Shown here in pieces: positions 1-48,360 of a DNA stretch of 48,360 bases. The stretch comes from Blautia sp. (GTDB lineage Bacteria; Bacillota; Clostridia; Lachnospirales; Lachnospiraceae): the NCBI GenBank assembly GCA_023663685.1, contig JAMPHB010000009.1, positions 1 to 48,360 of the forward strand, given 5' to 3'. A program made the translations under genes and the position numbers. Position 1 is the first letter of the stretch; the number at the start of each line of letters is the position of its first letter. The notes under the pieces are model-generated. The model did no database searches and was not told the origin of the DNA. It saw only the letters and a list, made by a program, of their open reading frames with translations.

Positions 1-1
1 A

Positions 2-54
2 TAGAATGGCGGAGCAGCATAATCAGTTCTCAGAAAAAATGGGGAAAGTCAAAA
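2..54. repeat. Left copy of 53-bp terminal inverted repeat
   Basis: Positions 2-54 are the exact reverse complement of 48308-48360. Identity ends sharply after GTCAAAA at position 54. No convincing coding frame runs through it. It may be the edge of a multicopy element at which assembly stopped, or a genuine inverted repeat. The sequence alone cannot decide. Confidence 0.9.
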
Positions 55-73
55 TGCGCAATAGCATTTATTT

Positions 74-102
74 TTGACAATGCCTGTACATACGCATATA
101 AT
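74..102 (+). promoter_or_regulatory. Sigma-A promoter of the MATE gene
   Basis: Perfect -35 TTGACA (74-79), 17-bp spacer and perfect -10 TATAAT (97-102). It starts 20 bp inside the left terminal repeat and ends 29 bp before the MATE start codon. Confidence 0.85.
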
Positions 103-131
103 AATAGAATCAAAATCAAAGGAGAAAAGTT

Positions 132-1493
132 ATGAATAAAATTTCAAAGGCCTCACAGGTGGATTTGCTGCATGGGCCGATTTTCGGGCCAATGGTTCGC
201 TTTGCAATTCCCCTTTTTCTATCCAGTATCTTCCAGCAACTCTACAATACGGTGGATACGGTGATTGTAGGGCATACGCTGGGCGAAGCCTCGCTTGCAG
301 CCATGGGTGCGGCTACGCCGGTATATGACCTGCTGATTGGCTTTGCCTTTGGCATCGGGGGAGGTCTGTCCATTGTGACAGCCAGAAGCTACGGTTCTAA
401 AGATGAGAACCTGCTGAAACGCTCGGTGGCTTCCTCCCTTGTGATTGCCGCGGTGATCACCGTAGTTCTCACACTGCTGACAAGAGTGATTTTAATGCCA
501 TTTTTAAGGCTTTTGAATACTCCGCCTGAGATTATTGATGAAGCGCACCGCTATGTTTCTGCCATTACCCTTTTTATGGGTGTTATGTTTGCTTATAATC
601 TGTGCTCCGGAATGCTGCGGGCGATTGGAAACAGTGTTATGCCGCTGGTGTTTCTGGTGGTTTCTTCGGTCTCCAATATAGGACTGGATATACTGTTTAT
701 CCGTCATATGGGCATGGGGGTTGTGGGCGCAGCCATTGCGACCGTAATTGCGCAGGGAATCTCTGTAGTGCTCTGTCTGATTTACATAATAAAATCCGCC
801 AGATTGTTAATACCAAAGAAGGAGTATTTTGCCATAGATGTAAACTTATATAAGGAAATGACGGAGCAGGGTCTGTCCATGGCACTTATGCACTGTCTGG
901 TTTCTGCCGGGAGCGCTATTCTACAGTCGGGAATCAATAATCTGGGCTACCTCGTGATTGCAGGTCATACTGCGGCAAGAAAACTGTATCAGTTTGGCAT
1001 GATGCTCTTTAGTGCCATGGTACAGACGGTAAGTACCTTTGTATCCCAGAACCGCGGCGCCAATCAGGTGGGACGTATCCGCAGGGCAATGAAGTGCGCT
1101 TATCTGTATAATGCCTGCGCCACGCTTGTCATTACCGTTTTTCTGTGGCTGTTTGCACCGTACATGGTACATCTGATTTCCGGGTCTGCGGAAGCGGTGG
1201 TTCTGGAAAATGGTGCAATGTATCTGCGGGTTGTCGCGCCATTCTATTTTATACTGGGGCTGGTAAACTGCACCAGAAATGCCCTGCAGGCGATCGGACA
1301 GAAAGTCCTGCCCGTGTTTTCCAGCATTATAGAGCTCATTGGAAAAATTGTATTTGTGATTGTGTTTATTCCCAAATATGCGTACACGGCCGTGATTTTC
1401 TGCGAGCCTGTCATCTGGTGCCTGATGTCCGTGGAGCTGATGATAGCATTCTGGAATAATCCGTATATTAAGGCGGGCAAAGAAAAATCTTGA
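132..1493 (+). CDS. MATE family multidrug/toxin efflux transporter
   Basis: Integral membrane antiporter of the MATE family, expected to export cationic compounds using a Na+ or H+ gradient. The 453-residue length is typical. About twelve hydrophobic segments are visible. The N-terminal half has the family pattern FAIPLFLSSIFQQLYNTVDT followed by VGHTLGEASLAAMGAATP. The start is supported by AGGAG eight bases upstream and by a perfect consensus promoter. The substrate cannot be read from sequence. It is the first gene of the window, and the next gene has its own candidate promoter overlapping this stop codon. Confidence 0.93.
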   Translation: MNKISKASQVDLLHGPIFGPMVRFAIPLFLSSIFQQLYNTVDTVIVGHTLGEASLAAMGAATPVYDLLIGFAFGIGGGLSIVTARSYGSKDENLLKRSVASSLVIAAVITVVLTLLTRVILMPFLRLLNTPPEIIDEAHRYVSAITLFMGVMFAYNLCSGMLRAIGNSVMPLVFLVVSSVSNIGLDILFIRHMGMGVVGAAIATVIAQGISVVLCLIYIIKSARLLIPKKEYFAIDVNLYKEMTEQGLSMALMHCLVSAGSAILQSGINNLGYLVIAGHTAARKLYQFGMMLFSAMVQTVSTFVSQNRGANQVGRIRRAMKCAYLYNACATLVITVFLWLFAPYMVHLISGSAEAVVLENGAMYLRVVAPFYFILGLVNCTRNALQAIGQKVLPVFSSIIELIGKIVFVIVFIPKYAYTAVIFCEPVIWCLMSVELMIAFWNNPYIKAGKEKS

Positions 1494-1518
1494 TTGCGTT
1501 TGAGCGCTATGGTAGAAT
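1490..1518 (+). promoter_or_regulatory. Candidate promoter of the beta-helix gene
   Basis: TTGATT (1490-1495), 17-bp spacer, TAGAAT (1513-1518). It overlaps the MATE stop codon, so the beta-helix gene may be transcribed independently. Confidence 0.5.
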
Positions 1519-1576
1519 TTTGACGAAACGCATGTGCAAAGCATATGCAGAGGGAAACTTTAGGGAGGATAGTGAG

Positions 1577-3289
1577 ATGAATGTTTGGAAAAAAATAGGA
1601 GCTTTGCTGGTAAGCCTGTGCCTGATTTTGGGGGCTGCTCCGGTGGAAAATGCGGGGGCGCAGACTATTTTGAAAGCGGAGGCCTCTTTGTATGACCAGC
1701 TGCAGGAAGGTAGTGTCTCCGGGGGATACTATATTATGAAAGTCAGCCGGGCGGAGGCACAGCAGCGCGGCGATTATCAGGCGTTGAAGAGAGCACTGTT
1801 AAATGCAAAGGAGAAGGCGACAAAGGAACTTCCGGTGAAGGTGGTTGTGGAGCCGGGGACATATGTCATAGAGCACGGCTTAAATATTTACAGTAATACT
1901 TATCTCTATGTACACGATGTGGTGATAAAGCAGAAGGCGGGCATCGAAGCGAATCTGATCAAGTGCGGGGACGCTGAGGATACGGCGCAGGGATATTACC
2001 ATTCCAATATCGTCATTGACGGCGGCGTCTGGGACGAGAACGGGAACAGTAATACGGCGATAAAGTTCGCCCATGCAAAAAATATTAAATGGACGAACAT
2101 GATGGTTCAGAACTGTAAGGACAGCCATCTGGCAGAGGTTGCGGCGATAGATGGTTTTACGGTTGACTCCTGCGTGTTTCAGGATCAGGTCTTAGATGTA
2201 AATACGACAAGCTCGAATGCGGCCGGGACTAAGACCTATGAGGCAATTCAGCTTGATATTCTGGTCAAAGGCCATTTCAACGGATACAAGGCAGAGGCAC
2301 TGCAAATGAAAAATGTCTCCATCACCGGGTGTACATTTAAGGATCTGCCGCGGGGCGTTGGAAGCCATACGAGCATACTGAACTGTCCGGTGGAAAATAT
2401 TGAGATCAGCAACAATACATTTACGAATATGAAGAGCCGGGCAATCCAGATTCTCAACTGTGTGGGCTGCACGATTGCCAATAATAAGATTACGAATACA
2501 CCGCAGGGAATTATGGTTCTTTCCTACTCTGAGCAGGGTCTGTATCTTCCGTCCACACTCGCGGAGCAGGGAGGGGTTGCGACACAATTGTCCTCAGATT
2601 ATCAGAAGCCGGTCGCAAATGCGAAGATTGTCATCAAGAATAATGATATTCAAATCGCCGGAAAGGACCCATACGCGAAGTGGGAAAAATCGGGTATATA
2701 TGTTGGCGGCCTGGAGCTGGATAAGGATTTAAAGAGCGGCGCAGAGGTAATCCCTGCAGGAAACTATTATCTGAGCGGAGTCAAAATTTCGGGCAACACC
2801 ATATCCGGGAAAATGGTAGGCATTCGGGTAAAGGATGCAAAAAAAGCCTCGATAGAAAATAATACTATAAAAAATTCGGCGGATACGAAAAACAAGGAAT
2901 ATGGAATCGACGTGCGGGAAAAAGCGTCTGTAGACAGTGTCAAGGGAAATAAAGTATCCAGAAGCCTGATTGGAATCCATGTGGTTGAAAATGCTTCGGT
3001 CAATTCTATGACCGGCAATAAGGTTACGGATTCAAAGAAGCACGGTATTTTTGTGGAGCAGAACAGCACGGTCAAAAAAATCAGTAAGAATACTATCAAT
3101 AAGACGGCTGTAAATGGAATCTTCTTCTTATCAAACGGTTCGGTCTCAAAGGCGGCGGTGATTACCGGAAATACGATTAAGAATTCCGGCAAATATGGAA
3201 TCGGAATCGAAAACAGCAAGGTGAAGAAGGTCTCCGGCAATAAGATTTCCAGTGCAAAACAGCGCGATGTAAATATACTGAACAAATAA
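1577..3289 (+). CDS. Secreted right-handed parallel beta-helix repeat protein
   Basis: Start chosen at ATG 1577 because GGGAGG lies just upstream and an N-terminal signal peptide follows directly (KK, then a hydrophobic run ending near AQT). The longer frame from 1490 would bury the signal. The 570-residue protein opens with a region resembling pectate-lyase-superfamily N-termini (VVVEPGTYVIEHGLNIYSNT). It continues with many imperfect repeats of about 22 residues of the type I.NNTI.n...gI.v, for example around ISGNTISGKMVGIRVKDAKK, as in parallel beta-helix (PbH1/NosD-like) proteins. Such proteins bind or cleave polysaccharides, but no catalytic signature was recognised. The substrate is unknown. 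Confidence 0.85.
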   Translation: MNVWKKIGALLVSLCLILGAAPVENAGAQTILKAEASLYDQLQEGSVSGGYYIMKVSRAEAQQRGDYQALKRALLNAKEKATKELPVKVVVEPGTYVIEHGLNIYSNTYLYVHDVVIKQKAGIEANLIKCGDAEDTAQGYYHSNIVIDGGVWDENGNSNTAIKFAHAKNIKWTNMMVQNCKDSHLAEVAAIDGFTVDSCVFQDQVLDVNTTSSNAAGTKTYEAIQLDILVKGHFNGYKAEALQMKNVSITGCTFKDLPRGVGSHTSILNCPVENIEISNNTFTNMKSRAIQILNCVGCTIANNKITNTPQGIMVLSYSEQGLYLPSTLAEQGGVATQLSSDYQKPVANAKIVIKNNDIQIAGKDPYAKWEKSGIYVGGLELDKDLKSGAEVIPAGNYYLSGVKISGNTISGKMVGIRVKDAKKASIENNTIKNSADTKNKEYGIDVREKASVDSVKGNKVSRSLIGIHVVENASVNSMTGNKVTDSKKHGIFVEQNSTVKKISKNTINKTAVNGIFFLSNGSVSKAAVITGNTIKNSGKYGIGIENSKVKKVSGNKISSAKQRDVNILNK

Positions 3290-3378
3290 AGTCTCTGCTG
3301 TCTGCATATGAAAAAAGATTATTTATACTTTTTAGAAAGAATTTAACATAATGTCATAATGTGTTCACAATTTGCTGT

Positions 3379-3516
3379 TATAGTAGAGATATCAAAAGGA
3401 GCTGTGGTGTTTCAATATGTGTTGGGGTGCTGTCAGTTCCGACAAAAAATAATTCGCGTGAGCGGTTTCTTATAAATCTACCTACTTAGTCAGTGGCCTA
3501 TGGCCACTGATTTTTT
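3379..3516 (+). ncRNA. Possible small RNA or leader, about 125 nt, of unknown class
   Basis: The 344-bp gap between the beta-helix gene and the GH13 gene contains a -10-like TATAGT (3379-3384) with a poor -35, then about 105 nt without a convincing gene, then a strong terminator. The terminator sits before the GH13 promoter, so this unit would be transcribed separately. Possible micro-ORFs are ATG 3417, encoding an 11-residue peptide that begins MCWGAVS, or a GTG frame following GGAG. Neither is well placed. No match to 6S, SRP, tmRNA or RNase P features was seen. Confidence 0.35.
3490..3516 (+). terminator. Rho-independent terminator
   Basis: Perfect 9-bp stem TCAGTGGCC/GGCCACTGA with a 3-nt loop (TAT), followed by TTTTTT. 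It would end the beta-helix transcript or the small transcript starting near 3390. Confidence 0.85.
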
Positions 3517-3561
3517 ATGGACGCAAAACGGCACATATAAAATCACAGAAAACAAAATTAC

Positions 3562-3590
3562 TTGACAAATTAAAGCCGTTGTCCCATTAT
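3562..3590 (+). promoter_or_regulatory. Candidate promoter of the GH13 gene
   Basis: Perfect TTGACA (3562-3567), 17-bp spacer and CATTAT (3585-3590), 44 bp before the chosen start codon and downstream of the terminator. Confidence 0.6.
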
Positions 3591-3633
3591 GGAATGAAAA
3601 GATGATGCCGGTTTGTTTGAGAGGAGAAGGAAT

Positions 3634-4944
3634 ATGTGGGCAGATTACAGTGTGTTTTATCAGATTTATCCGTTGGGCTTATGTGGAGCGCCCTATGAGA
3701 ATGACGGGATCAGCGAGCCAAGAATTTTAAAGGTGCTGGACTGGATTGGACATATAGAAAGGCTGGGAGCGGACGCGGTCTATTTTTCCCCGGTGTTTGA
3801 GTCCGATACTCACGGCTATAATACGAGGGATTTTAAGAAGATTGACTGCAGGCTTGGTAGCAATGAGGACTTTGCAAAGGTATGCGGGGCACTCCATGCG
3901 GCGGGAATGAAGGTCGTGCTGGACGGTGTGTTTAACCATGTGGGCAGAGGCTTTTGGGCGTTTCAGGATGTGCTGCAGAACCGGGAGAATTCCAGATACC
4001 GCGACTGGTTCCATATTGATTTTTCCGGTAATTCGAATGATAACGACGGCCTCTGGTATGAGGGCTGGGAGGGAAATTACGATCTGGTGAGGCTGAACCT
4101 CCAGAATGAGGAGGTCATTGCGCATATTCTGGATGCGGTAAAATACTGGGTCGAGGCCTTCGACATTGACGGGCTGCGTCTGGACGTGGCATACTGTCTG
4201 GATAAGGAGTTCTTAAAGAGGCTGCGCCGGTTTACAGATACGCTGAAAGAGGACTTTTTCTTAGTCGGCGAGGTGACGGGCGGCGATTACAGAGAGTGGG
4301 CGAACGACGAGATGTGTCACTCCGTCACTAACTATGAATGTTACAATGTATTGCGCTCCGGTTTTAATAACCGGGATTTGTGCGAGGTCTGCAATATGCT
4401 GGAAAAGCAGTTCGGCGTGGAGGAATGGACGCAGTATAAGGGTCTGCATCTATTGAGCTTTGTGGATAATCACGACGTGAGCCGCATTGCAAGCTGCCTG
4501 GCAGATGAGAGCCTGCTGCCGCTTATTTATGCCATGATGTTCGGAATGCCGGGAATCCCCTGCGTATATTATGGAAGCGAGTGGGGCGCAAAGGGGGACA
4601 AGGACGAAGGAGATCCCGCATTGCGCGCAGGCTTTGACGCGCCGGAATTTGGTGATCTGGCAGAGTGGATTGCAAAGCTTGCCCGCGCAAAAAAGAACAG
4701 CAGGGCATTGAATGAGGGAAGCTACCGCCATATTCTGCTGACCAGCCAACAGTGCATTTTTGAGCGGGCGTGCAGCACAGAGAGGGTGCTGGTCGCCATC
4801 AACCTGTCGGACGAGCCCTATACGGCGCATTTTGATGCGGGCTGCGGCATGGCGGATGAGCTTCTGAGCGGGAAGCCTCACGATTTTGGCGGGGGAAGCC
4901 TGCTTGCGCCGCGTTCTGCGGTTTATTGGAAGATGGAAAAATAA
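3634..4944 (+). CDS. Alpha-amylase family (GH13) glycoside hydrolase
   Basis: A 436-residue cytoplasmic GH13 enzyme without signal peptide, probably acting on maltodextrins or other alpha-glucosides. The four conserved regions are present: VFNHVG (region I), GLRLDVA with the nucleophile Asp (region II), GEVTGG with the acid/base Glu (region III), and FVDNHD with the transition-state Asp (region IV). ATG 3634 is chosen over an upstream TTG at 3613 because AGGAGAAGG lies five bases before it. The short length and the N-terminus beginning directly with VFYQIYPLG suggest the barrel with a small C-terminal beta domain and no carbohydrate-binding module. Exact specificity is not readable. Confidence 0.9.
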   Translation: MWADYSVFYQIYPLGLCGAPYENDGISEPRILKVLDWIGHIERLGADAVYFSPVFESDTHGYNTRDFKKIDCRLGSNEDFAKVCGALHAAGMKVVLDGVFNHVGRGFWAFQDVLQNRENSRYRDWFHIDFSGNSNDNDGLWYEGWEGNYDLVRLNLQNEEVIAHILDAVKYWVEAFDIDGLRLDVAYCLDKEFLKRLRRFTDTLKEDFFLVGEVTGGDYREWANDEMCHSVTNYECYNVLRSGFNNRDLCEVCNMLEKQFGVEEWTQYKGLHLLSFVDNHDVSRIASCLADESLLPLIYAMMFGMPGIPCVYYGSEWGAKGDKDEGDPALRAGFDAPEFGDLAEWIAKLARAKKNSRALNEGSYRHILLTSQQCIFERACSTERVLVAINLSDEPYTAHFDAGCGMADELLSGKPHDFGGGSLLAPRSAVYWKMEK

Positions 4945-5019
4945 ATTCAAATTAAATGCATCAAAAACCTCTTTTTAAGACACTGTATAAGCAGAAGGGC
5001 TTGAAAGGAGGTTTTTTGT

Positions 5020-6342
5020 ATGAGGAGGAGAGAGTTACGCGTGTCGGCGGCGCTGCTGTCGGTGTTGCTATTGGCGGGCTGCGGGAAAAGCGCCAGCCTG
5101 ACGGCGGAACTGACGCCCCGGAGGACAGTGGATGCGCAGAGCCGGGACAACGGGCAGCAGGAGACGCAGAGTCAGGACAACGGGAAGGAGGAGACGGTGA
5201 AGGAGCAGAGTCAGGGCAGCAGGCAGCAGGAGGCGGCGAAGGCAGCGGTGATGGATTTTTCCGTGGAACTGTTGCGAAGCTGCGGGGAGGATGAAAATAT
5301 CCTGCTGTCCCCGGTATCGGTGCTGTGTGCGCTGGGAATGGCGGAGAGCGGCGCGCGGGGCGCGACGCGGGAACAGATGGAGAGCGTATTTGGCGTGGAG
5401 GAGGAGAGCATGAACCAGTTCCTCGGGAGCTATATCAGAGAGCTTCCCTCCGGGAAAAATTATAAGCTGCACATAGCGGATTCCATCTGGCTGAATGAGT
5501 CAAAGGAAATGAAAATGGAGGAGGATTTTCTGCAGACGAACGTGGACAATTATGATGCAGAAATCTATATGCTTCCCTTTGACAATAAGGCAAAGGAACA
5601 GGTGAACGGCTGGGTCATGGAGAATACCGATAAAATGATTCCGGAGCTTTTGAGTGAAATGAATCCGAATGCGGCGGCATATTTAATCAATGCGGTGGCA
5701 TTTGACGCGAAGTGGCAGGAACCCTACAGGAAGGATCAGATAAGTCAGGGAATTTTTACTACGGAGGACGGCCGCGAGCAGAACGTGAAGGTTATGTACG
5801 GCGAGGAGTTCCATTATCTCGAGGGGGACAATGAGACCGGATTTGCAAAGTACTATGAAGGCAGGGGGGAAGATAAGAGCTACGCCTTTGTCGCCCTGCT
5901 TCCCGAAGAGGGGCTGTCCATGGAGGATTATCTGGGTACGCTGACGGGTGAGGAGCTGAGCGGACTGTTGGAAAATGAGAGCCCGGACGCGGTTTTGACC
6001 ATGCTGCCTAAATTTCAGACAGAGTACGGCAGAGAGCTGGGCGGGGATCTTGCGGACATGGGCATGAGCGACGCCTTTGACGCAGAGCTGGCAGATTTTA
6101 CGGGCATGGGAACCTGCGCGGACGGAAACCTTTATATTTCAAAAGTCATTCACAAGACCTGTATGGCGGTGGACGAGGCGGGCACGAGAGCCGGAGCTGC
6201 GACTGCGGTGGAGTATGAGTGTGGAGCTGCGATGATGGTAAAGGAGGTATATCTGAACCGTCCTTTTGTGTACATGATTGTGGATTGCGAGAATCATATA
6301 CCGCTGTTTCTCGGCGTTATGCAGGATATGGAAAGTAAGTGA
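5020..6342 (+). CDS. Lipoprotein serpin (serine protease inhibitor family)
   Basis: A 440-residue serpin with a lipoprotein signal: the lipobox LLLAGC puts the acylated Cys at residue 21. A Gln/Glu/Ser-rich linker with near-repeats (about residues 40-70) precedes the serpin fold (about 75-438). The hinge of the reactive-centre loop, DEAGTRAGAATAV, keeps the small residues needed for loop insertion, so an inhibitory serpin is likely. The C-terminal signature NRPFVYMI followed by PLFLGVM is intact. By hinge spacing the scissile bond falls near the Cys-Gly-Ala stretch, but P1 cannot be fixed. AAAGGAGG precedes the start. The next gene, a sigma factor, begins 27 bp after the stop, so co-transcription is likely. 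Confidence 0.9.
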   Translation: MRRRELRVSAALLSVLLLAGCGKSASLTAELTPRRTVDAQSRDNGQQETQSQDNGKEETVKEQSQGSRQQEAAKAAVMDFSVELLRSCGEDENILLSPVSVLCALGMAESGARGATREQMESVFGVEEESMNQFLGSYIRELPSGKNYKLHIADSIWLNESKEMKMEEDFLQTNVDNYDAEIYMLPFDNKAKEQVNGWVMENTDKMIPELLSEMNPNAAAYLINAVAFDAKWQEPYRKDQISQGIFTTEDGREQNVKVMYGEEFHYLEGDNETGFAKYYEGRGEDKSYAFVALLPEEGLSMEDYLGTLTGEELSGLLENESPDAVLTMLPKFQTEYGRELGGDLADMGMSDAFDAELADFTGMGTCADGNLYISKVIHKTCMAVDEAGTRAGAATAVEYECGAAMMVKEVYLNRPFVYMIVDCENHIPLFLGVMQDMESK

Positions 6343-6369
6343 GACTGATAAAGGATTACGGGGAAATCT

Positions 6370-6897
6370 ATGGAAGAACGGTTATTGGTAAAAAGGGCAA
6401 AGAGGGGCGATGTGGAGGCCTTCGGCGAACTGTACGCGCAGGTATATAAAAAGCTGTATGCCTATGCGCTGTATACATTAAAAAGGCCGGCGGACGCAGA
6501 GGACGCCGTCAGTGAGGCGGTGGCGGACGCTTTTGCCACAATTGGGCAGCTGAAAAAGGAGGAGTCCTTTGCAGGCTGGATGTACCGGATTGTGGCAAAT
6601 AAATGTAATCAGCGAATGCGGGAGTACTATCGTCAGGGCGGAGAGCTCACGGAGGATCTGATGGAAGCGGAGGGGCCGCCGAAGGACTGCTGGAGCGACG
6701 AGAGGGAGGAGTCCCTGCAGGTGCGGCAGGCATTTTTTCAGCTGCCGGAGGAGGACAGGCGGATCGTGGGTCTGCATGTGTTTTTTGGCTACCGCACAAG
6801 GGAAATCGCGGAGGCGCTGGGCATGAATGAGAACACGGTGCGTTCCCGGGAGAGCCGCGCGCTAAAACGGATGAGCTGTCAGCTTTTGAGTAGTTAA
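6370..6897 (+). CDS. RNA polymerase sigma factor, sigma-70/ECF-like
   Basis: A 175-residue protein with sigma region 2 (about 20-75, containing DAEDAVSEA and FAGWMYRIVANKC) and region 4 (about 115-170, helix-turn-helix REIAEALGMNENTVRSRESR). Regions 1 and 3 are absent, as in ECF sigma factors. It is followed after a few bases by a membrane-anchored beta-propeller protein, the usual place for an anti-sigma factor. GGGGAAA before the ATG is a modest ribosome binding site. The target regulon is unknown; the serpin upstream is a plausible member. Confidence 0.9.
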   Translation: MEERLLVKRAKRGDVEAFGELYAQVYKKLYAYALYTLKRPADAEDAVSEAVADAFATIGQLKKEESFAGWMYRIVANKCNQRMREYYRQGGELTEDLMEAEGPPKDCWSDEREESLQVRQAFFQLPEEDRRIVGLHVFFGYRTREIAEALGMNENTVRSRESRALKRMSCQLLSS

Positions 6898-6915
6898 TAG
6901 ATGGGGGAACGAATT

Positions 6916-9096
6916 ATGGAAGAACAGAACAGGAAAGAGATGGAGAGACTTATGAAGCAGATTGAGGAGTCGTCGGAAGATATCCGTATCCCGGAGTCTC
7001 TGGAGCCGGAGCGGGTGAAGGAGCAGCTGCGCGGAAAAAAGCAGGAGCGCAGGACATTTTCCGTGCGCCATCTGGCGGAGGCGGCCGCCGTTATCGTCCT
7101 TGTCGCAGCGATGGGAGGGGCGGGGATCTACGGAAAAATCAGGCAGGGCGATGCAGACAGCAGCATGAGCGGCGGAGCAGAGGCCGGCGTGGAGCCGGAG
7201 GAGGCGTTGGCCGGTGGAGCGGATGCAGGCCTTGGAGCAGATGCGGGTGAGGCGGAGCCTGTGAAGCTTCCCAAGAAAGCGGCTGTGGGAAGCTACCGGC
7301 TGGCGTCGGACTATGAGGAGGTCTATGCGGCCATAGAAAACAGCGCAGGCGGATATGTGTGGGACTACGACGACACGGTATTTAACACGACAGACGGTGT
7401 AGCGGAGGACGGCGCAGAATATGCGGCAACGTCCGTGCAGGAAAACCAAAAGGAAGTCGAGGAGATTGCGGACGCAAGGTCAGAGATGGACGTGCAGGAT
7501 GGAGATTTCTCCAAAACCAACACGCAGGTCGAGGGCGTGGATGAGAGCGATTTTATAAAAAATGATGGCAGCTATCTTTATGTGCAGACGGGTGAAAAGG
7601 TCAGCCTTGTAGACATTCGCGGCGATAAGATGAAGACTGTGGCGGAGATAGAGCCGAAACTGGATACGGGAGCAGACATCTGCGAGATGTATGTCGATGG
7701 GGACAGACTGTATCTGATTGTGCAGAAAAGGGAGAGTAATCTGGAGACGGATGCGGCATCCTCCGGCGCAGAGGACGTATGGAGCAGCGATAAGGCAATG
7801 GCAGATGTTGAGGATGTGTACTATGTGAATGAAAATATGACGGTTGAGCTGCAGACCTATGATATTGCGGGGCGCAGCGGGGGTGCGCTTGTCGGGACGG
7901 TGAGCCAGGACGGCGGCTATTACGATTCCCGCAAGGTGGGAGATTATATTTATCTGTTTACCCGCGAGGATCTGTATTCCGATTACCGGATTTATGATGA
8001 CGGGGTAAAAACTAAAGACACTGGGCAGGGCGCGGCGATTCCGGTGATTGATGGAGAAAAGGCGGCGGCGGACTGTATTTATGTGCAGGATCAGGTGGCG
8101 GGCGAGCTGATTATTTCCTCGGTGGACGCGAAGAGCCCGGACAAAACAGTGGATTATATGGTGCTTATGAACAACTATGCACAGATTTACATGAGCACAG
8201 AGGCAATCTATCTGTACTCTGAGGATTATGAGTGGACGGAAGGGGACAGCGAGGGAAAAACCTATACGGACATCGCAAAGTTTTCCTATAAGGATGGCAT
8301 CTTAAATGGCGTGGGCGAGGCCTCAGTGAGGGGAGGAGTGATGGACACCTTCGCAATCTCGGAGGGGAACGGAGTTCTCAGGGTGCTGACGACGGAGTGG
8401 AGTGCAAACTCGGAGAACCGTCTGTATCTTCTGGACGAAAACCTAAAGGAGCTGGGCTTTCTCAGCCACATTGCGGAGGGCGAGGAGGTCTATGCGGCAC
8501 GCTACATTGGCAATACGGCGTATTTCATTACCTACCACAATACCGACCCGCTTTTTGCGGTGGATATCTCCGACCCGGCAAATCCGAAAATGCTGGGGCA
8601 GATAGAGATCAGCGGATTTTCCGATTATCTGCATCCCTACGGGAACGGCATGCTTCTGGGCATCGGCTACGAGACGGATCCTAAGACCAGTGAGCGGCTG
8701 GGCGTAAAGCTTGTCATGTTTGATATTTCTGACCCGGTGGATTTGAAGATACTGGATACAGTTACGGTGGACGGGACGTTCTGTGGCGCGGCGAGCTACT
8801 ACAAGAGCGCGCTGGCGGACGCCGGAAAGAATCTGATTGGCTTTTCAGTGACGGACTGGAGACAGGAAGGGACAGACAGAATACGCTATCTGCTCTACAC
8901 ATGGAAGGATGGTGAATTTGTAAAGCTTCTGAAAGCGAACATGGATGAGGAGAGCAGCTGGGATCAGTCTAAAACCCGGGGACTCTACGCGGGAAACCGT
9001 TTTTACCTCGTCAATCAAAATGACGGCGGCTATCTGCTCCGCTCCTACGATATGGAGGCAGGATATGAGCAGTTAGACGAGCTTGAAGTAAAATAA
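6916..9096 (+). CDS. Membrane-anchored beta-propeller protein, probable anti-sigma partner
   Basis: A 726-residue protein with a charged cytoplasmic N-terminus (about 50 residues), one transmembrane segment (AAAVIVLVAAMGGAGIY) and a large extracytoplasmic domain. The domain contains NTQVEGVDESDFIKNDG, the hallmark of the secreted beta-propeller family PF09826, followed by repeated propeller-like strands. ATG 6916 is preferred over ATG 6901 because GGGGGAA lies six bases before it; 6901 remains possible. The gene follows the sigma factor almost directly, and its cytoplasmic tail plus single membrane span matches anti-sigma topology. That role is inference. A ligand-sensing propeller that releases the sigma factor would be the simple model. 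Confidence 0.8.
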   Translation: MEEQNRKEMERLMKQIEESSEDIRIPESLEPERVKEQLRGKKQERRTFSVRHLAEAAAVIVLVAAMGGAGIYGKIRQGDADSSMSGGAEAGVEPEEALAGGADAGLGADAGEAEPVKLPKKAAVGSYRLASDYEEVYAAIENSAGGYVWDYDDTVFNTTDGVAEDGAEYAATSVQENQKEVEEIADARSEMDVQDGDFSKTNTQVEGVDESDFIKNDGSYLYVQTGEKVSLVDIRGDKMKTVAEIEPKLDTGADICEMYVDGDRLYLIVQKRESNLETDAASSGAEDVWSSDKAMADVEDVYYVNENMTVELQTYDIAGRSGGALVGTVSQDGGYYDSRKVGDYIYLFTREDLYSDYRIYDDGVKTKDTGQGAAIPVIDGEKAAADCIYVQDQVAGELIISSVDAKSPDKTVDYMVLMNNYAQIYMSTEAIYLYSEDYEWTEGDSEGKTYTDIAKFSYKDGILNGVGEASVRGGVMDTFAISEGNGVLRVLTTEWSANSENRLYLLDENLKELGFLSHIAEGEEVYAARYIGNTAYFITYHNTDPLFAVDISDPANPKMLGQIEISGFSDYLHPYGNGMLLGIGYETDPKTSERLGVKLVMFDISDPVDLKILDTVTVDGTFCGAASYYKSALADAGKNLIGFSVTDWRQEGTDRIRYLLYTWKDGEFVKLLKANMDEESSWDQSKTRGLYAGNRFYLVNQNDGGYLLRSYDMEAGYEQLDELEVK

Positions 9097-9124
9097 TCGT
9101 TACGAAAATTTTCTTAAAAAATGC

Positions 9125-9153
9125 TTGCAGTCCCTCCCGGATTCCAGTATAAT
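9125..9153 (+). promoter_or_regulatory. Promoter of the ABC-2 operon
   Basis: TTGCAG (9125-9130), 17-bp spacer, perfect TATAAT (9148-9153), 42 bp before the start of the ATPase gene. Confidence 0.75.
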
Positions 9154-9195
9154 AGGTCAAACACTTGTTTGAGGCTGGAATAAGGGAGGGATGTT

Positions 9196-10203
9196 ATGAT
9201 TCAGGTAGAACACATTGTGAAGGAGTTCGTATCCCCGAAGAAGTATCCGGGACTAAAAGGAGCGATTAAGGGCTTGTTTTCCACGGAAAAGGTGAGAAAG
9301 CTGGCGGTGGACGATATTTCCTTTGCGATCGACGAGGGCGAGATCGTGGGTTATATCGGCAGTAACGGCGCGGGAAAGTCCACGACAATCAAGATGATGA
9401 CGGGGATTCTCACTCCCACCAGCGGAAAATGCACGGTGAACGGCGTAGACCCCAGCAGGAACCGGATGGTGAATGCGAAGAATATAGGCGTGGTGTTCGG
9501 GCAGAGGACGCAGCTCTGGTGGGATCTGCCGCTGTCGGAGTCCTTTACGATCCTTAAGGAGATATACGATGTGCCGGACGGGGATTACAAGGAGAGGATG
9601 AACTTCTTAAATGCGGTACTGGATCTGCCGGAATTTTTTGACCGTCCGGTGCGGACGCTGTCGCTGGGACAGAGGATGCGGGCGGATCTGGGGGCGGCGC
9701 TGATTCACAATCCCAAGGTGCTGTATCTGGACGAGCCGACGATTGGTCTGGATCTGGTGGTCAAGGATAAGATCCGCGATGCCATTCGGGAGATCAATGA
9801 GAAATACCGGACGACCGTGATTCTCACGACGCACGATATCGGCGATATTGAGGAGCTGTGCAGCAGGATTATTGTGATCGACGAGGGGAAGAAGATTTAT
9901 GATGGAAGTCTTGCCGACCTCAAGGATACATATGGCACGAAGCGGAAAGTAATCATGGAGGTGCGCTCCACAGGGCAGGCGGAGCATGTGGACTGGCAGG
10001 CGGCGCTGGGAGTGGATGCGGCGCTTTTTTCCGTGACGGTGGATGCAGAGAACAATGAGCTTGTAATCACTTTTGACAAGAATGATCTGCAGGTGTCGGA
10101 GGTAATTGCGTCGGCCATGGCGGCCTGCGAGGTGAAAGATATCCGTTTGCAGGAGACAGAGCTGTCGGAGATTGTCAAGGCGATCTATCAGCATGGACTG
10201 TAG
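9196..10203 (+). CDS. ABC transporter ATP-binding protein (COG4586-like)
   Basis: A 335-residue ATPase with Walker A GSNGAGKST, Q-loop region GQRTQLWWDLP, signature LSLGQ, Walker B VLYLDEP and H-loop TTHD. The long N-terminal extension before Walker A (with FVSPKKYPGLKGA) and the GQRTQLWWDLP stretch are characteristic of the COG4586 group, which pairs with two different six-span permeases exactly as here. GGGAGGG precedes the ATG. It heads a three-gene operon (9196-11837). The substrate of this transporter class is not established. Confidence 0.93.
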   Translation: MIQVEHIVKEFVSPKKYPGLKGAIKGLFSTEKVRKLAVDDISFAIDEGEIVGYIGSNGAGKSTTIKMMTGILTPTSGKCTVNGVDPSRNRMVNAKNIGVVFGQRTQLWWDLPLSESFTILKEIYDVPDGDYKERMNFLNAVLDLPEFFDRPVRTLSLGQRMRADLGAALIHNPKVLYLDEPTIGLDLVVKDKIRDAIREINEKYRTTVILTTHDIGDIEELCSRIIVIDEGKKIYDGSLADLKDTYGTKRKVIMEVRSTGQAEHVDWQAALGVDAALFSVTVDAENNELVITFDKNDLQVSEVIASAMAACEVKDIRLQETELSEIVKAIYQHGL

Positions 10204-10216
10204 AAGGGGGCGGCGT

Positions 10217-11035
10217 ATGAAAAAGTTTTTCCGGATTTATCTGCCCTTTGTGTCCAATGAGCTAAAGCGGAATATGGCATACAAGGGCGCGTTCTATCTG
10301 TATATGTTCTGCAGTCTGTTCGCCTCCTTTATCAATTACTATCTGTGGATGGCGATTTACGGGAGTGCGGATAATGCGACTCTTGGCGGGCTGACAAGGC
10401 ATGAGATGGTGGTATATGTGTTTATGAGCTATATTGCCTCCTCCCTTGTGATGGTATCGCTTTCGAAAAGTGTGAGCAAGGATGTGGTGAAGGGCAATGT
10501 GGCGATGAATCTGATCAAGCCGATGGACTATCGGATAAGCCTTGTGGCCCAGTCTTTCGGGACGGCAGTTTACCATTTCCTTATGCCGGGGCTGATCGTT
10601 TGGGTGATCTTAGAGGTTTATAAGGTGCGGGTGCTGCACGAGCCGGTGGTGCGGATTGAAAATATCCTGCTGTTTCTGGTGAGCGTGCTTATGAGCTTTT
10701 TGATTTATGTACTTTTTGACTTTTGTTTTGGAATGATCGCCTTTTTTACTACCTATATCTTCGGATTGCAGATGGCGAAGGAGGCGCTTTTGTCCTTTTT
10801 GACGGGGCAGCTCATTCCGCTGTCCTTTTTCCCGGGGGTGGTGCAGAGGATTTTCGACTTTCTGCCCTTCTCCTCCATGGTCTATACTCCGGTGATGATT
10901 TATCTCGGGAAATATGAGGGCGCAGAACTCTTCTTCGTCCTTGGACGGCAGGCGGTGTGGGTTGTGCTCCTCTATGTACTCGGGAGCGTGATCTGGCGGC
11001 AGGTGACAAAGCGTCTGGTTGTGTTGGGAGGGTGA
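10217..11035 (+). CDS. ABC-2 type permease (COG4587-like)
   Basis: A 272-residue integral membrane protein with about six hydrophobic segments, beginning MKKFFRIYLPFVSNELKRN. ATG 10217 is chosen because GGGGGCGG precedes it; a frame starting at 10172 would overlap the ATPase gene by 32 bp. It lies 13 bp after the ATPase and 4 bp before the second permease, so the three genes form one operon and presumably one heteromeric exporter. Confidence 0.88.
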   Translation: MKKFFRIYLPFVSNELKRNMAYKGAFYLYMFCSLFASFINYYLWMAIYGSADNATLGGLTRHEMVVYVFMSYIASSLVMVSLSKSVSKDVVKGNVAMNLIKPMDYRISLVAQSFGTAVYHFLMPGLIVWVILEVYKVRVLHEPVVRIENILLFLVSVLMSFLIYVLFDFCFGMIAFFTTYIFGLQMAKEALLSFLTGQLIPLSFFPGVVQRIFDFLPFSSMVYTPVMIYLGKYEGAELFFVLGRQAVWVVLLYVLGSVIWRQVTKRLVVLGG

Positions 11036-11039
11036 TACT

Positions 11040-11837
11040 ATGAAAAGATTAAAACGGTACGGCCGGTTATACCGGGTGCTGGTGTCTCAGTTCTTAAAGA
11101 CGATACTACAGTCGAAGGTGGATTTTCTGATGGGGCTGTTTGGCTTCTTTTTTACCCAGATTATGGGAATCGCTTTTCTGTATCTGGTGTTTGAACAGAT
11201 TCCGAACCTGCAGGGCTGGACGCTTGAGCAGTTGATTTTTATCTATGGCTTTGCGCAGATTCCGAGGGGGATCGACCATCTGCTCACGGACAATATCTGG
11301 CTGGTGTCATGGTGGATGGTGATTGACGGGGATTTTGACCGCTATATGCTCAGACCGATAAATGTGTTTTTTCAGGTGATCTGCGAGAAACTCCAGCCGG
11401 ATGCGCTGGGTGAGCTCCTGGTGGGGACGATTTTGGTGGGTATGTCGCTGTCAAAAGGGATTTTGACAGTAGATGCGCTACACATTATTTTGTTCTTTGT
11501 GTCAATCCTGGCAGGGGCGCTGATCTACACAGCGGTGAAACTGTTCTTTGCATCCTTAGCCTTTTGGGTGAAGCAGAGCGGGCCGTTTCTGCAGGTAGCA
11601 TATGAGATGGCGAACTTTGCCAAATATCCGACGGAGATCTATGGCAAGGTGGTACAGTTTCTGATTACATGGGTGATTCCTTTCGCCTTTGTCGCCTATC
11701 TTCCGGCCAGCTATTTCCTTATGGGCAAGGGAGCTGCAGTCATCGGCGTGGAGTGCGTGACGGCCGCGGTCTTTTTTGCGATAGCCTATGCGCTGTTCTG
11801 CTATGGGACAAGAAGGTACGAGAGCGCCGGGAACTAA
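11040..11837 (+). CDS. ABC-2 type permease (COG3694-like)
   Basis: A 265-residue membrane protein with about six hydrophobic segments. It has the sequence RGIDHLLTDNIW followed by DRYMLRPINVFFQ, typical of the second permease in this ABC class. The start at 11040 is supported by GGGAGGG immediately upstream, within the last codons of the preceding gene. It is the distal gene of the operon; no clear terminator was seen after it. Confidence 0.88.
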   Translation: MKRLKRYGRLYRVLVSQFLKTILQSKVDFLMGLFGFFFTQIMGIAFLYLVFEQIPNLQGWTLEQLIFIYGFAQIPRGIDHLLTDNIWLVSWWMVIDGDFDRYMLRPINVFFQVICEKLQPDALGELLVGTILVGMSLSKGILTVDALHIILFFVSILAGALIYTAVKLFFASLAFWVKQSGPFLQVAYEMANFAKYPTEIYGKVVQFLITWVIPFAFVAYLPASYFLMGKGAAVIGVECVTAAVFFAIAYALFCYGTRRYESAGN

Positions 11838-11939
11838 GGAAAAAAATGTAAGAGGAAGAGGTTAATTTTCGCCAGTCTGCATCCGATATAAAAGATACGG
11901 AGTACAATCGGTTTATGCAGTTCACACGGAGGTGACAGT

Positions 11940-13565
11940 ATGCAGATTGGTGGAAATGCGGCCGTATGGGGGCAAATGGATTTTGCACCGGAGGCGGATT
12001 ATGGGAATGCTCCTGCGCTTTTGCAGGATGAGAATAACATAACACTGGAAACAGGCAGGGAAAGTGATACCGGTATCGTCCGGCAGGAGGAAGAGCAGGA
12101 GAGCTACGAGCCATCCGAGGCCGGTCTGTTATTATATTTTGAGCAGCTTAAAAATGCGAAGCAAAACAGCACGCAGCGGGGATCAGACGATGAGATGAAG
12201 GCGCTCAGGATCGCCCACAATATTATGCGGGGTCTGAAGGTTCCGGCGAAGGATGAGAGCTTTCTTCTCTCGAAGAATTTTAAGATGTACATGGCGGCGA
12301 AGAACATGGCCAGTATGAAGGAGTGCAGCGGAGAGGCGGCGAGCGTGCTGGGAGACGATTCCTCTGCGTCGGGAAGCACCTCGGGAAATAGTGCTTCCCC
12401 CGCATCCGGGAGCGTGCCGCAGGAAGCCTCTGCGCCGGGGAGCGCGTCAGCTGCTGTGTTGGGAAGCGGAAGTGCGGAGAAGAACAGCGCGGTCGCATCC
12501 GGGCTGGCATCAGGAAATGCAGCGGAGGTGGATTACAGTGCGCTGCTGGAAAGCGTAAAGGCGATTTCCAAGAACAATATCAGCACTGGCATGAGTGTGA
12601 GCCGCTATGTGAAGAAATCAAAGTACAGTAAGCGTTTTTATTATAATTTTAAGCAGATTTCCGCCCAGATTCTGAGCGCGAAGACCTCCAGCAATGCGAA
12701 GCAGGTGCTGATCCGGGCAAGACAGAAGACCGTTCAGATTCGCAGGAAGTGGAAATATGACGACCAGTCCCTGCAGGCAGCCCTCGTTCATGCGGAGGCG
12801 ATGGAGCGGGTGGCAAAAAAGAAGATGCGCCATCTGCAGGAGGAGGAGGCTGCGGCCGCAAGAGGCCAGGGACTCGGAGGAGTCTGCGCGGGGGACACGG
12901 ATGAGGAAGACCGCATGGAGCAGGAGTGGCAGGATGAGCAGATGCTCATGGAGAAGCAGGCCGAAGAGGCTTCGCCGGTCTATACAATGGCGACGGATAC
13001 AAGCGTACCTCTGGAGGATGTAAATCTCGAGGAGCTGATGGCGGAAGCCATGCAGACGCCGGTTTTAGATTTGACGGCCAGCATGGAGGAGCTCATGGAT
13101 GAGTTCTCGGATATGATGGAGGAGACGCTGGAGGATATGGGACTGGATGAGCTGGCGGATTCTTTGTCGTCCGGCAGGGAGCTGGATCCTGCAGACTTAG
13201 ATGAGCTAAAGCGCAAACACCGGCAGGAGGAGCAGCAGGCGATCGCGGAGGCGGATTCTAAGTATCTCAGGGCATTTTTCCAAAAGCTGCAGCAGGAGCG
13301 GGAAGCGGTAGCCTCCGGCGCGGCGAAGATTGCGGCGGCAGTCAACAGCGGAGCCAGAGTGCTCTCCCTGACTTCTGGCGCCACGACCTCCGGCAGGAGC
13401 GGAGCGGTATCCGCTGCCCCGGCCTCTTCTGTCTCGACGGCCTCTTCTGCCCCGGCGGCAGAGCCCGGCACTTCCACGGGATCCCCCGCAGGCGCGGTGG
13501 TCAGCGCAAGTACGGTGGTGGCGGCAGTCGCGGTGGAGGGGGCTTCGATAGATGTCTCCTTATAG
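11940..13565 (+). CDS. Uncharacterised 541-residue low-complexity protein
   Basis: I do not recognise this family. There is no signal peptide or membrane span. An acidic N-terminus is followed by a conserved-looking segment (about 60-115) with LLLYFEQLKNAKQ and KMYMAAKNMASMKEC. Then come a Ser/Gly/Ala-rich stretch (about 135-195) and a strongly basic helical segment (about 205-300: SRYVKKSKYSKRFYYNFKQI and an Ala/Lys-rich coiled-coil-like part). A very acidic region (about 305-430) with repeated MEELMDEF-type heptads follows, and the tail is Ala/Ser/Pro-rich. The alternation of basic and acidic helices suggests a scaffold or a self-associating protein. GGAGGTGA precedes the ATG. Its stop lies 10 bp from the convergent HD-GYP gene. 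Confidence 0.75.
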   Translation: MQIGGNAAVWGQMDFAPEADYGNAPALLQDENNITLETGRESDTGIVRQEEEQESYEPSEAGLLLYFEQLKNAKQNSTQRGSDDEMKALRIAHNIMRGLKVPAKDESFLLSKNFKMYMAAKNMASMKECSGEAASVLGDDSSASGSTSGNSASPASGSVPQEASAPGSASAAVLGSGSAEKNSAVASGLASGNAAEVDYSALLESVKAISKNNISTGMSVSRYVKKSKYSKRFYYNFKQISAQILSAKTSSNAKQVLIRARQKTVQIRRKWKYDDQSLQAALVHAEAMERVAKKKMRHLQEEEAAAARGQGLGGVCAGDTDEEDRMEQEWQDEQMLMEKQAEEASPVYTMATDTSVPLEDVNLEELMAEAMQTPVLDLTASMEELMDEFSDMMEETLEDMGLDELADSLSSGRELDPADLDELKRKHRQEEQQAIAEADSKYLRAFFQKLQQEREAVASGAAKIAAAVNSGARVLSLTSGATTSGRSGAVSAAPASSVSTASSAPAAEPGTSTGSPAGAVVSASTVVAAVAVEGASIDVSL

Positions 13566-13575
13566 GAGTGATGCT

Positions 13576-15741
13576 TTAGCGTAGGGGGACATTGTGCTCT
13601 TCCCGAAGTGGATTTGTGACAACGTAGTTGATCGTGATATCCTCATCGGTGTTCTGTTTATCGAAAGCATCCCGAATCCGCTTTGTCACAATGCGGATTC
13701 CGCTGTAATCAATGTTTAACAGCATGACCACGCGCTGAATGTTCGAAATCTGTGTGGTCATATCCGAGCTGCGCAGGGAGGATACGACGGACAGCTTCAG
13801 GTTGATCATGGCGAGCCGCTTCTGATCGTCCGTCAGGTACTGGTTCGATTTGGAGTCAATCGTAAACATGATCAGATACATATTCTGCTTGTTGCGAATC
13901 GCCAGATTCTTGATGTAGCTGACGAATTTTCCCCACTCAGCATAGGAGACCTGATAGGCGTTGGAGTACTCCTCTTCGTTAAAGACGGTCTGCATCAGAT
14001 TGTCTAAGTCGTCCTTCGAGAGCTTTTCTCCGGCTTCCTTCTGCTCGATGCAGAAGGAGGCGAACTCCTCTTTGCAGGCCATGCACACATCTACGAGGCG
14101 CGGGTCGAACTGGGTGCCTTTACCCTCATAGATAATATCAAAGGCCTGCTCCAGCGTGAATTCGTCCTTGTAGGGACGCCGGGAGGTCAGAGCGTCAAAG
14201 ACGTCCGCAACGGCCATCACTCTGGCGCACAGCGGAATCTCCTCCCCGGACAGCCGCGTGGGATAGCCGTTGCCGTCCCAGCGCTCGTGGTGGAACATGG
14301 CGGTCTGCCATGCAATCTGGTAGTATTTCTGATCCTCCAGTGTAGAAAGTGTCTCGTCCAGAATATTGCCGCCGAGAAGCGGATGTTTTTTCATAATCTC
14401 ATATTCCTGCGGCTCATATTTTCCGGGCTTGTTCAGGATACTGTCCGGAATAGCAATCTTGCCAATGTCATGCAGAGGCGCGGCCATACAGATATCCTTG
14501 ATATATTCGGGATCCTGAAATTCTGGAAACAGATCCATCTGCGCAAGTCTGTCCGCGAGAATCCGCACATAGCCACTGGAGCGCTTGATGTGTCCTCCGG
14601 TGACATGATCCCTGCTTTCAACCATATTGGCGAAGCTTAGAATGATCTCCTCCTGCATACGCTGGAGGTTTGCCGTCTTTTTGTCAACCTCCTGCTCGAG
14701 AGTCTCATTGAATTTTTCAATCATTGTAATATAGTTCTGCTGCTTGGTGTCGTCAAGTATCTCCACGAGATAGCCCACATGCCGGCTGCTGCTTCCCTGG
14801 AAGATTTTTTTGACATTGCACTTGAGAATCTGGCTGCCGTGAACAATCATTTTCTCTGTGGGTATGTCTTCTCCCCTGCAAAGGGGCTCCAGCCACAGCA
14901 TAATTTCCTGACGGAAGGGGGTATCGTCGTCGCCGACATGGTGGTCGATGCGCAGCGTCCGAACCTCCGGGTATATGGACGTGGCAAAATCGTTCGTATT
15001 GACAAATTTTAAGTCAGTGGTGAATGTAAAATAGCCGTACTCATTCCGATGCTGCATGACGTTCATAACATTGGAGGACATATCGTAGAGGTTTATGCTT
15101 CGCAGGCGGGCAAGCACCAGCCCCTCGGAAATACAGTAGGAGAGCGGCATGAGCTCAATGGGAACGTTAATCAGGCGCTCGGTCAGATAGATGAGGGCAT
15201 TCATTATGACAAGAATACTCAGCATATTTGCAGTTTTGTAGGATACCATCTGCTGCCGGAACATGGAAACTCCAACGATAATGACCATCACAAGCATAAA
15301 GCAGAGCCAGTGTATGAGGTAGGCGCTGTGCAGGGAGCCATATTCCTTTATGAGATATGTACTGCCCAAAAACTGGCGGAGTTCCACGGAACGGTAATAG
15401 ATATCGCTGAATCCGGGAGAAAAGGTACATAAAAGCACAAGGAAATTGTATCCGGTAAGAAGGCAGACTACCAGACTGGGAATCCTGATATGACAGAGAT
15501 CTATCATAATCAGAAAGAGAAAAAAGGGCAGGAATACACCGCCAAGATAGACGATCCGGTTCGCGAGAAGCGCCTCCTCAGTGGAAGTGGAAAGTGCAAG
15601 CGACAGATAACCGAAGTTTGCAATGACTATGGTGACATATGTGAGAATATAGCATACATTGAATTTTATTCCCAGCCAGATAAATGAAAACAAAAACAGG
15701 AGCGATATAAGCAGCATCCCGGTATAATAGCCTATTAGCAT
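13576..15741 (-). CDS. 7TM sensor with HD-GYP domain and degenerate GGDEF-like tail
   Basis: A 721-residue signalling protein. The N-terminal about 220 residues form seven hydrophobic segments like the 7TM region of some histidine kinases. A PAS-like region (about 225-335) and a short coiled coil follow. The HD-GYP phosphodiesterase domain lies at about 360-560 with HDIGK, HHERWDGNGYP and VADVFDALTSRRPYK, so catalytic residues for c-di-GMP hydrolysis look intact. The C-terminal about 120 residues (LSVVSSLRSSDMTTQI, then VVMLLN) resemble a GGDEF fold without the GGDEF signature. AGAGGAG precedes the start on the minus strand. It is transcribed alone. Confidence 0.88.
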   Translation of the reverse strand: MLIGYYTGMLLISLLFLFSFIWLGIKFNVCYILTYVTIVIANFGYLSLALSTSTEEALLANRIVYLGGVFLPFFLFLIMIDLCHIRIPSLVVCLLTGYNFLVLLCTFSPGFSDIYYRSVELRQFLGSTYLIKEYGSLHSAYLIHWLCFMLVMVIIVGVSMFRQQMVSYKTANMLSILVIMNALIYLTERLINVPIELMPLSYCISEGLVLARLRSINLYDMSSNVMNVMQHRNEYGYFTFTTDLKFVNTNDFATSIYPEVRTLRIDHHVGDDDTPFRQEIMLWLEPLCRGEDIPTEKMIVHGSQILKCNVKKIFQGSSSRHVGYLVEILDDTKQQNYITMIEKFNETLEQEVDKKTANLQRMQEEIILSFANMVESRDHVTGGHIKRSSGYVRILADRLAQMDLFPEFQDPEYIKDICMAAPLHDIGKIAIPDSILNKPGKYEPQEYEIMKKHPLLGGNILDETLSTLEDQKYYQIAWQTAMFHHERWDGNGYPTRLSGEEIPLCARVMAVADVFDALTSRRPYKDEFTLEQAFDIIYEGKGTQFDPRLVDVCMACKEEFASFCIEQKEAGEKLSKDDLDNLMQTVFNEEEYSNAYQVSYAEWGKFVSYIKNLAIRNKQNMYLIMFTIDSKSNQYLTDDQKRLAMINLKLSVVSSLRSSDMTTQISNIQRVVMLLNIDYSGIRIVTKRIRDAFDKQNTDEDITINYVVTNPLREEHNVPLR

Positions 15742-15784
15742 AACGATATACTCCTCTGCGTCGGATTCTTAGGGGGATACTGAT

Positions 15785-15813
15785 ATCATAGTAAAATTTA
15801 CAGAAAAATGCAA
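15785..15813 (-). promoter_or_regulatory. Promoter of the HD-GYP gene
   Basis: On the minus strand: TTGCAT (15813-15808), 17-bp spacer, TATGAT (15790-15785), 44 bp before the start codon. Confidence 0.6.
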
Positions 15814-15846
15814 CCGCTTTTGTCAAAAGATTGAAATTATATGCGC

Positions 15847-15875
15847 TTGATAGAGCTGTCCGGCCGTGATAAACT
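15847..15875 (+). promoter_or_regulatory. Weak candidate promoter of the DUF975 gene
   Basis: TTGATA (15847-15852), 17-bp spacer, TAAACT (15870-15875). It would leave a leader of about 105 nt with no recognised element. Confidence 0.35.
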
Positions 15876-15986
15876 ACAAATATCCGTAGATTAAGGTAAT
15901 ATTAAGATTTTCCATGTCTGCCGGAAAGAATCGGGTGATAAGCTAAGACCATACAACAAACACGATTCATTTAAGGAGGAACAATT

Positions 15987-16787
15987 ATGTGGGAAAGAAA
16001 ACAGTTAAAGGAGCGGGCAAAGGTCTCGTTTCAGAGGAATTACTGGAAATCGGTGCTGATCAGTCTTTTGTTTGCGCTGGTGGCCGGCGGCGTGACCGCG
16101 GCGACCGCCTTTGGCGGGGACTCGGGAAACTCGCCGGAACCGGAGTATAAGGAAGGCTACGAGATCACATATACGTTGGAACCGACGGATCTGCATATGG
16201 AGACGGAGACGGAAGAGATGGTTGCCATAATAATCGTTGTGATCGTTGTCCTGATAGTGTTTCTGGCGGCGATTGCCATGGTATTTGTGTTTGACGCATT
16301 CATCTGCAATCCGGTGGAGCTTGGTTGCGACAGATTCTTTTTCAGAAACCTGAGTGAGCCTGCGCAGGTAAAGGAGGCTGCCTTTGGTTTTGACCACAGC
16401 TACAAAAATATAGTAAAGATTCTGTTTTCGAGAGATATCGCTATCTTTTTGTGGTCGCTGTTATTCGTCATTCCGGGCATTGTCAAGAGCTATGAGTACC
16501 AGATGATTCCTTATCTTCTGGCAGAGCATCCGGAGATGTCGAAGGAGGAGGCCTTTGGAGAGAGTAAGCGCATGATGAACGGGCAGAAGTGGAAAGCTTT
16601 TGTGCTGGATCTGTCCTTCCTTGGCTGGAAGCTTCTTGCAGTAATGACGCTGGGAGTTTTAGATTTCTTCTATGTAGCGCCCTATGTGAATGCCACCCAC
16701 GCCGCACTGTATGAGGCGCTGCGTTATGGGAATCCGGCGCCCCGGACGGAAGGCTTCGATGGCGTACAGGAAACAATGGGTGCATAG
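15987..16787 (+). CDS. DUF975 family integral membrane protein
   Basis: A 266-residue membrane protein starting MWERKQLKERAKVSFQRNYW, the typical N-terminus of DUF975 proteins, with about five or six hydrophobic segments. The family is common in Firmicutes and its function is not established. An acidic extracytoplasmic loop lies at about 45-75. AAGGAGGA precedes the ATG. The two-component regulator gene starts 48 bp downstream, so the three genes may be co-transcribed and the system may sense envelope state; that is inference. Confidence 0.85.
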   Translation: MWERKQLKERAKVSFQRNYWKSVLISLLFALVAGGVTAATAFGGDSGNSPEPEYKEGYEITYTLEPTDLHMETETEEMVAIIIVVIVVLIVFLAAIAMVFVFDAFICNPVELGCDRFFFRNLSEPAQVKEAAFGFDHSYKNIVKILFSRDIAIFLWSLLFVIPGIVKSYEYQMIPYLLAEHPEMSKEEAFGESKRMMNGQKWKAFVLDLSFLGWKLLAVMTLGVLDFFYVAPYVNATHAALYEALRYGNPAPRTEGFDGVQETMGA

Positions 16788-16835
16788 GCAGGGTGCATGG
16801 ACAGACGTTTTCATGCAGCAGTAAGAGAGGAAATT

Positions 16836-17522
16836 ATGGGCTATACGATTTTGATAGCAGACGACGAGGCGGAGATTCGGAATCTTCTCCGCCTCTATCT
16901 GGAAAATGAAGGTTATACCGTCATAGAGGCGGAAAACGGGCGGCGCGTGCTGGAGCTGCTAAAGGAGAGTAAGGTGGATCTGTGCATCCTGGACATTATG
17001 ATGCAGGGGATGGACGGATTCCATGTGCTTCAGGAGATGCGAAAGACCAGCAATATCCCGGTGATGATTCTCTCCGCCAAAGATGCGGATTCGGAGAAAA
17101 TCCTCGGGCTGAATCTGGGCGCGGATGATTATCTGGCAAAGCCTTTTAATCCGCTGGAGGCCATCGCGCGGGTCAATTCCAATATCCGGCGTTTTTATTC
17201 CATGGGAGGCGGCGTCAGCGCAAAGAAAGCGGTCACCGTAAGAGATTTGACGCTGGATGCGGATTCCTGCACATTAAAAAGAGGGGAGGAAACGATTGAG
17301 CTGACTTCCATAGAATACAGGATTATGGAATTATTTATGTCGCATCCGGGAAAGGTATATACGAAACAGCAGATTTATGAGCAGGGCTGGGGAGAGGAAT
17401 TCATCACCAGCGACAATAATATTATGGTTTGTATCAGCAAGCTGCGGGCAAAGCTGGACGAGGATCCTTCAGCATATATCAAGACAATCCGGGGGCTGGG
17501 TTACCGGCTGGAAAAGGAGTAG
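16836..17522 (+). CDS. OmpR/PhoB-type response regulator
   Basis: A 228-residue regulator: receiver domain (1-120) with acidic pocket DD at 9-10, phospho-acceptor Asp53 in CILDIMM, and Lys in LAKPFNP. A winged-helix DNA-binding domain follows (about 135-225, ending IKTIRGLGYRLEK). ATG 16836 is chosen because AGAGAGGAAA lies just upstream and the frame from 16797 adds 13 residues not found in the family. The closest named type is VanR-like, but a resistance role is not implied. The kinase gene follows after 3 bp. Confidence 0.93.
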   Translation: MGYTILIADDEAEIRNLLRLYLENEGYTVIEAENGRRVLELLKESKVDLCILDIMMQGMDGFHVLQEMRKTSNIPVMILSAKDADSEKILGLNLGADDYLAKPFNPLEAIARVNSNIRRFYSMGGGVSAKKAVTVRDLTLDADSCTLKRGEETIELTSIEYRIMELFMSHPGKVYTKQQIYEQGWGEEFITSDNNIMVCISKLRAKLDEDPSAYIKTIRGLGYRLEKE

Positions 17523-17525
17523 GCA

Positions 17526-18710
17526 ATGAAAGAGCTGCGATGGTTTCTGATTCGTACCTTTGTCTGGATCTTAGCTGTAGTGGGCGTAGTGGAATATCTG
17601 CTGATGCAGGCGCTTGAGAGGTTTGTGCTTCCGATAGTGGGCAAATCACTTTTTCCAAATTACACGAGCCGACTGTCCCTGGGGATGGATTCCGTGGCGG
17701 CGCTGGTTCTGGTGCTCCTGTCGCTGCTTTTGTGGGGAATCTCCCGGCTCATACCTGCCCCCATGAACAGTTTGCTCTACTGGATAACCGGGATGCTGGA
17801 GCGGGGAACGGCGACGCTTTTTCCGGCGGCCGGTGAGGGCGTACTGCAGATGGACGGGGGGCACAGGACTGCGCTGGTGAGTTTTCTGCTGGCGGCTTCC
17901 ATAGTGATTCTCCTTCCCTTTGCGGTAGCGGCGGTCGTTTTTGCCCGCATTGTGGCGAAGGAGTTTGCGATGCTGGAGAGGGAGCGGGAAGCGACGCGCA
18001 GAGAGTACGACAGGCAGAGGAATCTCATGCTCTCTGACATTGCCCACGACCTGCGCACGCCGATTACGACAGTGGCGGGCTATGCGACAGCCCTGTCCGA
18101 CGGGATTGCGGAGCCGGAGCGGGTGCAGGAGTACCTGGACGCTATCCACGCCAAGGCGGTGCGGATGAACGAGCTGATTACGCTGCTGTTTGACTATGTG
18201 AAGCTGGACAGTGAGGGCTTTTCCTTAGAAAAGACAAAATTTGACCTCTGTGAACTGCTGCGGGAGAATGCGGCGCTGCTCTACGCCGATGTGGAGGATT
18301 GCCATATGGAGCTTATGGCGGATATTCCGGAAAAGGTCATAGAGCTTGAGGCAGACCGTCTGCAGCTTGCCCGGGTAGTGACGAATCTGCTGGTCAATGC
18401 GATGCGTCACAATTCGGAGGGAACGCACATTGGACTGTTTCTTCTGGAGGAGGAGGAATGTCTGCGGGTGGCGGTCGCGGATACGGGAGCCTGTATCGGG
18501 GAGGAGCTGGAAAAGAAGCTGTTTGAGCCATTCTCCCGGGGAGACAAATCCCGGAGCAGCGGCGGAAGCGGCCTTGGACTGTCCATTGCGAAAAAAGTAG
18601 TGGAGATGCACGGCTTTGCGCTTTTTCTTGTGCAACAGCCGCAGATTCAGAGGCTGGAGGGGCTTGCGCGCTATGCAAAGGCCTTCGTGATAGAGATTCC
18701 TCTTGTCTGA
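17526..18710 (+). CDS. Sensor histidine kinase
   Basis: A 394-residue kinase with two main membrane spans (about 8-28 and 118-145) flanking an extracytoplasmic region that contains a further hydrophobic stretch. A short HAMP-like linker follows. The HisKA domain carries phospho-acceptor His174 in DIAHDLRTP. The HATPase domain has N-box NLLVNAMRHN, DTGACIGEEL (G1) and GGSGLGLSI (G2). It is partner to the response regulator 3 bp upstream. The G1 box reads DTGACI rather than the usual DNGxGI, a mild deviation. Confidence 0.92.
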   Translation: MKELRWFLIRTFVWILAVVGVVEYLLMQALERFVLPIVGKSLFPNYTSRLSLGMDSVAALVLVLLSLLLWGISRLIPAPMNSLLYWITGMLERGTATLFPAAGEGVLQMDGGHRTALVSFLLAASIVILLPFAVAAVVFARIVAKEFAMLEREREATRREYDRQRNLMLSDIAHDLRTPITTVAGYATALSDGIAEPERVQEYLDAIHAKAVRMNELITLLFDYVKLDSEGFSLEKTKFDLCELLRENAALLYADVEDCHMELMADIPEKVIELEADRLQLARVVTNLLVNAMRHNSEGTHIGLFLLEEEECLRVAVADTGACIGEELEKKLFEPFSRGDKSRSSGGSGLGLSIAKKVVEMHGFALFLVQQPQIQRLEGLARYAKAFVIEIPLV

Positions 18711-18742
18711 GACCGGTATTTATTTGAATTGAAAGAAATTCC

Positions 18743-18771
18743 TTGTAAATCCTGCGGGAATTTATTACAAT
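18743..18771 (+). promoter_or_regulatory. Promoter of the NfeD/SPFH operon
   Basis: TTGTAA (18743-18748), 17-bp spacer, TACAAT (18766-18771), 31 bp before the start codon. Confidence 0.6.
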
Positions 18772-18802
18772 AAGTTTTGAGAAAGTGAAAGGGGGACATG
18801 AG

Positions 18803-19258
18803 ATGGGACAGTTTTTTAGTACGCTTAATCCGATGATCGTTCTCTGGCTTCTGCTCTTTATCGCCTTTGTTGCAGGTGAGATTGCGACGGTGGGGCTTAC
18901 CTCCATCTGGTTCGCTGCGGGCGCGCTGGCGGCTCTGATTGCAGCCTGCTGCAGCTTAAACCCTGTGATACAGGTTATTCTATTTGTCGGGGTGTCGGTC
19001 GTGCTTCTTGTGCTGACAAAGACAAGGGTGCAGAATTTTATCAACAGTCACACCCAGAAGACGAATGCAGACCGCGCCGTCGGACAGATTATCCGGATTA
19101 CAGAGCGGGTCAGTAACAGTGATCAAAGCGGAAAAGCTGTCGTCCAGGGGATGGAGTGGACGGTGCGTACCCGTTTGGACAGTGAGGTCATTGAGGAGGG
19201 GGAATCCGCGCGGGTTCTCGAAATCAGCGGCGTCAAGCTCATAGTAGAAAAGATATAA
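18803..19258 (+). CDS. NfeD family membrane protein
   Basis: A 151-residue protein with two to three N-terminal transmembrane segments (LLLFIAFVAGEIATVGL onward) and a C-terminal OB-fold of the NfeD type (about 85-150: VGQIIRITERVSN, then GMEWTVRTRLDSEVIEEGE). ATG 18803 is chosen with GGGGGACAT upstream; a GTG at 18785 would overlap that site. NfeD proteins are partners of SPFH-domain proteins, and one is encoded 13 bp downstream. This short form lacks the ClpP-like protease domain of long NfeD. Confidence 0.9.
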   Translation: MGQFFSTLNPMIVLWLLLFIAFVAGEIATVGLTSIWFAAGALAALIAACCSLNPVIQVILFVGVSVVLLVLTKTRVQNFINSHTQKTNADRAVGQIIRITERVSNSDQSGKAVVQGMEWTVRTRLDSEVIEEGESARVLEISGVKLIVEKI

Positions 19259-19271
19259 AGGAGGATTTGTT

Positions 19272-20198
19272 ATGGGCCCAATTATTATACTATTGGTTAT
19301 TTTGGTTATTCTACTCATCATCCTTGCAAGCTGTGTGAAGATTGTTCCGCAGGCAACGGCGATGGTGGTGGAGCGGCTGGGAGGTTATCTGACGACATGG
19401 TCGGTGGGACTTCACTTCAGATGGCCTTTTATCGACCGGGTGGCAAGGCGTGTTACCCTAAAGGAGCAGGTGGTGGATTTTCCGCCCCAGCCGGTAATCA
19501 CGAAGGATAATGTAACCATGCAGATTGACACGGTCGTGTATTTCCAGATTACTGATCCGAAGCTGTATGCGTATGGTGTGGAGAATCCGATCATGGCGAT
19601 CGAGAATCTGACCGCCACCACGCTCCGTAATATTATCGGTGATATGGAGCTGGACGAGACGCTGACTTCGAGAGAGACGATCAATACGAAGATGCGCGCG
19701 ACGCTGGACGAGGCTACCGACCCGTGGGGTATCAAGGTGAACCGTGTCGAGCTCAAAAACATCATTCCGCCGAAAGCTATTCAGGACGCGATGGAGAAGC
19801 AGATGAAGGCGGAGCGTGAGCGCCGTGAGGCGATTCTTCGCGCCGAGGGTGAAAAGAAGTCCACGATTCTTGTGGCAGAGGGTAATAAGGAGTCTGCGAT
19901 TCTGGATGCAGAGGCTGAGAAGCAGGCGGCGATTCTGCGGGCGGAGGCAAAGAGAGAGGCCACTGTTAAGGAGGCCGAGGGTCAGGCGGAGGCCATTCTT
20001 AAGATTCAGCAGGCCAATGCGGACGGACTCCGTATGCTAAAGGAGGCCGGGCCGGACAGTGCGGTGCTCCAGCTCAAGAGTCTGGAGGCATTTGCCAAGG
20101 CTGCGGACGGGCAGGCGACAAAGATTATCATTCCTTCCGAAATTCAGGGAATCGCGGGGCTCTCCAAGTCCATTGTCGAGGCGGCGAAGGACGTGTAG
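19272..20198 (+). CDS. SPFH/Band 7 protein (paraslipin/QmcA-like)
   Basis: A 308-residue membrane-anchored SPFH protein. One N-terminal hydrophobic anchor (about 2-22) precedes the SPFH domain (about 25-185, with VVERLGGYLTTWSVGLHFRW and MAIENLTATTLRNIIGDMEL). A long Ala/Glu/Lys coiled coil follows (about 175-245, repeated ILRAEGEKKS-type units). Such proteins form membrane microdomain cages. AAAGGAGG precedes the ATG and a strong terminator follows the gene. It is paired with NfeD, as is usual for this family. Confidence 0.92.
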   Translation: MGPIIILLVILVILLIILASCVKIVPQATAMVVERLGGYLTTWSVGLHFRWPFIDRVARRVTLKEQVVDFPPQPVITKDNVTMQIDTVVYFQITDPKLYAYGVENPIMAIENLTATTLRNIIGDMELDETLTSRETINTKMRATLDEATDPWGIKVNRVELKNIIPPKAIQDAMEKQMKAERERREAILRAEGEKKSTILVAEGNKESAILDAEAEKQAAILRAEAKREATVKEAEGQAEAILKIQQANADGLRMLKEAGPDSAVLQLKSLEAFAKAADGQATKIIIPSEIQGIAGLSKSIVEAAKDV

Positions 20199-20224
20199 AA
20201 TAGATATTGTTGTATGGATTCGGG

Positions 20225-20262
20225 GAACCCTCTACATTTTGTAGAGGGTTCTCTTTCTTTTG
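20225..20262 (+). terminator. Rho-independent terminator after the SPFH gene
   Basis: Perfect 11-bp stem GAACCCTCTAC/GTAGAGGGTTC (20225-20235, 20241-20251) with a five-base loop and a T-rich tail. Confidence 0.9.
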
Positions 20263-20301
20263 GAACGAAATCCGAAAATGCTTTATTTGCACTCCCGGAA
20301 A

Positions 20302-20310
20302 TGCTATAAT
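20302..20310 (+). promoter_or_regulatory. Extended -10 promoter of gdpP
   Basis: TGCTATAAT, an extended -10 with perfect hexamer at 20305-20310. The -35 is poor (TTTATT, 17 bp upstream). Confidence 0.55.
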
Positions 20311-20350
20311 AGCTATAGTATTCCGTTTGGAAGCAAATAAGGAGAGTTAG

Positions 20351-22402
20351 ATGAAGTCAAAGATTCGATTTAGAGGCAAGCTCAAGCTCTATCTGTGCTG
20401 GCCATTGGTTTTGACCATACTGCTGGTTTTAGCGGCGGTTGGGCTGTTCTTTTACGATGTGACTGTCGGTGTGGTGGTGGCTGCATTTACGGTGATTTAT
20501 CTGACGGTGGAGCTGTCTTTTTACCATTATATGAAGCCCCATCTGGCAAATGAGATCATAAATTTTGCGACCCAGTATGCGACAGTGCAGAAGCGGCTGC
20601 TGAATGAGTTTGAGATTCCATATGCTCTGTTAGACCATACGGGTAAGGTGCTCTGGGTCAATGAGCAGTTTACGGAGCTGACCGGGGTGGACAGAGAATA
20701 CCACAAGTCAGTGACAACGCTTTTCCCCGCTGTCACGAGGGATTTTTTACAGAAGAACGAGGGCGTGGGTACGCTCAGGGTAGAACGGAATGACAGAATT
20801 TTTCGGATTTCACTGAACCGGATCTATTTTGATTCTATCATAGAGCAGAGTCTGAATCTGGATCTGGCGGGTTCGGAGGATTTTCTGACGGCGATTTATC
20901 TGTTCGATGAGACAGAGCTGGACCGCTATAAGCAGGAGAATCAGGAACAGAAGCAGGTGGCGGCTTTTGTCTACATCGACAATTACGATGAGGCGCTGGA
21001 CAGTATTGAGACTGTGAAGCGCTCGCTTTTGATCGCGTTGATCGACCGGAAGGTGACACAGTATTTTACGAAGCTGGACGCGCTGGTGTGCAAAATTGAG
21101 AAGGACAAATACTTTGTGGTTTTCAAATACAAGAATCTGCAGATGCTGGAGGAGGACAAATTCAGTATTCTCGAAGAGGTGAAATCCGTCAAAGTGGGCA
21201 ATGAGATGGCGGTGACGCTGAGCATCGGCGTGGGAATCCGGGGAGATTCCTACAATGAGAGCTACGATTATGCCCGGGCTGCCATTGATCTGGCGCTGGG
21301 GCGCGGCGGAGATCAGGTAGTGGTCAAGGAGGAGGAGGAGACCTCCTACTATGGCGGCAAGGCGAAGGAGGTAGCGCGGAACACCCGCGTAAAGGCGAGG
21401 GTGAAGGCGCAGGCTCTGCGGGAGATTATGCTGAGCCGTCAGAATGTTCTGATCATGGGGCATTCCTGCACAGATGTGGATTCCTTAGGCGCCGGAATTG
21501 GCATTTTTTGCGCCGCCCGCACCCTTGGGAAAAAGGCGCAGATTGTCATTAACAATCCCAGCAGCTCCATACGTCCGTTCTTAGAGAGCTTTTCGCCGGA
21601 GGACGATTACCCGGAGGATATGTTTGTGGACAGCGAGGAGGCGCTGGAGATGGTGAGCCGTGGCTCCGTGGTCATGGTAGTGGATACGAACCGGCCGAGT
21701 TATACGGAGTGCCCGGAGCTTCTAAAGCGTGCGGATTCTATCGTGGTGTTTGACCATCACAGGCAGGGCAGCGAGGTGATTGAGAATCCGCTTCTTTCCT
21801 ATATTGAGCCTTACGCTTCTTCCGCCTGCGAGATGGTGGCGGAGGTGCTGCAGTATTTTCAGGAGGGGCTCAGGCTTTCGGCGGCGGAGGCGGACTGTCT
21901 CTATGCCGGAATTTTGATTGATACGAACAACTTTATGACAAAGACGGGAGTTCGCACCTTTGAGGCGGCGGCATATTTGAAGCGGTCGGGAGCGGACGTG
22001 ACCCGGGTGCGGAAAATGCTCCGCAATGACATGGCGGGCTACCGGGCGCGGGCGGAGACGGTGTCCCATGCGGAGGTATACCGCGGAGCCTATGCGATTG
22101 CGGTATGTCCCAGCGAGGATCTGGAAAGTCCCACCGTCGTGGGAGCGCAGGCGGCCAACGAGCTTTTGAATATTATCGGTATCAAGGCGTCTTTTGTGCT
22201 TACGGATTATGCCGGTAAAATCCATATCAGCGCCCGCTCGATCGACGAGATCAATGTGCAGCTGATCATGGAGCGCATGGGCGGCGGCGGCCATCTGAAT
22301 GTGGCGGCCACACAGCTTAAGGACTGTAGTATTCAGCAGGCAAAGAGGCAGATCCGCGAGACGCTGGACGAGATGATAAATGAAGGAGATATTGAATTAT
22401 GA
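20351..22402 (+). CDS. gdpP: GdpP-type cyclic-di-AMP phosphodiesterase
   Basis: A 683-residue protein with the GdpP architecture: two N-terminal transmembrane segments (about 10-55), a PAS domain (about 85-180), a degenerate GGDEF domain (about 195-330) and a C-terminal DHH-DHHA1 phosphodiesterase (about 360-680). DHH motifs are intact: GHSCTDVDS (about 369), [15 protein letters not shown] (about 465) and GGGGHLNVA (about 644). It hydrolyses c-di-AMP, the messenger for turgor and cell-wall control in Firmicutes. It overlaps rplI by ATGA, and the gdpP-rplI-dnaB order is conserved in the phylum. Confidence 0.96.
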
Positions 22403-22845
22403 AGATAATTTTGTTAGAGGACGTAAAGTCACTGGGCAAAAAAGGGGATATTGTGAACGTCAGCGACGGCTACGCCCGCAATGCCATTCTTCCGAAGAAG
22501 CTCGGAGTCGAGGCTACCGGAAAGAACTTAAACGACTTAAAGCTTCAAAACCAGCATAAAGACAAGGTGGCGGCGGAGAATCTGGAGAACGCAAAGCAGC
22601 TTGCCCGGATTATTGAGAAGACTACCGTGGAGGTGAAGCTAAAGGGCGGAGAGGGAGGAAAGGCTTTCGGCTCTGTCTCCTCAAAGGAAATTTCCCAGGC
22701 GGCGAAGGAGCAGGCGGGACTGGATATCGACAAGAAGAAGATGCACCTAAAGGAGAATCTCAAGAATCTTGGAAGCTATGAGGTTATGGTAAAGCTGCAC
22801 CCGCAGGTGACGGCGAAGCTGACAGTCCGTGTGGTGGAGGAATAG
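22399..22845 (+). CDS. rplI: 50S ribosomal protein L9
   Basis: A 148-residue L9 of normal length. The N-terminal domain [17 protein letters not shown] followed by [13 protein letters not shown] is diagnostic. A long central helix and the C-terminal domain (about 80-148) follow. The start codon overlaps the gdpP stop (ATGA), which implies translational coupling. Confidence 0.98.
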
Positions 22846-22863
22846 ATATTAGGAGGGATTCTC

Positions 22864-24195
22864 GTGGAGGATGCATTGATTAAGCGGGTGATGCCCAACA
22901 GCTTAGAAGCGGAGCAGTCCGTTGTCGGCTCGATGATCATGGACAAGGATGCGATTGTCACAGCCATGGAACAGCTTTTGACGGAGGACTTTTACCATAA
23001 GCAGTACGGGGTTCTTTTTGACGCTATGATTGAGCTCTACAGCGAGGGGCAGCCGGTGGATCTGGTGACCCTGCAGAATAAGCTGAAAGAAAAGGATGTG
23101 CCCAGCGAGATTTCCAGCCTCGAGTTTGTGGGGGAGCTGGTGCGCGCGGTTCCCACTTCTGCGAATATTAAGTACTATTGTAATATCGTGAAGGAAAACT
23201 CCATGAAACGGAAGCTGATCCGGGTCACGGAGGATATTGGAAATGAATGCTATGCGGGGAAGGAATCCTTAGAGAGCGTGATGGATAAGACGGAGCACGA
23301 TATTTTTGCTCTGTTGTCCAGCCGAACCAGCGGTGACTTTGTGCCGATCCGGCAGGTGGTGATGAATGCGCTGGAGCGAATTGAGAAGGCCTCCCAGCAG
23401 TCCGGCACGGTGACGGGAATTCCTACGGGTTTTATTGATCTGGATTACCGGACGGCAGGGCTGCAGCCCTCGGATCTGGTGCTGATAGCGGCGCGTCCCT
23501 CTATGGGCAAGACCGCCTTTGTTCTGAATATTGCCCAGTATGTAGCGTTTCACGAGCATTTATCCTGCGCAGTCTTTTCTCTTGAGATGTCGAAGGAGCA
23601 GCTTGTGAACCGGCTTTTTTCTCTGGAGTCCCGGGTGGATGCGCAGGCACTGCGCACAGGAAATCTGTCGGATGCGGACTGGGAAAAGCTGGTGGAGGGC
23701 GCAGGTATTATTGGCGACTCAAAGCTGATCATTGACGATACGCCGGGAATCAGTATCTCTGAGCTCCGCAGCAAATGCCGGAAGTATAAACTGGAGCATG
23801 GGCTTGATATTATTATTATTGATTATCTGCAGCTCATGTCGGGTTCTGGCAGGAATACGGACAGCCGCCAGCAGGAAATTTCGGATATTTCCCGTTCTCT
23901 GAAAGCGCTGGCGAGAGAGCTGAATGTGCCGGTGGTCGCATTGTCCCAGTTGTCCCGCGCGGTAGAGCAGCGGCCGGATCACAGACCGATGCTCTCGGAT
24001 CTCCGTGAGTCCGGGGCTATCGAGCAGGACGCCGATGTGGTGATGTTCATTTACCGGGACGATTACTATAATAAGGACACGGAGCTTAAGGGAATCTCGG
24101 AGATTATTATTGCCAAGCAGAGAAACGGTCCGATTGGGACGGTGAACCTTGCATGGCTGCCGGAATATACCAAATTTGCCAATTTGGAGCATTGA
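22864..24195 (+). CDS. dnaB: Replicative DNA helicase
   Basis: A 443-residue DnaB of normal length with an N-terminal primase-interacting domain (about 1-110, PNSLEAEQSVVGSM) and a RecA-like C-terminal domain. Walker A is ARPSMGKTAF (about 208), Walker B is IIIIDYLQLM, and the DnaB signature SDLRESGAIEQDADVV is present. It starts at GTG 22864 with AGGAGGG six bases upstream. It unwinds DNA at the fork. Confidence 0.97.
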   Translation: MEDALIKRVMPNSLEAEQSVVGSMIMDKDAIVTAMEQLLTEDFYHKQYGVLFDAMIELYSEGQPVDLVTLQNKLKEKDVPSEISSLEFVGELVRAVPTSANIKYYCNIVKENSMKRKLIRVTEDIGNECYAGKESLESVMDKTEHDIFALLSSRTSGDFVPIRQVVMNALERIEKASQQSGTVTGIPTGFIDLDYRTAGLQPSDLVLIAARPSMGKTAFVLNIAQYVAFHEHLSCAVFSLEMSKEQLVNRLFSLESRVDAQALRTGNLSDADWEKLVEGAGIIGDSKLIIDDTPGISISELRSKCRKYKLEHGLDIIIIDYLQLMSGSGRNTDSRQQEISDISRSLKALARELNVPVVALSQLSRAVEQRPDHRPMLSDLRESGAIEQDADVVMFIYRDDYYNKDTELKGISEIIIAKQRNGPIGTVNLAWLPEYTKFANLEH

Positions 24196-24231
24196 TGCTT
24201 TGTCTAAAATAGAATACATGCGGAAATCCTC

Positions 24232-24260
24232 TTGAACTTCCAGTTAATTTGTACTATGAT
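24232..24260 (+). promoter_or_regulatory. Promoter of the ferredoxin gene
   Basis: TTGAAC (24232-24237), 17-bp spacer, TATGAT (24255-24260), 51 bp upstream of the ATG. Confidence 0.7.
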
Positions 24261-24311
24261 ACGAATAAGCCGAAAGGCAAATATTGATCAATATATAAGG
24301 AGGAATTCAAT

Positions 24312-24482
24312 ATGGCATACGTTATTTCTGATTCATGCGTTAGCTGTGGTACATGTGCGGGCGAGTGCCCGGTAGGAGCTATCTCTGCAGGAGCTTCCCA
24401 GTATGAGATTGATGGAAATACCTGCGTAGACTGCGGTACATGTGCAGGTGTTTGCCCGACCGGAGCGATTTCCCAGGGCTAA
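24312..24482 (+). CDS. 2[4Fe-4S] ferredoxin
   Basis: A 56-residue clostridial-type ferredoxin. Two CxxCxxCxxxCP motifs are present (CVSCGTCAGECP near the N-terminus and CVDCGTCAGVCP near the C-terminus), each followed by xGAIS, so all eight cysteine ligands for two [4Fe-4S] clusters are in place. AAGGAGGA precedes the ATG. It has its own promoter and a strong terminator, so it is a monocistronic and probably highly expressed electron carrier. Confidence 0.97.
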   Translation: MAYVISDSCVSCGTCAGECPVGAISAGASQYEIDGNTCVDCGTCAGVCPTGAISQG

Positions 24483-24504
24483 TACGCAACATAATGAAAG
24501 AAGG

Positions 24505-24533
24505 AACCCCCGGGCTGTGACCCGGGGGTTTTT
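24505..24533 (+). terminator. Strong terminator after the ferredoxin
   Basis: Perfect 10-bp GC-rich stem AACCCCCGGG/CCCGGGGGTT (24505-24514, 24521-24530) with a six-base loop, then TTT. Confidence 0.95.
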
Positions 24534-24552
24534 GACTATACGCAGCTTACAG

Positions 24553-24580
24553 AGAATCCGGATTTACTGGATTCTTTTTT
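24553..24580 (+). terminator. Second tandem terminator
   Basis: Stem AGAATCC/GGATTCT (24553-24559, 24569-24575) with a nine-base loop and TTTTT. It lies 20 bp after the first terminator, insulating the fructose operon. Confidence 0.7.
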
Positions 24581-24652
24581 GTGCAGCTTTCGTTTGTATG
24601 GAATGCACAATTTTTAAGGTGGCTTTTTGTGAACGATTTTGAAAGAAAGAGG

Positions 24653-24681
24653 TTGAATTTGAATGAATCAGCGAATATAAT
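24653..24681 (+). promoter_or_regulatory. Promoter of the fructose operon
   Basis: TTGAAT (24653-24658), 17-bp spacer, perfect TATAAT (24676-24681), 60 bp before fruR. Confidence 0.8.
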
Positions 24682-24711
24682 AAGAATATAGATGAATGAA
24701 TTTGAACGAAT
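24654..24711 (+). promoter_or_regulatory. Direct repeats, likely FruR operators
   Basis: TGAATTTGAATGAAT (24654-24668) recurs as TGAATTTGAACGAAT (24697-24711), 14 of 15 identical and 43 bp apart, about four helical turns. A shorter CGAATATAA repeat lies at 24672 and 24707. The first long copy overlaps the -35 and the second lies downstream of the start site. This fits a DeoR-type repressor, probably the adjacent fruR product; binding is inferred. Confidence 0.6.
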
Positions 24712-24740
24712 ATAAATGAATAAGAAAGAAGAGCGAAGTC

Positions 24741-25487
24741 ATGCTGACGGAGGAAAGATTTTCAAAAATTTTGTCCATAATAGAAACGAGGGGAAGCGCA
24801 ACCGTGCAGGAACTGATGGCGGAGCTGGAGGCTTCGGAATCTACCGTGCGCAGGGATCTGAACGCTATGGATGGAAACGGGCTGGTGACGAAGGTTCACG
24901 GCGGCGCGATTGCAAAGAGACAGAAAATCCACTCGCATGATGAGAATCTGACAAGCCGACAGATGTTGAACGCGGAGGAAAAGCGCGCCATCGGAAGGTA
25001 CGCGGCAGCTTTGATTGAGGACGGGGATTTTGTATACATTGACGCGGGGACGACCACCGGAATGATGCTGGAGTATATAACTGCGGAGCATGTGGTGTGT
25101 GTCACGAATGCGGTGGGTCACGCGAGGAGTCTGGCGGAGCGGGGATACCGGGTCTACATTCTGGGCGGCGAGTTCAAATCCGCCACGGAGGCGATTGTCG
25201 GTGAGGAGGCGCTGGAGGCACTGGATAAATACAATTTTACCAGAGGCTTTTTCGGCACGAACGGCATCAGCACGGCGAAGGGTTTTTCCACTCCGGAGGT
25301 GCGGGAGGCCATGGTGAAGAAAAGGGCGATGGAAAACTGCAAGGAGCGTTATATTCTGGCGGATCACACAAAGTTCGAGCAGCTTTCAAGCGTGAAGTTT
25401 GCAGAGTTTGAGCAGGCAGCCGTGATCACAGAGGGGCCGCTTCCGCCGTCCCTTAAGAGATATAATAATATTATGGAGGTGAGATAA
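24741..25487 (+). CDS. fruR: DeoR-family regulator of fructose operon
   Basis: A 248-residue DeoR/GlpR repressor. The N-terminal helix-turn-helix (about 3-57) contains ILSIIETRGSATVQELMAEL and ASESTVRRDL. The C-terminal sugar-phosphate sensor domain (about 75-235) has DAGTTTGMM and ADHTKFEQ. It abuts fruK with no gap. In this family fructose 1-phosphate is the usual inducer, which fits an operon that makes and consumes that ester. The ribosome binding site is weak (GAAGAGCGAAG). Confidence 0.92.
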   Translation: MLTEERFSKILSIIETRGSATVQELMAELEASESTVRRDLNAMDGNGLVTKVHGGAIAKRQKIHSHDENLTSRQMLNAEEKRAIGRYAAALIEDGDFVYIDAGTTTGMMLEYITAEHVVCVTNAVGHARSLAERGYRVYILGGEFKSATEAIVGEEALEALDKYNFTRGFFGTNGISTAKGFSTPEVREAMVKKRAMENCKERYILADHTKFEQLSSVKFAEFEQAAVITEGPLPPSLKRYNNIMEVR

Positions 25488-26411
25488 ATGATTTATACTG
25501 TAACCTTTAATCCGTCCCTGGATTACATCGTTACCGTGCAGGATTTTATGACGGGAGTGGTGAACCGGACGAGTAAGGAGATTCTTTTTCCCGGGGGAAA
25601 GGGCATCAATGTGTCCATAGTCCTGAAAAATCTGGGCTGTGAGAACACGGCGCTGGGATTTATGGCGGGCTTTACCGGGCAGGAGATCAGCCGCCTTCTC
25701 GGGGAAAAGGGCGTCAGCGCAGATTTTATCCATGTATCCTCCGGCAACAGCCGTATTAACGTAAAGCTCCGGGCACAGAAGGAGACAGAGATCAACGGGC
25801 AGGGGCCGCAGATTGATACGGAAGATATCCGGCGGCTCTACGCAAAGCTGGATCAGCTCGTGGAGGGAGATACGCTGGTGCTGGCCGGAAGTATCCCGGA
25901 TACGATGCCGGAATCCATGTATATGGATATCATGGAGCATCTGCAGGGGCGGGGACTGCATATTGTAGTGGATGCGACAAAGGAGCTTTTGATGAATGTA
26001 CTTCCTTACCGGCCGTTTCTCATCAAGCCCAATAACCATGAGCTCGGGGAGATTTTTCACACTGTGCTCACGGAGAAGGAGGAGGTAATCCGTTATGCGA
26101 GGGAGCTGCAGGCGCAGGGCGCAAAAAATGTGCTGGTTTCCATGGCAGGGGATGGCGCGGTGCTTGTAGCGGAGGACGGAAAGGAATACCGGATGGAGGC
26201 TCCGCAGGGACACGTCGTGAACTCGGTGGGGGCAGGAGATTCGATGGTGGCAGGTTTTCTCTATGGCTATATGGCCACCGGAAGCTATGAGGATGCCTTT
26301 CGCTATGGCGTGTGTACGGGAAGCGCAAGCGCGTTTTCCGAGGAGCTTGCCACAAAGGAAGAGGTTTTGAACCTGTTGGAAAAGGTAAATGATAAAGGAG
26401 GGATTTTATGA
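25488..26411 (+). CDS. fruK: 1-phosphofructokinase
   Basis: A 307-residue PfkB-family kinase that phosphorylates fructose 1-phosphate to fructose 1,6-bisphosphate. It opens with MIYTVTFNPSLDYIV, has the substrate-binding GGKGINVS and the second PfkB signature VGAGDSMVAGF with catalytic Asp near residue 250. GGAGGTGA precedes the ATG. Its stop overlaps the fruA start (ATGA). Confidence 0.95.
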   Translation: MIYTVTFNPSLDYIVTVQDFMTGVVNRTSKEILFPGGKGINVSIVLKNLGCENTALGFMAGFTGQEISRLLGEKGVSADFIHVSSGNSRINVKLRAQKETEINGQGPQIDTEDIRRLYAKLDQLVEGDTLVLAGSIPDTMPESMYMDIMEHLQGRGLHIVVDATKELLMNVLPYRPFLIKPNNHELGEIFHTVLTEKEEVIRYARELQAQGAKNVLVSMAGDGAVLVAEDGKEYRMEAPQGHVVNSVGAGDSMVAGFLYGYMATGSYEDAFRYGVCTGSASAFSEELATKEEVLNLLEKVNDKGGIL

Positions 26412-28450
26412 GAATTCGGGATCTGCTGGCGGCGGAAAGCATTGAGCTGCACGGCGCGGCAAAGGGGAAGGAAGATGTGCTGAATCAGATGGTGGATCTG
26501 ATGGCAAAGAGCGGAAAGATTGCAGATGTGGAGGTCTACCGCAAGGGCGTTTTCGCCAGAGAAGAGGAGGGAACCACCGGAATCGGCGAAGGGATTGCGA
26601 TTCCGCACTGTAAGTCCGATGCGGTGAAGGCACCGGGGCTTGCGGCGATGGTGGTGCCGGAGGGAGTAGAGTTTGATTCCTTAGACGGGGCTCCGGTGAA
26701 AATACTGTTTCTGATTGCAGCGCCGAACACGAAGGACAATGTGCATCTGGACGTGCTGAGTAAATTGTCCATGCTGCTTATGGATGAGGCGTTTACCCAG
26801 AGTTTAGTAGAGGCGGGCTCTGTGAAGGAGTTCCTGGGAATTATTGACAGGGCGGAGAGTGACAAGGATTCGGCGGAGGCGGCGAAGCAGGAGCAAAAGC
26901 CAAAAAAGGGATATCAGATTTTGGCTGTCACCGGCTGTCCCACCGGAATCGCCCACACCTATATGGCGGCGGAGGCACTGGAGAAGAAGGCGGCAGAGCT
27001 GGACGTGAGCATCAAGGTGGAGACAAGGGGCAGCGGCGGCGCGAAAAATGTACTGACCGATGAGGAGATTAAGCAGGCTTCGGCGATTATCGTGGCGGCG
27101 GACACGAAGGTGCCGATGGTTCGTTTCAATGGTAAGAGGGTGATTGAATGCAAGGTGGCGGACGGCATCAATAAGGCGGAGAGCCTGATTCAGCAGGCCG
27201 TTCGCGGCGAGGCAAAAATCTATCAGGCGTCCGGGGAGGCCGCGCGGGAGGAAAAGGGCGAAGGCGCAGGCTTCGGACACATGATCTACACGCATTTGAT
27301 GAGCGGTGTATCGCACATGCTTCCCTTCGTTATTGGCGGCGGCATTATGACCGCGCTGGCGTTTCTGATTGATACGCTGATGGGCTACGGCGCGACGGGC
27401 GGAGGCACATTTGGTTCATGTACGCCCCTCTCGGCATTTTTCAAATATGGCGGCGGGCTGGCGATGGGGCTCATGGTTCCGGTGCTGGCGGGATATATCG
27501 CCTACTCGATTGCAGACCGGCCGGGACTTGCGGTGGGCTTTACCGGAGGATTGTTAGCCTCCAGTGGAAACGCCCTTGTGAGCGGTTTTGACTGGGCGGG
27601 CAATGTGACGGGCTTTCAGAAATTTATTGCAGATTTTGCGTTCCAGAAGATGGACGGCGGCAATACAGTATCCGGCTTCCTCGGCGGAATCGTGGCGGGC
27701 TTTCTCGCGGGATATATTGTTCTGCTTTTGAAGAAGCTGTGCTCGAAGCTTCCGGCGGCTCTCGAGGGAATCAAGCCGACCCTGATTTATCCGCTGATTG
27801 GAATTCTGCTGGTTTGTATTTTGATGTGCTTCATTTTCAATCCGCTGATTGGACTTATCAATACGGGACTCAGCAATATGCTGACCGGAATTGCAGATGC
27901 GGGGCTGATTACGGTTCTGGGTCTTCTGCTTGGAGCAATGATGGCGGTTGATATGGGAGGCCCGATCAACAAGGCGGCGTATGTATTCGGCACGGGAATG
28001 CTGGCGACGGCTTCCCAGATGCTGGCGGAGGGCGCAAGCAATTCCGACCCGGCTGTGCAGGCCTGCTATATTGCGATGGCGTCCATCATGGTCGGAGGCA
28101 TGGTGCCGCCAGTGGGAATTGCCCTGGCGTGCCAGTTTTTTCCGAAGAAGTTCACAAAGACAGAGCGGGATACCAGAGTGTCCAACCTCGTGATGGGCTG
28201 CTCCTTCATTACAGAGGGCGCGATTCCCTTCGCGGCGGCAGATCCGGTGCATGTGATTCCCTGCACGCTGGTGGGTGCGGGCGTGGCAGGCTTTTTATCG
28301 GCACTGTTTGGATGTACGCTGATGGCGCCCCACGGCGGAGTCTTTGTCTTTGCGACGGTGGGAAATCCGCTTATGTATATTCTGTCGTGGCTGGTCGGCT
28401 CGGTAATAACGGCCGTGATGCTCGGCTTTATCAAAAGGGATGCACAGTAA
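26408..28450 (+). CDS. fruA: Fructose PTS permease, EIIA-EIIB-EIIC fusion
   Basis: A 680-residue single-chain PTS permease. EIIA (about 1-150) carries the phospho-His67 in GIAIPHCK. EIIB (about 172-275) carries the phospho-Cys177 in VTGCPTGIAHTYMA. EIIC (about 290-678) is a polytopic membrane domain starting near THLMSGVSHMLPFVIGGG. It imports fructose as fructose 1-phosphate. Domain order A-B-C is usual in Firmicutes. The start overlaps the fruK stop. Confidence 0.96.
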   Translation: MRIRDLLAAESIELHGAAKGKEDVLNQMVDLMAKSGKIADVEVYRKGVFAREEEGTTGIGEGIAIPHCKSDAVKAPGLAAMVVPEGVEFDSLDGAPVKILFLIAAPNTKDNVHLDVLSKLSMLLMDEAFTQSLVEAGSVKEFLGIIDRAESDKDSAEAAKQEQKPKKGYQILAVTGCPTGIAHTYMAAEALEKKAAELDVSIKVETRGSGGAKNVLTDEEIKQASAIIVAADTKVPMVRFNGKRVIECKVADGINKAESLIQQAVRGEAKIYQASGEAAREEKGEGAGFGHMIYTHLMSGVSHMLPFVIGGGIMTALAFLIDTLMGYGATGGGTFGSCTPLSAFFKYGGGLAMGLMVPVLAGYIAYSIADRPGLAVGFTGGLLASSGNALVSGFDWAGNVTGFQKFIADFAFQKMDGGNTVSGFLGGIVAGFLAGYIVLLLKKLCSKLPAALEGIKPTLIYPLIGILLVCILMCFIFNPLIGLINTGLSNMLTGIADAGLITVLGLLLGAMMAVDMGGPINKAAYVFGTGMLATASQMLAEGASNSDPAVQACYIAMASIMVGGMVPPVGIALACQFFPKKFTKTERDTRVSNLVMGCSFITEGAIPFAAADPVHVIPCTLVGAGVAGFLSALFGCTLMAPHGGVFVFATVGNPLMYILSWLVGSVITAVMLGFIKRDAQ

Positions 28451-28474
28451 TCAAATAAAAGGAGGTTTTATTTT

Positions 28475-28732
28475 ATGAAGGAATTTAAGTATGTGATTCG
28501 GGACGAGATGGGGATTCATGCAAGACCTGCGGGTGAGCTGGTAAAGGCGGCGGCGAAATATCCCTGCGCGGTGAAGATTGAGAAGGATGGACGCGAGGTG
28601 GATGCGAAGCGCATCATGGGTGTGATGAGCCTCGGCGTGAAGTGCGGGATGGAGATTACCCTAAAGACGGACGGGGAACAGGAGGAGGAAGCCATTGCGG
28701 AGCTGAGTAAGTTTTTAGAGGAAAACCTGTAA
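28475..28732 (+). CDS. ptsH: HPr-like phosphocarrier lacking Ser46
   Basis: An 85-residue HPr. The active-site His15 lies in GIHARPAG and is intact. The regulatory site that reads KSIMGVMSLG in most Firmicutes HPr proteins reads KRIMGVMSLG here, with Arg46 in place of Ser46. It can therefore carry phosphate from enzyme I but should not be a substrate of HPr kinase at that position. It lies between fruA and ptsI, behind AAAGGAGG. A second HPr with Ser46 may exist elsewhere in the genome. Confidence 0.93.
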   Translation: MKEFKYVIRDEMGIHARPAGELVKAAAKYPCAVKIEKDGREVDAKRIMGVMSLGVKCGMEITLKTDGEQEEEAIAELSKFLEENL

Positions 28733-28773
28733 ACGCGCAAGGGCGTAATAACGATCAAAGCGGGGGAGCTGCC

Positions 28774-30396
28774 ATGGAAATTATTGGAAAGAGTGTGTTT
28801 AATGGAATTGCGATTGGAAGGCTGGCGGTTTTTGAAAAGGCGGACAGTCCGGTAAAGCGGGAAAAGATCACGGAGGTGCAGGCGGAGATTCAGAGGTTTG
28901 CGGAAGCGAAGCAGCAGGCGAAGGAGCAGCTTGCACAGCTCTACGAGAAGGCCTTAAAGGAAGTGGGGGAAGTCAACGCGGCGATTTTTGAGGTTCACCA
29001 GATGATGCTTGAGGATCTGGATTATGTGGAGTCGATCACGAACATGATTGAGTCGCAGGAGGTCAACGCAGAATATGCGGTGGCCTCCACCGGAGATAAT
29101 TTTTCCGCCATGTTTGCGGCAATGGACGACGAGTACATGAAGGCGAGGGCGGCAGACGTTAAGGATATCAGCAATAGGGTGATTGCAGTTCTCCAGGGGA
29201 ATGCTGTCGGCGGAATAGAGGCGGGCGAGCCGGTGATTTTGCTGGCAGAGGATCTGGCGCCCAGCGAGACGGTACAGCTCGATAAGTCCATGGTGCTTTC
29301 CTTTGTGACCCGCTACGGTTCGACAAACTCCCACACAGCAATTCTCGCCCGGACGATGAATATTCCGGCGTTGATTGGCGTGGACTACCCGGAGGATGCG
29401 GCTGGGAAGCTCGGCATTGTGGACGGCTATGAGGGGAAACTTATCGTCGATCCGGAGCCTGCGGTATTGGAGGAATACCGCAGAAAAAAGGAGCAGGAGG
29501 AGGAGCAAAAGCGCCTGCTGCTGGAACTCAAAGGGAAAGAGAGCGTAACGAAGGACGGAAAGCATATCCACCTTTATGCAAATATCGGCAGTGTGGCGGA
29601 TGTGGCCTCTGTGCTGGCGAATGATGCGGAGGGAATCGGACTGTTTCGGAGTGAGTTCTTATATCTGGAAGCGAAGGATTATCCCACGGAGGAGGAGCAG
29701 TTTCAGGCCTACCGGAAGGTGGCGGAGACCATGGCGGGAAAGAAGGTCATTATCCGCACGCTGGATATCGGCGCTGACAAGCAGGCGGAGTATTTTGGTC
29801 TGGATAAGGAAGAAAATCCTGCGATGGGCTACCGGGCGATCCGTATCTGCTTAGACCGCAGGGAGGTTTTTAAGACCCAGCTGCGGGCACTGTATCGGGC
29901 AAGTTATTACGGCAGCCTTGGAATCATGTTTCCGATGATTATATCTGTGGATGAGGTTGTGCAGATCCGGGCGGTCATCGACGAGGTAAAGGTGGAGCTG
30001 GATGTAGAGTCCGTGCCCTACAAGGACGTGGAGCTCGGCGTTATGATAGAGACTCCGGCGGCGGTGATGGTGAGCCGGGAGCTGGCGGAGCATGTAGACT
30101 TCTTCTCCGTGGGAACCAACGACCTGACCCAGTATACGCTTGCAATCGACCGCCAGAATCCGAAGCTGGACAGTATATACGACAGTCATCATCCCGCAAT
30201 CCTTAAAATGTTGCAGATGATCGTGGACAATGGGCACGCGGGAGGCTGCTGGGTCGGTATATGCGGGGAGCTTGGCGCGGATACCACACTGACGGAGACA
30301 TTTCTTCGCATGGGCTTCGATGAACTGTCTGTCAGCCCCTCGATGGTTTTGAGGGTGAGGCAGAAGATACGCGGGTGCTGTGTGGAGCAGAGCTGA
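28774..30396 (+). CDS. ptsI: PTS enzyme I (PEP-protein phosphotransferase)
   Basis: A 540-residue enzyme I that transfers phosphate from PEP to HPr. The phospho-His is in TNSHTAILAR (about residue 185), somewhat different from the common GGxTSHxAI. PEP-binding motifs follow: GIGLFRSEFLY (about 288), MGYRAIRICLD, MIETPAAV and SVGTNDLTQY. A Cys in GGCWVGICGEL near the C-terminus is the conserved catalytic region. It starts 41 bp after HPr and completes a self-contained fructose phosphorelay. Confidence 0.95.
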   Translation: MEIIGKSVFNGIAIGRLAVFEKADSPVKREKITEVQAEIQRFAEAKQQAKEQLAQLYEKALKEVGEVNAAIFEVHQMMLEDLDYVESITNMIESQEVNAEYAVASTGDNFSAMFAAMDDEYMKARAADVKDISNRVIAVLQGNAVGGIEAGEPVILLAEDLAPSETVQLDKSMVLSFVTRYGSTNSHTAILARTMNIPALIGVDYPEDAAGKLGIVDGYEGKLIVDPEPAVLEEYRRKKEQEEEQKRLLLELKGKESVTKDGKHIHLYANIGSVADVASVLANDAEGIGLFRSEFLYLEAKDYPTEEEQFQAYRKVAETMAGKKVIIRTLDIGADKQAEYFGLDKEENPAMGYRAIRICLDRREVFKTQLRALYRASYYGSLGIMFPMIISVDEVVQIRAVIDEVKVELDVESVPYKDVELGVMIETPAAVMVSRELAEHVDFFSVGTNDLTQYTLAIDRQNPKLDSIYDSHHPAILKMLQMIVDNGHAGGCWVGICGELGADTTLTETFLRMGFDELSVSPSMVLRVRQKIRGCCVEQS

Positions 30397-30415
30397 AAAA
30401 TGAATGTGTATGAAA

Positions 30416-30479
30416 GCAGGGGCTGTAGAAGTTTTATGACGGAAAGTGATTTCCATAATAAAGCTTCTGCAGCCCTTGC
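30416..30479 (+). terminator. Long RNA hairpin after ptsI, possible terminator or 3' structure
   Basis: Arms 30416-30437 and 30458-30479 pair over 22 positions; the three non-Watson-Crick positions are all G-U in plus-strand RNA. An inner GGAAA/TTTCC stem extends it. No T-tract follows, so it is not a textbook terminator. It may be a 3'-stabilising structure or processing site of the fru transcript. Confidence 0.5.
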
Positions 30480-30504
30480 AAACGTTTGTTCTATATGCTA
30501 TAAT
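30476..30504 (+). promoter_or_regulatory. Promoter of the restriction-modification gene with palindromic operator
   Basis: TTGCAA (30476-30481), 17-bp spacer, TGC-extended perfect TATAAT (30499-30504). The palindrome CAAACGTTTG (30479-30488) sits on the -35/spacer. It has the central CpG of LacI-family or cre-like operators, so a repressor site is possible. The right arm of the preceding hairpin also reaches the -35. Confidence 0.65.
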
Positions 30505-30536
30505 TTGATATATGTTTCAGAAAAGGTGGTAGATTC

Positions 30537-33335
30537 ATGGCATCAGAAGAAATCACAAAGGGCATTGTTGCTGAGAAGCTGGCAGGTATACCGGAGTATC
30601 CCATGAGGCAGAATGAGGAGCAGAGCGGGATTGTCTGGTTTAAAGAGGACAGCTATGTGGGAACCCGCTATAACTGGCTGCGGGATGTTTTTTCTAAGGC
30701 TTCGAAAAAACAGAATCTCTCAGAGCCGGGAAGACCGGATTTTACAATTATAAAAGAAAAATCCAATTTGATGATTGTGATTGAGTGCAAGGCAAAAGCA
30801 GATGCATCCGGCAGTAAGCACTCCATGTTTGAAAATCCTGGGGAGTATTGTACCTATGGTTATGGGACGCCCTATGAGACGATACATTATGCGGTAAATG
30901 GAGCCTTGTACTATGCCACCTTTTTAAATTCTATCTATGATGTTATCGCGATTGGCGTCTCCGGGCAGAGTAAGGCGGAACTTAAAATCACATCGTTTTT
31001 GTTACCAAAGGGTGGAGAATTATCGGATTTAGTCCTGCTGGAGGACGCCGGATATCAGGAAGCGCTTTCCCCGCTGTCTGTCTATGAGAAAAAGATAGAT
31101 GAAGTTTTGGGGAGATTTTCCGCAAGTGAGGAGGAGATTCGCAACGAGCTTAAAAAGTATACGCTTGTGTGTGCAAATTTTTTGCGTGCCAATGGAATTG
31201 AGGACAATTCCAAGGCTGGATTTATTTCCGCAGTATTTTTGGGCTTAACGAATACAGAATCACGCCTATATGCAGAGACAAAAGAGGCAGTTGGGGAACA
31301 AGAGAGTGGAAAAACCAGGAAGCCGTTCAGAGATCCGATTGGAAAGGATGCAGTAAAAATGCTTAAGGCTGCACTCTATGGTGACGGGGAAAGCAGATAT
31401 GATACGGACTATCGGCGGGGAGTATGGGATATTGATGGAATTCCGGAAGGTAAAAGACGTTCTCTGAAATTTTTTTATGACGCTTTATTGGGCAGAGATG
31501 AGCTGCTCAAAGCACCGAAGGGGCAGGATAACCGTTATTTTAAGGATGGAGATACAGTACTGTCCTGCTGCATTTTTTCTGTCTATGAAAATGTGATTTG
31601 TATTTTGGAGCGATGTAAGGGCATCGATATTATGGGAGAGTTCTATACGACCTTCCTGCGTTTCACAAAGGGAAATGCCAAGGAGAAGGGAATTGTCCTC
31701 ACGCCAAAACACATCACAGACTTGTTTTGTGACCTTGCAGAATATTACAGTGGGGAGGGCTTTTCGGAGAACACAAGGATTTTAGATATATGCTGTGGAA
31801 CGGGAGCTTTTCTCATATCAGCATTGGGGCGTATCAAGGAAAATATTCGGACGCAGTTTATCGGGGAGGACAAGAAGCAGGAGAAATATGAAAAGGCACA
31901 GAAAAAAAGCCTGATTGGCGTGGAGCGCGATGCCTCTATGTACGCGCTGGCATATGCGAATATGCGTTTTCATGGTGATGGCAAATCCAATCTCTTTAAC
32001 TGTTCTTCGCTGCTTTCGGATTCTTACGCACCTATGGACGACAGTGGAATGACATATCTGTCAGATGGGAGAAAGGTACATATACACGAGGCTCTGGCAG
32101 AGTTTGGCGAGATTGATATCGGAATGATCAACCCGCCTTATTCGCTTGGGACAACCGCAAATAAAAGAAAAGCGGCCTACCCGGACGGGACGCCGGAGGA
32201 GGTGGTCATTCAAAAAGGGCAGGAGGAGCTGGATTTTACAGCTTCGATGCTGCATTATTTAAAAAAGGGAGGTATTGGCATTGCAATTCTTCCCATGTCA
32301 TGCGCGGGAAACAGCGGCGAGAAGATGCGCAGGGCGCTTCTTAAGCATCATACCCTGCTTGCCTGCATGACGATGTCCCCGAATCTATTTTTTGACAGCC
32401 ATGTAGGAACGGCTACCTGCATCATGGTTTGGAAAGCGCATGTTCCGCATGACGAGAGCAAAGCGGTATTTTTTGCGAGGTGGCAGGAGGATGGTTTTCG
32501 CGTTATTCCTCATAACGGAAGAATGGAAACAGAGGACTGGGCGAATATTCGTGTACAATGGCTGGAACAAATCGACGGAATTGCACCTGCGAACGATTAT
32601 GTCTTTATGAAGCGCAGGATTTTGACAGGCAGTGAGGCTTTGGCGGAAGCATATGTGAAGACGGACTACAGCAGGCTGTCAGAGATGGATTTTATCGGCT
32701 TGCTGAAAAAATATGCTCTGTACAAATATATGGACGCCAGGGGATATTTGGAAGAGCCTGAATGCACAAAATTGAGCTGGTATCTTGACCATATTGACCA
32801 GAAGGAATTTGAGTCCATGTATGCAGGGGCGGCGGAGGAACAGACGCTTGTATTAACTGACCGGGCATGGGGAGAGTTTATGCTGGGAGATGAACAGTAT
32901 TTTAAAATCGAAAGGGGCGCTTCGGTTTATCTCAAAAATATGGCACTGGGAGATATTCCGTATGTCAGTACTACGCAGGAAAAGAATGGAATCACCCAGT
33001 ATGTTTCCGAATCTAACCGGGAGGGGAATTTGATTACATTAGCGTATGATGGAAGCATTGGCGCATGTTTTTATCAGGAAAACGCTTTTTTTGCAAGTGA
33101 AAAAATAGTTACGATAGACTTAGTGCAGCAGGAACTGAACAAGTATACCGCCTTTTTTATTATTGGCATTTTAAAGCTGGAATCCATGATGTATTCCTAC
33201 GGAGGGCGAAAATGGACAGTTGAAAAACAGCTTAAGGAAACCGCTGTCCGGCTTCCGGTTGCAGCTGACGGGCAGCCGGATTATGCATTTATGGAACTGT
33301 ATATAAAGTCTCTTCCATTCAGTGGGAATATTTGA
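30537..33335 (+). CDS. Single-chain type IIG-like restriction-modification enzyme
   Basis: A 932-residue protein. The N-terminal nuclease has a PD-(D/E)xK arrangement: PD at 67-68 and ECK at 83-85. The adenine methyltransferase domain (about 365-640) has motif I DICCGTGAF (417-425) and motif IV NPPY (532-535), the signature of gamma-class N6-adenine methylases. The C-terminal about 180 residues resemble a target-recognition domain, ending YGGRKWTVEKQLKETAVRLP. Cleavage, methylation and recognition on one chain match type IIG/BcgI-like enzymes. GGTGG lies before the ATG. No separate hsdS, hsdR or hsdM is present. It has its own promoter and terminator. The recognition site is unknown. Confidence 0.88.
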   Translation: MASEEITKGIVAEKLAGIPEYPMRQNEEQSGIVWFKEDSYVGTRYNWLRDVFSKASKKQNLSEPGRPDFTIIKEKSNLMIVIECKAKADASGSKHSMFENPGEYCTYGYGTPYETIHYAVNGALYYATFLNSIYDVIAIGVSGQSKAELKITSFLLPKGGELSDLVLLEDAGYQEALSPLSVYEKKIDEVLGRFSASEEEIRNELKKYTLVCANFLRANGIEDNSKAGFISAVFLGLTNTESRLYAETKEAVGEQESGKTRKPFRDPIGKDAVKMLKAALYGDGESRYDTDYRRGVWDIDGIPEGKRRSLKFFYDALLGRDELLKAPKGQDNRYFKDGDTVLSCCIFSVYENVICILERCKGIDIMGEFYTTFLRFTKGNAKEKGIVLTPKHITDLFCDLAEYYSGEGFSENTRILDICCGTGAFLISALGRIKENIRTQFIGEDKKQEKYEKAQKKSLIGVERDASMYALAYANMRFHGDGKSNLFNCSSLLSDSYAPMDDSGMTYLSDGRKVHIHEALAEFGEIDIGMINPPYSLGTTANKRKAAYPDGTPEEVVIQKGQEELDFTASMLHYLKKGGIGIAILPMSCAGNSGEKMRRALLKHHTLLACMTMSPNLFFDSHVGTATCIMVWKAHVPHDESKAVFFARWQEDGFRVIPHNGRMETEDWANIRVQWLEQIDGIAPANDYVFMKRRILTGSEALAEAYVKTDYSRLSEMDFIGLLKKYALYKYMDARGYLEEPECTKLSWYLDHIDQKEFESMYAGAAEEQTLVLTDRAWGEFMLGDEQYFKIERGASVYLKNMALGDIPYVSTTQEKNGITQYVSESNREGNLITLAYDGSIGACFYQENAFFASEKIVTIDLVQQELNKYTAFFIIGILKLESMMYSYGGRKWTVEKQLKETAVRLPVAADGQPDYAFMELYIKSLPFSGNI

Positions 33336-33356
33336 TGGTGGGATTATTGGAAATGG

Positions 33357-33388
33357 GGAGAGACGCTAATCGTGTCTCTCCTCTTTAT
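33357..33388 (+). terminator. Terminator after the restriction-modification gene
   Basis: Ten-pair stem starting GGAGAGAC (33357-33366 with 33372-33381), loop TAATC, then TCTTTATT. It overlaps the 3' end of the convergent histidine phosphatase gene. Confidence 0.75.
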
Positions 33389-34097
33389 TGGCAAAGCACT
33401 CACAGAAGCGGGCGGAGAAGGAAGGCTCCTCGTCCGCAGCATAGAGATGGGAGATATCCCCAAAGGTGTTGACGCGAAAGGAGGCAATTCCCTCCCTGCG
33501 CTCTTCGGTGTATACCGTAGTGACCGATGTGGGAGCGGCACAGAATCCCTGCCAGAGTATCATCGGCGACACGGAGAGCAGATGGCTTAAGAGCACGCAT
33601 TCCAGTCCGAAGTGGCAGAAAAATACAAGCGTGTCATTGTTTGGTCTTTCGGCGCGGTAGTATTTATGTTCCCGCACATAGCCGTGTGCGGCGAGAAGCT
33701 TGTCCAGTTCTGCGCAGACCCGGTCGTACTCCTCCCGGACGCGGCCTGCTTTCATGCGTTCGTCGTCCGTCCATGTGTCTGCGTCATAGAATGTGTCCTC
33801 CTTCGTCCAGTCGGCGGGAAGCCAGTCCCACGGAACATGCATTTTATCCTTGTCATCCGGTCTGTGGATTCGCGGGGAAAACTCCTGCAGCCATTCGCAG
33901 ACGGTTGCGGTGCGATGCATTTTTTCTAAGGTGCAGCCTGCGGTATCTCTCGCCCTTCCCAGAGGCGATACATAAAATTCTTTCACGTCCAGTCTGGCTA
34001 TGCGCGTGGCCAAAAGCTCTGCTTCCCTCCAGCCCTGCTCAGTCAGAGAGTCTATTTCGTAGTTCGGGTCTCCGTGTCTGATAATGATAAGTCTCAT
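33366..34097 (-). CDS. Histidine phosphatase family protein (phosphoglycerate mutase-like)
   Basis: A 243-residue protein with the RHG motif at 7-9 (LIIIRHGDPNYE), where His8 is the phospho-acceptor. SPLGRARDTA follows near 45-55, and the second catalytic His is in VFFCHFGLE (about 177). Members range from phosphoglycerate mutases to broad phosphatases; the divergent middle region (about 85-125) prevents a substrate call. GGAGGACACC precedes the start on the minus strand. It converges with the restriction-modification gene and diverges from argJ. Confidence 0.9.
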   Translation of the reverse strand: MRLIIIRHGDPNYEIDSLTEQGWREAELLATRIARLDVKEFYVSPLGRARDTAGCTLEKMHRTATVCEWLQEFSPRIHRPDDKDKMHVPWDWLPADWTKEDTFYDADTWTDDERMKAGRVREEYDRVCAELDKLLAAHGYVREHKYYRAERPNNDTLVFFCHFGLECVLLSHLLSVSPMILWQGFCAAPTSVTTVYTEERREGIASFRVNTFGDISHLYAADEEPSFSARFCECFANKEERHD

Positions 34098-34187
34098 GGG
34101 GTGTCCTCCTTCTTGTAGTACCAGTCTATTTTACTATGACGAAGCTTTTGTAGCAAGGGGAAGCTTTTTCTGCGTTTCGTGTTTGCG

Positions 34188-34216
34188 TTGATTTTTGCAG
34201 TGCGGTTGTATATAAT
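34188..34216 (+). promoter_or_regulatory. Promoter of argJ-bioY
   Basis: TTGATT (34188-34193), 17-bp spacer, perfect TATAAT (34211-34216). The predicted start near 34223 leaves a leader of about 127 nt. Confidence 0.75.
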
Positions 34217-34222
34217 GGAAAT

Positions 34223-34349
34223 CGAGATGCGCAGTGTCGGCTGAGATTGCCCCATCATTATAACAGCTTAAGCAACAAAATGGATAATTCCTTACTGGAT
34301 GTAAGGGATATTAACCATAAATATATTGTAGTAGAAGGGAGAGCAGCAG
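34223..34349 (+). promoter_or_regulatory. Structured argJ leader with TPP-riboswitch-like fragments
   Basis: The leader contains GGCTGAGAT (34239-34247) and TGGATAAT (34281-34288), then GTAAGGGA (34301-34308). This resembles the order of conserved segments in TPP riboswitches (CTGAGA, GGATAAT, GTAGGGA). The spacing is wider than in a canonical element and the CCTGATC segment is missing. An 8-bp hairpin TTCCTTAC/GTAAGGGA (34288-34308) is certain by base pairing. No ArgR box was recognised. Real riboswitch function is doubtful. Confidence 0.25.
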
Positions 34350-35576
34350 ATGAAGAAAATAGAGGGAGGCGTGACGGCGGCGGCAGGTTTTTTGGCGGCG
34401 GCGGTACACGCAGGCATCAAGGAGGGAAGCGCGAAGGACGATATGGCGCTGGTATATACGAAAAAAGAGGCGGTTTTTGCGGGCGTATTTACCACCAACG
34501 TCGTAAAGGCGGCTCCGGTACAGTGGGACAAGAAGCTGGCGGAGGAGGGAAAGCATGTCCACGGAATGATTTTTAACAGTGGAATTGCCAATGCCTGCGC
34601 CGGTGAAGAGGGCAGGGAGGGCAACCACGCTATGGCAAAGGCTGTGGCGGATACCATGGGCACAGATGTGGAACAGATTCTGACGGCCTCCACCGGCGTG
34701 ATCGGTCGTCCGCTTCCGGTGGACAAGGTGCGCGCGGGTGCGCGGCAGCTCTGTGAAAAGCTCGCAGACACGAGGGAGGCGGCGCACGAGGCGGCCATTG
34801 CGATTATGACGACAGACACTGTTCCCAAGGAGTGTGCAGTAGAATTTACTGTGGGAGGGAAAACCGTCAGGCTCGGCGGCATGACGAAGGGGTGCGGCAT
34901 GATACATCCGAATATGGCGACTATGCTCTGCTGTGTGACGACGGACTGTGCGATTTCCGGGGAGATGCTGGCAAAGGCGCTCTCGGAGGACGTGAAGAAA
35001 ACCTTTAACATGATTTCCGTGGATCGGGATACCTCCACGAATGACACCTATATCGTGATGGCGAACGGGCTGGCGGAGAATCCCGTGATTGACAGCGAAG
35101 GGGAGGATTTTGACAATTTTTGCACCGTACTGAATACCGTCACGACAGAGCTGGCGAAGAAGATGGCGGGCGACGGAGAGGGGGCAAAAAGACTTCTCGA
35201 GGTGGTCTGTGCAGGAGCTGAGAGCCATGAGCAGGCGGTGTTAATCTCCAAGTCTGTAATCAGCTCCAATCTGGTAAAGACGATGGTTGCGGGGAGCGAC
35301 ATGAACTGGGGACGTGTCTTGTGTGCAATGGGATATTCCGGCGCGCAGTTTGACCCGGAGCGGGTGGATTTAACGGTTAAGAGCACAGCGGGAGAGCTTG
35401 TCATTGTAAAAAATGGACTGGGTGCAGGCTATTCGGAGACGTTTGCTACGGAAATTCTGTCGCAGGAGGAGGTCAGTATGACCATAGATCTTCATATGGG
35501 TGGAGAATCCGCCACCGCGTGGGGCTGTGATCTGACCCATGAATATATAGATATCAATGCAGATTACCGGTCATAG
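34350..35576 (+). CDS. argJ: Bifunctional ornithine acetyltransferase/N-acetylglutamate synthase
   Basis: A 408-residue ArgJ of normal length. The autocleavage site lies in GCGMIHPNMATML with the nucleophile Thr191, which becomes the N-terminus of the beta chain. Other family motifs are ASTGVIGRPLP and VDRDTSTNDT. It recycles the acetyl group between acetylornithine and glutamate in arginine synthesis. AAGGGAGAG precedes the ATG. Other arg genes are not adjacent in this window, which is unusual because argC-argJ-argB clusters are common. Confidence 0.96.
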   Translation: MKKIEGGVTAAAGFLAAAVHAGIKEGSAKDDMALVYTKKEAVFAGVFTTNVVKAAPVQWDKKLAEEGKHVHGMIFNSGIANACAGEEGREGNHAMAKAVADTMGTDVEQILTASTGVIGRPLPVDKVRAGARQLCEKLADTREAAHEAAIAIMTTDTVPKECAVEFTVGGKTVRLGGMTKGCGMIHPNMATMLCCVTTDCAISGEMLAKALSEDVKKTFNMISVDRDTSTNDTYIVMANGLAENPVIDSEGEDFDNFCTVLNTVTTELAKKMAGDGEGAKRLLEVVCAGAESHEQAVLISKSVISSNLVKTMVAGSDMNWGRVLCAMGYSGAQFDPERVDLTVKSTAGELVIVKNGLGAGYSETFATEILSQEEVSMTIDLHMGGESATAWGCDLTHEYIDINADYRS

Positions 35577-36141
35577 AAGGTGGAGCGCCCGCGATTTGTC
35601 GGTCTGCGGACTGTTCGCGGCGCTGATTGCGGTGGGAGCCTTTTTGAAAATAACGATTCCGGTGCAGCCCGCTCCCATGACATTCAGTCTGCAGTGGTTC
35701 TTTGTGCTGATGGCCGGGCTTCTTCTGGAGTGGAGGCTTGCGGCGATGAGCGTAGGTGTATATCTGCTGGCGGGCTTGTCCGGCGTCCCAGTCTTTGCCC
35801 ACGGCGGAGGTCTTTCTTATGTGCTGCGCCCCGGTTTTGGATATCTCCTGGGCTTTCTGTCTGCGGCATTTTTCATGGGGTGGCTGACAGAGCACAAAAG
35901 AGCCGCCGGCTTTCGGCAGCTGCTGTTGGTTTCCTTTGCCGGACTTGCTGTCTATTATGGTCTGGGACTCGTCTACTATTATTTCATCAATGTCTACTGG
36001 TTAAAAATCCTGGAGTTTGGCTGGGCGCTGGCGCTCACAAACGGCCTGCTGCTGACGGTGGGGGAGGATTTTGTCCTCTGTGTGCTCGCGGCAGCAGTAA
36101 GTGTGCAGCTTCGTCCCGTAATCTCAAAAATCCAGCCTTAA
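35557..36141 (+). CDS. bioY: BioY family biotin transporter substrate-binding component
   Basis: A 194-residue integral membrane protein with about six spans and BioY features: the FAALIAVGAFLKITIPVQP region, GGGLSYVLRPGFGYLLGF and AVYYGLGLVYYY. It is the S component of an ECF transporter for biotin and would use a shared energizing module encoded elsewhere. The start at 35557 overlaps argJ by 20 bp and has no good Shine-Dalgarno. A TTG at 35596, preceded by AAGGTGGA, is an alternative but would trim conserved N-terminal residues. Confidence 0.88.
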   Translation: MQITGHRRWSARDLSVCGLFAALIAVGAFLKITIPVQPAPMTFSLQWFFVLMAGLLLEWRLAAMSVGVYLLAGLSGVPVFAHGGGLSYVLRPGFGYLLGFLSAAFFMGWLTEHKRAAGFRQLLLVSFAGLAVYYGLGLVYYYFINVYWLKILEFGWALALTNGLLLTVGEDFVLCVLAAAVSVQLRPVISKIQP

Positions 36142-36172
36142 GGGAAGGCTGATTCCATCAGCGCTTCCTTAA
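36138..36172. terminator. Hairpin between convergent bioY and dnaK
   Basis: TTAAGG...CTGAT pairs with ATCAG...CCTTAA with one bulge on each side. Both stop codons lie inside the hairpin arms. There is no clear T-tract on either side, so termination is likely but not certain. Confidence 0.45.
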
Positions 36173-37926
36173 ATCAGAATACCGGCAGCGGCATTCCGCA
36201 GTTCTGCGGTCGCCCGCCGGAGCTCGTCTGCCTGTTCTTCGGAGACATTGCCCGGTTTCGTGCGGCTCACCAGCTTTTTTACATAGGAGAGGCTGGACTT
36301 GATCTGCTTCTTTGCCGCCCCGTCCAGCGTCTTTTTTTGTTCCCCGTAAGCCTTGTCCACCTGCCGGATCAGAGTCTCGGCCTCGCTGCGGCTATCAATA
36401 TACGCTTTGCGCTGTCCATCGGTGGCCTCGTACTCCGCGGCCTCGCGGATTGCCCGCTCAATCTCGGCCTCGGAGAGGTTCGAGCTCGCGGTGATCGTAA
36501 TCTCCTGATGGCGTCCGGTGCCTAAATCCTTTGCGGAGACCTGCACAATGCCGTTGGCGTCGATATCAAAGGTTACTTCGATCTGGGGCACGCCCGCAGG
36601 CGCGGCCTTAATGCCCCGGAGCTGGAAGCGTCCCAGAAGCTTGTTGTCTCTGGCAAACTGTCGCTCCCCCTGCAGTACCTTGATGTCCACGGAGGTCTGG
36701 AAGTTTGCCGCTGTGGAAAACACCTGGCTGTAGCGGGTGGGAATTGTCGTGTTGCGGTCAATGATTTTTGTGGAAATGCCGCCCACCGTCTCGATGGAGA
36801 GGGAGAGCGGGGTCACGTCCATGAGAATGATCTCAGCGGCCTGAGAGCCCGGAATCAGCGCTCCGCCAAGCTTGCCGCCCTGCACGGCGGCGCCCAGAGC
36901 CACACATTCATCCGGATTCAGGTTTCGGGAGGGTTCCCTGCCCGTGAGCCGCCGTACCTCCTCATAAATCGCCGGAATGCGGGTGGAGCCTCCGACCAGA
37001 AGCACCATGCCAAGTTCAGAGACGCTGATACCGGCATCACTTAAAGCCTGCTGCACCGGCCCCTTTGTCCGCTCCACTAAGTCTTTTGTCAGCTCGTCGA
37101 ATTTTGCCCGGGTGAGGCTTGTCTCCATGTGTTTCGGCTCGCCCTTTGCCGTCGTGATAAAGGGCAGGCTGATGCTGGTCGTGGAGGAGGAGGAGAGCAC
37201 CTTTTTCGCTTTTTCGGCCTCCTCCCGCACGCGCTGCATGGCGGTTAAATCCCTGCGCAGATCTATGCGTTCTGTCCGCAGGAACTCTGTCACTAAATAG
37301 TCGGTGATACGCTCGTCAAAATCGTCGCCTCCGAGATGGTTATCCCCCGCCGTGGCAAGAACTTCGATCAGATTGTCCCCGATTTCGATAATGGACACGT
37401 CGAAGGTGCCGCCGCCCAGATCGTAGACCAAAATCTTCTGAGGTTCCCCGTGGTCAAGTCCATAGGCAAGAGCCGCGGAGGTGGGCTCATTGATAATGCG
37501 CAGGACATTCAGGCCGGCAATGCGTCCCGCATCCTTGGTGGCCTGCCGCTGGGCATCGTTGAAGTAGGCGGGAACTGTGATAACAGCGTCGCTCACCGTC
37601 TCTCCCAGATACCCTTCCGCATCCTTTTTCAGCTTCCGCAGAATCATAGAGGAAATCTCCTGCGGCGTGTACTGCCGGCCGTCGATTTTGGCGCGAAAGC
37701 CCGTACCCATTTCCCGCTTGATGGAAAAAAAGGTGCGGTCTACATTCACGGCGGCCTGCCTTTTGGCGGTGTCACCCACCAGACGTTCACCGTTTTTAGA
37801 AAATGCAACAACAGAAGGGGTCGTTCTCGACCCCTCCGTATTTGTAATGACTGTAGGCTGATCATTCTCCAGCACAGCAACACAGCTGTTTGTTGTCCCT
37901 AAATCAATTCCGATTACCTTACCCAT
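36169..37926 (-). CDS. dnaK: DnaK (Hsp70) paralogue, short form
   Basis: A 585-residue Hsp70. The ATPase domain is intact ([34 protein letters not shown]), the linker and beta substrate domain are present, and a helical lid follows. It ends at AAAGILI without the acidic disordered tail of typical 610-640-residue DnaK. No grpE, dnaJ or hrcA is adjacent, so this is probably a second paralogue rather than the main heat-shock DnaK. The very strong ribosome binding site lies in the 12-bp palindrome GGAGGCGCCTCC (37927-37938). It has its own promoter. Confidence 0.9.
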
Positions 37927-37967
37927 GGAGGCGCCTCCTTTGCCCGGTCAGACTTTTTATTATTCTA

Positions 37968-37996
37968 ACTGTAAGACGCTTTTCCCGCTTCGTCAA
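37968..37996 (-). promoter_or_regulatory. Promoter of the dnaK paralogue
   Basis: On the minus strand: TTGACG (37996-37991), 17-bp spacer, TACAGT (37973-37968), 41 bp before the start. No CIRCE element was seen. Confidence 0.6.
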
Positions 37997-38024
37997 GGCA
38001 TCCGGCGGATATTTCAGAGATTGT

Positions 38025-39692
38025 TTAGAATTGCGGAACCCAGACGCCGTCATAGCCGTCCAGCGGAACCATGCGGACGGATACGGTGGAATTATCCTGC
38101 AAAAAGGTAATATCGACAAGCATGGAGGAGCCGTCCTCTGCCGTCTCCCCTGCGGCCGCCTGCACAAGGCTTTCATCTGTAGAAAGGTTTAAAAGCCATA
38201 CCGCCGCATCGGCCGGGCCTGTCATATCCTCCGCAAGATGCCGGAAGGGTGCAAATTCGCCCAGGCCGTTTGCAGTGTAATCCATAGCTGTTCCCTCAAT
38301 CGGCAGGGAATAGGCATCCATGAATTCCTCATAGGTGGAAATATTGTCAAAAACTTTCAATGTCTCCCCGGTCACTACAAGGTTTTCTCCGTCCCAGTTG
38401 CAGGTCAGTGTCTCCTTCCAGCAGGTCACACTGGGGTCTGACGTCTGCGCATAGTAATATATTTCTGCGCCCGAGCCGTCATACCAGTAAATGTGGTAAT
38501 CTTTTTCGCTCCACGGCCACGGGCTCGACCAGCCGAAGGAGTAGGGTTCCCCTTCTTCGCCAAACAGCAGGCCTTCGGCTTTCAGCGCTTCCACAGCCGT
38601 CGGTGACGCGAGATCTGCAATTGTGCTGCCGTCCCTGCCCACAAATGCGTTTGCCCAGTCATTCAGGGCCTGAGATAACTGTTCCTCATGCAAAATCGCA
38701 TTTGCTTCACCTCCCTGCGCCTTTGGCGTAACGAAAAAGCAAAGCGCGGCCAGCACGCAGATTGTGGCTGCCGTACCGGTAATCCAGACGGCGGGTTTCT
38801 TATATTTTTTAACTCTCATAATTCGCTCCTTTACTCCCACCTCCGCAAAACGGACGGGGCATATTGTAAAAATCCGTTGTTTCCCACTACAGTCCAAAAG
38901 CGCCAGGGAGTATGCTTTCTTCTGTCCCTCGTCCATACCCTTAATCACAGCTTCATCGCAGGCAAGTTCGATATCGCGGCACAGCAGGACATAGGCCAGC
39001 CACACAAAGGGGTTGAACCAGTGAACGCCAAGGATTAGAAACGCCGCAGGCTTTGCCCAGTGATCCCGTCTCCGAAGATGCGTCTGTTCGTGGGCAAGCA
39101 CCAGCTCACGGGTCTTTTCGTCCAGATGGTAGGGCAGATAGATGCGGGGTCTTACAGTTCCTAAAATAAAGGGGGAATCTGCAAACTCACTCTGCCAGAT
39201 ATTATCCCTCAGATGTACAGCGGTATCCATTCTCCGCCGCAGCCTTAGCCCGCTTATGGCCATATAGGCAAGCATCACCAGAGCACCGGAAAGCCAGACA
39301 ATAAAAAGCTTTGCGGATAAAGTGAATGCCCGGGGAGATTCACCCATGAGACTGTCATTCCGGACAATAGCGGTCTCCTGCCCCTGGCTTTGGGCAGGGC
39401 TCTCCTGCTTATTGGCAGTGCTGTCGTTCGCCGCAGCCTGACCGGCTTTGAGAGAACTGTTCTGCTTAAAGGCAGATTCTGTCATAGCAGTCCATGGAAG
39501 CTCTGTGGGCAACAGTCCAAGCCTGCTCTCAAGAGAAAAGGGCAGTATCAGCCGCAGGCCTACAAGGCACCAGAGCAGACAGATCATTCGTTTTGGCGCA
39601 GACCGGAAAAGCTGTCGTATAATGAGAACAGCAAATATCATCCATGTTCCGGTAATACTCAGCCTGAAAAGCTGGAAAATCAAAGCTTCCAT
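38025..39692 (-). CDS. M56 family (BlaR1-like) membrane metalloprotease
   Basis: A 555-residue protein. Four hydrophobic segments and a zinc-protease domain are present, with HEQTH (about residue 200) and the downstream Glu in CRDIELACDEAVI. One further membrane span (about 310) leads to an extracytoplasmic C-terminal domain of about 230 residues that is not a penicillin-binding domain by eye. The start at 39692 is chosen because GGAGG lies five bases upstream; the longer frame to 39710 overlaps that site. BlaR1 relatives sense a ligand outside and inactivate a BlaI-type repressor. No blaI gene is adjacent, yet two dyad operators lie upstream. Confidence 0.87.
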   Translation of the reverse strand: MEALIFQLFRLSITGTWMIFAVLIIRQLFRSAPKRMICLLWCLVGLRLILPFSLESRLGLLPTELPWTAMTESAFKQNSSLKAGQAAANDSTANKQESPAQSQGQETAIVRNDSLMGESPRAFTLSAKLFIVWLSGALVMLAYMAISGLRLRRRMDTAVHLRDNIWQSEFADSPFILGTVRPRIYLPYHLDEKTRELVLAHEQTHLRRRDHWAKPAAFLILGVHWFNPFVWLAYVLLCRDIELACDEAVIKGMDEGQKKAYSLALLDCSGKQRIFTICPVRFAEVGVKERIMRVKKYKKPAVWITGTAATICVLAALCFFVTPKAQGGEANAILHEEQLSQALNDWANAFVGRDGSTIADLASPTAVEALKAEGLLFGEEGEPYSFGWSSPWPWSEKDYHIYWYDGSGAEIYYYAQTSDPSVTCWKETLTCNWDGENLVVTGETLKVFDNISTYEEFMDAYSLPIEGTAMDYTANGLGEFAPFRHLAEDMTGPADAAVWLLNLSTDESLVQAAAGETAEDGSSMLVDITFLQDNSTVSVRMVPLDGYDGVWVPQF

Positions 39693-39735
39693 GGTTCCTC
39701 CAATTTTCACCTTTCGTTTTCTGTAGTGTATAGTA

Positions 39736-39779
39736 ACTCTAACGCGTTCGAGTATAAAAACACTCTAACACGATAGAGT
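39736..39779. promoter_or_regulatory. Two dyad operators, probably for a BlaI/MecI-type repressor
   Basis: ACTCTAACGCGTTCGAGT (39736-39753) and ACTCTAACACGATAGAGT (39762-39779) are related 18-bp dyads 26 bp apart. The first eight bases are identical. They lie between the M56 gene and the divergent secreted-protein gene. The second covers the candidate -10 of the M56 promoter. Confidence 0.75.
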
Positions 39780-39790
39780 GAATATGTCAA
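39762..39790 (-). promoter_or_regulatory. Candidate promoter of the M56 gene
   Basis: On the minus strand: perfect TTGACA (39790-39785), 17-bp spacer, TAGAGT (39767-39762). The -10 is inside an operator dyad, which fits repression. Confidence 0.55.
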
Positions 39791-39868
39791 TATATTTTTG
39801 CTGTTTTCATGGAAATCCAAATACTATTTTTTAGTGGACATTTGAATAAATTGCAGCAAAATGACTAC

Positions 39869-39897
39869 TTGAAAAGACTTGCTTATGGGTATATAAT
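39869..39897 (+). promoter_or_regulatory. Promoter of the first small secreted protein
   Basis: TTGAAA (39869-39874), 17-bp spacer, perfect TATAAT (39892-39897). The -35 is part of TGACTACTTGAAAA (39862-39875), which recurs at the second paralogue's promoter. Confidence 0.8.
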
Positions 39898-39942
39898 AGA
39901 CGAAAGAGCAGATTTGAAAATGGGAAGGAGGAATTTATTTCT

Positions 39943-40356
39943 ATGAAGAATGCAATTAAAAAGCTGTTGGTGTGTGTAACTGTATGCGGCATTGTGGTAG
40001 CAGGGAGTGATACGCAGCTTCTGGCAGACTCGGATTTCTTTAACGGTTCACCGGTTGGCTATAGCGTTACCATGGATTCGGTGTCAGCAACCGCTGTTAC
40101 CTCTTTTTCAAAGCCAGCCGAAGAGATTAGCGTGCAAGCGACGGTATATTACAAGCGGGGGGGAACTACATACCAGCGTAATAGTGGCTGGAAAACAGCA
40201 ACAATAGGAGGCATATCCGCTACGGCAGCCGCGAAGGGACGTAAGACCATAGTGATAGGCGGAAAAGGCGAGCATAGAATCATAAGCAGGCAGGGGACGA
40301 CATGGTCGGGAACCAGCTATGTGGGAACCGTAGAGGAAACGGCAATATTCGAATAA
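39943..40356 (+). CDS. Small secreted protein of unknown family, paralogue 1
   Basis: A 137-residue protein. A signal peptide (about 1-29, KKLLVCVTVCGIVVAG, cut near LLAD) precedes a mature part of about 108 residues without cysteine. The mature part is rich in Thr, Ser, Val and Gly and looks all-beta. It shares with the next gene SATAVT, FSKPA, YYKRGG-type, WKTAT, GG.SAT, GGKGEH and WSGTSYVGTV. I do not recognise the family. GGAAGGAGG precedes the ATG. The location before an ABC exporter suggests a secreted effector, toxin or signal, which is inference. Confidence 0.85.
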   Translation: MKNAIKKLLVCVTVCGIVVAGSDTQLLADSDFFNGSPVGYSVTMDSVSATAVTSFSKPAEEISVQATVYYKRGGTTYQRNSGWKTATIGGISATAAAKGRKTIVIGGKGEHRIISRQGTTWSGTSYVGTVEETAIFE

Positions 40357-40360
40357 AAAT

Positions 40361-40384
40361 GGCAATTTTAAATGCCGCTTTTTT
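40361..40384 (+). terminator. Terminator after paralogue 1
   Basis: GGC-ATTT/AAAT-GCC stem with one bulged base, followed by GCTTTTTT. A short, moderate terminator placed just after the stop codon. Confidence 0.55.
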
Positions 40385-40434
40385 GCCAGTTTTAGACGAG
40401 TTTTGCCATACGCTATTTGACTACTTGAAAAAGA

Positions 40435-40463
40435 TTATAAATGGATGTATGATTCAAAACACG
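40435..40463 (+). promoter_or_regulatory. Promoter of the second small secreted protein
   Basis: TTGAAA (40435-40440), 17-bp spacer, TATGAT (40458-40463). It shares the 14-bp TGACTACTTGAAAA (40428-40441) with the first paralogue's promoter. Confidence 0.75.
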
Positions 40464-40491
40464 GCGGGTCAATGGTGAAAATATAAGGGGA

Positions 40492-40511
40492 AGGAGGGAC
40501 GAGTAATGTAG
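40492..40511 (+). promoter_or_regulatory. Strong Shine-Dalgarno followed by a start-stop (ATG TAG)
   Basis: AGGAGG (40492-40497) is followed eight bases later by ATGTAG (40506-40511). The ATG is 71 bp from the -35, against 74 bp in paralogue 1, so it occupies the ancestral start position. The true start of paralogue 2 lies 61 bp further with its own AGGAGG. Confidence 0.6.
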
Positions 40512-40566
40512 TATACATAAGTCGTTGACTGGCCATGAAAAGAAAAGTACAAGGAGGCTTATTTTT

Positions 40567-40983
40567 ATGAACAAGTTAGGTAAAAAGTTATTAGCGTGTG
40601 TGGCAGCATGTAGTATCGTATTAGCAGCAGGGAGTCATATGCAGGCTTTTGCGGACACAGATTCCTTTAATGGGACAACGGTTTCCTATAGTGTTACCAC
40701 CAATTCGACCTCTGCAACTGCAGTTACTGCTTTTTCGAAGCCGGCTAAAGAGATTAAGGCACGGGCAATTGTATTTTACCAAAGAGGAGGGGGTGCATAC
40801 AAGCGTTATAGCGAGTGGAAAACAGCAACGGTAGGAGGTGTATCCGCTACGGTATCTGTGAAGGGGGCTAATGCACAGGTTGTAGGAGGAAAAGGCGAGC
40901 ATAGCATTACAAGTGAGCAGAATACATATTGGTCGGGAACCAGTTATGTAGGAACTGTGAATGAAGGCGCACAAGTAGAGTAG
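40567..40983 (+). CDS. Small secreted protein of unknown family, paralogue 2
   Basis: A 138-residue protein about half identical by eye to the preceding gene product, with the same layout: signal peptide (KKLLACVAACSIVLAAG, cut near AFAD) and a cysteine-free, beta-rich mature part ending WSGTSYVGTVNEG. ATG 40567 is chosen for ACAAGGAGG upstream; a TTG frame at 40525 would skip it. An 11-codon ORF (MKRKVQGGLFL, from 40535) ends in an ATGA overlap with this start. Function unknown. It is a tandem duplicate with a rearranged leader. Confidence 0.85.
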   Translation: MNKLGKKLLACVAACSIVLAAGSHMQAFADTDSFNGTTVSYSVTTNSTSATAVTAFSKPAKEIKARAIVFYQRGGGAYKRYSEWKTATVGGVSATVSVKGANAQVVGGKGEHSITSEQNTYWSGTSYVGTVNEGAQVE

Positions 40984-40994
40984 GAATGATATCA

Positions 40995-41019
40995 GGGGGC
41001 TTCTATATTAGAAGCTCCC
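40995..41019 (+). terminator. Intercistronic hairpin after paralogue 2
   Basis: Ten-pair stem GGGGGCTTCT/AGAAGCTCCC with one G-U pair and a 5-nt loop. There is no T-tract. It may be a processing site or partial terminator that makes the secreted protein more abundant than the downstream genes. Confidence 0.45.
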
Positions 41020-41042
41020 GCCTTTGGAGGAGATGAGAAAGA

Positions 41043-42353
41043 ATGAAGAAGCTGCTATGTTATGCAGGAATACTGTGCCTGCTTCTGACTTCCTGCGGAA
41101 ATGCAGAGGAGGATAATACCTATCACTGGGGGACGGACAACCAGTATTTTTATAATTATTCATATAGTGTAAAGGGCTTACAAGCAAAGGGGGAGAGCGG
41201 ATACTTTCTTTTTTATGATAATTTTTTATACTATTATGATGATGCAATCGGGCAGGTTGTTCCACTATGCAACCGGGCGGACTGTATGCATGATAAAGAT
41301 CCAGAGAGGAATGGATGGGTTGCTTGTAATGCATTTACCGGGGCTCGGATAGAGAACTTACAGACAGCGGACGATTATTTTGAATTAAACTCTATGGATA
41401 ATACTGGGATTGAATACTCGGATGGCTATCTGTATTTCTTAACTGGAAATTTCAGTGAGGAGTGCCATATGTTGTACCGGATACGGGAGGACGGAAGTGA
41501 ACGTGAGCTGATCTATGAGTTTGGAGATGAAAATATATATGGCTGGTGCATACATAGGGGATACTGCTATTACTCTGCACAGTCTTTCGTGTCATATTTC
41601 GAATCGGGGGAACAGATATATGAGCAGAGAAACGCGATAAAAAGAATTCCAGTCTCAGGCAGCAAGGAGCCGGAAACCATCTTTGTGGAGGAAAAGGAGA
41701 ATAAGAGTATAATGCTTCTCTCTTTGGGACAGAGAATCATCGCATATGGAAGTTATATTTATTTTGAAGACTATGGAGTGAAGACGCTGGATTGGGATGT
41801 TATTACAGAAGAAAATGCTGAAGATTATGAGTATATAGAATATTATGCATACAACTATGTGACAGGAGAGCTGCATGAGATAAGTACGCCGGGGATGCCG
41901 GAGTATGAGGGAGTTCAGGAGGTGACATTCTGGCAGGATTCCATTGTGTTTGCGAGTGGCGGCCGAAAGATTTCTGACAGAGAAGTGACTTACTATATTG
42001 CAGATCTGGACGGAAGCAATGTGAGAGAATTTATGACAGTAGATGATGGAATGCAGTTTGTGAGTGATGGCACATATCTGTATCTCACGAATCAGGCGCT
42101 GCAGAGTGTAGATGATACGGTGACTGAGACTTACTGGGTATATGATCAGGATTTAGAGCTTGTGGACACCTTTACGATAGAATCTCCGGCATATCATACT
42201 ATATCCATCGGAGATGAAAAGTTTTTTTTCGCCTATTCCGTCAATAAAGAGGAGGGAAGCTGGAAGATCCGGCGTTATGACAAATCGGCAATCGGCAGTC
42301 TGAATGGAAAGGAATTAAAGCCCACGGTTATTTCGGAGAGAAAGCTGCTGTAA
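41043..42353 (+). CDS. Lipoprotein with propeller-like repeats, unknown function
   Basis: A 436-residue lipoprotein: the lipobox LLLTSC puts the acylated Cys at residue 18. The body has repeated strands of the type Y.dGYLYFL...yRI..DGs, like DUF5050-type beta-propeller proteins. A motif PLCNRADCMHD with a further Cys-Asn-Ala-Phe (Cys76, Cys81, His83, Cys95) could bind metal or form disulfides. I have seen this motif type in Lachnospiraceae lipoproteins encoded beside ABC-2 transporters. GGAGGAGA precedes the ATG. The permease follows closely. A sensor or immunity role is possible but not shown. Confidence 0.8.
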   Translation: MKKLLCYAGILCLLLTSCGNAEEDNTYHWGTDNQYFYNYSYSVKGLQAKGESGYFLFYDNFLYYYDDAIGQVVPLCNRADCMHDKDPERNGWVACNAFTGARIENLQTADDYFELNSMDNTGIEYSDGYLYFLTGNFSEECHMLYRIREDGSERELIYEFGDENIYGWCIHRGYCYYSAQSFVSYFESGEQIYEQRNAIKRIPVSGSKEPETIFVEEKENKSIMLLSLGQRIIAYGSYIYFEDYGVKTLDWDVITEENAEDYEYIEYYAYNYVTGELHEISTPGMPEYEGVQEVTFWQDSIVFASGGRKISDREVTYYIADLDGSNVREFMTVDDGMQFVSDGTYLYLTNQALQSVDDTVTETYWVYDQDLELVDTFTIESPAYHTISIGDEKFFFAYSVNKEEGSWKIRRYDKSAIGSLNGKELKPTVISERKLL

Positions 42354-42416
42354 GTGAAGATTATGAGATATGAAGTATTGAAATAGTGAAGATTATGAGA
42401 TATGAAGTATTGAAAT
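42353..42416 (+). repeat. Exact 32-bp tandem duplication at the permease start
   Basis: The 32 bp at 42353-42384 are repeated exactly at 42385-42416. Each copy carries an ATG followed by the codons for MRYEVLK. In the first copy this frame stops at TAG (42384-42386). In the second it continues as the permease. The duplication shifted the permease start 32 bp away from the preceding stop codon. Confidence 0.95.
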
Positions 42417-44425
42417 TATGTAAGAGCCGCAGATATGTATTCCTCTCTGTCGTCCTGCTTCTGGGAAGCTGCCTGATGCTGTTTTTTAACATAAAAAACA
42501 CGGCAGAGTACTATTATATCCATGAGTGCAGGCAGCAGTATCTTGCTTTTTTAAATGGCGAGATAGAAGGCGGGGAAGCATTTTTCTATGAGGAGGAGCA
42601 GCAGAGGGAGCAGACATATATCGCCAATTATCCGGCTTTTTTGGAAGGGATGCGGGAGAGGGCGGATCAGCTGCAGAGCTTGTCAGTCTACTCTGCGGAT
42701 ACATATGTGTATGAGAATCTTGAAAAGACCTGTGCGGACTATGAAAAGCTGTCCGGGATTGCGCTGGAGGAGGGCAGTAATTACGGAATCCTTGCCCTGA
42801 CGGGAGATACCTATGGACTTTTTTTCCTGCTTTGTTTTCTTGCGCTGCAGATTTATGAGCTGTTCTTCGCAGAGCGGGGGCGGGGGCTTCTGCTGCTGCT
42901 TAAGGCGACAAAGGGAGGACATGCGGTTCTGGCCTTCAAAAAGGCTGTTGTGAGCTGTATTGGCGCCGCCTGCTTTGCGCTGCTGCAGGAAATTGCGGCG
43001 GTATTGCTTGTCGGCTGGATATACGGTTTTGGAGATACTGGCCGTATGCTGCAGTCGGTTCCGGCTTTTCGGAACTGTGCCTATCGTATCACTGTGGGGC
43101 AGGCGGTTTTATGGCTGTTGATCATCCATGTGCTGATTGCCGCCGCTGTGTCGGCTCTCTTTTTTCTGGTGGGCGCGTGTGTCCGAAATGAGCTTTGGGC
43201 AATGCTGATTCTCTCCGGGACTTTGGCGGCGCAATATTTTCTGTGCCCAGAGGTGAACCCGTTCTATTGCTGGAATATGCAAAAGACGCTGGGGCTGTAC
43301 CGAAATCTCAATATTTTTGGACATGCCTGCGGGCGGAATGCGGTCGCCTTAGTGTGTGGAGGAATCTTTGTGCTTCTGGCATGGGGCATAGGGATGTATG
43401 TGTTTCACCAGACCTGCCAAATCCGGACACAAAGTATTTTTGAGCGTATATTCTGGTATGTCCGAAGGCTGCTTGCCCCGCTTTGGCGTAATACCTGCCT
43501 GCTGTGGTTTGAGAGTGCAAAAATCTGGATTCAGCAAAAGCGTGTGTGGCTTGCGATGCTATTGTTTCTCTGGTGTGTGGACAGTGTGGCTTCCTTTGCC
43601 GGAGTGCAGTACTACAAATCTGCGGAGCTTATGAATTACCACGCCTATCTCAATGACATTCATGGAAGAATTACGCCGGAGACGCTGGAGTATATAGAGG
43701 AACGGAATGCCTATATTCAGAAGCTTTACAGCCGGCTGGAGGCGCTTGGGGAAAATCTCTCTGAGGAGGGGAGGATTATTGAGGAAAGCCTCCGCTATGA
43801 GCTGGACATGCACGAGGCGGCCGTGGAGCGGCTGAATATGCAGATGGAGGCCTTAAAAGGCAGAGAGAGGGAATTGTCTGACCAGTATCTGGTGGATGAA
43901 GTGCTTTATACAGAGATTTGGAGCGATAAAAAGCGGGAGCTCTTCCGGCTCTGTATCTGTGCAATCTCGTGCATTTTATTTGTCAGCGGGATTTATTCCA
44001 TGGATGAGAAAAAAGGGCTTATGCCGCTGTTGTCCGCTACATACCGCGGCAGAGGAACGTTGAAAAGAAGAAAGCTTCAAAGCGGAGCAATCGGCGCTGC
44101 GGTTCTCATTCTTATGTGTGAAATTCCGGCGGTATATCAATACTGGAGAGTGGACGGCTTTTCCTGCATGGGAATTCAAATGTGTGATTTTACTAACATG
44201 CTTTATGAGGGCGGGCTGACGCTCGGTGGTTTTATCTGTCTTTGTGTCGGTGTCCGTATTCTGTTTTATGCGGCGGTTACTTATGGAACAATGAAGCTTG
44301 CAGGCGTGGTGAAGAATGAGCTGGCGGTCTGCCTTGTGGGAATCAGCGCTGTGTTATGTACGGCAGGGATTTTCTGGATTTTGGGAACGGATATCAGTGA
44401 GCTTCTGCTGCGGCTGCAGCCTTGA
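42395..44425 (+). CDS. Large ABC-2 type permease with internal duplication
   Basis: A 676-residue membrane protein with about twelve hydrophobic segments in two similar halves. Each half starts with a short basic entry (YEVLKLCKSRRYVFL and WFESAKIWIQQKRVWLAMLL). A charged extracytoplasmic loop follows, then a matching cytoplasmic element (FFAERGRGLLLLLKATKGG and SMDEKKGLMPLLSATYRG). ATG 42395 is in the second copy of the 32-bp duplication. There is no clear Shine-Dalgarno, so translation probably depends on coupling with the upstream gene or the mini-ORF ending at 42386. It pairs with the ATPase 10 bp downstream. Confidence 0.85.
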   Translation: MRYEVLKLCKSRRYVFLSVVLLLGSCLMLFFNIKNTAEYYYIHECRQQYLAFLNGEIEGGEAFFYEEEQQREQTYIANYPAFLEGMRERADQLQSLSVYSADTYVYENLEKTCADYEKLSGIALEEGSNYGILALTGDTYGLFFLLCFLALQIYELFFAERGRGLLLLLKATKGGHAVLAFKKAVVSCIGAACFALLQEIAAVLLVGWIYGFGDTGRMLQSVPAFRNCAYRITVGQAVLWLLIIHVLIAAAVSALFFLVGACVRNELWAMLILSGTLAAQYFLCPEVNPFYCWNMQKTLGLYRNLNIFGHACGRNAVALVCGGIFVLLAWGIGMYVFHQTCQIRTQSIFERIFWYVRRLLAPLWRNTCLLWFESAKIWIQQKRVWLAMLLFLWCVDSVASFAGVQYYKSAELMNYHAYLNDIHGRITPETLEYIEERNAYIQKLYSRLEALGENLSEEGRIIEESLRYELDMHEAAVERLNMQMEALKGRERELSDQYLVDEVLYTEIWSDKKRELFRLCICAISCILFVSGIYSMDEKKGLMPLLSATYRGRGTLKRRKLQSGAIGAAVLILMCEIPAVYQYWRVDGFSCMGIQMCDFTNMLYEGGLTLGGFICLCVGVRILFYAAVTYGTMKLAGVVKNELAVCLVGISAVLCTAGIFWILGTDISELLLRLQP

Positions 44426-44435
44426 GGGAATAACG

Positions 44436-45302
44436 ATGGAATTATGTCTGAAAGAAATTAAAAAAGTATATGTGAAGCGTCAGCCGCCTGCGGTGGATAT
44501 GGTCATAGCGGACTTTTCGCCGGGGGTGTACGGGCTCTTAGGCGAAAACGGGGCAGGGAAAAGCACGCTTATGAACATTATCACGGGCAATCTGAAGCCG
44601 AATTCCGGTACGGTGACATGGGATGGTGAGAGCATTCAGTCGCTGGGGGCGGCGTTTCGGGCGCGGCTTGGCTATATGCCCCAGCAGCAAAATCTGTATG
44701 ATGATTTTACGGGCGAACAGTTCCTGTGGTATATGGCGGCGCTCAAGGGGCTAAAGAGAAAGGCGGCGGTGGAGCAGATTGGAGAGCTGTTTGAGATCGT
44801 GCATCTGCAGAAGGAGCGATTTGATAAGCTTAAGACCTATTCGGGGGGAATGAAGCAGCGGATCTTAATTGCGCAGGCACTGCTGGGAGATCCCAGGCTG
44901 CTGGTTTTGGACGAGCCGACAGCCGGACTTGATCCGAAGGAGCGCATCCATATCCGCAATTTTATCAGTGAGATTTCTAAGGACAAAATAGTGATCCTTG
45001 CCACCCATGTGGTATCGGATGTGGAGTATATAGCAAAGGAAATACTGGTTTTAAAGAAGGGGCGCATTGTTAAGGCAGGGGCGCCGCAGGCTCTGACCGG
45101 CGAACTGGCGGGAAAGGTGTTCGAGGTGCGGACAGATGTAAAAGGGCGGAAGTGGTATGAGGAGGAGGGATATCGTATTGCGAATGTGATGCTGGAGGGG
45201 GAGAAGAGCTGTCTCAGGATCGTGTCGGATGAGCGGCCCGGCCGGGGAGAGGTGGAAACGGTGCGCCCGAATCTGGAAGAGGTGTATCTGTATTATGGGT
45301 AG
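44436..45302 (+). CDS. ABC transporter ATP-binding protein
   Basis: A 288-residue ATPase with Walker A GENGAGKST, signature YSGGMKQR, Walker B LLVLDEP and H-loop ATHV. ATG 44436 is chosen with GAGGGA upstream; an open frame from 44316 lies inside the permease gene. It forms the exporter with the preceding permease. The C-terminal about 70 residues after the H-loop resemble regulatory tails of ABC-2 exporters. A strong terminator follows, closing the secreted protein/exporter unit. Confidence 0.93.
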   Translation: MELCLKEIKKVYVKRQPPAVDMVIADFSPGVYGLLGENGAGKSTLMNIITGNLKPNSGTVTWDGESIQSLGAAFRARLGYMPQQQNLYDDFTGEQFLWYMAALKGLKRKAAVEQIGELFEIVHLQKERFDKLKTYSGGMKQRILIAQALLGDPRLLVLDEPTAGLDPKERIHIRNFISEISKDKIVILATHVVSDVEYIAKEILVLKKGRIVKAGAPQALTGELAGKVFEVRTDVKGRKWYEEEGYRIANVMLEGEKSCLRIVSDERPGRGEVETVRPNLEEVYLYYG

Positions 45303-45320
45303 GCGATAAGAAGCGGACAG

Positions 45321-45366
45321 AAAGTAGGATTTTGGTGTACGGGTACACCGGATTCCTACTTTTTTA
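45321..45366 (+). terminator. Strong terminator after the exporter genes
   Basis: Long stem GTAGGA...GGTGTAC/GTACACC...TCCTAC with an internal mismatch region, followed by TTTTTTA. Confidence 0.88.
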
Positions 45367-45373
45367 TAAAAGG

Positions 45374-45401
45374 TGTAACAAAAGGGCTTTAGATATTCGT
45401 T
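45374..45401 (+). promoter_or_regulatory. ECF-type promoter-like motif before sigma gene
   Basis: TGTAAC (45374-45379) and CGTT (45398-45401), 18 bp apart, resemble -35 TGTAAC/-10 CGWC of some Firmicutes ECF sigma promoters. They may mark autoregulation. The alternative is an ordinary A/T-rich -10 in TATTATATATAG just downstream. Confidence 0.3.
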
Positions 45402-45437
45402 ATTATATATAGAGATAAAAGAGGTGGGGATATACAA

Positions 45438-45962
45438 ATGCTGGTGATGGTTGAGACGCCGGAGGATAAACGGAAATTTACTGTGATGTATGAAAATTAC
45501 AGGCATTTGATGCATAAGGTTGCATGGAATGTGCTGCACGACGATTATCTGGCGGAGGACGCCGTACATAATGCGTTTATCCATCTGGCAAAAAATATGG
45601 ATAAAATCGAAGACCCCATGAGTATTTCGACAAAACGGTATCTGATAGTGCTGGTAAAGAATTCGGCCATAGATATCTACCGGAAAAGGAGCCGGCAGAT
45701 GAAGAAGGAGATTTTTGTGGATGAGCTGCAGGAGGGGGAGACGGTCACATATATGGAGACGGGGATGGATAACCGGGTGCTGGATATTCTTAAGAATCTG
45801 CCGGTGAAATACCGGGATATTTTTCTGCTCAAATATTCTGCGCATATGAACAATGCGGAGATTGCAGGACTGTGTGGAATCAGGGAGGGAACTGTCCGGC
45901 AGCGGATTGCGCGAGGCAAGGTTATGGTAGAAGATGAACTAAAAAAGCTGGAGATGGATTGA
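45438..45962 (+). CDS. RNA polymerase sigma factor, ECF-like
   Basis: A 174-residue sigma factor. Region 2 (about 15-85) has DDYLAEDAVHNAFIHLA and YLIVLVKNSAIDIYRK. Region 4 (about 115-165) has LPVKYRDIFLLKY and helix-turn-helix NAEIAGLCGIREGTVRQRI. The start codon is ATG 45438 with GAGGTGGGG upstream. One base separates its stop from the next start, so it is co-translated with a probable anti-sigma. The neighbouring exporter and secreted proteins are candidate targets. Confidence 0.92.
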   Translation: MLVMVETPEDKRKFTVMYENYRHLMHKVAWNVLHDDYLAEDAVHNAFIHLAKNMDKIEDPMSISTKRYLIVLVKNSAIDIYRKRSRQMKKEIFVDELQEGETVTYMETGMDNRVLDILKNLPVKYRDIFLLKYSAHMNNAEIAGLCGIREGTVRQRIARGKVMVEDELKKLEMD

Positions 45963-45963
45963 G

Positions 45964-46647
45964 ATGGGAAAGATGCAGGCGACAGATGAGATGCTGTATA
46001 AATACATGCCCATTGTAGATGAGGCAATCATAGAAGAGCTGGAAAAGGAGACAGACTACGATTATAGATTTTCTGACCAGTTCCAGATGAAGATGAAATG
46101 GCTGATTTGGAGGGAACGCCATATGGACATGCGGCGTTTTTGTCGGAAATACGGAAGCCGTGTGGCAATATTTGCTGTGCTGTTGCTGGCAGTTGGAATC
46201 GCTGTGGCTATGCGCGTGGAGGGAGAGCATGTGGAATTCTTTGCAAAGCTTGCACACCCTGACAGCAGTTTCGATGATACCAGTGCCGCAGCTGATGAAG
46301 AGGCAAAAGCTGTGCTTACGGAGCCGGGCTATGTTCCAGAAGGGTATGTGCTGGCTTCCGAGGATATCAATAACCAGTGGATGTTTTGGATATATGAAAA
46401 CGAGACGCTGGGAAGGGAATTAACGCTTATTCGGGATAAGGTGGTGGATGCTGAAAAGAAGGAAACAGATACAGAATATGATTTTTCAGAGGAGATAGAG
46501 CTGGAATGCGGAATGATTGAGGTGCATGGCTATAATGGCGGATATGTTTTTGCCTGTTTTGAGTTTGAAAATTATAGCTATACTTTGAAGGGCGCTGATT
46601 TGGATTTAGAGGAAATTAAAAAGATATATGAAAACTGGATTTACTAA
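45964..46647 (+). CDS. DUF4367 membrane protein, probable anti-sigma
   Basis: A 227-residue protein. About 67 cytoplasmic residues are followed by one transmembrane span (IFAVLLLAVGIAVAM) and an extracytoplasmic domain. That domain contains EPGYVPEGYVLASED and IEVHGYNGGYVFACF, typical of DUF4367. The gene follows the sigma factor by one base, and topology fits an anti-sigma factor. That role is inference. The C-terminal coding region nearly reaches the following lipoprotein gene. Confidence 0.85.
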   Translation: MGKMQATDEMLYKYMPIVDEAIIEELEKETDYDYRFSDQFQMKMKWLIWRERHMDMRRFCRKYGSRVAIFAVLLLAVGIAVAMRVEGEHVEFFAKLAHPDSSFDDTSAAADEEAKAVLTEPGYVPEGYVLASEDINNQWMFWIYENETLGRELTLIRDKVVDAEKKETDTEYDFSEEIELECGMIEVHGYNGGYVFACFEFENYSYTLKGADLDLEEIKKIYENWIY

Positions 46648-46669
46648 AATTTTTATGGAGGTACTATTT

Positions 46670-47791
46670 ATGAGGACAGTCAGGAAATACGGAGCGAATG
46701 GGAAAAAGCAATTGATTTTTATTTTTATGGGGTTGCTGATGGCTGCTGCCCTGTGCGGCTGCGGGGAAGAGGGAACGAAGCACGATTATATGTCTGCAAA
46801 AACGCTGTCATATGATTCTCTGGAGCAAATGGAAGAGGACAGTGATTTGATTGTGCGGGGAATACGGCTTGACAGGGAAGAAAATGAGATTCAAAGAGAA
46901 AATGGACGGGTTATAAGCGCGTATTGCTTTTCAGATTTTCGGGTTACGGACATATACAAAAAGAAAGAGGACGAAGATATTCAGGAGGGGACTGCTATAA
47001 CCATTCTGGAAAATGAGGCGTATGATGAAGAGACAGATGTCATTTACCATGTGAGCGGCTATAATAAAATGATTGCTGGCGATGAATACCTCCTCTTTTT
47101 ACATGAGGCGGAATATGAGGACACAAAATACTATGTTGCGGCCGGAGTGAATTATGGCACAGTATCCCTGCAGGCTGACAAAAGGACAGAGTCCTATACA
47201 AGTGAAACGGGAGAGTTAGTGAATTTCAGTATTTATGAGGAAATCTGGCAGGCAGCGAAGGAGAAGTATGTAGAAAATTCGCTTGAGCGTTACTTATCCG
47301 TGGAGCTGCCCCGGTCTCTGGAAATTGGCAAGCATTCTCCCTATATGTTTGGCCCGGGTGATGGCTATCTGTTTACGGGAGATTATGAGGAACCGCTTCA
47401 TGGGAAAGATGTGCCTGCATACAGACTCAGCCCGGGTGGAATCTACTGGGGCGCGGGGGAGGATAGAAAAACCATACTATCCGACGGAGTGATTGTAGAG
47501 GCGGATTACGCGCATGACAATCACGCCGCCATCGTTTCCGATCTGGAACCGATTGGTGGCTGTGAATGTATCGCAGCTATACAAAAGTGGAGCATTGACC
47601 GTTTTACCGCTGTGGAGCTTGAGGAACTTAACGTTGCGGAGGAAATCGCGGGCGGGTATTACTGGTTTATCTATATGGCGAAGGAGGATTCCGCGCAGGA
47701 GTATATCTTCTTTTTGGATGCAGGTCTTTTTTCAAGGGAGGAAGCTGTCCGAATGGCGCAGAGTGTGCATTTTACGGACGAAGCGTTTTGA
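46670..47791 (+). CDS. Lipoprotein of unknown function
   Basis: A 373-residue lipoprotein with lipobox AALCGC near residue 33 after a basic N-terminus. ATG 46670 is chosen because GGAGGT lies seven bases before it; ATGs at 46628 and 46655 are less likely. The N-terminal part (about 45-190) resembles a cardiosome-free small beta domain with DLIVRGIRLDREENEI and GDEYLLFLHEAE. The C-terminal part (about 280-370) has EYIFFLDAG and AVRMAQSVHF, reminiscent of DUF4367-like domains. I cannot name the family. It may act with the sigma/anti-sigma pair as an envelope sensor. Confidence 0.75.
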   Translation: MRTVRKYGANGKKQLIFIFMGLLMAAALCGCGEEGTKHDYMSAKTLSYDSLEQMEEDSDLIVRGIRLDREENEIQRENGRVISAYCFSDFRVTDIYKKKEDEDIQEGTAITILENEAYDEETDVIYHVSGYNKMIAGDEYLLFLHEAEYEDTKYYVAAGVNYGTVSLQADKRTESYTSETGELVNFSIYEEIWQAAKEKYVENSLERYLSVELPRSLEIGKHSPYMFGPGDGYLFTGDYEEPLHGKDVPAYRLSPGGIYWGAGEDRKTILSDGVIVEADYAHDNHAAIVSDLEPIGGCECIAAIQKWSIDRFTAVELEELNVAEEIAGGYYWFIYMAKEDSAQEYIFFLDAGLFSREEAVRMAQSVHFTDEAF

Positions 47792-47865
47792 GAGATCAGG
47801 TTTTTCGGAACAAACGCCGCCATAGGTAAGCTTTCTTTCAAGAAAAATAGAAGAGAGATTGTGGG

Positions 47866-47931
47866 ATGAAAGCAACAAGTATGCTTCAGGAAGAAAGAAA
47901 TGGTAATATTGAGTCCTGGATAAAAGAATAA
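47866..47931 (+). other. Doubtful 21-codon ORF
   Basis: ATG 47866 is preceded by GAGAGATTGTGGG and encodes a 21-residue, charged peptide starting MKATSMLQEE. It may be a remnant of a longer gene or chance. The rest of 47792-47966 holds nothing recognisable. Confidence 0.2.
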
Positions 47932-47966
47932 GTTACAAATTAGCTCGAGGTATTTTTTATCCGTGT

Positions 47967-48209
47967 TTAATTTTTCTTATTCCCTTTATTGATAAAATGT
48001 GCGGTAACTGTTATGCACAGCAATAAAACCAAAATTGCTGCTGCAATAAGAAAGCCCAACAAAAAAATTGTACTCGCAAACGTCATTGGTGATAATCCCG
48101 CATAAATGCTCGTATCCTGCTTGTGTATATACTCTGTGATACATATCAGAAACATGAACCCTGCCATTATGACTGCATCAATAATGGCAAAAATCTTAAT
48201 CTTTTTCAT
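47967..48209 (-). CDS. Small two-span membrane protein, unknown function
   Basis: An 80-residue protein with two hydrophobic segments (AIIDAVIMAGFMFLICI and FLLGFLIAAAILVLLLC) and short charged ends (MKKIK, NKGNKKN). AAAGG lies nine bases before the start. A very good promoter upstream on the minus strand supports it as a real gene. No family recognised. It is the last gene before the right terminal repeat. Confidence 0.65.
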   Translation of the reverse strand: MKKIKIFAIIDAVIMAGFMFLICITEYIHKQDTSIYAGLSPMTFASTIFLLGFLIAAAILVLLLCITVTAHFINKGNKKN

Positions 48210-48244
48210 AATTCATACCTTTCTAAGACTTACTTCTTTATCGC

Positions 48245-48273
48245 ATTATAGCATGACCTATTCCCTTTGACAA
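48245..48273 (-). promoter_or_regulatory. Promoter of the small membrane protein gene
   Basis: On the minus strand: TTGTCA (48273-48268), 17-bp spacer, perfect TATAAT (48250-48245), with TGC extending the -10. Confidence 0.75.
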
Positions 48274-48307
48274 CTTATTAGAGATGTCCGCGGCAGAGTA
48301 CCAGTAG

Positions 48308-48360
48308 TTTTGACTTTCCCCATTTTTTCTGAGAACTGATTATGCTGCTCCGCCATTCTA
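48308..48360. repeat. Right copy of 53-bp terminal inverted repeat
   Basis: Exact reverse complement of 2-54, running to the last base of the window. The adjoining internal sequences at the two ends are unrelated. Confidence 0.9.

Follow-up and report, generated by a model that had tools for sequence, protein, structure and literature searches.

The window, a stretch of 48,360 nucleotides of Blautia sp. DNA (contig JAMPHB010000009.1), carries near one end a run of forward-strand genes with the following features:

39869..39897, + strand, candidate sigma-70-like promoter of A (TTGAAA-17-TATAAT; ACTACTTGAAAA common to A and B)
39943..40356, + strand, small secreted protein A of 137 aa (about 109 aa when mature, starting at D29; cleavage judged by eye)
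40425..40453, + strand, candidate sigma-70-like promoter of B (TTGAAA-17-TATGAT)
40567..40983, + strand, small secreted protein B of 138 aa (about 109 aa when mature, starting at D30)
40995..41019, + strand, hairpin in the gap between B and the lipoprotein gene (-18.1 kcal/mol with surroundings, z -2.8)
41043..42353, + strand, propeller-type lipoprotein, 436 aa; lipobox LLTSC by eye
42386..44425, + strand, fused double ABC-2-type permease, 679 aa from GTG, 676 from the next ATG
44436..45302, + strand, ABC ATPase, 288 aa; ATG at 44436 the likely start
45318..46650, + strand, accessory segment of 1333 bp, absent in the sister species, with a terminator-like hairpin, a sigma factor and a DUF4367 protein
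45438-45962, + strand, ECF-type sigma factor (Sigma70_r2 and r4)
45964-46647, + strand, DUF4367 protein (family match)
46655..47791, + strand, second lipoprotein-like protein of no known family, about 378 aa; start set to match the sister gene

A preliminary description of this DNA had proposed two tandem, unrecognised, cysteine-free, beta-rich secreted paralogues, and the genes found bear this out. A and B are identical at 84 of 138 columns (61%), both start with a signal peptide of Sec type, as judged by eye and with a home-made rule, and lack cysteine in the mature part, and neither matched a Pfam or NCBIfam family above cut-off. For B, the ATG at 40567 was preferred over the TTG at 40525 because AAGGAGG lies upstream of it. 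Mature B was confidently modelled as a beta-sandwich (pLDDT 93.7). Among paralogous small proteins, the signal peptide is kept and the core is the most variable part. Searches of Pfam, NCBIfam and structures gave no characterised match for the small proteins, and no sequence or confident structural match of A or B to any bacteriocin. The structural neighbours were generic beta-sandwiches, none of them decisive, among them CsgC and CsgH (curli-related), the MspA rim domain, the fimbrial subunit AggA and CBM56. Such neighbours, together with a sub-threshold fimbrial-adhesin match in a relative at L060 (E 0.012), would fit A and B being structural or sugar-binding proteins of the surface or matrix, with the lipoprotein as assembly or anchoring partner. 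However, neither a sortase motif nor a gene for pilus assembly was recognised, with family models or by eye, in the eight genes scanned, and an ABC-2 pump and a lipoprotein that diverges along with its small protein (below) would be unexpected, and we consider this explanation improbable.

The third gene encodes the propeller-like lipoprotein with a Cys/His motif that the preliminary description had placed here, the motif being C76-x4-C81-x-H83...C95, a stricter form of which is carried by 55 of 80 matches. The fold model is propeller-type but of low confidence (pLDDT 63.6), with TM-scores of 0.15-0.49 by query length for the top Foldseek rows, most of which are proteins that we take to be propellers. 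The window lipoprotein matched nothing in Pfam at E up to 10, whereas its relatives in L104 and L105 exceeded the Pfam cut-off for DUF5050 (PF16472), a family to which Pfam assigns no function.

The internally duplicated permease and the ATPase were likewise both present. The permease has 11 hydrophobic segments in two homologous halves (hhalign probability 99.4, E 8.6e-22); it matched ABC2_membrane_2 below cut-off (E 0.0035) and had no NCBIfam or DUF1430 match at E up to 10. The ATPase lies above the ABC_tran cut-off (PF00005, E 2.8e-32, 112.6 bits against a cut-off of 25), and is related to the lantibiotic-protection model TIGR03740 but below its cut-off (134.9 bits against 309.75). Members of the permease family greatly outnumber the small genes, with matches in 102 of 299 family genomes at 1e-10, many of them partial. 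An in-line small gene was present for 13 of 61 permeases in a tree and absent for 48, with L109 and L123, whose small genes are not in line with the permease, scored as without; given this distribution and the commonness of the family, immunity to these proteins need not be its basic function. On the tree, the small genes were scattered and weakly clustered, needing 10 changes compared with 12.0 in shuffles, of which 30 in 500 were as low.

The accepted small-protein family comprises 10 members on seven contigs from six genomes. A propeller-lipoprotein gene follows all 10, directly or via a tandem small gene, and the permease and ATPase genes come next on six of the seven contigs, the seventh ending inside the lipoprotein gene; paralogues found widely apart from these neighbours would have spoken against a system, which is not what was seen. 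Eight members were accepted by sequence alone, and all eight lead into the lipoprotein gene. The member in G306, first seen at E 4.7e-4, was admitted via its neighbourhood, and the lipoprotein search brought in that of G268 (L096); the linkage of these two is therefore partly circular. Left out of the 10 were the small genes of G104 (L061, E about 2e-6), which lead into a lipoprotein gene, that of G488 (L062, E 4e-6), which does so with another gene between, and that of L109 (E 2.5e-4). Candidates in G358 (L063) and G322 (L020) were rejected as weak matches in other gene settings, and other weak small-protein matches were not accepted either. Within the genus, presence is patchy (3 of 60 genomes). 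Small-lipoprotein pairs are repeated as units in G429, G109 and G104, those of G104 having no ABC pair within the 15 kb of ORFs viewed, and a syntenic locus in G496 keeps lipoprotein, permease and ATPase with no small gene.

This linkage might suggest export of A and B by the ABC transporter, as the preliminary description had it. The two proteins, however, have Sec-type signals of their own, most family permeases have no in-line small gene and the G104 pairs occur apart from an ABC pair; an export role is not supported and is, in our judgement, very improbable. Alternatively, the module may be a general envelope-stress or solute-handling ABC system in which the small genes are chance passengers, as its commonness and the scatter of small genes on the permease tree would allow. 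More distant versions of the module with solute-binding-protein-like lipoproteins were also seen (L116, and more weakly L131). Against chance passengers, a secreted small ORF lay directly upstream of 11 of 62 propeller lipoproteins and of 14 among 568 other genes (OR 8.5, p 5e-6) in the loci that lipoprotein or permease searches had brought up, the count using a home-made signal-peptide rule, including tandem, non-independent genes and missing the L095 lipoprotein, which the gene picker lost, with profiles partly built on loci with small genes, and with loci fetched for the small protein excluded from the 62 and included among the 568 controls. In the permease-search loci alone, the figure was 5 of 36. 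The linkage in the A/B family, the duplication of small-lipoprotein pairs and the linked divergence described below also argue against passengers, an explanation that we regard as quite unlikely.

We found that the divergence between the window and its sister species is concentrated in one block, 40654-42000, which reaches 17.6% while the rest of 39832-45317 stands at 5.0% (Fisher OR 4.1; 8 of 549 circular blocks as high), the block limits being picked after the gene-level numbers and the comparison covering one species pair. Specifically, residues 57-138 of B and 31-250 of the lipoprotein have changed together, with dN 0.31/dS 0.64 for B residues 57-90 and dN 0.22/dS 2.4 for lipoprotein residues 91-150. 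Residues 30-56 of B, the signal peptides of B and the lipoprotein, and the whole of A (95%) are conserved, and values are also low for the permease and ATPase. Since dS is raised in the block as well, exchange with a divergent allele would suffice without positive selection. The co-change of B and the lipoprotein suggests a bacteriocin-like protein and, as its partner, a dedicated protein for protection or recognition. Where the small gene is absent, the lipoprotein retained in G496 differs from that of G429:C28 with dN 0.14, hardly faster than the permease (0.13), and the single pair G429:C1/G494, without a small gene, had no lipoprotein hotspot (dN 0.04, permease 0.06). Recent transfer between G000 and G037 was considered and rejected: dnaK is 95% identical, and the cluster lies about 17 kb away in G037 and 2 kb away in the window.

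The same comparison bears on the genes downstream. In the sister species, the second lipoprotein-like gene lies directly 3' of the ATPase gene, and this gene (about 46655-47791) belongs to the conserved stretch. The sigma/anti-sigma pair, which the preliminary description had noted as following directly, is missing in this closest relative and is therefore accessory; G109/G433, another sister pair, again has a sigma gene and partner in one member but not in the other, and the pair was rejected as a core component. Other regulators adjoin several loci. For example, in G013 an AgrB, a GHKL kinase and a LytTR regulator lie upstream of the small gene, the AgrB with a clear family match (PF04647, E 2.7e-36) and the AgrD below cut-off (TIGR04223, 16.3 bits against 19). 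AgrB occurs near L018, L099 and L101, GHKL kinase and LytTR regulator near L018, L099 and L105, other kinase/response-regulator pairs near L104 and L154, and sigma factors near the window, L100 and L154.

These regulators, and the linked divergence of B and the N-terminal half of the lipoprotein, which fits any ligand-receptor pair, are what would be seen in a kin-recognition or peptide-sensing system, with the small protein as signal, the propeller lipoprotein as receptor and the ABC transporter relaying or modulating the response. We hold this to be the main rival, though an unlikely one. Different loci have different types of regulator, and the sigma pair is present in some and absent in others, which fits expression control better than a fixed signalling chain, and in G013 an Agr system would already be a source of signal.

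Our best reading, held with moderate confidence, is that an unmodified bacteriocin-like protein leaves the cell by the Sec route, with a propeller lipoprotein as its cognate partner and an ABC transporter that protects in the manner of LanFEG. A and B, as cysteine-free beta-sandwich effectors, would act on other bacteria, presumably by killing; the lipoprotein, on the producer surface, would bind its cognate small protein via the N-terminal half, as the linked divergence suggests; and the fused permease and ATPase may remove or fend off the bound protein at the membrane, a protective role likened to that of LanI plus LanFEG in guarding lantibiotic producers. Counting for this reading are the linkage, the linked divergence, the pair duplication, the syntenic locus without a small gene, the enrichment of secreted small ORFs upstream of propeller lipoproteins, the hairpins in the folded gaps, the G013 regulators, the patchy presence and the relation, below cut-off, of the ATPase to lantibiotic-protection ATPases. 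Counting against it are the want of a bacteriocin match, the commonness of the permease family, a divergence block from a single pair with raised dS, the conservation of A and of B residues 30-56 between the sisters, the G429:C28/G496 comparison, the weak clustering on the permease tree and the gene overlap in G306. Recognition, signalling or adhesion pairs could produce the same patterns. Of the layout first likened to bacteriocin/immunity or peptide-sensing clusters, the tie between the small-protein family and the lipoprotein/ABC genes has stood, and the export role and membership of the sigma pair have not.

The closest known systems differ in several respects. Like the lactococcin 972 family (Lcn972, streptococcin B (PMC11796350) and mediterrocin), the locus has a small, probably unmodified protein, predicted to be Sec-secreted and beta-rich, with a large membrane protein and an ABC ATPase adjoining its gene. 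Mediterrocin is produced by Mediterraneibacter gnavus and is reported in Lachnospirales and Eubacteriales (PMC12345188); its mature part has 89 aa, against about 109 here. The lactococcin 972 partner is a DUF1430 protein with seven transmembrane segments, whereas here a propeller lipoprotein and a duplicated ABC-2 permease with 11 hydrophobic segments are present. The Pfam and NCBIfam lactococcin 972 models had no match at E up to 10 to A, B or their relatives L018 and L019, and the Lcn972 structure was not among the 50 structural matches listed. The combination of lipoprotein, ABC ATPase and two membrane halves resembles LanI plus LanFEG, in which LanI binds the antimicrobial and LanFEG expels it, with six helices per membrane subunit (PMC5786555). 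LanE and LanG, however, are separate six-helix proteins, whereas the halves here are fused in one 679-aa chain without an NCBIfam match; the lipoprotein here, unlike LanI, exceeds 400 aa, is propeller-type and has a Cys/His motif, and no lanthipeptide precursor or modification enzyme was found with Pfam or NCBIfam among the eight genes of 39943-47791. By the tests made, the system appears to be a member of neither group, and the open-licence literature searched yielded no description of this unit.

More tentatively, the locus may represent an unrecognised, widespread interference (or recognition) class of gut Clostridia, in which a fast-changing Sec-secreted beta-sandwich is combined with a specific-immunity C-x4-C-x-H...C propeller lipoprotein and a fused ABC-2 pump, the cassettes being swapped, duplicated and lost and leaving orphan immunity modules behind. 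If so, the small-protein family would be one that no model names and whose partner changes along with the family member, and the conserved but patchy cassette would yield testable effector/protector pairs in gut anaerobes, in which, to our knowledge, few protein bacteriocins have been worked out. In that case, the propeller/permease/ATPase module could also be used to find small secreted genes missed by family models.

The region contains 21 promoter-like sites, compared with a shuffled mean of 15.9, promoter evidence being weak alone. The hairpin between A and B did not fold better than its shuffled versions (z -0.8). No room is left for a hairpin in G306, where the small gene overlaps the lipoprotein ORF. 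Hairpins were found in all four of the small gene/lipoprotein gaps folded, including those of L016, L018 and L059, and the one at 40995..41019 is a possible attenuator.

The window carries two paralogous small genes, A and B, which lead into genes for a propeller-type lipoprotein, an ABC-2-type permease and an ATPase, the ORFs being arranged as follows.

39943-40356, forward strand, small gene A
40567-40983, forward strand, small gene B
41043-42353, forward strand, lipoprotein gene
42386-44425, forward strand, permease gene (679 amino acids)
44436-45302, forward strand, ATPase gene
45438-45962, forward strand, sigma factor
45964-46647, forward strand, DUF4367 protein
about 46655-47791, forward strand, further lipoprotein-like gene

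The genome containing the window comprises 2.32 Mb in 31 contigs and is 82% complete; its gene content suggests a place in the Lachnospiraceae. Proteins A and B share 61% identity, each with a Sec-type signal peptide at the N-terminus (by eye) and a mature part of about 109 residues without cysteine, and neither gave a match above the cut-off in Pfam or NCBIfam (best E 0.02), in PADLOC at E 0.01 or in PHROGs at E 0.1. With B as the query, 3 of 98 genomes gave convincing matches (the window's own, its sister G037, and G013), and all three belong to the set of 60 from the same genus; five further genomes, at E 0.02-0.1 only, were not accepted. A family profile run against 397 family genomes gave 43 matches at E 0.05 or better, with three at E<=1e-10, namely the window's own, G429 and G306, the last being already part of the profile. 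At class level, one of 391 genomes matched at E<=1e-10 (the window's own), with four at E 0.001, and a member in G268 (E 4e-9) came from a lipoprotein search. The accepted family thus has 10 genes, spread over 7 contigs from 6 genomes. The preliminary description had joined the small genes with the lipoprotein and exporter in one system, and this linkage held, since all 10 genes lead into a propeller-lipoprotein gene, directly or via a tandem small gene, with permease and ATPase next on 6 of the 7 contigs (the seventh, L060, stops within the lipoprotein); the linkage of G306 and G268, admitted partly through neighbourhood, is partly circular, whereas the other 8 genes were admitted purely for their sequence.

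The permease family is broad, with matches at 1e-10, many partial, in 102 of 299 family genomes. For 40 permeases in loci fetched by permease search, a propeller lipoprotein lay within three genes of 31, an ATPase within three genes of 33, and both partners accompanied 24. Within loci fetched through lipoprotein or permease searches only, a secreted ORF of 85-200 amino acids was directly upstream of 11/62 propeller lipoproteins versus 14/568 other genes (odds ratio 8.5, p 5e-6), the permease-search loci alone giving 5/36; the products of ten such upstream genes had no family match above the cut-off. An in-line small gene accompanied 13 of the 61 permeases in a tree whose set takes in loci fetched for their small gene. 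Its presence required at least 10 changes on this tree, seven forced by well supported branches, and small genes therefore seem to have been gained and lost across the permease family; shuffled presence averaged 12.0 changes, with 30 of 500 shuffles as low as observed.

In G429, three distinct small genes, one of them truncated at a contig end, each lead into a lipoprotein gene; they lie on two contig ends that probably adjoin, judging by synteny with its relative G496, and one permease-ATPase pair follows. The syntenic G496 locus has the same flanking genes and keeps lipoprotein, permease and ATPase, with no small gene and no room for one. Repeated small gene-lipoprotein pairs were also found in G109 and G104, and the paralogous small proteins have a conserved signal peptide and are most variable in the core. 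Between contig C4 of G109 and its sister G433, both without a small gene at this locus, one lipoprotein was kept, one moved and one different, the remaining compared genes being 98-100% identical.

Among other propeller loci, a small secreted protein upstream of the lipoprotein in L130 (3808-4338) resembles a ricin-type lectin repeat by eye, with nothing above the Pfam cut-off. Solute-binding-protein-like lipoproteins, which are unusual companions of an ABC-2 permease, were seen in L116 (10330-11868; SBP_bac_8, E 2e-12), L131 (3663-5231; match below cut-off) and L062 (9054-10595; by eye). Locus L154 (4617-13602) holds in one run a two-component system, propeller lipoprotein, permease, ATPase, sigma factor with partner and second ABC ATPase, with no small gene.

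The window and G037, its closest relative, align at 92% across 39832-45317, with 17.6% divergence within 40654-42000 and 5.0% outside, these block limits having been set after the gene-level numbers were known. In B, dN was 0 in the signal peptide, 0.02 in residues 30-56, 0.31 in residues 57-90 (dS 0.64) and 0.19 in residues 91-138 (dS 0.56); in the lipoprotein, it was 0.03 in residues 1-30 (dS 0.11), 0.10-0.22 in residues 31-250 (dS 0.43-2.4) and 0.04-0.06 in residues 251-436 (dS 0.10-0.21); and for the whole A, permease and ATPase genes it was 0.01-0.03 (dS 0.13-0.25). Therefore, most of the secreted part of B has diverged jointly with the lipoprotein's N-terminal half, and the signal peptides and intergenic gap have changed little. 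Because dS is raised too, the pattern suggests that a divergent allele was exchanged in, and not that selection acted point by point. The lipoprotein hotspot was not seen in the sole sister pair without small genes, G429 (contig C1) and G494 (lipoprotein dN 0.04, permease 0.06), and in the comparison of G429 (contig C28) with G496, of which only the former carries small genes, dN for the nearest lipoprotein (0.14) was barely above that for the permease (0.13).

We consider the chances about even that the unit consists of a bacteriocin-like protein and a lipoprotein and pump dedicated to it, in which the small protein would kill other bacteria, the propeller lipoprotein would bind its cognate small protein, and lipoprotein and pump may protect in the style of LanI plus LanFEG, which bind and expel a lantibiotic, respectively (PMC5786555). 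The strongest rival, a signalling or recognition pair, appears rather unlikely; linked divergence is predicted by effector-immunity and ligand-receptor pairs alike. On the bacteriocin-like reading, the unit would resemble LanI plus LanFEG in way of working, but the tests made do not place it in that group; it would also parallel lactococcin-972-type clusters such as mediterrocin (PMC12345188), but does not match their models and DUF1430 partner. No description of the unit was found in the open-licence literature searched.

Sigma-70-like promoters sharing the stretch ACTACTTGAAAA precede both A and B. A stable hairpin occupies the gap between B and the lipoprotein gene, as in loci L016 (G037), L018 and L059 (4 of 4 folded gaps including the window, z -2.1 to -4.1), and could work in favour of the small gene's transcript; G306 has no room for a hairpin there, since the two ORFs overlap. 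Upstream of the small gene in G013 are genes for AgrB, a GHKL kinase and a LytTR regulator, and an AgrD-like peptide scored just under the model's cut-off. The window also has a BlaR1-type M56 peptidase gene (38025-39710, reverse strand, E 3.3e-47), and dyad repeats ACTCTA...TAGAGT seen by eye in its upstream region (about 39720-39790) are possibly an operator.

The sigma/DUF4367 pair was taken as accessory to the unit. A segment of 1333 bp holds the pair together with a separate terminator-like hairpin (z -5.5); this segment is absent from G037, and a search with its DNA did not find it in 9 of 10 genomes. Similarly, G109 (contig C4) has a sigma factor gene and a partner gene after it, and its sister G433 lacks both; the segment of about 1.44 kb (L100, 5896-7336; L155, about 13325-13579) parallels the window's sigma pair in its presence and absence.
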